Assembly (NCBI GenBank): GCA_021796015.1
Contig: JAJYOT010000013.1
Span: forward strand, 1-31,911
Source: a bacterium
GTDB taxonomy: Bacteria > Elusimicrobiota > Elusimicrobia > UBA1565 > UBA9628
DNA length: 31,911 nucleotides
Direction: 5' to 3'
Under the pieces are notes generated by a model, which was given only the letters and a program-made list of their open reading frames with translations, was not told the DNA's origin and did not search any database. Position numbers and translations under genes: made by a program. This document shows positions 1-31,911 of the stretch, one piece after another. Within the stretch, counting starts at the first letter, position 1; every line of letters begins with the position of its first letter.

Positions 1-1277
1 CAGAACACTTCCTCATTCATCCGCCTTTCTTTTTCTTCTTGGTTCTCGATAGAAGTTTTCCATTCTTTCTGAAATCCCTCTTGAAGAGCCTGAATTTCCG
101 ATTTCTTTTCCAGACGTAATTTCTCAAGGCTGGCCGCGTATTTTTCTTCGGATTCTTTTAACGAAGCCTTAAGCATCGCAACCTGCCTTTCATGAGAAGC
201 CTGAAGGCGCTCAAACTCTCCGTCTCTCTCGCGAATAATATCTTTTATTGTTCCGTCTTTCTCACGAACGACCGCTTCGACTTTCAATGAGAGTTCTCTC
301 TTGAGAACTTCCATTTCTCCCATCAATCGTCTTTCTTTATCTTCTTGATCTTTGAGAATTCTCCCTAAGCTTTCGGTTTCCCGTTTGGACACCTCCCGGG
401 CAAGACTGAGTTCGGCCTTAATCTGAGCGAACTCTTTCTCGCGCTCGACTAGATTTCCGGTGGAAATAGCTTGCTTACTCTCCAATTCCAGATTTCTCTT
501 TTCTATCTCCTTGATTTTCTCCTCAACCATTTTTTTCTCAATTACGACTTTCCCAAGCTCAATTTCGGAAGCCCGAAGTTTTTCGGCCACCATGCGCCAA
601 TTGCGCGCCTCTTCTTCCTTGGCAGACAGAGCTTTTTGCCACTGAGTTTTTTCTTCTAGCCAACGCCTCTCCATATCCTGAATACGCCCGACAAACTGCG
701 TCTCAAGGTCCTTATCCTGGGCCTCCCGCGACTGCATCTGGGATTTAAGAGTCGCAACCCAGGTTTCACGCTCTTGCGCCAAACGCCCCTCCATTTCGCG
801 GAGTTTATTTTCAAGGCGCAAACGAGACTCCTCGGTCTCCTGCTCCCGTCTTTCTCGACGAATTTTTTCCTGAAGGTCCTTAAGAGAAGATTCAACCTTG
901 GCGGAAGTGACGGCCTCCTGCTGATTTTTAAGCTGGGCCATGAGAACCTTTTCGCGTTCCTCTTGAAGCTTCTTTTCCAATTCCGATATTTTTTTCTCGA
1001 TATTGCCCTGCTCTGTTCCAGAAGACGGAGTTTGAGCGCTCGGATTGGACTTGGCTCCCGGCAAAGGCGGAAGAGACGGAAGTCCCGGCAAAGACGCATT
1101 TTTAGCGGTCGGAAGACCGGGAAGAGGCGGCAAGGATTTAGACGGCGCCAACGCATCCGGCGGAAGAAAAGGCGGAAGACCGGGGAAAGAAGCGTCTTTT
1201 TGAGCCGCGGAAGGATCCAAGGGCGCGCCCGGCAAGGGCGGCGGGAAATTCTTGAAATCTTTATTTTCTTCAGCCAT
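1..1277 (-). CDS. Proline-rich N-terminus plus long coiled-coil protein (partial, runs off the left edge)
   Basis: An uninterrupted minus-strand frame runs from an ATG at 1277 to the window edge, so at least 425 residues are present and the C-terminus is missing. The first ~100 residues are rich in Pro, Leu and Gly, with recurring PPLPGLP-type words. The rest is almost entirely Glu/Lys/Arg/Gln-rich heptad-like sequence typical of a long coiled coil, with no signal peptide or membrane segment, so it is probably cytoplasmic. AGGAGG lies 8 nt before the ATG, and the start overlaps the stop of the FliF-FliG fusion by 8 nt, implying translational coupling and a shared job. I do not recognise a family. 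A scaffold or filament working with the rotor-like protein is inferred only from operon position. The long open frame, good ribosome site and codon bias make the gene itself secure. Confidence 0.85.
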   Translation of the reverse strand, partial: MAEENKDFKNFPPPLPGAPLDPSAAQKDASFPGLPPFLPPDALAPSKSLPPLPGLPTAKNASLPGLPSLPPLPGAKSNPSAQTPSSGTEQGNIEKKISELEKKLQEEREKVLMAQLKNQQEAVTSAKVESSLKDLQEKIRRERREQETEESRLRLENKLREMEGRLAQERETWVATLKSQMQSREAQDKDLETQFVGRIQDMERRWLEEKTQWQKALSAKEEEARNWRMVAEKLRASEIELGKVVIEKKMVEEKIKEIEKRNLELESKQAISTGNLVEREKEFAQIKAELSLAREVSKRETESLGRILKDQEDKERRLMGEMEVLKRELSLKVEAVVREKDGTIKDIIRERDGEFERLQASHERQVAMLKASLKESEEKYAASLEKLRLEKKSEIQALQEGFQKEWKTSIENQEEKERRMNEEVF

Positions 1278-3321
1278 TGAGGTTTCCTCCTACCTGTGAT
1301 TTAAAACTTTCCACCCAAGCCTTGAGTTGAGGGTCGGGGTTTATTTCCAAAACTTTTTCGTAATGGGAAAGGGCCGCTTGAACATCTCCTTTCTGGTAAA
1401 GTAAGGCTCCTAAATATTGATGGGCCTGCCAAAGAAGGGGATTAAGAGTTAGAGCGGCCTCAAAATAGGAAATGGCCGCGTCCGTCTGTCCGGCCTGATA
1501 TTGGGAAACAGCCGCGTCAAAATAAGCCTGCGCCTTGGCCGGATCAGCGGCCACGGAAGGAGTCTCCGGCTGATTTTTCTGTCTCGCGCTTTGAAATCTT
1601 TTTTGACGCCTTTCCATCGCACTCAACTCTTCCTGCATTCCTTCCACCATGTCATAACCCTGTTGTCCTTGTTTACGAACTGAGATTTTCCCCTCTTTCT
1701 CAAGAGCTTTGATTAAATCCATGACCTTACTCCGCTCGTCTTCAATTTGATTGGGGTTCAAACTTTGGGTATATTCCATCGTTTCTTTAAGGAGACTCGC
1801 CGCCCCGGCCGACATACTGCTTAGGAATTTATTGAGAACCTCGGGCGGCGCTCCCGTCAAAGCGCGCGCCATTAAATCGGTCTTGAGTTCGCGAACAATG
1901 GTCTGCATATCGCGATCCGGAAAAGAAGCGATGTCCTCAAAGACAAGAATATGTTTTCGCACCGCCTCATAGACCAAAGGCTTCTCGTTTTTCAAGTAAT
2001 TTAAAATATTGGCGCGCGTCGCAGAATCAGACTCATCCAGCAAAACAACCAAGCGCTCAATTCCGCCGACCACAAAATCCACGTTTTCCTTAACGTCTCC
2101 GTCAATGGCAATCACCTGATCCCGGGTCACTTGCCGAACCGTCAACGCCTCAAGCGCGACCTTGGCCTGAAGATCAACCGGGAGAGAAGTCAAAAGTTGC
2201 CGCGCCAAATCAGGCTTAAGATAACTGGCAACGACCGCGACCACCCACGGCTCTTCTTTTCTCAAGATAAACATATACGCCAAACGCTTGACGTTTTCCT
2301 CGTTAATATAGGCAAACGGTTCGAATTTTTTCATTTCATCCTCCTCATCCGGCGGCGGGGGCGGCGGCTCATCCGGCTTTCGTGTAAAATTAATATCTAA
2401 TTTCCCCTCTTGGGTTAAAGCATCATCCCCCTCGCCCTCGCCTTCTTCGCCTTCTTTCCCAGTCACATCATTCATGTCAATATCCGAACTGCGTTTTTCC
2501 AACATCGCGCGGATATAGGCGCTTAGGAATTTACGCAAGGGCCCAAATAAAAATAGAAGGAGTAAAAGCAAAAGAAAGGCGTAGAGAAGCGGCAAATAGA
2601 CGGACGGCTTTTTAAGGTCTTCCTTCCAGTCATTCTTGATATGGGCAAAAGGCGTCGCGCGAAAGAAAACGTTGCCCGGCGCTAAATTATATTGCCCCAT
2701 CGCGTCGACAATGCGGCTTCGAACCATGTCCACTTGAGTTTTATCTTTCAACACGTTTTGATCATGGATGACGGTCACGGTCAGTTTCTTGAAAACAGGG
2801 TTGACCGCGTAAGTTTCCTGCTGAATTCCCTTCGACTCTTTCGCGGCTTGAGCGGCGGCGGAAGCCGGCGGGGTTTTCGGCCCGCCCGCGGTAATGGCGG
2901 TTGGTTTGGGAATCCCCGGCATGACGAAATTGGTGTTCATGTTCGCCCCGTCATTTGGGCCTTTTTTTTGATGATATTTTTGCGCTTCCCCCACGCCTTT
3001 TCTTGTCGAGTGTTCGCTTTCAACTTTGACCGACATGTCCACATCGACGAAAGCGACGGCTTCTCCAGGGCCCAGAATAGGGTCCAGAATTTCATCTTGT
3101 ATTTTTTTCTCCGACTCCGCCTTAATGCGGTTTTGTTCCTTGAGAAGATCAATGTCCGGAGCGACGAGTGGAGCGGCATGAGCGCTCCTAAGCGCTACGG
3201 AAAAGAAAATGAGAAGAAACGCGATTTTTTTCATCGAATTTTTATGCGCAAATCGTCTTAGCGCATTTGACATAAGTGTAGACTCTGGTGATGACATTTT
3301 CAAGTCTTTAGAATATTTCAT
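1270..3321 (-). CDS. FliF(C-terminal)-FliG-TPR fusion protein, non-flagellar rotor-like
   Basis: This 683-residue inner-membrane protein joins three modules. Residues 30-50 form a signal/anchor segment (MKKIAFLLIFF...). Residues ~60-230 match the C-terminal extracytoplasmic part of flagellar FliF (ILDPILGPGEAVAFVDVDM, then YAVNPVFKKLTVTVI), followed by a TM helix at ~242-260. After an acidic and polyproline linker (280-330), residues 340-547 match the FliG middle and C-terminal domains (VFEDIASFPDRDMQTIVREL; LNKFLSSMSAGAA). Residues 595-665 hold two to three TPRs. The N-terminal FliF ring-building domains are missing. By hand alignment, the E. coli FliG torque residues K264, R281, D288, D289 and R297 become T489, G506, E513, T514 and N522, so classical stator coupling looks lost. 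The gene starts 3 nt after the barrel gene stops. The ATG at 3234 (MKKIAF) is an alternative start giving a cleaner signal peptide; neither start has a clear Shine-Dalgarno. Domain calls are solid; the function is inference. Confidence 0.88.
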   Translation of the reverse strand: MKYSKDLKMSSPESTLMSNALRRFAHKNSMKKIAFLLIFFSVALRSAHAAPLVAPDIDLLKEQNRIKAESEKKIQDEILDPILGPGEAVAFVDVDMSVKVESEHSTRKGVGEAQKYHQKKGPNDGANMNTNFVMPGIPKPTAITAGGPKTPPASAAAQAAKESKGIQQETYAVNPVFKKLTVTVIHDQNVLKDKTQVDMVRSRIVDAMGQYNLAPGNVFFRATPFAHIKNDWKEDLKKPSVYLPLLYAFLLLLLLLFLFGPLRKFLSAYIRAMLEKRSSDIDMNDVTGKEGEEGEGEGDDALTQEGKLDINFTRKPDEPPPPPPDEEDEMKKFEPFAYINEENVKRLAYMFILRKEEPWVVAVVASYLKPDLARQLLTSLPVDLQAKVALEALTVRQVTRDQVIAIDGDVKENVDFVVGGIERLVVLLDESDSATRANILNYLKNEKPLVYEAVRKHILVFEDIASFPDRDMQTIVRELKTDLMARALTGAPPEVLNKFLSSMSAGAASLLKETMEYTQSLNPNQIEDERSKVMDLIKALEKEGKISVRKQGQQGYDMVEGMQEELSAMERRQKRFQSARQKNQPETPSVAADPAKAQAYFDAAVSQYQAGQTDAAISYFEAALTLNPLLWQAHQYLGALLYQKGDVQAALSHYEKVLEINPDPQLKAWVESFKSQVGGNLNG

Positions 3322-3324
3322 TTT

Positions 3325-4938
3325 TTATTGCGCCTGCATGAATTGGCGAACCTCTTTATTGTGCGGGTCAAGCTCCAAAACCCGCTTCCAAACGGCAATC
3401 GCTTTTTGCTTTTGATCCATCAGATAAAAAGCGCTGCCTAAAATCTCAAGGGCGGTCACATTGTTGGGCTCCAAATCCAACACGTCTTGCGCGCGCCTTA
3501 TCGCCGCGTCATAGTGCCCCTCATAGACCGATTGGCGGGCGTCGTACACTTTTTGATCAACCCAGGTAAACTGCTCCGGCCCCCCGACGCGGCGGGTGAG
3601 TTCCGTCACATGAGCCGCCTTCTCAACGGCGTTGAGAAGAAGAAGCAGTTTTTCATCTTTCGGGTTTTTGTTGTAGGCATATCTCAAGGCATTAACCGAA
3701 CCTCTGAGATCGTTTCCATCCACAAACAAAACAGCGCCCTTACGTAAAAAGGTTTGGAATTCTTCCCCGCCGGTCGCCTGGGGAACGTGATCCGTGACCG
3801 TTTTAAGCCGTTCGAGCATTTGTTGAATGCGCCTGTTGCCCGGTTGAATATAAAGCGCTTCTTTAAAGCGCGCCTGGGCCAGGGTAAAGTTCCCTTCCTG
3901 CAAAGCCTCAAAAGCGGTTCTCAAAACCGCTTTGACCTTGGCATTGGTATTGGCGCTTTTGCTTTCACCGAATTTAAACCCTAGAGAAATTTTCGTGCTG
4001 GTTCCCAAGTTGCCGATTCCCTCGGCGACATCCACTTGGAAAGTTTGAAAATCAAGGCCGAAGCCGAAATCAGTCTCTTGAATTTGAGGAATACCCATCA
4101 AACCAAAGCGAAACGCGAACCATTGGGACAAATGATATTCTCCTCCGAAATTGACGTCCAAACCCGGGGTCAGGGGCTTATTGAGGTCCATGTCCAAAAT
4201 CAAGCGATCATGGAAAAGTTCGACGGCATTTCCCATTCTGACGATCACCGGGTATTGATCGCTGGTCGCTCCCGCGGTTCTTGAAAACGCGTTTTGAACG
4301 CCCAAGCCCAGGTGATAAAATCCGAAAGTCTTGAGCATTCCGATATTGAGGGCTTGGGTGGTGCTTCCATAGCCGGCCAGGCTGTTTGAAATTTCCTGGA
4401 CCGTCGCGCCGAAAGAGGTCGTCTTGGTCAGGCTTTTCGCCCAAGAAAAACTAATCGCCTGCTGAGCGTTGGTAAAAGATCCCTGGGAGGTCAGTCCCGT
4501 CAAGGTTCCTTGCTGATTATAGGTCGCGTTCTCATTTTGAAACCCACCGGCTGAGAGTTTCGTAAACGATCCCGCGAAAGTGCTTCCTCCTTTGAGCGGT
4601 TGCGCATAGGCCAAATAATCCAAAGTCGTCTGTTGTGGCAAGGCCCCGTCCATTAAGGTCAGCTGCTTTCTTTGAAGTTGCGCAAGTCCCGCCGGGTTCC
4701 AGTTTCCAGCCGAAGCATCATTGGACAAGCCGTAAAAAGCGCCGCCCATGGCCAAGGCTTTGGCGCCGACGCCGTAGAGAAGAAAATTTCCCGGAAGTCC
4801 TCCAATAGCGCTTTGAGCCAAGAGTTGGGAAAACGCCGGCAGGGAAAGGAAAACAAGAAACCCCGCAGAGAGAATTCTCCCTGCGGCAATACGCGCCTGT
4901 CTATAATACGACAGGCCTCTCGCCTTAGCTTGGGCCAT
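3325..4938 (-). CDS. PorV/UPF0164-like outer-membrane beta-barrel with C-terminal TPR domain
   Basis: The 537-residue protein begins with a basic n-region and hydrophobic segment ending near FSQLLAQS, a signal peptide for export. Residues ~45-75 carry the hallmark of PorV/UPF0164 barrels (GVGAKALAMGGAFYGLSNDA, then NWNPAGLA). Alternating, aromatic-rich strands continue to ~325 (for example FAFRFGLMGI, DFGFGLDFQTFQVDVAEGIG). Residues ~330-375 and ~460-533 are TPR-like helices (ARFKEALYIQPGN; AIAVWKRVLELDPHNKE), presumably periplasmic. PorV proteins in other bacteria act as outer-membrane shuttle or assembly factors, for example in type IX secretion, but barrels of this family also occur without it. 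The gene is first in the operon with the FliF-FliG fusion, which places an outer-membrane partner beside an inner-membrane rotor-like protein. The ATG at 4938 abuts the structured leader, and a second ATG at 4942 is out of frame. Confidence 0.85.
   Translation of the reverse strand: MAQAKARGLSYYRQARIAAGRILSAGFLVFLSLPAFSQLLAQSAIGGLPGNFLLYGVGAKALAMGGAFYGLSNDASAGNWNPAGLAQLQRKQLTLMDGALPQQTTLDYLAYAQPLKGGSTFAGSFTKLSAGGFQNENATYNQQGTLTGLTSQGSFTNAQQAISFSWAKSLTKTTSFGATVQEISNSLAGYGSTTQALNIGMLKTFGFYHLGLGVQNAFSRTAGATSDQYPVIVRMGNAVELFHDRLILDMDLNKPLTPGLDVNFGGEYHLSQWFAFRFGLMGIPQIQETDFGFGLDFQTFQVDVAEGIGNLGTSTKISLGFKFGESKSANTNAKVKAVLRTAFEALQEGNFTLAQARFKEALYIQPGNRRIQQMLERLKTVTDHVPQATGGEEFQTFLRKGAVLFVDGNDLRGSVNALRYAYNKNPKDEKLLLLLNAVEKAAHVTELTRRVGGPEQFTWVDQKVYDARQSVYEGHYDAAIRRAQDVLDLEPNNVTALEILGSAFYLMDQKQKAIAVWKRVLELDPHNKEVRQFMQAQ
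4841..4916 (-). other. Two hairpins at the start of the barrel coding sequence; the second is terminator-like
   Basis: Just inside the coding sequence a 7-bp stem GCCTGTC/GACAGGC (4895-4916) is followed by a second dyad, CCGCAG...CTGCGG around GAGAATTCTC (4863-4886), then a T-rich stretch on the minus strand (4860-4841). Its form is that of an intrinsic terminator or attenuator downstream of the riboswitch-like leader. The T tract is interrupted by C and G, and no good alternative start codon with an intact signal peptide lies downstream. It may simply be structured coding RNA. Confidence 0.35.
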
Positions 4939-4943
4939 TCATT

Positions 4944-5066
4944 TCGGTAGCCTGACGCTCCTCGAAAGGAGTCACGGCTTTGCGCCCCCGCCTTACGGCG
5001 CGACGTCTTGGTCTAAATAAAGACCCAGAAGCCGCGTGCCTTTCGGCACGGGTTTGCCTTTATCGC
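4944..5066 (-). promoter_or_regulatory. GEMM-like (cyclic-di-GMP-I) riboswitch candidate in the leader of the barrel/FliF-FliG operon
   Basis: Read on the minus strand, the leader contains in order the conserved words of the GEMM aptamer: GGCAAACC (5058-5051), a stem CGTGCC/GGCACG with GAAA tetraloop (5050-5035), a second stem CGCC/GGCG with GTAA tetraloop (5000-4989), GGCGCAAAGCC (4986-4976), a P3-like stem GACTCC/GGAG..GTC, and AGGCTACCGA (4953-4944). GEMM normally has one GNRA hairpin and only a few bases before the CGCAAAGCC word. Here ~45 nt, including its own GGTCT...AGACC hairpin, are inserted, so this is either a variant aptamer or two merged degenerate copies. It ends at the start codon. 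An SD-like GAGGAG is paired inside the P3-like stem. The ligand is inference. Confidence 0.55.
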
Positions 5067-5138
5067 CCATATGAGAAAAAGTCCCGCAGTTTATTTGCCC
5101 CCTCGACTGCGGACGCCCATACGGGATACATCCCTAGA

Positions 5139-5166
5139 AGTGTAACAGAAATTTGAGTTTTGTCAA
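5139..5166 (-). promoter_or_regulatory. Sigma-70-type promoter for the barrel/FliF-FliG/coiled-coil operon
   Basis: The minus strand reads TTGACA (5166-5161), a 16-nt spacer, then TACACT (5144-5139). The predicted start near 5132 gives a leader of about 190 nt that contains the riboswitch-like structure. The -10 hexamer is identical to that of the promoter at 7752-7780. Confidence 0.7.
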
Positions 5167-5176
5167 TACCCAGATA

Positions 5177-6688
5177 TTACAGACCACCCATCCCGCCTCC
5201 CTGATAACCTCCATAGCCTCCGTAACCCCCATAGGAAGGATAGGCATAGGGATTAGGATTGACTTGAGCATTCGGATTGGTCCAGTCCGGGGGATTCCCG
5301 TAAAACATCGTCGCGGGCCACTGCTGGCCTGGCGTCAAATATCCCGTCATTGCGCTTAAGAGCCCCACCGCGCCGGAGAGCATGAATATCGTGGTCAGCG
5401 TTGATCCAGCAGTACTTCCAGACCCAACCTCATTGAATATTCCGCCTGCGGCAATAGCCGCTCCCGCAATCCCGATAAATACTCCAGCCATGAGAAAGGC
5501 CCCTCCCTGAAAGGATTGACCGTATGTCCCAGCGCTGCCCATTTGATGTCCCAAGTCGGCGATAAAACCGCCAATCGCCATAATCACGGCTCCAAGAACG
5601 CCTAAAATAATTCGGGCTGTGGCAGGACTTAAAGAAGCTGGCGAAGCTGTCGAAACTTTATAAGCCGCGAACATCAGCCCGGCGGCCAACAAGGAGAGCA
5701 TGGTCGCCAGATTAATCGCGCCCTGCCAAGGCGTCACATTGGTGCCATTATTCATGCCATTATTCATGTTGTTGCCGCCTTGAGGAGAATATTGCCCACC
5801 GTAACTGGACGCATTGGGAAATTGAGTCGGAGCCCCGCTTCCCGCTCCACCCACTCCACTTCCACTGGGAACGCCAAGACTGGAAGCGCGCGACCCATCA
5901 AAAAGGCCGTTTCCAGGAACGTTATTAGGGCCCATACTTCCGTATCCCGTTCCCGCGCCATTCATGGCCCGAAAACCTCCGCCCCCACCGCCGCCCGATC
6001 CAAATCCCCTTCCTGCCAAAGCGCCATGAGGCGCCCCCGAACCGACCCCTCCAGGCAAGCCGCTGGCCGCCAAGGCATGAACCGGCGCGGCCTTTTTCGC
6101 GGGAGCGGCGGCGCCCTTCGCATTCAAATTTGAGAGTTGTCCGATTTTGCTCGCCCCGGCGAGTTTTGGCATAATCTTAGGTCCCTTGCCGCCAAAAGCT
6201 TTGCCAAGGTTGGGAGATTTGGGAGCCGCTCCTATCGCCGCAGACGCAACCGGGGCGGCGCTTGCGAGGGCCGCCGCTTGTCCCATGGCCCCTTGATTTG
6301 CCTGGCTAAGTTCTCCTAACGACGATTGTCCCGAACCCTGGGATTTACCGCCATTGCCGCCTTGGGCCGCCCCGGAATTAGACGAAGCCGGCTTTGGTTG
6401 AAAAACCTGAAAATGAGAATGCGCCTTATCTCCGGGCCCAGGCCCCAAGACCTTGTATCCCAACCAGCCCACGCCTCCGGCAATCGTCGTCCCCGCCAAG
6501 GCAAGAGCCACAACGCCCGCCTTTGTCGCCAAAATTCCCCCGGAAGTCGCCGCATCGATCAAACCGCCTAAGCCTCCGGAAACGGCTTCCCCCTCCGCCG
6601 CATTCCAACCCAAAGCGCTGAGAATTCCGGCAATGCCGGTTTTTTCTCCTTTATTAATTTTAGGACCGGAATTTTGTTTGGTTTCCAT
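5177..6688 (-). CDS. Gly/Ala-rich multi-pass membrane protein of unknown function
   Basis: The 503-residue protein has a short N-terminal cytoplasmic-looking region, one hydrophobic segment near residues 58-82 (GVVALALAGTTIAGG), a very long low-complexity region rich in Gly, Ala, Ser, Asn and Pro (~85-320), and about four hydrophobic segments near the C-terminus (INLATMLSLLAAGLMFAAY; IILGVLGAVIMAIGGFIA; FLMAGVFIGIAGAAIAAG; FMLSGAVGLLSAM). The tail is Pro/Asn/Tyr/Gly-rich with YGGYGGYGG repeats. AGAGAGG sits 6 nt before the ATG. It lies 17 nt downstream of the other Gly/Ser-rich gene, clearly one transcription unit, and just upstream of the rotor-like operon. I recognise no family. The composition suggests an envelope component or a flexible surface or adhesion element, but that is only a guess. 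Confidence 0.78.
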   Translation of the reverse strand: METKQNSGPKINKGEKTGIAGILSALGWNAAEGEAVSGGLGGLIDAATSGGILATKAGVVALALAGTTIAGGVGWLGYKVLGPGPGDKAHSHFQVFQPKPASSNSGAAQGGNGGKSQGSGQSSLGELSQANQGAMGQAAALASAAPVASAAIGAAPKSPNLGKAFGGKGPKIMPKLAGASKIGQLSNLNAKGAAAPAKKAAPVHALAASGLPGGVGSGAPHGALAGRGFGSGGGGGGGFRAMNGAGTGYGSMGPNNVPGNGLFDGSRASSLGVPSGSGVGGAGSGAPTQFPNASSYGGQYSPQGGNNMNNGMNNGTNVTPWQGAINLATMLSLLAAGLMFAAYKVSTASPASLSPATARIILGVLGAVIMAIGGFIADLGHQMGSAGTYGQSFQGGAFLMAGVFIGIAGAAIAAGGIFNEVGSGSTAGSTLTTIFMLSGAVGLLSAMTGYLTPGQQWPATMFYGNPPDWTNPNAQVNPNPYAYPSYGGYGGYGGYQGGGMGGL

Positions 6689-6705
6689 AAAATACCTCTC
6701 TTAAA

Positions 6706-7689
6706 TTAGGCCGCTAGCCCTATTCCCCCTAAAACTGCCTTGACAACTCCCCCCGTGACTCCGCCGACCAGGGCCATCATCAACATCGTCATGATTTGCT
6801 GCATCATGCTGGGCTGCTGCGCCATCTGAGGCGGCATCGCCGGAACCGCATTTGGTTTCGACTGATTTAGTTTTGGATTATTCGCCTTGAGATTCATCGG
6901 GGTTCCTTGCCCAATTCCTATCGCATTCGACATCCCTTTTGGATTTTTAATCAGACCCGCCCCTATCGCGCCTCCATCAAAAACTTGAGATGACAAGGCC
7001 CCAGATTGGGTTCCGTTTAAAGCCAAGGCCGCCGATTTCATTTGAGCCGCCGCGTTCTTTAAAGCTCCCATCGCGCCCCCGCCGTTGGATTGAGAAGAAC
7101 CTCCGCCGGAGGTTCCATGAGCATAACTGATTCCAATCTTGGGCGTATGGGATCCGAAACCGCTTAAACCCCCGCCCGAAGATCCGCCGGACGGAGCGAT
7201 GGAACCCTCGCTCCCGCCAAGACCCGAGAGGCTGGAAAAATTTCCCTTGGGAAATGCGACCGATAAAGCCGGGGGAGCCGCCGCAGCCGCTCCTGTTTGC
7301 CCACGAGAAGCCAAACTCGCCAAGGCATCCGCCCATTGAGAAGATTTTTTGCCTGATTTTTTCGGCGAAGACGCCACCGCTGATTTACTTGTAGACGGAG
7401 GAGAAAAAAGCAAGGAGGCAAAAGGGTCGATCAAAGCTTTTTTGCCATAGGCCTCAAAAGATTTCATCGACAAATCCACGGGGCCACCAGGAGCGCCGTT
7501 GGGGTTCTGGGTCGAATCCAAACTTTGATTCACTGGGTGAAGCCCTTGTTCAGCCCCGGCAATGGAAGCGCTGGAAGAAGAGTTAAAGGCCGGATAACAC
7601 ACCCACAAACCCACGAGTCCAAAGGCCAACAGAATCAGCCACCAATATTTCTTGAACGGGTCGGATTGTTTCTTGATGATGAAGGTCAT
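6706..7689 (-). CDS. Single-pass Gly/Ser/Ala-rich membrane-anchored protein of unknown function
   Basis: I chose the ATG at 7689 (MTFIIKKQSDPFKKYWW) because GGAAGG lies 5 nt upstream; a TTG at 7719 would add ten residues without a ribosome site. The 327-residue product has an N-terminal anchor (WWLILLAFGLVGLWVCYPAF), then a low-complexity region rich in Ser, Gly, Ala and Asn, and a Met-rich hydrophobic C-terminus (IMTMLMMALVGGVTGG) that could be a second membrane or amphipathic helix. Most of the chain should lie outside the cytoplasm. It shares composition with the next gene 17 nt downstream, so the two were probably made to work together. No known domain is recognised. Its promoter shares a -10 with that of the barrel/FliF-FliG operon, which suggests co-expression. 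Confidence 0.75.
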   Translation of the reverse strand: MTFIIKKQSDPFKKYWWLILLAFGLVGLWVCYPAFNSSSSASIAGAEQGLHPVNQSLDSTQNPNGAPGGPVDLSMKSFEAYGKKALIDPFASLLFSPPSTSKSAVASSPKKSGKKSSQWADALASLASRGQTGAAAAAPPALSVAFPKGNFSSLSGLGGSEGSIAPSGGSSGGGLSGFGSHTPKIGISYAHGTSGGGSSQSNGGGAMGALKNAAAQMKSAALALNGTQSGALSSQVFDGGAIGAGLIKNPKGMSNAIGIGQGTPMNLKANNPKLNQSKPNAVPAMPPQMAQQPSMMQQIMTMLMMALVGGVTGGVVKAVLGGIGLAA

Positions 7690-7751
7690 GGTTTCCTTCC
7701 GTGTTGATTCTGGAGCCAACCATTCCCTCGCTTAGGCTCGGTCATACTCTG

Positions 7752-7780
7752 AGTGTAGCCCCTCTTCTTTTTTTTGTCAA
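7752..7780 (-). promoter_or_regulatory. Strong sigma-70-type promoter for the Gly-rich protein pair
   Basis: The minus strand reads TTGACA (7780-7775), a 17-nt spacer, then TACACT (7757-7752). The inferred start near 7745 leaves a leader of ~55 nt before the ATG at 7689. Confidence 0.72.
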
Positions 7781-7805
7781 GACAAAGCGCGTTTTTTTAC
7801 CATAT

Positions 7806-7833
7806 TTTTACCAACTGAAAATAATGGTAATAT
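7806..7833 (+). promoter_or_regulatory. Possible promoter/operator before the CBM48 gene
   Basis: The inverted repeat TTACCA (7808-7813) / TGGTAA (7825-7830) overlaps a -10-like TAATAT (7828-7833). The start codon at 7840 lies where transcription would begin, and no Shine-Dalgarno is visible, so the mRNA could be nearly leaderless. The -35 match is poor. Confidence 0.25.
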
Positions 7834-7839
7834 GAAAGC

Positions 7840-8298
7840 ATGGAAGAAGGAAAACGAAATAAAATCATCGTGTTTCTAATGCTTCTCATTGGCCTCCTTC
7901 TAATTGTTCCCTCTACGTTTTTCCTCGAGAAAATCCGGGAATATCGCGATTTTTTCGCGGGAATCAACCCCGGCGTTCTCAAACAAACCGGAGACAACAC
8001 CATCCCTGACGACTTCCATAAAAACGCATCCTTCAAACCGCGGCTTTCTTTTGTCGAGTTCACGTTAAAAGATACCGGGGCCAAGGAAGTCTATTTAATA
8101 GGAAATTTCAATAATTGGACGCCAAAAGCCATTAAGATGTTGAAAAAAAGATCCGGGGAGTGGGGCGTCTTTTTGCCGCTTCCCAAAGGGCTTTGTCAAT
8201 ATCTTTTCGTGGTTGATGGGAAAAAAATTCTCGATCCTAAAAACCCAAACTCTGAAAAATTAAACGGAGAAACCGTCTCCATGAAGACTGTCCGTTAA
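7840..8298 (+). CDS. Membrane-anchored CBM48/AMPK-type glycogen-binding domain protein
   Basis: The 152-residue protein begins with a short basic stretch and an uncleaved-looking hydrophobic helix (IIVFLMLLIGLLLIVPSTFF, ~9-28), followed by a linker and a carboxylate-free beta-sandwich domain at ~68-140. The domain shows the CBM48/isoamylase-N signature: VYLIGNFNNWTP, then a G(E)WGVFLPLPKG turn, QYLFVVDGKKILDP and NP. In enzymes such as glycogen-branching enzyme and AMPK beta this domain binds alpha-glucan, or stabilises protein contacts. No catalytic domain follows. Its topology puts the domain in the periplasm, which is odd for a glycogen binder. It is alone on the plus strand between minus-strand genes. 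The domain call is good; the ligand and role are not known. Confidence 0.82.
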   Translation: MEEGKRNKIIVFLMLLIGLLLIVPSTFFLEKIREYRDFFAGINPGVLKQTGDNTIPDDFHKNASFKPRLSFVEFTLKDTGAKEVYLIGNFNNWTPKAIKMLKKRSGEWGVFLPLPKGLCQYLFVVDGKKILDPKNPNSEKLNGETVSMKTVR

Positions 8299-8321
8299 AT
8301 TAAAAAGAGGCAATTCCCTTT

Positions 8322-9101
8322 TTATCTCTGACAAACAGGGCAATAGTAAGCGCGCCTTCCGGCGATGATTTGTCGAGTTCTCAAAACGGAGTGCCCTTGA
8401 GGACACTGTTTTTTTCCATAAATTTTTAATTGATTTTGAAAACTTCCCGCGCGGCCCAAGGGATCAAGATAGGATTCATCCGGAAGAGTGGTTCCGCCGC
8501 AAGAAATGGCCTCCCGCAGAATTTCTTTAATCGAAAACGAAAGCCTTTGAGTTTCATCCAAAGTCACGCGATGAGACTTCCGCCCGGGCCGAATTTGAGA
8601 ATGGTAGAGAGCTTCCGTCGCATAGATATTGCCAAGACCCGCCACCACGGCTTGATCCATCAAGACAGATTTAACGGCAGCTCTCTTATTTTTAAGGATG
8701 AAGGCCAGATAGCTCGCGTTAAAATCTTCAGAGAGAGGTTCCAAACCTAAAGCGGGAAGATTCTCCATCACGCGCCCGAATCGGCGAACATCTTCAAAAC
8801 AAAGAACCGCCTTTGAAAAACAAAGCTTCATTCTTATTTGCGAACTTGGTTCGGCAAAATGAATTCTTCCTGACATCCCCAAATGCAAAATCAGCCGGCG
8901 ATGATTTTCAAAACCGAGAATGAGATACTTGCCGCGACGCAAAACCCCGGAAACATTGGAACCTTTTAGGCTCTTTAAAAAATTTTCATTGGGCAAACGG
9001 TAAAAGGTAGGACTCCCGAGAGAATAAGACAAAAAATTTTGCCCGCGAATTTTTTCGTCTAAAACCCGTCGAACGGTTTCAACTTCCGGAAGTTCCGGCA
9101 A
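8322..9101 (-). CDS. mutM: Formamidopyrimidine-DNA glycosylase (Fpg/MutM)
   Basis: This base-excision repair enzyme removes 8-oxoguanine and ring-opened purines and nicks the abasic site. The TTG at 9101 is fixed as start by the family-invariant PELPEVETVRR that follows: Pro2 becomes the N-terminal nucleophile, and Glu3 and the beta-hairpin Lys58 (RRGKYL) are present. The helix-two-turn-helix region (VVAGLGNIYATEALYHSQIRP) is intact. Length (259) is slightly below the usual ~270. The C-terminal zinc finger is unusual: C233-x3-H237 and C254-x2-C257, where most family members have CxxC twice. It follows the rhodanese gene by 6 nt, so the two probably share a transcript. Confidence 0.95.
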   Translation of the reverse strand: MPELPEVETVRRVLDEKIRGQNFLSYSLGSPTFYRLPNENFLKSLKGSNVSGVLRRGKYLILGFENHRRLILHLGMSGRIHFAEPSSQIRMKLCFSKAVLCFEDVRRFGRVMENLPALGLEPLSEDFNASYLAFILKNKRAAVKSVLMDQAVVAGLGNIYATEALYHSQIRPGRKSHRVTLDETQRLSFSIKEILREAISCGGTTLPDESYLDPLGRAGSFQNQLKIYGKKQCPQGHSVLRTRQIIAGRRAYYCPVCQR

Positions 9102-9107
9102 GGGAAA

Positions 9108-9428
9108 CTATTCTCCCGGAGGAGCGTGGTGACCGCAATCAACCCAGGCCGTAATACCGCCCTCAAGGTTAATGGCCTTATACCCGTTTTGAATGAGGAA
9201 TGCGGCGGCTCTGGCCGAACGCCCCCCCACATGACAATAGACGACAACCTCGGAAGATTTGTCGAGTTCATGACAACGCTCGGCCAAACGATCCAAGGGA
9301 ATAAATTGAGAGCCCTTGATGTGGGCTCTTTTTCTTTCCGACTCTTGACGAACATCCAAGATCACAAGCTTATCCCCGCGCTCAATGCGCGTTTTTAGTT
9401 CATTGGCACTCATACAAGGGACATTCAT
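9108..9428 (-). CDS. Single-domain rhodanese-like sulfurtransferase
   Basis: The 106-residue cytoplasmic protein is a complete rhodanese domain: the LVILDVRQESERKRAHIKGSQ region near residues 20-40, the catalytic loop VVYCHVGGRSARAA with the active Cys followed by a loop of typical single-domain length, and the terminal NLEGGITAW motif. Such proteins, like GlpE, move sulfane sulfur from donors to thiols. An ATG at 9413 (MSANELK) is an alternative start. It lies just after the terminator of the upstream gene and 6 nt before mutM. A role in sulfur transfer is known for the family; a link to the sulfur cluster at 23.6-26 kb would be speculation. Confidence 0.92.
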   Translation of the reverse strand: MNVPCMSANELKTRIERGDKLVILDVRQESERKRAHIKGSQFIPLDRLAERCHELDKSSEVVVYCHVGGRSARAAAFLIQNGYKAINLEGGITAWVDCGHHAPPGE

Positions 9429-9442
9429 CCCTTTATTTTAAC

Positions 9443-9480
9443 AAAAAAGGAGAGCCCCCCTACGCGCAAAGGGGGGCTCT
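9443..9480 (-). terminator. Intrinsic terminator after the small secreted protein gene
   Basis: A perfect 11-bp stem (AGAGCCCCCCT at 9451-9461 with its complement at 9470-9480) closes a short loop. On the minus strand it is followed by CC and TTTTTT (9448-9443). It ends the transcript of the gene at 9505-10005 before the rhodanese gene. Confidence 0.9.
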
Positions 9481-9504
9481 GAAAGACTAGAGAGAATGTC
9501 TCTT

Positions 9505-10005
9505 TTACTGAGCAGCCGGAGTTGCCGAAGCTTTCTCGGCTTTCAACTCTTTCGCTTTGTCTTTCTTCTCGTTTTTGCGATCCAATTTTTCGGTTTTATT
9601 GGCGGCATAGCGAGCGTCTTTTCTCATCGCATCGTATTTCGCGCGAATCTTCGCAATGGCTTGGCTGCGAGCAGACGGGCTTAAAGAATGATCGCTGCGA
9701 ATCGCATTGAGATCATGATCCTCGGCTTTCTGAATGTCGGCCAAGGTTTTAATTTCGCTTTTCTGGACTTTTTTATTGTCCATTTTGCTCTGCTGAACTT
9801 GCTGAGCATTTTGAACAACGGGGTTGGCGGGAATCACCGGGGCCTGAGCCGGTTTTTGTTGGCCGGGAACCTGCCCTTGCTGCATGGACGGTTGACCGTT
9901 GGGCTGATTATTTTGATTATTGCCGGCGGGAGCGCCGAACTGGGCCCACAGAGCCGGGGCCGCCATTATCGCCGTTCCTGCCAACATCAAGACGCTTTTT
10001 TTCAT
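9505..10005 (-). CDS. Small secreted protein with Gln/Asn/Pro-rich and charged C-terminal regions
   Basis: The 166-residue product has a classical signal peptide (MKKSVLMLAGTAIMAAPALWA, cleavage likely after ALWA). A Gln/Asn/Pro/Gly-rich stretch follows (~22-65), then an Ala/Lys/Glu/Asp-rich helical region (~75-166) containing SPSARSQAIAKIRAKYDAMRKDARYAANKTEKLDRK. AAAGGAG stands 9 nt before the ATG, and a strong terminator follows the stop, so it is a monocistronic and probably well-expressed gene. The charged helical part faintly recalls periplasmic Spy-type or LTXXQ proteins, but the motif is absent. Function unknown. Confidence 0.82.
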   Translation of the reverse strand: MKKSVLMLAGTAIMAAPALWAQFGAPAGNNQNNQPNGQPSMQQGQVPGQQKPAQAPVIPANPVVQNAQQVQQSKMDNKKVQKSEIKTLADIQKAEDHDLNAIRSDHSLSPSARSQAIAKIRAKYDAMRKDARYAANKTEKLDRKNEKKDKAKELKAEKASATPAAQ

Positions 10006-10112
10006 TGAACAATTCTCCTTTAAGTGATATCAGGCCGCTAAGACAGCCTTGTTATTAATACGCTCTAGCGATAAAAAAGTTCGCGCCCTTAAAACCCCTC
10101 CATCGCGTCCAT

Positions 10113-10141
10113 TTGCCAATGCGCGCATATTCCTTTATAAT
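10113..10141 (+). promoter_or_regulatory. Sigma-70 promoter for the trehalose cluster
   Basis: TTGCCA (10113-10118), a 17-nt spacer and a consensus TATAAT (10136-10141). The predicted start near 10148 leaves a ~19-nt leader before the otsB ATG at 10167. Confidence 0.75.
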
Positions 10142-10166
10142 TGAGATTGAATCCGAGACTTAAGTC

Positions 10167-10955
10167 ATGCGAAGCTGGAACGAACTCAAAACCTGCGCAC
10201 AAAACGGGGCGTTTCCTCATAAGAAACTTCTCATTGGTTGCGACTTCGATGGAACCCTCGCTCCGTTCGCGCCCAAACCCCATCAAGCCAAACTCCCAAC
10301 GGAAATACGAAAACTACTGGAAAGACTCACGCGGAAGAAGGAAATCCAGGTTGCCGTCATCAGTGGGCGAGGGCTTAAGGACGTCGAGAAAAAAGTCGGA
10401 ATCCGCCGGATTATTTACTGCGGCAACCACGGGCTTGAGATAAAAATAAAAGACCAAGTTTGGATTCATTCCGAGGCGGCGGAACTCGCCGAGCACATTC
10501 AAACTCTCTCCCATAAAATAAAGAAATGGCTGCCGAAATTTGGCGGAACGGAATTGGAGAACAAACACCTAAGCCTGAGCCTTCATTACCGCAGAGTCCG
10601 AAAAAAAAGCGTTGTCAAGAATATCGAGAACTTTCTCATGAAAGAAATGGCCCCCTATCACAAACGCTTAAGGGTGGTCCATGGGAAAAAACTTTTCGAC
10701 GTGCGGCCTCGAATTGATTGGGATAAAGGGGACGCCGTCCTGCATTTGATCAAGCAGCTGGGCCCGTCTTGGAAAGCCTGTTTTATCGGAGACGACGCCA
10801 CCGACGAAGAAGCTTTCTCGACTCTCGATGAGAAAGCCCTTTCAATCCGGGTCGGTCCCACGAAAAACACCCACGCTCAATTTCTTATTCACAACCGCGG
10901 ATATGTCGGACGATTCCTTAAATTGCTGGTTCAACGCTATGACAAACAAAAATAA
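10167..10955 (+). CDS. otsB: Trehalose-6-phosphate phosphatase (HAD superfamily)
   Basis: The 262-residue protein has all HAD/OtsB motifs: DFDGTLAP with nucleophile D26 and general acid D28, ISGRGL (motif II region, ~65-70), YCGNHGLEI (family marker at ~84-92), basic motif III residues near K173-R180, and GDDATDEEAF (D209, D210, D213) for magnesium. It hydrolyses trehalose 6-phosphate to trehalose. It is the first gene of a three-gene cluster with a DUF5752 protein and a TreT-like glycosyltransferase. No OtsA-type synthase lies in the window, so the source of its substrate is an open question. Its end overlaps the next gene by 17 nt. Confidence 0.93.
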   Translation: MRSWNELKTCAQNGAFPHKKLLIGCDFDGTLAPFAPKPHQAKLPTEIRKLLERLTRKKEIQVAVISGRGLKDVEKKVGIRRIIYCGNHGLEIKIKDQVWIHSEAAELAEHIQTLSHKIKKWLPKFGGTELENKHLSLSLHYRRVRKKSVVKNIENFLMKEMAPYHKRLRVVHGKKLFDVRPRIDWDKGDAVLHLIKQLGPSWKACFIGDDATDEEAFSTLDEKALSIRVGPTKNTHAQFLIHNRGYVGRFLKLLVQRYDKQK

Positions 10956-11619
10956 CCTCCAAAAAGCAAAAAATCCGTTCGTGTTTTACGCAAGACTCAG
11001 CCTCACTCTCGCGACTGGAAAATCAGTCTCAACCGCGAGAGGTTTGATTGAAGCCTTAAAAATCTGCCCTGATTCCGTCATCTACGCCCACACCCACCGA
11101 TTCTTGCAGGTCCATCAATTTACCGGCCCCAGCCCCGCCAACGATTTTTCCCTCTGGGCCTCTCACGCGCTGGGAGATGAGGAGCTCGCGGAAAAGCTGG
11201 GGATTATAGAACCCTTAGCTTATTTTAGTCTCGCTCAAATCAGAAAAGATCTGATCTCTATTTTAAGCCGCCATTTGGAATCCCGCACCGATAATCACTC
11301 TTCTTCTCCTGGTCAAGAGCTTCACCTGCTTTCCTCCATCCGGTTTTCCATACCAACCGGGCAAAAGGCCTGGAATCTGGAGGAGTTTTGGAAATCGCTC
11401 CAAAAGTCCAGCCCGGCCACTCTTTATCTTCACGCCTTTGAATCGCGCTTAAGGTCTTCTCAGGGCGTCAGCGATTTTTCAAAATGGCTGAAAGAAGAAA
11501 TTGGGGAAGAAAGATTGGCTCAAAAAATCGCCGATCTTGATCCCCATGCCCAGACCTTGTCGGAAATCAAAGAAAACATCCTCGCCATGACGGCCCAACG
11601 ATTGGAGGGCGGACAATGA
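10939..11619 (+). CDS. DUF5752 family protein in trehalose cluster
   Basis: I chose the ATG at 10939 (MTNKNNLQK...) because it gives a start overlapping the otsB end and begins just before the conserved part; a longer frame exists from 10828 but lies within otsB. The 226-residue product has a FYARLSLTLATGKSVSTARGLIEAL segment, YAHTHRFLQVHQF, NDFSLWASHALGDEELAEKLGIIEPLAYFSLAQIR, and then a second half repeating the same plan (LYLHAFESRLR, SDFSKWLKEEIGEERLAQKIADLDPHAQTLSEIK). It looks like an internal duplication. This matches my memory of DUF5752, a family of unknown biochemistry found next to TreT-like transferases. It is cytoplasmic by lack of signals. ATGA overlap with the next gene implies coupling and perhaps complex formation. 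Confidence 0.72.
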   Translation: MTNKNNLQKAKNPFVFYARLSLTLATGKSVSTARGLIEALKICPDSVIYAHTHRFLQVHQFTGPSPANDFSLWASHALGDEELAEKLGIIEPLAYFSLAQIRKDLISILSRHLESRTDNHSSSPGQELHLLSSIRFSIPTGQKAWNLEEFWKSLQKSSPATLYLHAFESRLRSSQGVSDFSKWLKEEIGEERLAQKIADLDPHAQTLSEIKENILAMTAQRLEGGQ

Positions 11620-12839
11620 ATATGCTCGAGTCTTATCGCACGATTGCCGGACCAGAAATCATCGCTGAAATTGAAACTTTAGCCGAACGTTTGGCCGGAA
11701 AAAGCGTCATTCATGTCAACTCAACCAAGGTCGGCGGCGGGGTGGCTGAAATTCTCGCCCGCATGGTTCCTCTTCTCAATGAACTGGGCCTTAAGACCCG
11801 CTGGGAAATCGTCAAGGGCTCTCAGGATTTCTATAATGCGACGAAAAAATTTCACAACGCGCTTCACGGCGCGCCGCAAGACATCACCGAAGCCGATTTC
11901 AAGGCTTACGCCGAAACGGTGGAAGCCAACGCTTCTCAAATCGATCTAAACTCGGATTTTGTTTTTATCCATGATCCGCAACCGGCCGCCCTCGTCAAAA
12001 ATCGCGCGCAGTTTAAAAACCGTTGGATTTGGAGATGCCATATTGACTTGTCCCACGCTTCTCCCTTGGTCTGGAATTATTTTAAGCCTTTGGTTTCCAC
12101 CTATGACGCTTGCGTCATATCCGATCCGCACTTTTCCCAAGAGCTTCCCATCCCTCAGACTTTGATCGCGCCTTCTATTGACCCTTTGAGCGAAAAAAAC
12201 CGCGATTTGACGAAAGCGGAAATTGACGAAGTCTTTATCCGCCTTAAAATTCCAAGAGACAAGCCCCTCATCACCCAAGTTTCCCGTTTTGACCGTCTTA
12301 AAGATCCCTTGGGGGTTATCGAGGCATTTGAAGCCCTCGGCCCTCGGCCGGGAGCGCGGCTTCTTTTAGTCGGAGGCTCCGCCGACGATGACCCGGAAGG
12401 CTTGATCGTCTATCGGGAAGTCATGGAAAAAGCCAAGGGCAATGAAAATATCATTATTTTATCCCTGCCCCCGACCAGTAATTTTGAAATCAACGCTATT
12501 CAAAGAGGATCGACCATCATTCTTCAAAAATCGTTGCGGGAAGGATTCGGCCTGACCGTCTCGGAAGCCTTATGGAAGTCAAAGCCCGTCATTGCCGGAG
12601 CCGTTGGCGGCATTCCCCAACAGGTCGTCCACAAACATACCGGAATTCTCGTTCATTCCATTGAAGGCGCTTCCTACTGGATGAGACAACTTTTGAGAAA
12701 CCCAGAAATGGCCCAGAAACTAGGCGAAAACGGGAAAGAACATGTCCGAAACAATTTTCTCTTGACCCGGCATTTGAGAGACTATCTGCTTTTGTTCTTA
12801 ATGACGGAAAACCCAAACAGCGATTTTATTCGCCTATAG
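11616..12839 (+). CDS. treT: GT4 family trehalose synthase-like glycosyltransferase (TreT)
   Basis: The 407-residue protein has a GT-B fold. The N-terminal domain has the TreT-type HVNSTKVGGGVAEILARMVPLLNELG and FIHDPQP; the acceptor side has WRCHIDLSHAS. The C-terminal nucleotide-sugar domain has QVSRFDRLKDPLGVI, LVGGSADDDPEG and the retaining GT4 signature LREGFGLTVSEALWKSKPVI. TreT makes trehalose directly from NDP-glucose and glucose. Its neighbour otsB suggests that trehalose 6-phosphate might be the product, or that two routes coexist; the sequence alone does not decide this. Its ATG overlaps the DUF5752 stop by 4 nt. Length is near the family's usual ~410. Confidence 0.85.
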   Translation: MNMLESYRTIAGPEIIAEIETLAERLAGKSVIHVNSTKVGGGVAEILARMVPLLNELGLKTRWEIVKGSQDFYNATKKFHNALHGAPQDITEADFKAYAETVEANASQIDLNSDFVFIHDPQPAALVKNRAQFKNRWIWRCHIDLSHASPLVWNYFKPLVSTYDACVISDPHFSQELPIPQTLIAPSIDPLSEKNRDLTKAEIDEVFIRLKIPRDKPLITQVSRFDRLKDPLGVIEAFEALGPRPGARLLLVGGSADDDPEGLIVYREVMEKAKGNENIIILSLPPTSNFEINAIQRGSTIILQKSLREGFGLTVSEALWKSKPVIAGAVGGIPQQVVHKHTGILVHSIEGASYWMRQLLRNPEMAQKLGENGKEHVRNNFLLTRHLRDYLLLFLMTENPNSDFIRL

Positions 12840-12888
12840 TCCCGTTTCCCTCTAATCATAAGGTCGGGACAATCCCGTCCAAAAATTA

Positions 12889-12917
12889 TTTATAAAGAAG
12901 CGGTATAGTTATATAAT
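12889..12917 (+). promoter_or_regulatory. Candidate promoter for the symporter operon
   Basis: TTTATA (12889-12894), a 17-nt spacer and a consensus TATAAT (12912-12917), ending 18 nt before the TTG start. The -35 is weak. Confidence 0.45.
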
Positions 12918-12935
12918 AAGCGCGGAGGAATTTTC

Positions 12936-14714
12936 TTGCACCTAGCCCCTATTGATTGGATTGTACTCGCGGTTTATTTTGCTTTCGTCCTAGGTATCGG
13001 ATACCTTCTTAAACGTTCAACTCGAACAGGTAACGATTTCTTCATGGCTGGGCGCGCCATTCCGGCTTGGGTGGCGGGACTTGCGTTTTTATCCGCGAAC
13101 CTTGGCGCCCAGGAAGTCATCGGCATGGCCGCCTCAGGGGCCAAATACGGGCTTGCCACCAGCCACTTTTATTGGATCGGCGCGGTGCCGGCCATGATTT
13201 TTGTCGGAGTGTTCATGATGCCGTTTTATTACGGCTCCCGCGCGCGCTCGGTTCCGGAATATCTCAAGCTCCGCTTTGATTCAAAAACCCACGTTTTTAA
13301 CGCCCTTAGTTTTGGCGTGATGACGATTTTCTCATCCGGAATTTCTCTCTATGCGATGGCCAAACTCCTCATCGCGCTTCATGTTTGCGACGGACCCATG
13401 GACGCTTTACATCTACCGCATTCCTGGATGTTTCACGTCAGCATTTTTCTTTCCGCCGTAGTTGTCTTGGCCTATGTTTTCTTTGGAGGACTGACCAGCG
13501 CCATCTACAATGAAGTCCTTCAATTTTTTCTGATCTTGGCCGGCCTCATTCCTTTAGTTTGGCTGGGACTCAAAAACCTGGGCGGCTGGAAATCCCTCAA
13601 GGCTCATCTTCCCAACCCCGCCATGGCCCATGCCTGGATGGGACTCTCTCACGCCCACACAAACCCCATGGGAGTGGATTGGTTCAGTCTCACGGCAGGA
13701 CTCGGATTTGTTCTATCTTTTGGATACTGGTGTACGGATTTCTTGGTCATCCAAAGAGCGATGGCCGCCGATTCCATGAATTCCGCGCGAAAAACTCCCC
13801 TTATTGCCGCCATTCCCAAAATGCTATTTCCCTTTATCGTCATTCTTCCAGGTCTCATCGCCATCGCCTTAACTCCCCCTGTTTCTCCAAGCACGGGCGC
13901 TCCCATTTCTCAAAGCGCTGGAGTGATTCCCATAAAAAGAGATGAAGCCACGGGACGCGTCATACGCAAACTCGACGGAACCCCGGAACTCGACTACAAC
14001 ATGGTTATCCCCGCGCTTTTTAAGCGCTATTATCCGGAAGGACTTTTGGGCCTGGGGCTTACCGCGCTACTGGCCAGTTTCATGTCCGGAATGGCGGGAA
14101 ACGTGACGGCCTTCAACACCATCTGGACCTATGATCTCTACGAGCACTACCTTCATCCTGGGGCAACAGACCAACATTATCTCTGGATGGGGCGAGGGGC
14201 GACAGTGGGAGGAATCTTACTTTCCATCTTTACGGCTTATTTGGCCGCGCGCTTTAACAATATCATGGATATTTTGCAACTGGTCTTTGCCTTCGTCAAC
14301 GCTCCTTTGTTTGCGACATTTCTTCTGGGAATGTTCTGGAAAAAAACAACCGGCCACGGGGCGTTCTGGGGTCTCCTTATCGGCACCTTGGCCGCAACCC
14401 TCCATCACGGGCTCACTCTCCCTCAAGGATCTCTTCCGGGACTGAGCGGAGGATGGATTATGAGTTTAGAGACCTACCCAAGCCTCATGGCCCAAAATTT
14501 TTGGACCGCGATCTACGCGTTCGGCGCCTGTTTTGGAACGACCGTTCTCATCAGTCTCGCGACCACGTCCAAGCCCGAAGCGGAACTTTCGGGGCTCGTC
14601 TATTCGCTGACCACCCTGCCCCCGGCAGGAGAACAACCCTTTTTCCAACGCCCTGCCGTTTTAGGGATCATCGTTTTGATTTTAGTTATTTTTCTCAATT
14701 TTGTTTTTAGATAA
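12936..14714 (+). CDS. Sodium:solute symporter (SSS family)
   Basis: The 592-residue membrane protein starts with TTG; GGAGG lies 7 nt upstream, which fixes the start. The N-terminal part (DWIVLAVYFAFVLGIGYLLKRSTRTGNDFFMAGRAIPAWVAGLAFLSANLGAQEVIG) is the SSS signature: two-part TM1, the FF(M)AGR motif and TM2. About 13 hydrophobic helices follow, with SVPEYLKLRFDS after TM3 and the LTALLASFMSGMAGNVTAFNTIWTYDLY sodium-site region near TM8. Transport is Na+-coupled uptake; the sugar, amino-acid or carboxylate substrate cannot be read from sequence, though the loop between TM7 and TM8 is long as in sugar carriers of the SGLT type. It is followed 4 nt later by a small membrane protein and then pyrB. 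Confidence 0.9.
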   Translation: MHLAPIDWIVLAVYFAFVLGIGYLLKRSTRTGNDFFMAGRAIPAWVAGLAFLSANLGAQEVIGMAASGAKYGLATSHFYWIGAVPAMIFVGVFMMPFYYGSRARSVPEYLKLRFDSKTHVFNALSFGVMTIFSSGISLYAMAKLLIALHVCDGPMDALHLPHSWMFHVSIFLSAVVVLAYVFFGGLTSAIYNEVLQFFLILAGLIPLVWLGLKNLGGWKSLKAHLPNPAMAHAWMGLSHAHTNPMGVDWFSLTAGLGFVLSFGYWCTDFLVIQRAMAADSMNSARKTPLIAAIPKMLFPFIVILPGLIAIALTPPVSPSTGAPISQSAGVIPIKRDEATGRVIRKLDGTPELDYNMVIPALFKRYYPEGLLGLGLTALLASFMSGMAGNVTAFNTIWTYDLYEHYLHPGATDQHYLWMGRGATVGGILLSIFTAYLAARFNNIMDILQLVFAFVNAPLFATFLLGMFWKKTTGHGAFWGLLIGTLAATLHHGLTLPQGSLPGLSGGWIMSLETYPSLMAQNFWTAIYAFGACFGTTVLISLATTSKPEAELSGLVYSLTTLPPAGEQPFFQRPAVLGIIVLILVIFLNFVFR

Positions 14715-14718
14715 AGAC

Positions 14719-14925
14719 ATGGGACTCGATATTCGAAAGCCGATCGGATGGCTGTTCATCTGCCTGGGCCTCCTTCTTTTTGGGGCGGGAATTCTGATGC
14801 CCCCCGCGGATTACCATAAATCATTGGGAATTAACGTCGACCTAGGATGGGGACTCATCCTTATTTTAGGCGGCATTCTTTCTCTCTCTTTATCTTATCT
14901 GGCGGCCCGAAGGCCTAAAAAATGA
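14719..14925 (+). CDS. Small two-TM membrane protein
   Basis: The ATG at 14719 follows the symporter stop by 4 nt, giving 68 residues with two hydrophobic helices (IGWLFICLGLLLFGAGILM and LGWGLILILGGILSLSLSYL) joined by a short loop (PPADYHKSLGINVD) and a basic tail RRPKK. It may be an accessory subunit of the symporter, an inference from spacing only. It overlaps pyrB by ATGA. Confidence 0.7.
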   Translation: MGLDIRKPIGWLFICLGLLLFGAGILMPPADYHKSLGINVDLGWGLILILGGILSLSLSYLAARRPKK

Positions 14926-15878
14926 GCCCTAGAAAAAACTCTCCCGCGCGGTGGACGCGGAAGGATTTAATCGGGCTTAAAGACTTAAGCGCGGGAGAAA
15001 TGAACGCCGTCTTTGAACGCGCGTCGCGATTTCAAAAAGGCCGCCCGTCTTCTATCGCGAAACTCAAGGGAGAATTGGCCGCGCTTCTTTTCCTCGAGCC
15101 CTCGACCCGCACCCGGATGTCTTTTGAAGTCGCGCTGACAAACCTGGGCGGACGCGCCCTCATTTTTTCGGCCCAAACCTCAAGCCTTGAAAAAGGCGAA
15201 ACCCTTTTGGACACCGTTAAAAACCTGGAAGCCATGGGCGTTCGTTTTTTTATCCTCCGAAACCGCGAGAACGGAATCATCCGGGAATTGTCCGAGAAAA
15301 GCCCTTCATCCTTTATTAACGCCGGAGACGGGACCAACGAACACCCCACCCAGGCTCTTCTGGACCTTTTCACGCTCAAAAAAGCCAAGGGGAAAATCGC
15401 GGGGCTTAAAGTCGTCATTGTGGGCGACATTCTTCACAGCCGCGTCGCGCGCTCAAACGTCTTCGCGCTCAAGAAATTGGGAGCGAAAGTTGCTTTGTGC
15501 GGGCCCCGGGAATTTTTGTCCGCTGGTTTAAGCAAACTCGCCGATGAAACCACCAGCAATTTAAACCGCGCCTTGGACAAGGCCGACGCCGTTATTGGTC
15601 TCCGAATTCAACGGGAAAGGCTGGAAGCGGAGCTTAATTTTACCCCTCAAGATTATTTCAAGAGTTTCGGGTTGACCGAGGAAAGAATCAAACAATACGC
15701 TTCCCCCGATTGCGTCGTCCTCCATCCCGGGCCGATCAACCGCGAAGTCGAGATCTCCTCTCAACTCGCGGACGGCCCGCGCTCTTTGATTCTCAAACAA
15801 GTTTCAAACGGCGTCCTCATCCGCATGGCGGTTTTGTCCTTAATAAAGGAAAATCCCGCCTTAAAGGGAAAAAATTAA
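14922..15878 (+). CDS. pyrB: Aspartate carbamoyltransferase catalytic chain
   Basis: This cytoplasmic enzyme joins carbamoyl phosphate and aspartate in pyrimidine synthesis. The 318-residue sequence has the carbamoyl-phosphate loop FLEPSTRTRMSFE (61-65 STRTR), the SxxKGE loop (SLEKGETLLDTVK, ~88-100) typical of ATCase rather than ornithine carbamoyltransferase, DGTNEHPTQALLD (141-144 HPTQ) and the aspartate-binding HPGPINREVEIS (~268-279). Length fits the trimeric catalytic chain. No pyrI or pyrC follows; the next gene is convergent. Its position behind a symporter and a small membrane protein, with a 4-nt overlap, is unusual for pyrB. Confidence 0.94.
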   Translation: MSPRKNSPARWTRKDLIGLKDLSAGEMNAVFERASRFQKGRPSSIAKLKGELAALLFLEPSTRTRMSFEVALTNLGGRALIFSAQTSSLEKGETLLDTVKNLEAMGVRFFILRNRENGIIRELSEKSPSSFINAGDGTNEHPTQALLDLFTLKKAKGKIAGLKVVIVGDILHSRVARSNVFALKKLGAKVALCGPREFLSAGLSKLADETTSNLNRALDKADAVIGLRIQRERLEAELNFTPQDYFKSFGLTEERIKQYASPDCVVLHPGPINREVEISSQLADGPRSLILKQVSNGVLIRMAVLSLIKENPALKGKN

Positions 15879-15880
15879 GG

Positions 15881-16687
15881 CTAAAAAGCGGCCGAAACCG
15901 ATTGCGCCGAGTTCATGGGAACAGAGCAATCCCCGTCTCCAGAACAAGCTCCGCCCCAGCCGGTAAACGACGAGCCGGCTTCCGGCGTCGCGGTGAGGCC
16001 GACTGTCGTCCCCGGCGCGAAAGAAGCCGAACAGGCGCCGGAACCTCCGGCCCTACAGTCGATTCCCGAAGGAGAGCTTGAAACTTCCCCGTTTCCCGAG
16101 ACGGAAACCGTCAATGTATGCGCGGCGAGATTAAAGGCCGCGGTAATGGATTCGGGCGACCGGCTTGAAACCGCGCACGCGCCCGTTCCGGAACAGCCGC
16201 TTCCGCTCCAGCCGGCAAAGACCGACCCCGAGGCTGGAACGGCGGTCAAGGAAACTTGAGTTTGAGGGGCGAAACTCGCCGAACAAACGCTCCCGCAATC
16301 AATTCCTTGGGGACTGCTCGTAATGGATCCGTTTCCCAGGCCCGACAAGGCAACCGTCAATGAGACGGCGTTAGAGTTTTCGCTGTTAAAGGCCGCAACC
16401 GCCGATTGAGGGGTTATGCTGCTAATCGAAATGAGGCACACTCCGGTTCCCGCGCAATCTCCTCCCCAACTCGCAAGCACGGACCCAGGATCCGGGTTGG
16501 GAGTTAAGCTCACCTGGGTCCCGGCGGGATAATCGGCGGAACAGATATTTCCGCAGTTGATTCCTGGGGGAGAACTGATGATCGTCCCGGAACCGGTTCC
16601 ATCGGATGAAACCGACAGCTGCCCCGAAGGAGCGGCAAAAAGCGCCGGGGAAGCTATTACAAACGCGGCGGCAAGAACGGATTTCAT
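15881..16687 (-). CDS. Secreted protein with three Cys-containing InlB-type B-repeat-like domains
   Basis: I take the ATG at 16687 (MKSVLAAAFVIASPALFA) because it opens a clean signal peptide; upstream codons in the frame lack one. The mature ~250 residues hold three ~75-residue repeats of the pattern LxVxxxGxGxIxSSPxGIxC...CSAxFxPxTxVxLTAxPxxGSxFxGW...CxGxGxCxVxxxxxxSVxAAF, akin to the divergent InlB B-repeat (beta-grasp) family seen in surface proteins. Each repeat carries paired cysteines, probably disulfides. No anchor or sorting signal is seen at the C-terminus, which ends right after the third repeat. It may bind cell walls or other cells, but this is inference. It converges with pyrB at a 2-nt gap. 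Confidence 0.8.
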   Translation of the reverse strand: MKSVLAAAFVIASPALFAAPSGQLSVSSDGTGSGTIISSPPGINCGNICSADYPAGTQVSLTPNPDPGSVLASWGGDCAGTGVCLISISSITPQSAVAAFNSENSNAVSLTVALSGLGNGSITSSPQGIDCGSVCSASFAPQTQVSLTAVPASGSVFAGWSGSGCSGTGACAVSSRSPESITAAFNLAAHTLTVSVSGNGEVSSSPSGIDCRAGGSGACSASFAPGTTVGLTATPEAGSSFTGWGGACSGDGDCSVPMNSAQSVSAAF

Positions 16688-16764
16688 ATCCTTTTCCAGG
16701 ATAGCAAAGCGTCCGCATGTCCGCAAACTCAATCGGCGCTTTTGAGAGTTTGTAGAATAGGCGG

Positions 16765-17640
16765 ATGGTTTCTCTTCTTTTACAGTGTTTCGGATACGGG
16801 CTTCTCCACGGGATTTTGCCGGATGAGCATACCTGGCCGATCACCTTCAGCTACGCCCTCCAAGGCGCTTCGGGAAAAAAAGGAATTCAAGCGGGATTTT
16901 ATTTTTCCCTGGCCTTCGCTTTTCAGCGCGCTTTGGGTTCGGAACTCGCGTATCTTTTTCTGGGCTCCTGGCTGTCCAGTTCCCGCATCAACCCCCTCGT
17001 CAATATCGTAGTTGGAATCGTCATGGTTTGGGCGGGAATTTTGATGCGAAAACGCGGACGCTACATTCATCTTCACCTTTTGGGTCACCATCATGAAAAC
17101 TCCGAGCATTTGGAGGAACAAGGCTCGATTCTCACCCACCATCATCAGGAAAGCCCGGCCACCCCCTCCGCTCAAAATCAATTTCCCCGCGGATGGGCGA
17201 TGATTCACGGCTTTATCGCTGGATTCGGGGTCGGGCCTTTCGCGCTGTTTATTTATACCGTCGCTTCTCCAAGGATGCCATCAGCTTGGTTCGGATTTTT
17301 GCCGGGGCTTCTATTCGGTTTGGGAACCATGCTCATGCTCGCCCTTTTGGGCGGAATTTTCGGCTCCGCGCTTAAAACCACCGGGAAATTTAGCGCGGAG
17401 GAAATCAAGTCGATTGGAATTTTCACGGGAAGTCTAACTCTTCTCGGGGGCGGAATTGTTTTTATCCTCGGCGGCCTATTGGAAGCCGCGCTAAAACCTC
17501 GACTTCCCTTTGATTTCGGAAACGCCCTTGTTTTCGTGATGGGGGTTTTCGTCCTTTTCCCGGTGCTCGCCTATTCGATCTGGCGAATTCTTCAGCGCCG
17601 GAAAGAAGGGAAAGATATTTCCAGAGAACCGCGCCTCTAA
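16765..17640 (+). CDS. NicO/RcnA-like putative metal transporter
   Basis: The 291-residue membrane protein begins with LLHGILPDEHTWPITFSY (His15, Asp20, Glu21, His22), similar to the HxxxxDH metal motif in TM1 of NicO/RcnA nickel-cobalt carriers. After two more helices a cytoplasmic or periplasmic His-rich loop follows (IHLHLLGHHHEN...LTHHH, ~96-130). The second half has MIHGFIAGFGVGPFALFIYTV and three further helices, giving six or seven TM segments. His-rich loops commonly sense or chelate Ni, Co or Zn. The exact ion and direction cannot be told. It is a lone plus-strand gene, end to end with the minus-strand rmuC. Confidence 0.65.
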   Translation: MVSLLLQCFGYGLLHGILPDEHTWPITFSYALQGASGKKGIQAGFYFSLAFAFQRALGSELAYLFLGSWLSSSRINPLVNIVVGIVMVWAGILMRKRGRYIHLHLLGHHHENSEHLEEQGSILTHHHQESPATPSAQNQFPRGWAMIHGFIAGFGVGPFALFIYTVASPRMPSAWFGFLPGLLFGLGTMLMLALLGGIFGSALKTTGKFSAEEIKSIGIFTGSLTLLGGGIVFILGGLLEAALKPRLPFDFGNALVFVMGVFVLFPVLAYSIWRILQRRKEGKDISREPRL

Positions 17641-18922
17641 TTAGGAATCGCTCCGAGGCGGGGAGACGGTCAAAAACGCGGAATCTTCGCCGTCCGACGA
17701 ATCCAAAAGCTCGCCCGAAATTTGTTTATTGGCCTTGGCGCCGAGTTTTTTTAAACTCTCAATTCGCTTTAAAACGTTGCCCCTGCCATGAGAAATTCTC
17801 TTGACTATTTCCTCTCGCTTTTCTTGCGCCTTATTCAGCGATTTTTCCAGTTCCTGCAACGCCTCTAAAATGAAAACAAATTCATCATAAAGCGCGCCGG
17901 CGTTTTGAGCGATATCCACCGCATTTTTGGTTTGCCTTTCTCCGCGCCAAATTTGAGCAAATAGCCTTAACGCCGGGAAAGCGGTGGTCGGGCCAACAAT
18001 AACCACATTTTTTTCCCACGCATATTTAAAAAGTTTAGAATCTTTCTTAGACGCGGCCAGAAGAGCCCCTTCAGGAGAAACAAACATAAGAACAAACTCC
18101 AACGTTTTTTAATTTTTCGTTCTTCTGATAATGTTTTCCAGCAAGGTCATCGACGTGATGATAAATAGAATCCAAGGTTTTTTGCAAAGCTTTTTCCTGT
18201 TCGTTTTGTTCCTTGGCTTGGCAGTAGTCCAACCATGAAGACAAAGAAACTTTTGAATCTAAAATAATTTTTTTATTCCCCGGCAAATTGATGAGGTAGT
18301 CCGGGCGCTGCGAATGCCCAAATTCATCTTTAATTTCCCCTTGCGCAAGATAGTCTTGCCCTTGAATTAATCCCGAGGCCTCCAGAAGGGTTTCCACCTG
18401 CATTTCTCCCCAATCGCCCTGGGTTTTCTGTTCTCCCCGCAAGGCTTTGGAAAGAGCGTCGGCTTCCTTGGAAATCCTCTCATTAGAATCGACGATGCGC
18501 TTAATCTCTTCTTTAAGGGCGTGCACGTCTTTCGTCTGACTGACGTATCTTTCCTCGATTTTTTTCTCAAAATCTTGAATTTTTTCCTTGAGCGGGTTTA
18601 AGACAAAGCCCACGCCTTTTTCCGCCCGTTCCTGGAATTGAAGCGCGTTTTTTTCAAGCGCCTTTCCGGCGGCCAATTCTATTTCCTTGGATATCTTTTC
18701 CCGCAGGGCGTCTAAATCGCGCAAGGACTCAAGCTCGCCGACCTTCCGGTTGAGCTCCTCCGCTCTTTGAAGGGCCGCATCCCTTTCTTGGCGGATTTTT
18801 TCTCTTTCCCGGGTTGATTCCTCGAAACGAGCGGAGAAAGCGGCTTCCTCGCCTCCCGAGAACTTGCGGCCCAACCAAAAGCCGACAAGAACGCCGACGA
18901 GAGAAAGGATAGACGCGAGCAT
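17641..18922 (-). pseudogene. rmuC: rmuC, interrupted by a homopolymer frameshift
   Basis: RmuC is an inner-membrane-anchored, nuclease-fold protein thought to limit DNA inversions or recombination. The 5' part (18922-18071) encodes an N-terminal anchor (ILSLVGVLVGFWLG), a coiled coil (~30-180), and the start of the RmuC domain with GDWGEMQVETLLEASGL, RPDYLINLPGNKKIILDSKVSL. The frame then leaves the family at a run of six A (minus strand, 18110-18105). The continuation FVLMFVSPEGALLAASKKDSKLF...NVVIVGPTTAFPALR lies in another frame down to 17641. Removing one A restores KLKTLEFVLMFV, an uninterrupted ~427-residue protein. This is either a real mutation, a phase-variable tract or an assembly error. 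It follows phoR by 12 nt. Confidence 0.88.
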
Positions 18923-18934
18923 GGGGTTATTTTA

Positions 18935-19888
18935 CTACTTACGCGGCCCCAACGCGGGGATTTTAAAGAAAAACCTGGATCCTTTGCCCAAGGCGCTTTC
19001 CACCCCCACGCTTCCGCCGTGAAGCTCTACGCCGTGCTTAACGATGGAAAGGCCCAGCCCCGTCCCTCCCATTTCACGGGAGCGCGCCTTGTCCGCCCGG
19101 TAAAAGCGCTCGAAGATTCGCGGCAAATCCTCGGGCGATATCCCGATTCCGTTGTCTTCAATCGTCACCTTAACGCTTTCTTCGTCTAAAACGGCGAAAA
19201 CGCGGACAAATCCTTTTTCTGGAGTATATTTAATCGCGTTCTCAATCAGATTGATGAAAACTCGCCTCATCAATTCCCGATCCGCATGAACTTCGGGCAA
19301 ATCCCCAAAAGGTTCGATTCTAAGCACAATCTGCTTTTGCTGGGCCAAGGGGATCAAGCTCGCGACCGTTTCAGAAGCGATTTTCATCAAGGACGCCGTT
19401 TCAAAACGCGGCGGCATCTTCCCGGATTCAAGCGCCGATATCTGAAGAATGTCTTCCACCAATTTTTCCATACGTTCGGAACTTAAAGAAATTTCCCTGA
19501 CAAATTCCCGGCATCTCTCCTTGTCCTCAAGAGCGCCTTCGAGAAGAGTTTCCGCGAAAGCCCGGATGGTCGAAATCGGAGTCCGAAGCTCGTGGCTGAC
19601 GTTGGCGACAAATTCCTTTCTTATTTCCTCAAGCCTCTTCATTTCCGTCAGATCATACCGAAATCTTTCCGAAAGAAGGTTCAAGGACAACGACAAGCGC
19701 GCCAGCTCTCCCGGAGGCATTTTGGGAATGGGCGCCAATTTTCCGGAAGTAATGGCTTCCGCCGCCTCCGAAATTTTTCGGATGTTTTTTCTCAAGCGGT
19801 ATCTTTCAACGACAAAATAAGCGCAAGCGATGAAAAAAAGCGCGCCGAGAATGGGACCGCTCTTAAACCCGGAAGCGATAGCCGACAT
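18935..19888 (-). CDS. phoR: PhoR-like sensor histidine kinase
   Basis: The ATG at 19888 (MSAIASGFKSGPILG) overlaps the response-regulator gene by 26 nt; longer frames lie inside that gene. The 318-residue protein has a single TM (ILGALFFIACAYFVV, ~14-28), a HAMP-like segment (~32-78), a HisKA domain with phospho-acceptor His99 (FVANVSHELRTPIS), and an ATPase domain with the N box (NLIENAIKYTP), G1 (DNGIGI), F box and G2 (GGTGLGLSIVK). It lacks the periplasmic and PAS sensing domains of larger PhoR proteins, so it may depend on a partner for signal input. Pairing with phoB and ppk1 supports a phosphate role; the symbol is by context. Confidence 0.85.
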   Translation of the reverse strand: MSAIASGFKSGPILGALFFIACAYFVVERYRLRKNIRKISEAAEAITSGKLAPIPKMPPGELARLSLSLNLLSERFRYDLTEMKRLEEIRKEFVANVSHELRTPISTIRAFAETLLEGALEDKERCREFVREISLSSERMEKLVEDILQISALESGKMPPRFETASLMKIASETVASLIPLAQQKQIVLRIEPFGDLPEVHADRELMRRVFINLIENAIKYTPEKGFVRVFAVLDEESVKVTIEDNGIGISPEDLPRIFERFYRADKARSREMGGTGLGLSIVKHGVELHGGSVGVESALGKGSRFFFKIPALGPRK

Positions 19889-20552
19889 TTTTGACCGTGA
19901 CAATCGAGGAGGCTTCCGGCCCCAGTTTATCCCGCAGACGCGCGACATGCTGATCGACGGTCCGCGTATCCAAATCAAGCCCCCGCTCATAACCCCAGAC
20001 TTCCTTGAGTATCTCCGTCCGGGACAAAGCACGTCCGCGCGCATCCACCAAAAGCTTCAAAAGTTCCCACTCCTTACTGGTTAAAGAAACAGAATCTTTC
20101 CCCACCATGCACTCATAGCGGTCGAAATCAAGCTCCAACGTTCGGTGTTTAAAGAGAGACGCGCCGGTTGAGTTTAATGAAGAAGAGGAGCGCCGGAGAA
20201 TGGACTTGACCCGCGCGCAAAGCTCGCGAACGCTGAAGGGCTTGACGACATAGTCATCCGCCCCCATTTCAAGGCCCAAGACGCGGTCCACCTCGTCTTT
20301 TTTGGCCGTCAAAATGAGAATAGGGGTCTTTGATTTAAGGCGAACCGCCTTCAAAAGATCCATCCCGCTCATCTTGGGAATCATTAAATCTAAAACGATG
20401 AGATCCGGGCGTTCTTCTTGAAAAAGCTCGAAACCCTCTTGACCATCGAACGCGCACAAAACCTTATATCCTTCTTTCTCGAAATTATATTTCAGGATTT
20501 TAGACAGGGGTTTCTCGTCTTCAATGATGAGTATTTTTTGAGTTAGAGCCAT
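19863..20552 (-). CDS. phoB: PhoB/OmpR-family response regulator
   Basis: The 229-residue protein has a receiver domain (1-120) with acidic pair E11/D12, phospho-acceptor D55 (LIVLDLMIPKMSG), T82 (LILTAKK) and K104 (DDYVVKPFS), then a winged-helix DNA-binding domain (~135-229) with SLTSKEWELLKLLVDARGRALSR, RTVDQHVARLRDKLG and the terminal VKNVGYRFRV. It is phosphorylated by the adjacent kinase and binds direct-repeat operators. PhoB is assigned because of the ppk1 neighbour; other OmpR members cannot be excluded. It overlaps the phosphatase gene by 10 nt. Confidence 0.87.
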   Translation of the reverse strand: MALTQKILIIEDEKPLSKILKYNFEKEGYKVLCAFDGQEGFELFQEERPDLIVLDLMIPKMSGMDLLKAVRLKSKTPILILTAKKDEVDRVLGLEMGADDYVVKPFSVRELCARVKSILRRSSSSLNSTGASLFKHRTLELDFDRYECMVGKDSVSLTSKEWELLKLLVDARGRALSRTEILKEVWGYERGLDLDTRTVDQHVARLRDKLGPEASSIVTVKNVGYRFRV

Positions 20553-21190
20553 GATTCCTTGTAGCGATAAATCCGTTTGGCCCGAACGCTTACTATTTTT
20601 TTATCGGGCCAAATAAAGGCGCTGAGCTTTCCGCCATAGACGCATCCGGTATCGAGACAGACGGCATTTTTTCTCCGCAAGACCTCCCGTCTCACCCAAT
20701 GGCCGAACAAAATAAGCTCCCGGCCCTTATAGGACTCATACCAGGGGTTTTTCGTGTCGGCCAAGCGACGAATATTGGTCAATTCCCATTTCGACTGTCC
20801 CTCGAAAGGATGCCGGGGGTCAAAACCCGCATGAACCGCCCGCCATCCGCGCCCGGAAATACTGACCGGCAAAGAATCCAGAAATTTCATGTACCTGCCG
20901 AATTGACTTCCTAACTGGCGAACCGTTTTTAAATCATAGGGCTTTTGATCGGGAACCAAACCCTCTTTCCAATACAGCAAATACCTTAGTTCGTGGTTTC
21001 CGATGATGCAGCGCAAATTTTTCGTCTTCATCGCCCAATCAAGGACCCCTTTTGAATCGGGTCCCTTGCAAATTAAATCCCCCAGGCTGATCAAATCATC
21101 CTCGGGACGAACCTCCATTTTTTTCAGAAGCTCTTTAAGCTCCTTCAAACAGCCGTGAATGTCTCCGATAAAGATCGTGCGTTTACTCAT
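20543..21190 (-). CDS. Calcineurin-like serine/threonine or ApaH-type phosphoesterase
   Basis: The 215-residue cytoplasmic enzyme has the metallophosphoesterase motifs in order: GDIHGC (9-14), GDLICKGPDS (~37-46, matching GDxVDRGPDS), GNHE (~64-67), an AVHAGFDP motif (~118) and LFGHWV, LDTGCVYGGKLSAF near the end. This order matches the PrpA/PrpE or ApaH group that dephosphorylate proteins or hydrolyse diadenosine tetraphosphate. Within the ppk1-phoBR operon, a role in nucleotide or phosphate signalling is plausible. Its start overlaps the ppk1 stop by 8 nt. Confidence 0.86.
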   Translation of the reverse strand: MSKRTIFIGDIHGCLKELKELLKKMEVRPEDDLISLGDLICKGPDSKGVLDWAMKTKNLRCIIGNHELRYLLYWKEGLVPDQKPYDLKTVRQLGSQFGRYMKFLDSLPVSISGRGWRAVHAGFDPRHPFEGQSKWELTNIRRLADTKNPWYESYKGRELILFGHWVRREVLRRKNAVCLDTGCVYGGKLSAFIWPDKKIVSVRAKRIYRYKESWL

Positions 21191-23282
21191 AGTTTAGAAC
21201 CGCCTTCGGCCGGCGATGGGCCAGCGCCGTATCCCGGTAATCCGCCTCGGCCAAGGCCGTAAAAACCGATTGGGAACGAATTGTCTTTCTGGACGCGGGA
21301 ACTTTTACTTTACTCCAATTCCCATCGGCTTGAAGGTTCCAGGATTTCACATTGTCTTGAATGCCGTTGGCTAGAATCACGCTTACAATATAGCGTTTTA
21401 GAGCCTCATCCTTGATTGGAAAAGCGATTTCCATGCGCGTATAGAAATTTCGAGGCATCCAATCGGCGCTCGAAAGGTAAAGTTTCCCTTCTCCGCCGGC
21501 TCGAAAATAATAAATGCGGCTGTGCTCCAAGAATCGATCAATGACGCTAATCACCCGAATCCGCTCGCTGAGGCCCGGAACTTGGGGCCTCAAGCAACAA
21601 ATTCCGCGAACCATCAAGTCAATCTGCACTCCGGCGCGAGACGCCTGATAGAGGGCCTCGACGATATCCTGATCCACCAAGGAATTGACTTTCGCGATGA
21701 TGCGCCCATGTCCGCCGTTTTTTTGAATCTCCATTTCAGCGCGGATTAGGCGCAGAATCTGGCCACGGAGATTTTGGGGCGCGACTAAAAGTTCCTTGAA
21801 ACGCGTTCCCGGCCCCCGGCGAGACAATAAATTAAAATAAGAACGAACTTCTCCGGCAAGCCCCGCGTCGGCCGTGAAAACCCCCAAATCGGTGTATTGA
21901 CGCGCGGTCGTCGCATGATAGTTTCCAGTCCCCAGATGCAAATAAGAGACGGGCCCGGATTCTTCCTGACGAATCACTTCGGTTAACTTGCTATGAACCT
22001 TGAGATGTCCAAAAGGGCGCACGACCCGGACTCCGGAACGCCTGAGTTCCGAAGCCCACGTAACGTTATTAATTTCGTCAAAACGGGCTTTGACCTCGAC
22101 ATAAGCCGTCACTTTCTTTCCATTTTGGGCCGCTTCTTGAAGGGCGGCCATCATGGGGGAACGCGCACCCACGCGGTAAACCGTTTGAGAAATATGAGTC
22201 GTTTTTGGATCGCGCGCGGCGGCTTTTAAAAAATTAACGACGATATCAAAGGAATCATAAGGGTGATGAAGCAAAACGTCGTTAGATTTAATCCCATCAA
22301 AGATTTGTTTTTTCCTTAAGGGTTTTGGAATGGGGGAAGCAATGGCGGGGTATCTCAGAACATCAAACCCAGGGGCATGATAAATCTGGGTCAAAGCCCG
22401 TAAATCCAATGGAAGATCGAAACGATAAAGAGCCGCAAGATCCAGCCCCAAAGCCGTTCCTAAAAACAAGGAACCCTCGGTATAAGCCGAGGCATCTACC
22501 TCCAAGCGCACAATCTTAGCCGAAGAACGTTTTTTGACTGCTTCCTCAATCTGATACTCCAAGGATTCTTCGTCATCGGGGTGATAGCGCAAATCGGCTT
22601 CTCGAAGAATTTTAAAAGAAAAAGTTTCCAGAACTTTTTTCTCCGGAAAAAGTTCGGGAGCTTTCACGCAAAGCCATCTTTCAGCCAGGGCAAAACGCAG
22701 GGTATTTTTAGGAGAAGAGAGAGAAACCAGTCTTTTTTCCCGGTCTTCAATCGTTAAGATAGCGTATTCTCCCGGGAAACGCACAAAGACGTGCAGACAC
22801 TCGCTTTTCAGATGCGGAAAAGGGTCTCGGGATTTTCGGATGAGAACACTAATCCTAGGAAGCCGCTTTTGGATTTCTGCGTCCAAGGCTCTATGAGCCT
22901 CCAACCGGTTATAGATAAAAATTCCATGCCGCTTTAATTCCTGGAAAATTTCATCGACAATGACCGCTTGTCTGGATTTCTGGCGCAAGACCCTTTCCCG
23001 AATTTGAATCAGCAAATTGGCGGCGGTCAGCCCGTCGGGAAACTTCCGGTTGGGAAACCTCCGCGCCAAACGCGCGATCTCGGCCACCCGCACCATGAAA
23101 AACTCATCCAGATTGGAGCTGACGATAGCGGAAAAGCGAAGGCGTTCAAGCGCCGGGACGGAGGGGTCCTCCGCCTCGGAGAGAACTCTCTCGTTAAAAT
23201 CGAGCCAGCTCAAATCTCGATTAAAGAAGATTTCTCCGCGAGAGAAATCCAAGGACTTATGCGATGGAAGAGTCTTTTTCAC
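21183..23282 (-). CDS. ppk1: Polyphosphate kinase 1
   Basis: PPK1 reversibly transfers the gamma phosphate of ATP to polyphosphate. The 699-residue protein begins FFNRDLSWLDFNERVLSEA (N domain), continues with LDEFFMVRVAE, and has the catalytic C1/C2 region: SPMMAALQEAAQNGKKVTAYVEVKARFDE, FGHLKVHSKL with the autophosphorylated His430, LHLGTGNYHATTARQYTDLGVFT and the second histidine in DRFLEHSRIYYF. The start codon is GTG at 23282, with GGGAAG upstream; length matches PPK1. It heads a tight operon with the phosphatase, phoB, phoR and rmuC, consistent with phosphate control. The MITE-like element lies directly upstream, ~50 nt away, and could influence its expression. Confidence 0.95.
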   Translation of the reverse strand: MKKTLPSHKSLDFSRGEIFFNRDLSWLDFNERVLSEAEDPSVPALERLRFSAIVSSNLDEFFMVRVAEIARLARRFPNRKFPDGLTAANLLIQIRERVLRQKSRQAVIVDEIFQELKRHGIFIYNRLEAHRALDAEIQKRLPRISVLIRKSRDPFPHLKSECLHVFVRFPGEYAILTIEDREKRLVSLSSPKNTLRFALAERWLCVKAPELFPEKKVLETFSFKILREADLRYHPDDEESLEYQIEEAVKKRSSAKIVRLEVDASAYTEGSLFLGTALGLDLAALYRFDLPLDLRALTQIYHAPGFDVLRYPAIASPIPKPLRKKQIFDGIKSNDVLLHHPYDSFDIVVNFLKAAARDPKTTHISQTVYRVGARSPMMAALQEAAQNGKKVTAYVEVKARFDEINNVTWASELRRSGVRVVRPFGHLKVHSKLTEVIRQEESGPVSYLHLGTGNYHATTARQYTDLGVFTADAGLAGEVRSYFNLLSRRGPGTRFKELLVAPQNLRGQILRLIRAEMEIQKNGGHGRIIAKVNSLVDQDIVEALYQASRAGVQIDLMVRGICCLRPQVPGLSERIRVISVIDRFLEHSRIYYFRAGGEGKLYLSSADWMPRNFYTRMEIAFPIKDEALKRYIVSVILANGIQDNVKSWNLQADGNWSKVKVPASRKTIRSQSVFTALAEADYRDTALAHRRPKAVLNYE

Positions 23283-23331
23283 CTACTTCCCATCATATCA
23301 ATTTCACCCAGTCGGCTTAGACGACAAATAA

Positions 23332-23618
23332 GGGCTTGGAAAGAAATAATATGAGCAATTGGCCAGGGGGATTTTGGAGCGAGGCGAGGCGCGAGGAGGG
23401 AGCAATGCCGAAGCGCATTGTAACCGACGGAGAACGAAGCCGCAGCCCAAAAGCGCCCTGGCCCTCCCGACGAAAGAATATCGCGAGGGGAGGCCTATCT
23501 TTGGCCGATTTCTTTGTTGTTCCTCGCTTACATAGCTTAAGCTATGCTCGCTCGTCACGCCTAGAAATCGTCTCAAACCTAGGCATCCCAATTGTTCATA
23601 TTATTTCTTTCCAAGCCC
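23332..23618. mobile_element. MITE-like intergenic element A with ~31-bp terminal inverted repeats
   Basis: The ends 23332-23362 and 23588-23618 are inverted copies with one mismatch (beginning GGGCTTGGAAAGAAATAATA). Inside, hairpins occur at 23403-23420 (CAATGC/GCATTG) and at 23531-23546 (CATAGCTTAAGCTATG). A GATTTTGGAGCGA word (23370-23382) is shared in reverse orientation with element B at 29498-29510. No convincing coding sequence lies inside, so transposition would need a transposase elsewhere. The element fills most of the 367-bp gap between ppk1 and the solute-binding protein gene. Confidence 0.72.
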
Positions 23619-23649
23619 TAAGTAAAATCCGCGTGACAAAGGCGGTCTT

Positions 23650-24630
23650 TTAGGGAATGGGGCGCATCCTAAAATCAGCCGCGGAAGCCTCGGCGAAACC
23701 GTAATCAGCGTAAGCCGTTTGGGCTTTTTTCGTCTTGAGATAGGAGGCGTAGATTTGGGCGTTTTTCCGATGCGCTCCGTTTTTTAGGATGCTTGCGATA
23801 TAATTAACCTTGTTTTTAAGGCTGTCCCGAACCGAAAGGGATATCCCTTGGACGGCATAACCCTTTTTAACGGCGTGAACGTTTTCAGTCGCCCACACGA
23901 GTCCCACATCCGCCCTCCCGGCATTGATGGCCTTGGGAATTTCCCGGTGATGAACGCGCGTGAAATAAACATTCGGCGCCCCCCAACAGCCGGCGCAATT
24001 TTTTCCCTGGGTAAGTTTTTTCCACAAATGATGCCGCTTCAACACCTCTTCGCCGTAAACGCTCATGATTCCCTCGGTGACGGGGTTCGGGAGGAAAATA
24101 CGCAAATGCGGCCGCCCCAAATCCGAGATTCCATGAATCTGTTTTGGGTTTCCCTTCGCTACCATCAAAGCCAGCTGATTGTGAAGATAGGTGAAATACC
24201 GGCTGACCAATCCCGCTTTTTTAAGGCTCTTGAGATGCGCGATGTCGACCGTCGTATAAAGATCGGGACGCAGGAGGAATTTGCGCCCTTTGTAAGACCA
24301 GCCCCCCTCAAGAATCGCGCGCGCAATCTTTCCGGGAGGCAAGGTGATAAGGCCTATCGATTTAATTTCAGGATGCTCTTTTTGAAACCTTCCCAAAACC
24401 TCCGGCATCGCAAAAAACTGGTTTCCCGCGATCCAAAGCGAGAAATCAACTCCCTTTTGCATCCGCTCAAGCGCCGGAATCCCGGAGATATTCTTTCCAT
24501 TAGAAAAAAAGACTCTCAGGTCGGAGTCCCGTCCGGAAGGAATGGGCTCCAATTTTTGAGACTTGGCCAAGGCCGTCTGCGCGGATAAAAATCCGATGAA
24601 CGCCAAAACAAAGGGTCTTATTTTTCTCAT
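23650..24630 (-). CDS. Orphan periplasmic solute-binding protein (ModA/SBP-like)
   Basis: The 326-residue product has a signal peptide (MRKIRPFVLAFIGFLSAQTALA) and a periplasmic-binding-protein fold: DLRVFFSNGKNISGIPALERM..., IAGNQFFAMPEVLGRFQKEHPEIKSIGLITLPPGKI, then LALMVAKGNPKQIHGISDLGRPHLRIFLPNPVTEGI, and AGRADVGLVWATENV. This layout matches molybdate/sulfate/tungstate-type binding proteins. A CAGC pair (GKNCAGCWGAPN) and VHHRE lie in the second lobe, which is unusual. No ABC permease or ATPase is nearby; the neighbours are a DsrE-like protein and TsdA, so it may bind a sulfur oxyanion or work with the cytochrome. It is the last gene of the cluster. Confidence 0.75.
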   Translation of the reverse strand: MRKIRPFVLAFIGFLSAQTALAKSQKLEPIPSGRDSDLRVFFSNGKNISGIPALERMQKGVDFSLWIAGNQFFAMPEVLGRFQKEHPEIKSIGLITLPPGKIARAILEGGWSYKGRKFLLRPDLYTTVDIAHLKSLKKAGLVSRYFTYLHNQLALMVAKGNPKQIHGISDLGRPHLRIFLPNPVTEGIMSVYGEEVLKRHHLWKKLTQGKNCAGCWGAPNVYFTRVHHREIPKAINAGRADVGLVWATENVHAVKKGYAVQGISLSVRDSLKNKVNYIASILKNGAHRKNAQIYASYLKTKKAQTAYADYGFAEASAADFRMRPIP

Positions 24631-24651
24631 TTCATTTCTCCCCTAGAGAAA

Positions 24652-25125
24652 TTAGGATGGGTGGACGTAAGCCCAGCCGTTTCCTTCCCGAATAATCAAT
24701 TCTCCGGCCGCGGAGGGAACAAAGGAAATAAACGGATAGAGGGTTTTTTTGTCGATTTTAAGCTCGCGAATCGTATTGGAGCATTGAGCCAAAATCACCC
24801 CTTGAGCCTGGAGCCGGCGCAAAAGTTTTTCAAAGCCGTTACCCTTGAGATACACCTTATACCCCAGGCTATTGGCAATCAACTCGATTTTAACCTTACC
24901 CTTGAGACGCGGATCTTGAAGGGCGTTTTTGATGTTATTAAGGGTTTTTTTCATCGTACCCTGAGAGTCGGAATCCAGTTGAAAAATAGCTTTATACATT
25001 GGTTTAGTCACCCGTGCCCCCTGAAAGGTTCCCTGAGAATAACCGCGATGCATCCAGGCCCCCGCCATCAGAGCCATGACCGTCAACACCGCCCACGCCC
25101 ATTTTTTGCTTTTTCTAATTTCCAT
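24652..25125 (-). CDS. Membrane-anchored periplasmic DsrE/DsrF-like protein
   Basis: The 157-residue protein starts with a basic stretch and a hydrophobic anchor or signal (WAWAVLTVMALMAGAW). The rest has the DsrE/F fold pattern: KAIFQLDSDSQGTMKKTLNNIKNAL, KVKIELIANSLGYKVYL, LQAQGVILAQCSNTIRELKI with conserved Cys115. DsrE-like proteins carry sulfur on such a cysteine. Its export and its place between tsdA and the binding protein argue for periplasmic sulfur handling, which is inference. Gaps of 11 and 21 nt indicate one transcript. Confidence 0.82.
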   Translation of the reverse strand: MEIRKSKKWAWAVLTVMALMAGAWMHRGYSQGTFQGARVTKPMYKAIFQLDSDSQGTMKKTLNNIKNALQDPRLKGKVKIELIANSLGYKVYLKGNGFEKLLRRLQAQGVILAQCSNTIRELKIDKKTLYPFISFVPSAAGELIIREGNGWAYVHPS

Positions 25126-25136
25126 TATGCTCTCCT

Positions 25137-25952
25137 TTAATATCTGGCATCGGCAGGCTTTCCGCCTTTGGGCCAGTCCTTATTTTTTCCGGCAAAATCA
25201 GGCCGCGACTGATGAACCAGGTAATCCGCTATATCATAACTTTGTTGGGAGGATAGACTTCCACCCTGCCATCTTGGCATATTCCATTTAATAAACGCCG
25301 CCGCGACGCTCAAGCGGGCCATTCCCGCTCCTATATTAAAGGACTTCGGCCCCCAAACCGGCGGGACAAACACCCGCCCCTTGGAGCTGATCACTCCCTG
25401 TCCGTTGCGCGCATGACAACGAGCGCAACGCGCGGCATAGAGAATTTTTCCGCGAGACGCGTTGGCCTTAAAAAGGCCCTTGATTTTCTTGAGGCCGCGA
25501 CCGTACGCTTTTTTCCCCGCGGGAACATCTCTCGAAATCCATTTCATATAAGCCAAAAAGGCTTTCATTTCATTTCCCTGAAGAGGCAAGGGCTTCCCGT
25601 TTAAACTCCGCAGGAAACATCCGTTGATCCGATCAGCCAAAGTGATAACTCCTCCGGAACGAGCGGTATAACGAGGATAGCGTCCATAAACGCCCACCAA
25701 GGAAGCCGCGAACGGCTCTTGCCCGCCGCGCAAATGGCAGCTGGAACAGGAAAGATCATTTTTGGCGTATTTTTTTAGCAATTGCGGCGTATGATTGAAA
25801 AAAGCCTCGCCTTGGCGCGCCAACGCCTCATGCGGATGCTTCATGGGATGGGCCGGGCCCGCCTGAGCCGTGGAAAATTCCGAATATAAAAGGAAAGCCC
25901 CTAAACCGAACATCAGCGTTCCTTGGATGATTCCTTTCTTTGAGTAGCTCAT
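25137..25952 (-). CDS. tsdA: Diheme cytochrome c, thiosulfate dehydrogenase (TsdA)-like
   Basis: This periplasmic diheme protein oxidises thiosulfate to tetrathionate, or the reverse. A signal segment (residues ~8-32, ending TAQA) precedes heme site one CSSCH (69-73) and heme site two CARCH (176-180). The TsdA signature RINGCFLRSLNGKPLP contains Cys112, the unusual axial ligand of the first heme, and IKWNMP supplies Met225 for the second. The LADYLVHQSRPDF-like end (DIADYLVHQSRPDFAGKNKDWPKGGKPADARY) also fits. Length 271 is typical. It is the first gene of a cluster with the DsrE-like and solute-binding proteins, behind LysR. Confidence 0.87.
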   Translation of the reverse strand: MSYSKKGIIQGTLMFGLGAFLLYSEFSTAQAGPAHPMKHPHEALARQGEAFFNHTPQLLKKYAKNDLSCSSCHLRGGQEPFAASLVGVYGRYPRYTARSGGVITLADRINGCFLRSLNGKPLPLQGNEMKAFLAYMKWISRDVPAGKKAYGRGLKKIKGLFKANASRGKILYAARCARCHARNGQGVISSKGRVFVPPVWGPKSFNIGAGMARLSVAAAFIKWNMPRWQGGSLSSQQSYDIADYLVHQSRPDFAGKNKDWPKGGKPADARY

Positions 25953-25998
25953 AACTTAATCATACGCCATACTCCAAACAAAAAAAAGATTATTTATT

Positions 25999-26011
25999 TG
26001 ATGAGCTATCA
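25999..26011 (-). promoter_or_regulatory. Candidate LysR-type binding box upstream of tsdA
   Basis: TGAT-N5-ATCA forms a T-N11-A dyad, the standard LysR-family motif, ~50 nt upstream of the tsdA start and just past the lysR-type gene. A -10-like TATGAT sits at 25964-25959, very close to the start codon. Confidence 0.45.
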
Positions 26012-26038
26012 GTTTTTTTGATGGCCTTCTATTAATTT

Positions 26039-26953
26039 TTACTCGCCATTTAAAGCAGGAAGATGTTTTTTTGAAAAATGAAAAAACTCAAGATAAAGAC
26101 GCGGCATACCGCCGGAAGGCAGAACCCAGTGAAAAAGGCGTTTAATTTTAATGTCTTTCAACTGGAAAACCGACAATTGTTTTAAAGCGATTTCTTTTTG
26201 AACGGCCCAGCGGGAAACAAACGCAAACCCAAGACCGGAAGAAACCGCGGATTTAATCGCTTCGGTACTACCCAGTTCCGCCACATAGGAAAAACGCTTC
26301 GCGGGAAAGCCGGCTTTTCTTAAGGAACGCTCAACGACCGCCCTCGTTCCACTTCCCGGCTCGCGCGACAAAAGCGGACACTTAAGCAAATCTTGGGCGC
26401 GTCTTGGATGAAAAACAGATGAAGCGGGACCGATGAGAATAATTTCATCTTCTAAAAAAGGTTTAAGCCCAACAGCCGGAACGCGTGAGTGCCCCTCAAC
26501 CAGGCCCAGAGAAACATCTCCTTTTTTGACCCAACTTAAAACCTCCTCGGTATTTCCTATATTAAGAACAAAAGAAATTTCCGGATTTTTCTTTTTAAAT
26601 TTTGAAAAAATAGACGGCAATAGATGTGCCGCAATCGTCGTGCTAGCGGCGAGAAGCAATTGTCCTTTGGGAGAAGGAGATTTCCTGGTTTCAAAAGCGG
26701 CCTCACCCATCAAACTGTAAATTTTTTTCGCACGCGCGTAAAAAATCTTTCCCGCCGCCGTTAAACGCACTCCTTCACTGGAGCGCGTCAAAAGCTGAAG
26801 GCTCAGTTGGCGCTCTAAATTTCTCATGCGAGCGGTGACGGCCGGCTGGGACAAATGAACCGCCTCCGCCGCCGCGGAAATTGTTCCGGCATCGGCCACC
26901 GCTAGAAAAATGGGCAAAATTTCAGGGTTAAAATCCAAGTGATAGGAACTCAC
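26039..26953 (-). CDS. LysR-family transcriptional regulator (CysB/CbbR-like)
   Basis: The 304-residue protein has an N-terminal winged helix (EILPIFLAVADAGTISAAAEAVHLSQPAVTARMRNLERQLSLQLLTRS, ~10-57) and a two-lobe effector domain (~90-300) with GQLLLAASTTIAAHLLPSIFSKFKKKNPEIS, SREPGSGTRAVVERSLRKAG and SSGLGFAFVSR. The GSGTR motif is found in regulators of sulfur and carbon metabolism (CysL/CbbR-type). The start codon is GTG at 26953. It precedes tsdA on the same strand by 86 nt, so it likely controls that cluster and itself. The effector is unknown. A terminator at 26983-27017 isolates it from the upstream TetR unit. Confidence 0.88.
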   Translation of the reverse strand: MSSYHLDFNPEILPIFLAVADAGTISAAAEAVHLSQPAVTARMRNLERQLSLQLLTRSSEGVRLTAAGKIFYARAKKIYSLMGEAAFETRKSPSPKGQLLLAASTTIAAHLLPSIFSKFKKKNPEISFVLNIGNTEEVLSWVKKGDVSLGLVEGHSRVPAVGLKPFLEDEIILIGPASSVFHPRRAQDLLKCPLLSREPGSGTRAVVERSLRKAGFPAKRFSYVAELGSTEAIKSAVSSGLGFAFVSRWAVQKEIALKQLSVFQLKDIKIKRLFHWVLPSGGMPRLYLEFFHFSKKHLPALNGE

Positions 26954-26982
26954 GCCTTCATCGTATCCTTTTTACCAATAAA

Positions 26983-27017
26983 AAAAAAAGGGCTCGGAAA
27001 CGATTCCGAGCCCTTTT
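26983..27017. terminator. Bidirectional-looking intrinsic terminator
   Basis: A perfect 14-bp stem, AAAAGGGCTCGGAA paired with its complement, encloses the tetraloop ACGA (27000-27003). Flanking A and T runs let it work in either direction; on the minus strand it ends the TetR/tiny-peptide transcript. Confidence 0.88.
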
Positions 27018-27027
27018 GATTCCAGGC

Positions 27028-27057
27028 TTAGCAGCCGCAGGGTGTCTTCGGTCCCAT
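27028..27057 (-). CDS. Nine-residue open frame ending in Cys-Gly-Cys after the TetR gene
   Basis: The minus strand reads ATG to TAA encoding MGPKTPCGC. It begins 5 nt after the TetR stop. GGGAGG, lying inside the last TetR codons, is 10 nt upstream of the ATG, and the terminator follows 11 nt after the stop. Such tight placement suggests a genuine leaderless-like small peptide or a regulatory frame; two cysteines in a CGC tail could bind a metal or be modified. Nothing else supports translation, and nine codons can arise by chance. Confidence 0.4.
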   Translation of the reverse strand: MGPKTPCGC

Positions 27058-27062
27058 GGTCT

Positions 27063-27671
27063 TTAACCCTCCCTTTTACGACTTTTTTGCGTCAAAATAA
27101 TTTTGGCCAGTTTTCCCATGCGCCTAAAGACGACCGGGTCTTTATGAGTCCTGGCCAAAAGCACCGCTCCTTCATAAAGAGAAATAATAGCCTCGGCTAA
27201 TGCCCGCGGGGACAAATCATTTCTCAAACGCCTTCTTTTTTGGGCGCAAGCAAAGCTTCGAGATAAGTTTTCCGCCCATACAGAGAAAAACGCACTGGCC
27301 TTTTCACGAAAAAGAGAATTGACATCGCTCATCTCAAGAGCGATGTTGGCGACCAAACATCCGGCCCTACAGCCATTTTTCTCATAATGACTCGCCGCTC
27401 TTTCAAAAAGTTCCTCAATCGCCGCTATGATATCTTCACCCGCGCACAGGGGTTCAACTCGACGTTTTTGATAGTCCGCGATTTTAGCGTCTAAAACGGA
27501 AAGACCGATATTTTCCTTGGACGGAAAATGGTAAAAGAGGTTCGCCTTCGTCATCTTGCAGCGCCTCGCGATATCCTCCATCGTGGTCAGATGATACCCT
27601 TGGAGGTGGATTAAGTGCTCCGCCTCGTTAAGTATTTTTTCCCTTGTTTGCGGGTCTGGTTTTCTAGCCAC
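27063..27671 (-). CDS. TetR-family transcriptional regulator
   Basis: The 202-residue protein has the TetR N-terminal helix-turn-helix (TREKILNEAEHLIHLQGYHLTTMEDIARRCKMTKANLFYHFPSKENIG, ~9-55) and a C-terminal ligand domain with CRAGCLVANIALEMSDVN (~100), resembling the AcrR/NemR-type effector-sensing domains; the two Cys there could serve as redox sensors. It probably represses its own promoter through the dyad at 27698-27717. No efflux pump or reductase is adjacent, so its targets lie elsewhere. Confidence 0.9.
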   Translation of the reverse strand: MARKPDPQTREKILNEAEHLIHLQGYHLTTMEDIARRCKMTKANLFYHFPSKENIGLSVLDAKIADYQKRRVEPLCAGEDIIAAIEELFERAASHYEKNGCRAGCLVANIALEMSDVNSLFREKASAFFSVWAENLSRSFACAQKRRRLRNDLSPRALAEAIISLYEGAVLLARTHKDPVVFRRMGKLAKIILTQKSRKREG

Positions 27672-27697
27672 GATTTTTTTGCTATCTCCAATATTAA

Positions 27698-27717
27698 TTA
27701 ACCAACCGGTCAGTTAA
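27698..27717. promoter_or_regulatory. TetR operator dyad
   Basis: TTAACCAACCGGTCAGTTAA is symmetric except for two central-flank positions per arm and lies just downstream of the -10, at the transcription start of the TetR gene. ACCAACCGGTCAGT-type dyads are common for TetR/AcrR proteins. Autorepression is inferred. Confidence 0.7.
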
Positions 27718-27746
27718 ATAATAGCAGGAAAAAAGATTTTCGTCAA
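27718..27746 (-). promoter_or_regulatory. Promoter of the TetR gene
   Basis: TTGACG (27746-27741), a 17-nt spacer and TATTAT (27723-27718) on the minus strand, directly abutting the operator. Confidence 0.75.
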
Positions 27747-27780
27747 GCCCTTTGGGGGTTTATCCCATCCCAAGCCCACT

Positions 27781-29308
27781 CTAGCGAAGCTTGAGATTAT
27801 CGGAAGAAGAATCTCGCGGCAGAAGCTGGGGGTCCTGATTGCGGGAATCGAGATGGGCGGCGTCTTCAACCTGTGGTTTTAAATAGCCGTAGAGAGAATG
27901 AAGGGTGACATGGTCGTCCGCGTTCAGGGCCGCGCCGTTCAAGCCCTTCAAAAGATAATAAGTAAACGCTCCGTGGCGCTTGTCTTCTAAGACGCCGGAA
28001 ATTTGATCGGCTTTAGAAGCGGTTAAGACCAAAAGTTTTCCCGTGGGTGAAACGGTTCCCTCTTTGATTTGGTTGACCAAGGGCCTTGCGCCCTTGGCGA
28101 TCACCGAACGCCCGCCCGCGCCCGAAAAACAGGAGTCCAGCATCGCAATGACCTTTTTGGCTTTAAGACGCGAGAGATGAGCGTAAAGGCGGCTTAAGGG
28201 ATAGGCGGTGTCGGCGAGATCGGAAGGGTCGCCGTCAAAACCAACGAGATAAGCCTCTCCTGTTTGCGGGTCCGGTGCGCCGTGGCCCGAGAAGTAAAAA
28301 TAAACGTGGGAATCAGGTTTTACGTTCATGGGAAGCCAGCGCTCGATATTTTTGACGAGTTCGCTTCTTCCGGCGCGGTCATTAGACAAGAAAACGATAT
28401 GCCGGGCGGGAACGCCCAAGGCTCTTAAATGTTTAAACACGGCCTTGGCGTCGTTGGTTGCAAATTCAGCGGGAGGAAGGTCTTCGGCGTATTTCTCGAC
28501 TCCGACGACCACTGCGAAATCATCCGAATGAACCGGTTCCGAATAGTTCGGCGTGTTGACGGAGACAGATCCTTCATTATTATGGTTTAGGCCGGAATCC
28601 GAACCTCCATAACGGGTATGAGCTTGAGCCAAATCGGGGGATATTTCCGAACCTCTATCCCCTGGGACAAGACTCCTAAAAAAATCGCGGTCTCGTATCA
28701 TATCGCCAGTTATTTTCGCGGCTAAATTAGCAACAGCCGATTGAGCGGCCGAATTTTCCCAATACCCAGCCGCAAAGGTCTGAAGAGAAGCAGTAATAGA
28801 TATACTCTCGGTATAAGTTTTGAGCGTTTGTCCGCTGGGCCTAGAGACGACCGCCGCTATAGTTTGTGAATAGGCGTTTGGATAGTTCCAATAAATTCCA
28901 CAACCAATTATCAGTGGATCACAAAGCGGGAAAAAAAGTAAAAACGCTTGGAATGGAATTGTTAAATTGAGAGCGAAGAGAATAAAGTTTAATCAAAATA
29001 TCAAAATTGGATTTTCCATCTAAGGGGTGAATTTCTTTAACTTTCCCAAATAAGCCTGCGGATTGGAGAGTAGTCCCGAAAGTATTCATTTGTTTTTCAG
29101 AAAAAGACGGGAGAACAAAAACCCTTCCAAGTATATTTTTGCGAACAGGCATGGAAATATATCCGACATTAAGCGGTAACGGTCGCGCATTGGCTGAGGG
29201 AAAAGATTCAGGAGCTTTGGGGCTGATTTCATAGTCGCAGGCGTTAAATAAAACAGGGCATAGAATTAAGGCCGCCACCCATCGGGTTAAGATTGGAGAT
29301 TTCTTCAT
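27781..29308 (-). pseudogene. Secreted/lipoprotein-type protein with C-terminal caspase domain, split by a homopolymer frameshift
   Basis: The 5' part (29308-28919) starts with a signal of lipoprotein type (MKKSPILTRWVAALILCPVLFNAC, Cys24) and a ~105-residue domain with SMPVRKNILGRVFVLPSFS and NFDILIKLYSLRSQF. At a run of seven T (minus strand, 28937-28931) the frame is lost. Removing one T gives FTFFPLCDPLIIGCGIYW and a frame with no stop through 28702 into the caspase-like part (28701-27781). That part has a C14-type fold with FAVVVGVEKYAED, catalytic His (YFYFSGHG) and Cys (IAMLDSCFSGAGG). The restored protein is ~508 residues. Prokaryotic caspase homologues cleave after basic or acidic residues. 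Frame breakage may be real, phase-variable or an assembly error. Confidence 0.82.
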
Positions 29309-29382
29309 TGATTTCTAGTTTATAACATAAAAATTTCCAAAAATTTATCCATCATAACGTGTCAAAATGATTGAGACTTTAT

Positions 29383-29548
29383 GGCTCGTGAAAAAATAAT
29401 ATGGATCTTCCCTGAAGGGGCTAAGTCGCCTTTGGGCTACAACTGCATCGCTGGTCGCTTACATGGCTTAAGCCATGCGCGCTCCTCTCTCCTTGTTTCG
29501 CTCCAAAATCGGCTTAGCCAATTGTTCATATTATTTTGTCACGAACCC
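29383..29548. mobile_element. MITE-like intergenic element B, shorter inverted relative of element A
   Basis: The right end (29518-29548) shares AATAATATGAACAATTGG with the ends of element A and pairs imperfectly with the left end (29383-29404). The palindrome CATGGCTTAAGCCATG (29462-29477) matches A's CATAGCTTAAGCTATG with paired changes, and CGCTTA precedes both. GATTTTGGAGCGA is shared in inverted orientation. The element's right edge touches the stop codon of the hot-dog protein gene at 29552, and it fills most of the 243-bp gap. No coding potential is apparent. Confidence 0.65.
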
Positions 29549-29551
29549 TTA

Positions 29552-30031
29552 CTATTTCTCCCGCGGAACCCAGATTCCGGAAAGGAGCCCTTCAAAAACA
29601 TCCTGCCCGTCCTTGGCGCCGCCGTCAAATTGCATCTGAACCTCGCTTAAGAGCTTGTTTGCGCGAAAATAGCCGTCTTCCCCGAAAGAAGCGAAACACG
29701 CGATTTTATCCCCCGGGAAAACCAGTTTCTTACACTCCGCTCGACGAATTTCCGCAAAGAAACCAACCATTTCGCTGATCGCGGCCTCGGAAATAGTCTG
29801 AGTCATATGATAAATACACCAAGCAACGCTTCCAATCTGGGCCGCCATCTCAATGAGTTTCGCGGCCGGAATACGCCAAACGCCGCCGGAATATTCAACG
29901 GCATCCTCTTTTTTCCAAGTGTAAACGCCTAATATATGCTCCTCATCCAATTCCAATATCTCATCAACAAAACGCATCGGCCGCTCTTGGGGAATTAAGG
30001 TCAATATTTTCTCTTTCGTTAAACCACTCAC
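29552..30031 (-). CDS. FabZ/FabA-like hot-dog protein lacking the catalytic histidine
   Basis: The 159-residue protein starts LIPQERPMRFVDEILELDEEHILGVYTWKKED, the FabZ/hot-dog opening (PQxxPxxxVDxI), and has a long central helix IPAAKLIEMAAQIGSVAW with the acidic Glu61 as in FabZ. The expected HFPGxPxxPG loop is replaced by YSGGVWRIPAA, so the His is gone and dehydratase activity is doubtful. The C-terminal strands (GFFAEIRRAECKKLVFPGDKI) fit FabZ. It is 2 nt downstream of the tandem FabA gene. It may be a structural partner, or act on different acyl substrates. Confidence 0.8.
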   Translation of the reverse strand: MSGLTKEKILTLIPQERPMRFVDEILELDEEHILGVYTWKKEDAVEYSGGVWRIPAAKLIEMAAQIGSVAWCIYHMTQTISEAAISEMVGFFAEIRRAECKKLVFPGDKIACFASFGEDGYFRANKLLSEVQMQFDGGAKDGQDVFEGLLSGIWVPREK

Positions 30032-30033
30032 CG

Positions 30034-31218
30034 CTACTTTTCTCCCCTTTTAAGGCTTCCCCCGAAAGACATCGGGGTTTTCAAAGGATAGTCTGCGTAG
30101 CGAATGCGCGAATGGCAACCAACGCGGGCGTTTTGGCAGTTTAAAATCAACCGTCCATCCGAGAAAACGCTTGCATCCCCTTTGACAAAGACATCTGAAG
30201 TTCCGGTCGGGCGAATCAGCTTGTGAACCTTAACTTGATAAATTATCTCGCGAGCATCAAAACCGACCATGTCAAAGACCTCGACTTTTTCAACGCCTAA
30301 AGCTCGCCCGACTCCTGGCGCCCCGGTCCACGTTAAAAAAAGACCGAGAACCTGCCAGACAGAATCAATCAAGAGAGCGGAGGGCTTAAGGCCGCCGTTC
30401 ATTGGATAAAACCACTCCAAACCGTTGTTTTTTTGAACCGCCGACAACTCTCCAGCGCCCGTGAAAGAATCGAAAGACAAACGCGCAACCGAATCAAACC
30501 CCAGCATTAAAGACGAGGGAAGAAGTCCCATTTCAACCGGTGGATTTTCAACCAGTCGCCCTTGAGACAAGGCGGTAATTTCCGCGCGCGATAGAATGTT
30601 TTTAGACAGAAACTCGTCATAGCCCAGACGCTTCTCAAACGGAGCTTCATCGAGCAAAAGAGCGGAAGGGAAATCTTCTTGTTTATCTTTTTCCCAAAAA
30701 GCTGTTCCTATCTGGGCCGAGCCGATGGAATAAATAAGAGCGTCTCCAAGAAAAACGGAAGCCGAAGCCGTAATTAAAACATCCTCTCCCTCTTGTTCGA
30801 TGGACTTAATATCCACCGCGTACGTGATTTTTTCGTCATAAGGCCTTATCTGGCCGGAAAAGTCTACCTCTGAAAACTCAAGCTCTTTATCGCACTTCTC
30901 AATCCCCCGCCAAGCGGCGAAAAATTTAAGAGACTGCCAGACGGCATCAAGCCCCCAACAACCAGGCATGACGGGGTCCCCCAGAAAATGACAGAAGTAA
31001 AACCACTCATCCATCCGATTATATCGAACAGACACTATACGCCCGGTTTGGGAGACTCCGTCCCACGCGATAGACTCAATCTCATGGAAAGGAAGAAGTA
31101 AAAAATCAGAAATTTTCGGAAGAAACGGCGGCGCGCCCTTTAAAAGCCGTCTCCGCGCGTAGGCCTCAACCTCCGCGCGGGTAAAGTTTGAACGTCCTTG
31201 AAATTCCCTAAATTCCAT
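30034..31218 (-). CDS. Tandem FabA-type hot-dog protein (one catalytic, one degenerate domain)
   Basis: The 394-residue protein has two FabA-like domains. Domain one (~35-175) has the full active-site loop EWFYFCHFLGDPVMPGCWGLDAVWQ with His77 and Asp91. Domain two (~215-385) has EWFYPMNGGLKPSALLIDSVWQ, which keeps Asp285 but lacks the His, then GRALGVEKVEVFDMVG as in FabA. Tandem FabA domains are known from PfaC-type polyunsaturated fatty acid synthases; here they stand alone without ketosynthase. It dehydrates 3-hydroxyacyl-ACP if active. The next gene is another hot-dog protein, so three hot-dog domains are co-translated. An extended -10 promoter lies 18 nt upstream. Confidence 0.85.
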   Translation of the reverse strand: MEFREFQGRSNFTRAEVEAYARRRLLKGAPPFLPKISDFLLLPFHEIESIAWDGVSQTGRIVSVRYNRMDEWFYFCHFLGDPVMPGCWGLDAVWQSLKFFAAWRGIEKCDKELEFSEVDFSGQIRPYDEKITYAVDIKSIEQEGEDVLITASASVFLGDALIYSIGSAQIGTAFWEKDKQEDFPSALLLDEAPFEKRLGYDEFLSKNILSRAEITALSQGRLVENPPVEMGLLPSSLMLGFDSVARLSFDSFTGAGELSAVQKNNGLEWFYPMNGGLKPSALLIDSVWQVLGLFLTWTGAPGVGRALGVEKVEVFDMVGFDAREIIYQVKVHKLIRPTGTSDVFVKGDASVFSDGRLILNCQNARVGCHSRIRYADYPLKTPMSFGGSLKRGEK

Positions 31219-31235
31219 CGAAGACCAGGGAGGAC

Positions 31236-31244
31236 ATTATATCA
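31236..31244 (-). promoter_or_regulatory. Extended -10 promoter for the tandem FabA gene
   Basis: TGA-TATAAT on the minus strand is an extended -10; the predicted start is near 31229, only ~11 nt before the ATG. No good -35 is seen. Confidence 0.5.
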
Positions 31245-31257
31245 AGAAAACGCAAAA

Positions 31258-31911
31258 TCAGTTTGAGCTGTCTCCGGGGAGCACATGCTCGGGAACATCT
31301 TTAAAGGAAGTCGGCTTTCCATTTTCGAAATTCAGAACCCAGGCGCGGTCAAAAACATCTCCCTTCCAGGAATCCGGGGCCGAGTCCCATCCAAAAGAGC
31401 GGACGAGATTGGGAATGTCGTGATGTTCCCAGCAAATGAGAACCATCTTTCCGGCATAATCAAGGCTAGTTTTAATGGACTGAGCCATCGCATCCCCGTC
31501 TCTTTTGGCATAATTTTCGTTAATGGGAAGACCTAAGCTATCCGCCAACGGAGTCACCGTTTCTATCGGGCGAAAACTGCCGTCGTTTGAACTAGGGCGC
31601 ATCGCGTAAATCGCGGCCGGAGTCCCATATTGAGTGACTTCCGGATTATTTTTAAAAAACTCGACTAAGGCCCGCGCGCGCGCGCGTCCCTGATCGTTAA
31701 GATGATTTCCAACCGGCGGCTTTTCTCCATGTCGAATGATGATGATCTGAGCGGGACCAACAGTTTCGGCAGAAGCTAAATTTAAAGACACGGGTTCCGG
31801 AACGGTAGAGTCTTCCGCCGGCAAGGAAGAAGGCTGGGAGTTAATGCTGGAAATCGAAGGGGCTTCCGCCCCCTTCGCATCGAACGATTCAGCGGAACAA
31901 AAATGCGGCAA
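31258..31911 (-). CDS. Histidine phosphatase (phosphoglycerate mutase-like) superfamily protein, 5' end outside window
   Basis: The frame is open to the right edge (TTG at the edge is probably not the start), giving at least 217 residues. The first ~50 are low-complexity Ser/Pro-rich, suggesting a secreted or linker region. The catalytic RHG motif is at IIIIRHGEKP (Arg60, His61), and a second His pair lies in ICWEHHDIPNLVRSFGW, as in the branch-2-like histidine phosphatases. The substrate is unknown. A gap of 39 nt separates it from the tandem FabA gene, which has its own promoter. Confidence 0.8.
   Translation of the reverse strand: MPHFCSAESFDAKGAEAPSISSINSQPSSLPAEDSTVPEPVSLNLASAETVGPAQIIIIRHGEKPPVGNHLNDQGRARARALVEFFKNNPEVTQYGTPAAIYAMRPSSNDGSFRPIETVTPLADSLGLPINENYAKRDGDAMAQSIKTSLDYAGKMVLICWEHHDIPNLVRSFGWDSAPDSWKGDVFDRAWVLNFENGKPTSFKDVPEHVLPGDSSN

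Follow-up and report, generated by a model that had tools for sequence, protein, structure and literature searches.

A FliF-FliG-TPR fusion protein in the Elusimicrobiota as the probable rotor of a non-flagellar, MotAB-driven envelope machine

The flagellar rotor protein that receives torque is FliG. In the window, a stretch of 31,911 nucleotides from an elusimicrobial genome, a single open reading frame joins parts of FliF and FliG to tetratricopeptide repeats (TPRs), and its product is probably the rotor of an ion-driven, non-flagellar, peptidoglycan-anchored rotary machine of the envelope that acts on an outer-membrane barrel resembling PorV. The motor itself is well supported, by directly observed domain content, gene order, co-occurrence with MotA, the lack of the flagellar genes tested, retained channel residues and purifying selection; ring formation, rotation, contact with the barrel and the output (gliding, secretion or adhesin movement) I infer. 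An earlier sequence-only reading of this DNA had likewise proposed a non-flagellar envelope machine made from rotor parts, beside a barrel and a coiled-coil protein, and this part of it stands, whereas the loss of stator coupling that it also proposed is not supported. I know of no non-flagellar FliG/MotAB machine that has been described, and the module was not found described in the open-licence PMC literature searched.

The rotor gene (1270..3321; all features given here lie on the minus strand) encodes 683 amino acids. Homologues of 654 amino acids imply that translation probably starts at M30 (position 3234), after which a signal peptide was recognised by eye. Residues 57-222 (2656..3153) match the FliF RBM3 domain with its collar insert, in the order alpha-beta-insert-beta-alpha-beta, by the fold of the predicted structure and by alignment motifs. 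Thus the S-ring domain, predicted to form a ring in the periplasm, remains in a protein from which, on the earlier reading, the ring-building part of FliF was gone. RBM1-RBM2 (YscJ/SctJ-like) are absent among the Pfam families listed for the rotor, and there is no space for them ahead of residue 57. A hydrophobic stretch seen by eye at residues 239-280 (2482..2607) would form a transmembrane helix and its continuation. It is followed by the FliG middle domain at residues 334-406 (2104..2322), with EEPW in place of the E. coli EHPQ motif, the FliG C-terminal (torque) domain at residues 443-547 (1681..1995) and TPRs, predicted to be cytoplasmic, at residues 592-681 (1279..1548).

Both FliG_M and FliG_C score above their Pfam cut-offs and the predicted fold agrees, so that the fusion of a FliF membrane part, both FliG domains and TPRs is borne out by sequence and by predicted structure; the model of the torque domain lies 1.3 A from a MotAB-bound FliG structure. 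The profile check proposed earlier succeeds for the FliG domains and the TPRs in the window protein, whereas PF08345 exceeds its cut-off in relatives only and stays below it in the window protein itself. FliG-N is not above the cut-off in the rotor's class, and the FliG equivalog TIGR00207 scores below its cut-off for the rotor (93.8 vs 226.7 bits). As the model of the whole rotor has a pTM of 0.33, the packing of the domains is uncertain. In word-limited searches for relatives beyond the phylum, in which most matches are nameless, the named ones came from Elusimicrobiota/Endomicrobia, apart from flagellar FliF proteins.

The outer-membrane barrel that was previously noted upstream is PorV/PorQ-like. 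Its gene (3325..4938, 537 aa), with C-terminal TPRs according to TPR profiles, matches family NF033709 with an E-value of 1e-24 and 87.6 bits, just under the cut-off of 90, and its stop lies 3 bases ahead of the rotor reading frame. Downstream, a gene for a protein with a proline-rich N-terminus and a long coiled coil (1..1277), truncated by the end of the window, shares 8 bases at its start with the end of the rotor gene. A consensus scan of the region for promoters and terminators gained little. Two further genes, for a glycine-rich (5177..6688) and a glycine/serine-rich protein (6706..7719), are found beside the operon in close relatives only (L001, L002 and L011) and do not belong to its core.

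The window stops ahead of the position at which close relatives, one of them with a rotor 94% identical, continue the operon. The order barrel, rotor, coiled coil, MotA, MotB is complete in 11 of the 16 orthologous loci (L001-L016), and the other five end at contig ends; with MotAB just past the window-edge position in these relatives, loss of the stator is ruled out, and by synteny the window's own genome, which is outside the genome sample, presumably carries MotAB too. A more distant subgroup of the rotor's class, class A, has a different arrangement. In ten stretches of about 20 kb around its rotors MotA is absent, the barrel adjoins the rotor in 10/10, and for these ten rotor loci MotA-MotB is found elsewhere in the genome. 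Two class C loci (L034 and L035) show no clear barrel, but the sequence of L034 breaks off immediately ahead of its rotor.

Among 149 sampled Elusimicrobiota genomes of unstated completeness, FliG_C is present in 48, MotA in 51 and both in 48 (Fisher p 6e-36). With three FliG_C rows under the cut-off omitted, as well as the 14 lowest rows of MotA fragments, 84 of 117 FliG_C matches have MotA within 10 kb and 33 have none. Conversely, no FliG was found in the stretches of about 17-20 kb around eight MotA-MotB pairs, MotB adjoining MotA at 8/8 of these rotor-unlinked loci, which, together with the unlinked rotors, rules out a strict operon linkage everywhere. Several paralogous systems contain FliG, MotA and MotB, some of them with two MotB genes.

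The other flagellar genes tested are missing from nearly all carriers. FlhA (PF00771) was found in one of the 149 genomes (G038), hence in none of the 47 other FliG_C genomes, and the FliM/FliN C-terminal domain (PF01052) likewise in G038 only. PF02154 (FliM) matched none of the 149 and misses even G038, and as it is therefore a weak marker, PF01052 was relied on instead. The rod family PF00460 was matched in G038 and, a single time, in G104, a genome without a FliG_C match. Accordingly, 47 of the 48 FliG_C genomes lack all three of these families (FlhA, FliMN_C and rod), and all 48 carry MotA. G038 is the sole truly flagellar genome among them; its FliG is an ordinary frame of 356 amino acids and no barrel match was found in the flagellar stretch examined. 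An ordinary flagellar FliG is thus ruled out. The earlier reading had named a full flagellar set with MotAB in one genome as evidence against itself; what the sample contains, except in G038, is MotAB without the flagellar genes tested.

The fusion protein is genuine and conserved, and it evolves under purifying selection. Values of dN/dS range from 0.006 to 0.08 for rotor, barrel and MotA, ruling out a pseudogene, and the torque domain is under tighter constraint than the rotor as a whole. FliG and MotA distances correlate (Mantel r 0.84, with 0 of 2000 permutations as high), and their clusters agree (ARI 0.84).

At the E. coli positions 264, 281, 288, 289 and 297 the rotor has T, G, E, T and N, just as first read. 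Stator coupling had been judged probably lost from this, but MotA and MotB stand in the same operon at L001-L016 wherever the contig reaches and elsewhere in ten distant class A genomes, and the relatives' stator comprises full-length MotA with P173 and P222 and MotB with a peptidoglycan-binding OmpA domain. Both prolines are kept in 95/95 distinct FliG/MotA pairs, and the channel aspartate in 114 of 131 MotB (E. coli excluded). These pairs come from loci with linked MotA, unlinked rotors and MotA being outside the counts, and include one flagellar pair (G038); repeated places (L018-L028, L092), L017, E. coli loci and any FliG without a MotA of at least 230 amino acids in the stretch were left out, one FliG was taken per MotA (96 reduced to 95), and E. 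coli was added as reference. In class A, a basic residue 90 and Glu 288 occur in 26/26 pairs, preserving the R90-D288 contact in the form K/R-E, position 281 is Gly in 26/26, and E98 has become Gln in 18/26. Class C retains R281, D288 and E98 in 5/5 pairs without a basic residue 90, and in 7/10 class D pairs both partners of the 281/98 contact are basic. The pattern tracks clades, of which there are about seven. Of the 21 pairs that lack a basic residue 90, 18 likewise have an acid at 288/289, which is therefore no specific response to residue 90. Although the classical torque residues are mostly replaced, stator function looks kept, and the rotor-stator contacts look rewired rather than lost. 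A regular expression for measuring the MotB linker fitted only 11 of the 134 MotB and was set aside.

In the proposed machine, the signal peptide would send the rotor N-terminus out, the RBM3 domains would build a periplasmic ring resembling the S-ring, and each subunit would span the inner membrane by one helix. FliG-M and FliG-C would form a ring at the cytoplasmic face; being fused directly to the S-ring, it would need neither FliF-FliG docking nor FliM/FliN. MotA/MotB, anchored to peptidoglycan through the OmpA domain of MotB, would conduct ions and push FliG-C, so that the ring in the periplasm rotates and acts on the TPR-containing barrel encoded just upstream. As output, something at the outer membrane may be moved or energised, be it surface proteins in gliding or a secretion process. 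In the cytoplasm, the TPRs at the C-terminus and the proline-rich coiled-coil protein probably place or switch the motor.

Alternatively, FliF, FliG and MotAB could be decaying leftovers from a flagellum that has been lost, retained fortuitously or for some remaining function as a channel and no longer a motor. The flagellar genes of G038 mean that the ancestor may have been flagellated, the classical torque charges are largely gone and MotAB has drifted from the rotor in some genomes. However, strong purifying selection, several paralogous systems, invariant channel prolines and stable non-flagellar partners, above all the barrel, make a remnant highly improbable. A second possibility is a tensile force transducer or gated pore of the TonB/TolA kind, in which MotAB drives and the FliF/FliG fusion is a non-rotating scaffold tying stator to barrel. 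The known 5:2-type motors ExbBD and TolQR energise the outer membrane without FliG (PMC12204202), and class A retains only one of the two classical stator contacts. I nevertheless consider this unlikely, as a scaffold would not need a torque domain modelled so close to MotAB-bound FliG, nor its being more constrained than the whole rotor, nor matching rotor and stator trees, nor a retained S-ring domain.

The output could also be type IX-like secretion, a special case of the rotary machine in which FliG/MotAB replaces GldLM and powers a PorV-like barrel with an SprA-like translocon; I give this a small but real chance. The barrel adjoins the rotor, SprA-like matches are present in 129/149 genomes (48/48 with FliG_C vs 81/101 without), and GldL is above the cut-off in 0/149, with one weak match in G039. 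However, no SprA match reaches the cut-off of its family, most genomes without the motor have such matches as well, genome size confounds the excess seen in the 48/48, and none of the 14 control genomes supplied a positive control for SprA or GldL; the link is suggestive only.

The non-flagellar rotary reading suggests that bacteria have reused the motor of the flagellum to power a different process at the cell surface, and the family offers a concrete test case, across the phylum, of FliG-C inherited together with its stator and without the rest of the flagellum. I regard it as an evenly balanced question whether this is an undescribed type of organelle, in which the flagellar rotor-stator core gave rise to a family of rotary machines, each self-contained and spanning the envelope (S-ring-FliG rotor, MotAB stator, PorV-TPR barrel), with several kinds per cell and a rewired contact of its own in each; class C, with FliG-N, RBM3, R281, D288 and E98, may then record an intermediate from a flagellum-like ancestor. 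The natural contact variants, which have given up one or the other of the classical salt bridges, are useful for the question of torque transmission.

With the flagellum the machine shares the RBM3 domain, FliG-M, FliG-C and the stator features described above. In contrast to the flagellum, the rotor is one polypeptide, without RBM1/RBM2 and, in its class, without FliG-N above the cut-off; the EHPQ motif is changed, the torque charges are rewired, barrel, TPR and coiled-coil partners are present, and FlhA, FliMN_C and the rod family were not found in the carrier genomes. The MotB linker is shorter than in C. sporogenes MotB. The Agl-Glt system of Myxococcus (AglRQS) and GldLM of Flavobacterium also energise a surface process with a 5:2-type ion motor, and the two MotB genes of some paralogous systems are a further likeness, but they are not known to have FliG or an S-ring rotor. 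The barrel resembles PorV/PorQ of type IX secretion in matching NF033709 and related models, and differs in its added TPR domain and in the lack of GldL above the cut-off in the phylum sample. A natural FliF-FliG fusion is found in the Chlamydiaceae, in a bacterium thought to be non-flagellated; as described there, what lies in the cytosol corresponds to the M region of FliG, and the only flagellar genes named are FliF, FliL and FlhA (PMC4768692). Compared with the fusion in that account, the elusimicrobial system additionally has FliG-C, TPRs and MotAB.

The rotor gene, a fusion of FliF, FliG and TPR parts at 1270-3321 on the minus strand, encodes 683 aa, and homologues of 654 aa suggest M30 as its real start. 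Pfam matches are FliG_C (E 4e-25), FliG_M (E 4e-9) and TPRs, YscJ_FliF_C scoring no better than E 0.15, and the best flagellar PDB match is the M and C domains of Thermotoga maritima FliG (E 2e-31). The NCBIfam FliG equivalog gives 93.8 bits versus a cut-off of 226.7, so that by this rule it is related to FliG without being one.

In the window, 3 bases separate the stop of the PorV/PorQ-like barrel gene from the rotor ORF, and the rotor and Pro-rich coiled-coil genes overlap by 8 bases. As the window ends inside the coiled-coil gene, I infer that its MotAB lie beyond that end. In L002, an orthologous locus with a rotor 88% identical to that of the window, the coiled-coil gene is followed by a full MotA (PF01618, E 2e-26), for which every one of ten PDB matches is a flagellar MotA/PomA chain, and by MotB (plug E 2e-11, OmpA E 6e-18). 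The full set, ordered barrel, rotor, coiled coil, MotA and MotB on one strand, is found in 11 of 16 orthologous loci, including L011 (rotor 94% identical to the window's), and the five incomplete ones (L001, L003, L007, L009, L013) are cut by contig ends; among the 16, MotA is split over two frames in L005, as is the barrel in L012, and the L004 barrel is truncated where its contig begins. Between the window and L002, L004 and L011, rotor dN/dS is 0.06-0.08 (FliG-C part 0.02-0.03); values are 0.02-0.03 for the barrel, 0.006-0.011 (L002-L011) and 0.043 (L002-L006) for MotA and 0.036 for MotB, the coiled coil being under looser constraint (0.15-0.36).

Other genes were noted around these operons. 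A caspase-like (C14) gene in the window (27781-28701, minus strand) is 45% identical to the one 3' of MotB in L002 (16490-18085), and L004 and L011 also carry a caspase-like gene there. After the MotAB and caspase genes, all three loci have a DUF4384 protein; the one in L002 (18259-19254) matches FlgT_N weakly (E 3e-4). The window protein at 15881-16732 (minus strand) has three matched stretches of Flg_new_2, a divergent InlB B-repeat domain.

The sequence-only reading named five changed torque residues (T, G, T and N at E. coli positions 264, 281, 289 and 297, E at 288), which is correct against E. coli K-12 FliG. However, its proposal that stator coupling was probably lost is not borne out by 95 linked FliG/MotA pairs, whose contact pattern I read as rewired clade by clade, not lost; the pattern spans about seven clades, too few for the pairs to be counted as independent events. 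In the window's own class A, all 26 pairs have Gly at FliG 281, Glu at 288 and a basic MotA 90 (Lys 24, Arg 2), with Gln (18) or Glu (8) at MotA 98. All five class C pairs have FliG Arg 281 and Asp 288, MotA Glu 98 and a non-basic MotA 90, and 7/10 class D pairs are basic at both FliG 281 and MotA 98. MotA 90 is basic in 74/95 pairs, 66 of which have an acid at FliG 288 or 289; the same is true of 18/21 pairs without basic MotA 90, so an acid at these positions does not in itself indicate a response to residue 90.

MotA P173 and P222 are conserved in all 95 distinct sequence pairs, and the channel Asp of MotB in 114/131 rows, E. coli excluded. Two or more MotB lie near one MotA in 37 loci (e.g. 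L036, L041, L048, L051, L056, L060), and in 16 of these the Asp of one copy is replaced (by Asn in 10, Gly in 4, Ser in 1 and Ala in 1), which suggests asymmetric B dimers. The FliG and MotA trees are concordant (Mantel r 0.84, 0/2000 permutations; ARI 0.84).

A flagellar remnant is unlikely. Among 149 genomes from the phylum of the L002 genome, FlhA and FliMN_C were found in G038 only, and the rod family in G038 plus one match in G104 (C31:2499-2591), a genome without FliG_C match; this is possibly contamination or a stray gene. FliG_C occurs in 48/149 genomes and MotA in 51, both in 48 (Fisher p 6e-36), no FliG_C genome being without MotA. The FliG frame of G038 is 356 aa long, with no barrel match in the flagellar stretch fetched from that genome; frames in the other 47 genomes mostly have 450-700 aa, with as many as five per genome.

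MotA lies within 10 kb of 84/117 over-cut-off FliG_C matches (the G038 pair included), and is absent at that distance for 33. Two sets of unlinked genes were fetched: ten rotors lacking a nearby MotA, and eight class-A-type MotA lacking a nearby FliG. Each of the ten rotors is directly preceded by a barrel gene (538-625 aa, E below 1e-130), with a coiled-coil-type gene farther along, and no MotA was found in these stretches; MotB adjoins all eight MotA, with no FliG in the fetched stretches. They therefore represent a distant part of class A (L121-L138) in which barrel and rotor stay together and the MotA-MotB pair has been relocated, which weakens the view of one operon and strengthens the barrel-rotor link. 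At L031:9791-10477 (G004) lies a FliG-M/C fragment of 228 aa that is akin to the class A rotor, with neither MotA nor MotB in the fetched 19.9 kb.

The simplest account is that a dedicated, peptidoglycan-anchored MotAB drives the rotor, whose periplasmic output acts on the PorV-like barrel; that the machine rotates, how large its ring is and what its output is are presumed here, and a non-rotating scaffold is a less likely alternative. The machine may also have a type IX-like secretion role. SprA-like matches that stay below cut-off, the majority in frames near 1800 aa, occur in 129/149 genomes, and GldL over cut-off in 0/149, possibly reflecting a type IX-like translocon minus its known motor. 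However, SprA-like matches are also present in 81 of the 101 motor-less genomes. In the open-licence literature searched I found no description of such a FliG/MotAB module. The closest natural case found there is the Chlamydiaceae FliF-FliG(M) fusion (PMC4768692); the puzzle is named in an ISME J 2025 survey (PMC12199754), and Elusimicrobiota go unmentioned in the main text of an mBio 2025 MotAB survey (PMC12505986).

Several systems can be told apart by gene order and trees. In class B the rotor is directly followed by MotA, often with two MotB, class C rotors additionally carry FliG-N (precomputed Pfam), and classes D and E differ in gene order and strand. A barrel-part profile matches in 20 of the 35 linked-pair loci that span 9.5 kb or more and in 5/60 shorter ones, many of which stop before reaching the barrel gene. 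The 15 long loci without match are the flagellar L039, class C L034 and L035, nine of class E, L033, and L093 and L118, whose fetched stretches begin within the barrel gene; the class E 20-kb loci L030, L032 and L044 all have a match. One database protein, P0167 (818 aa), combines FliF_C, FliG_M, FliG_C and histidine kinase domains (precomputed Pfam), and appears to be a rotor fused to a kinase.
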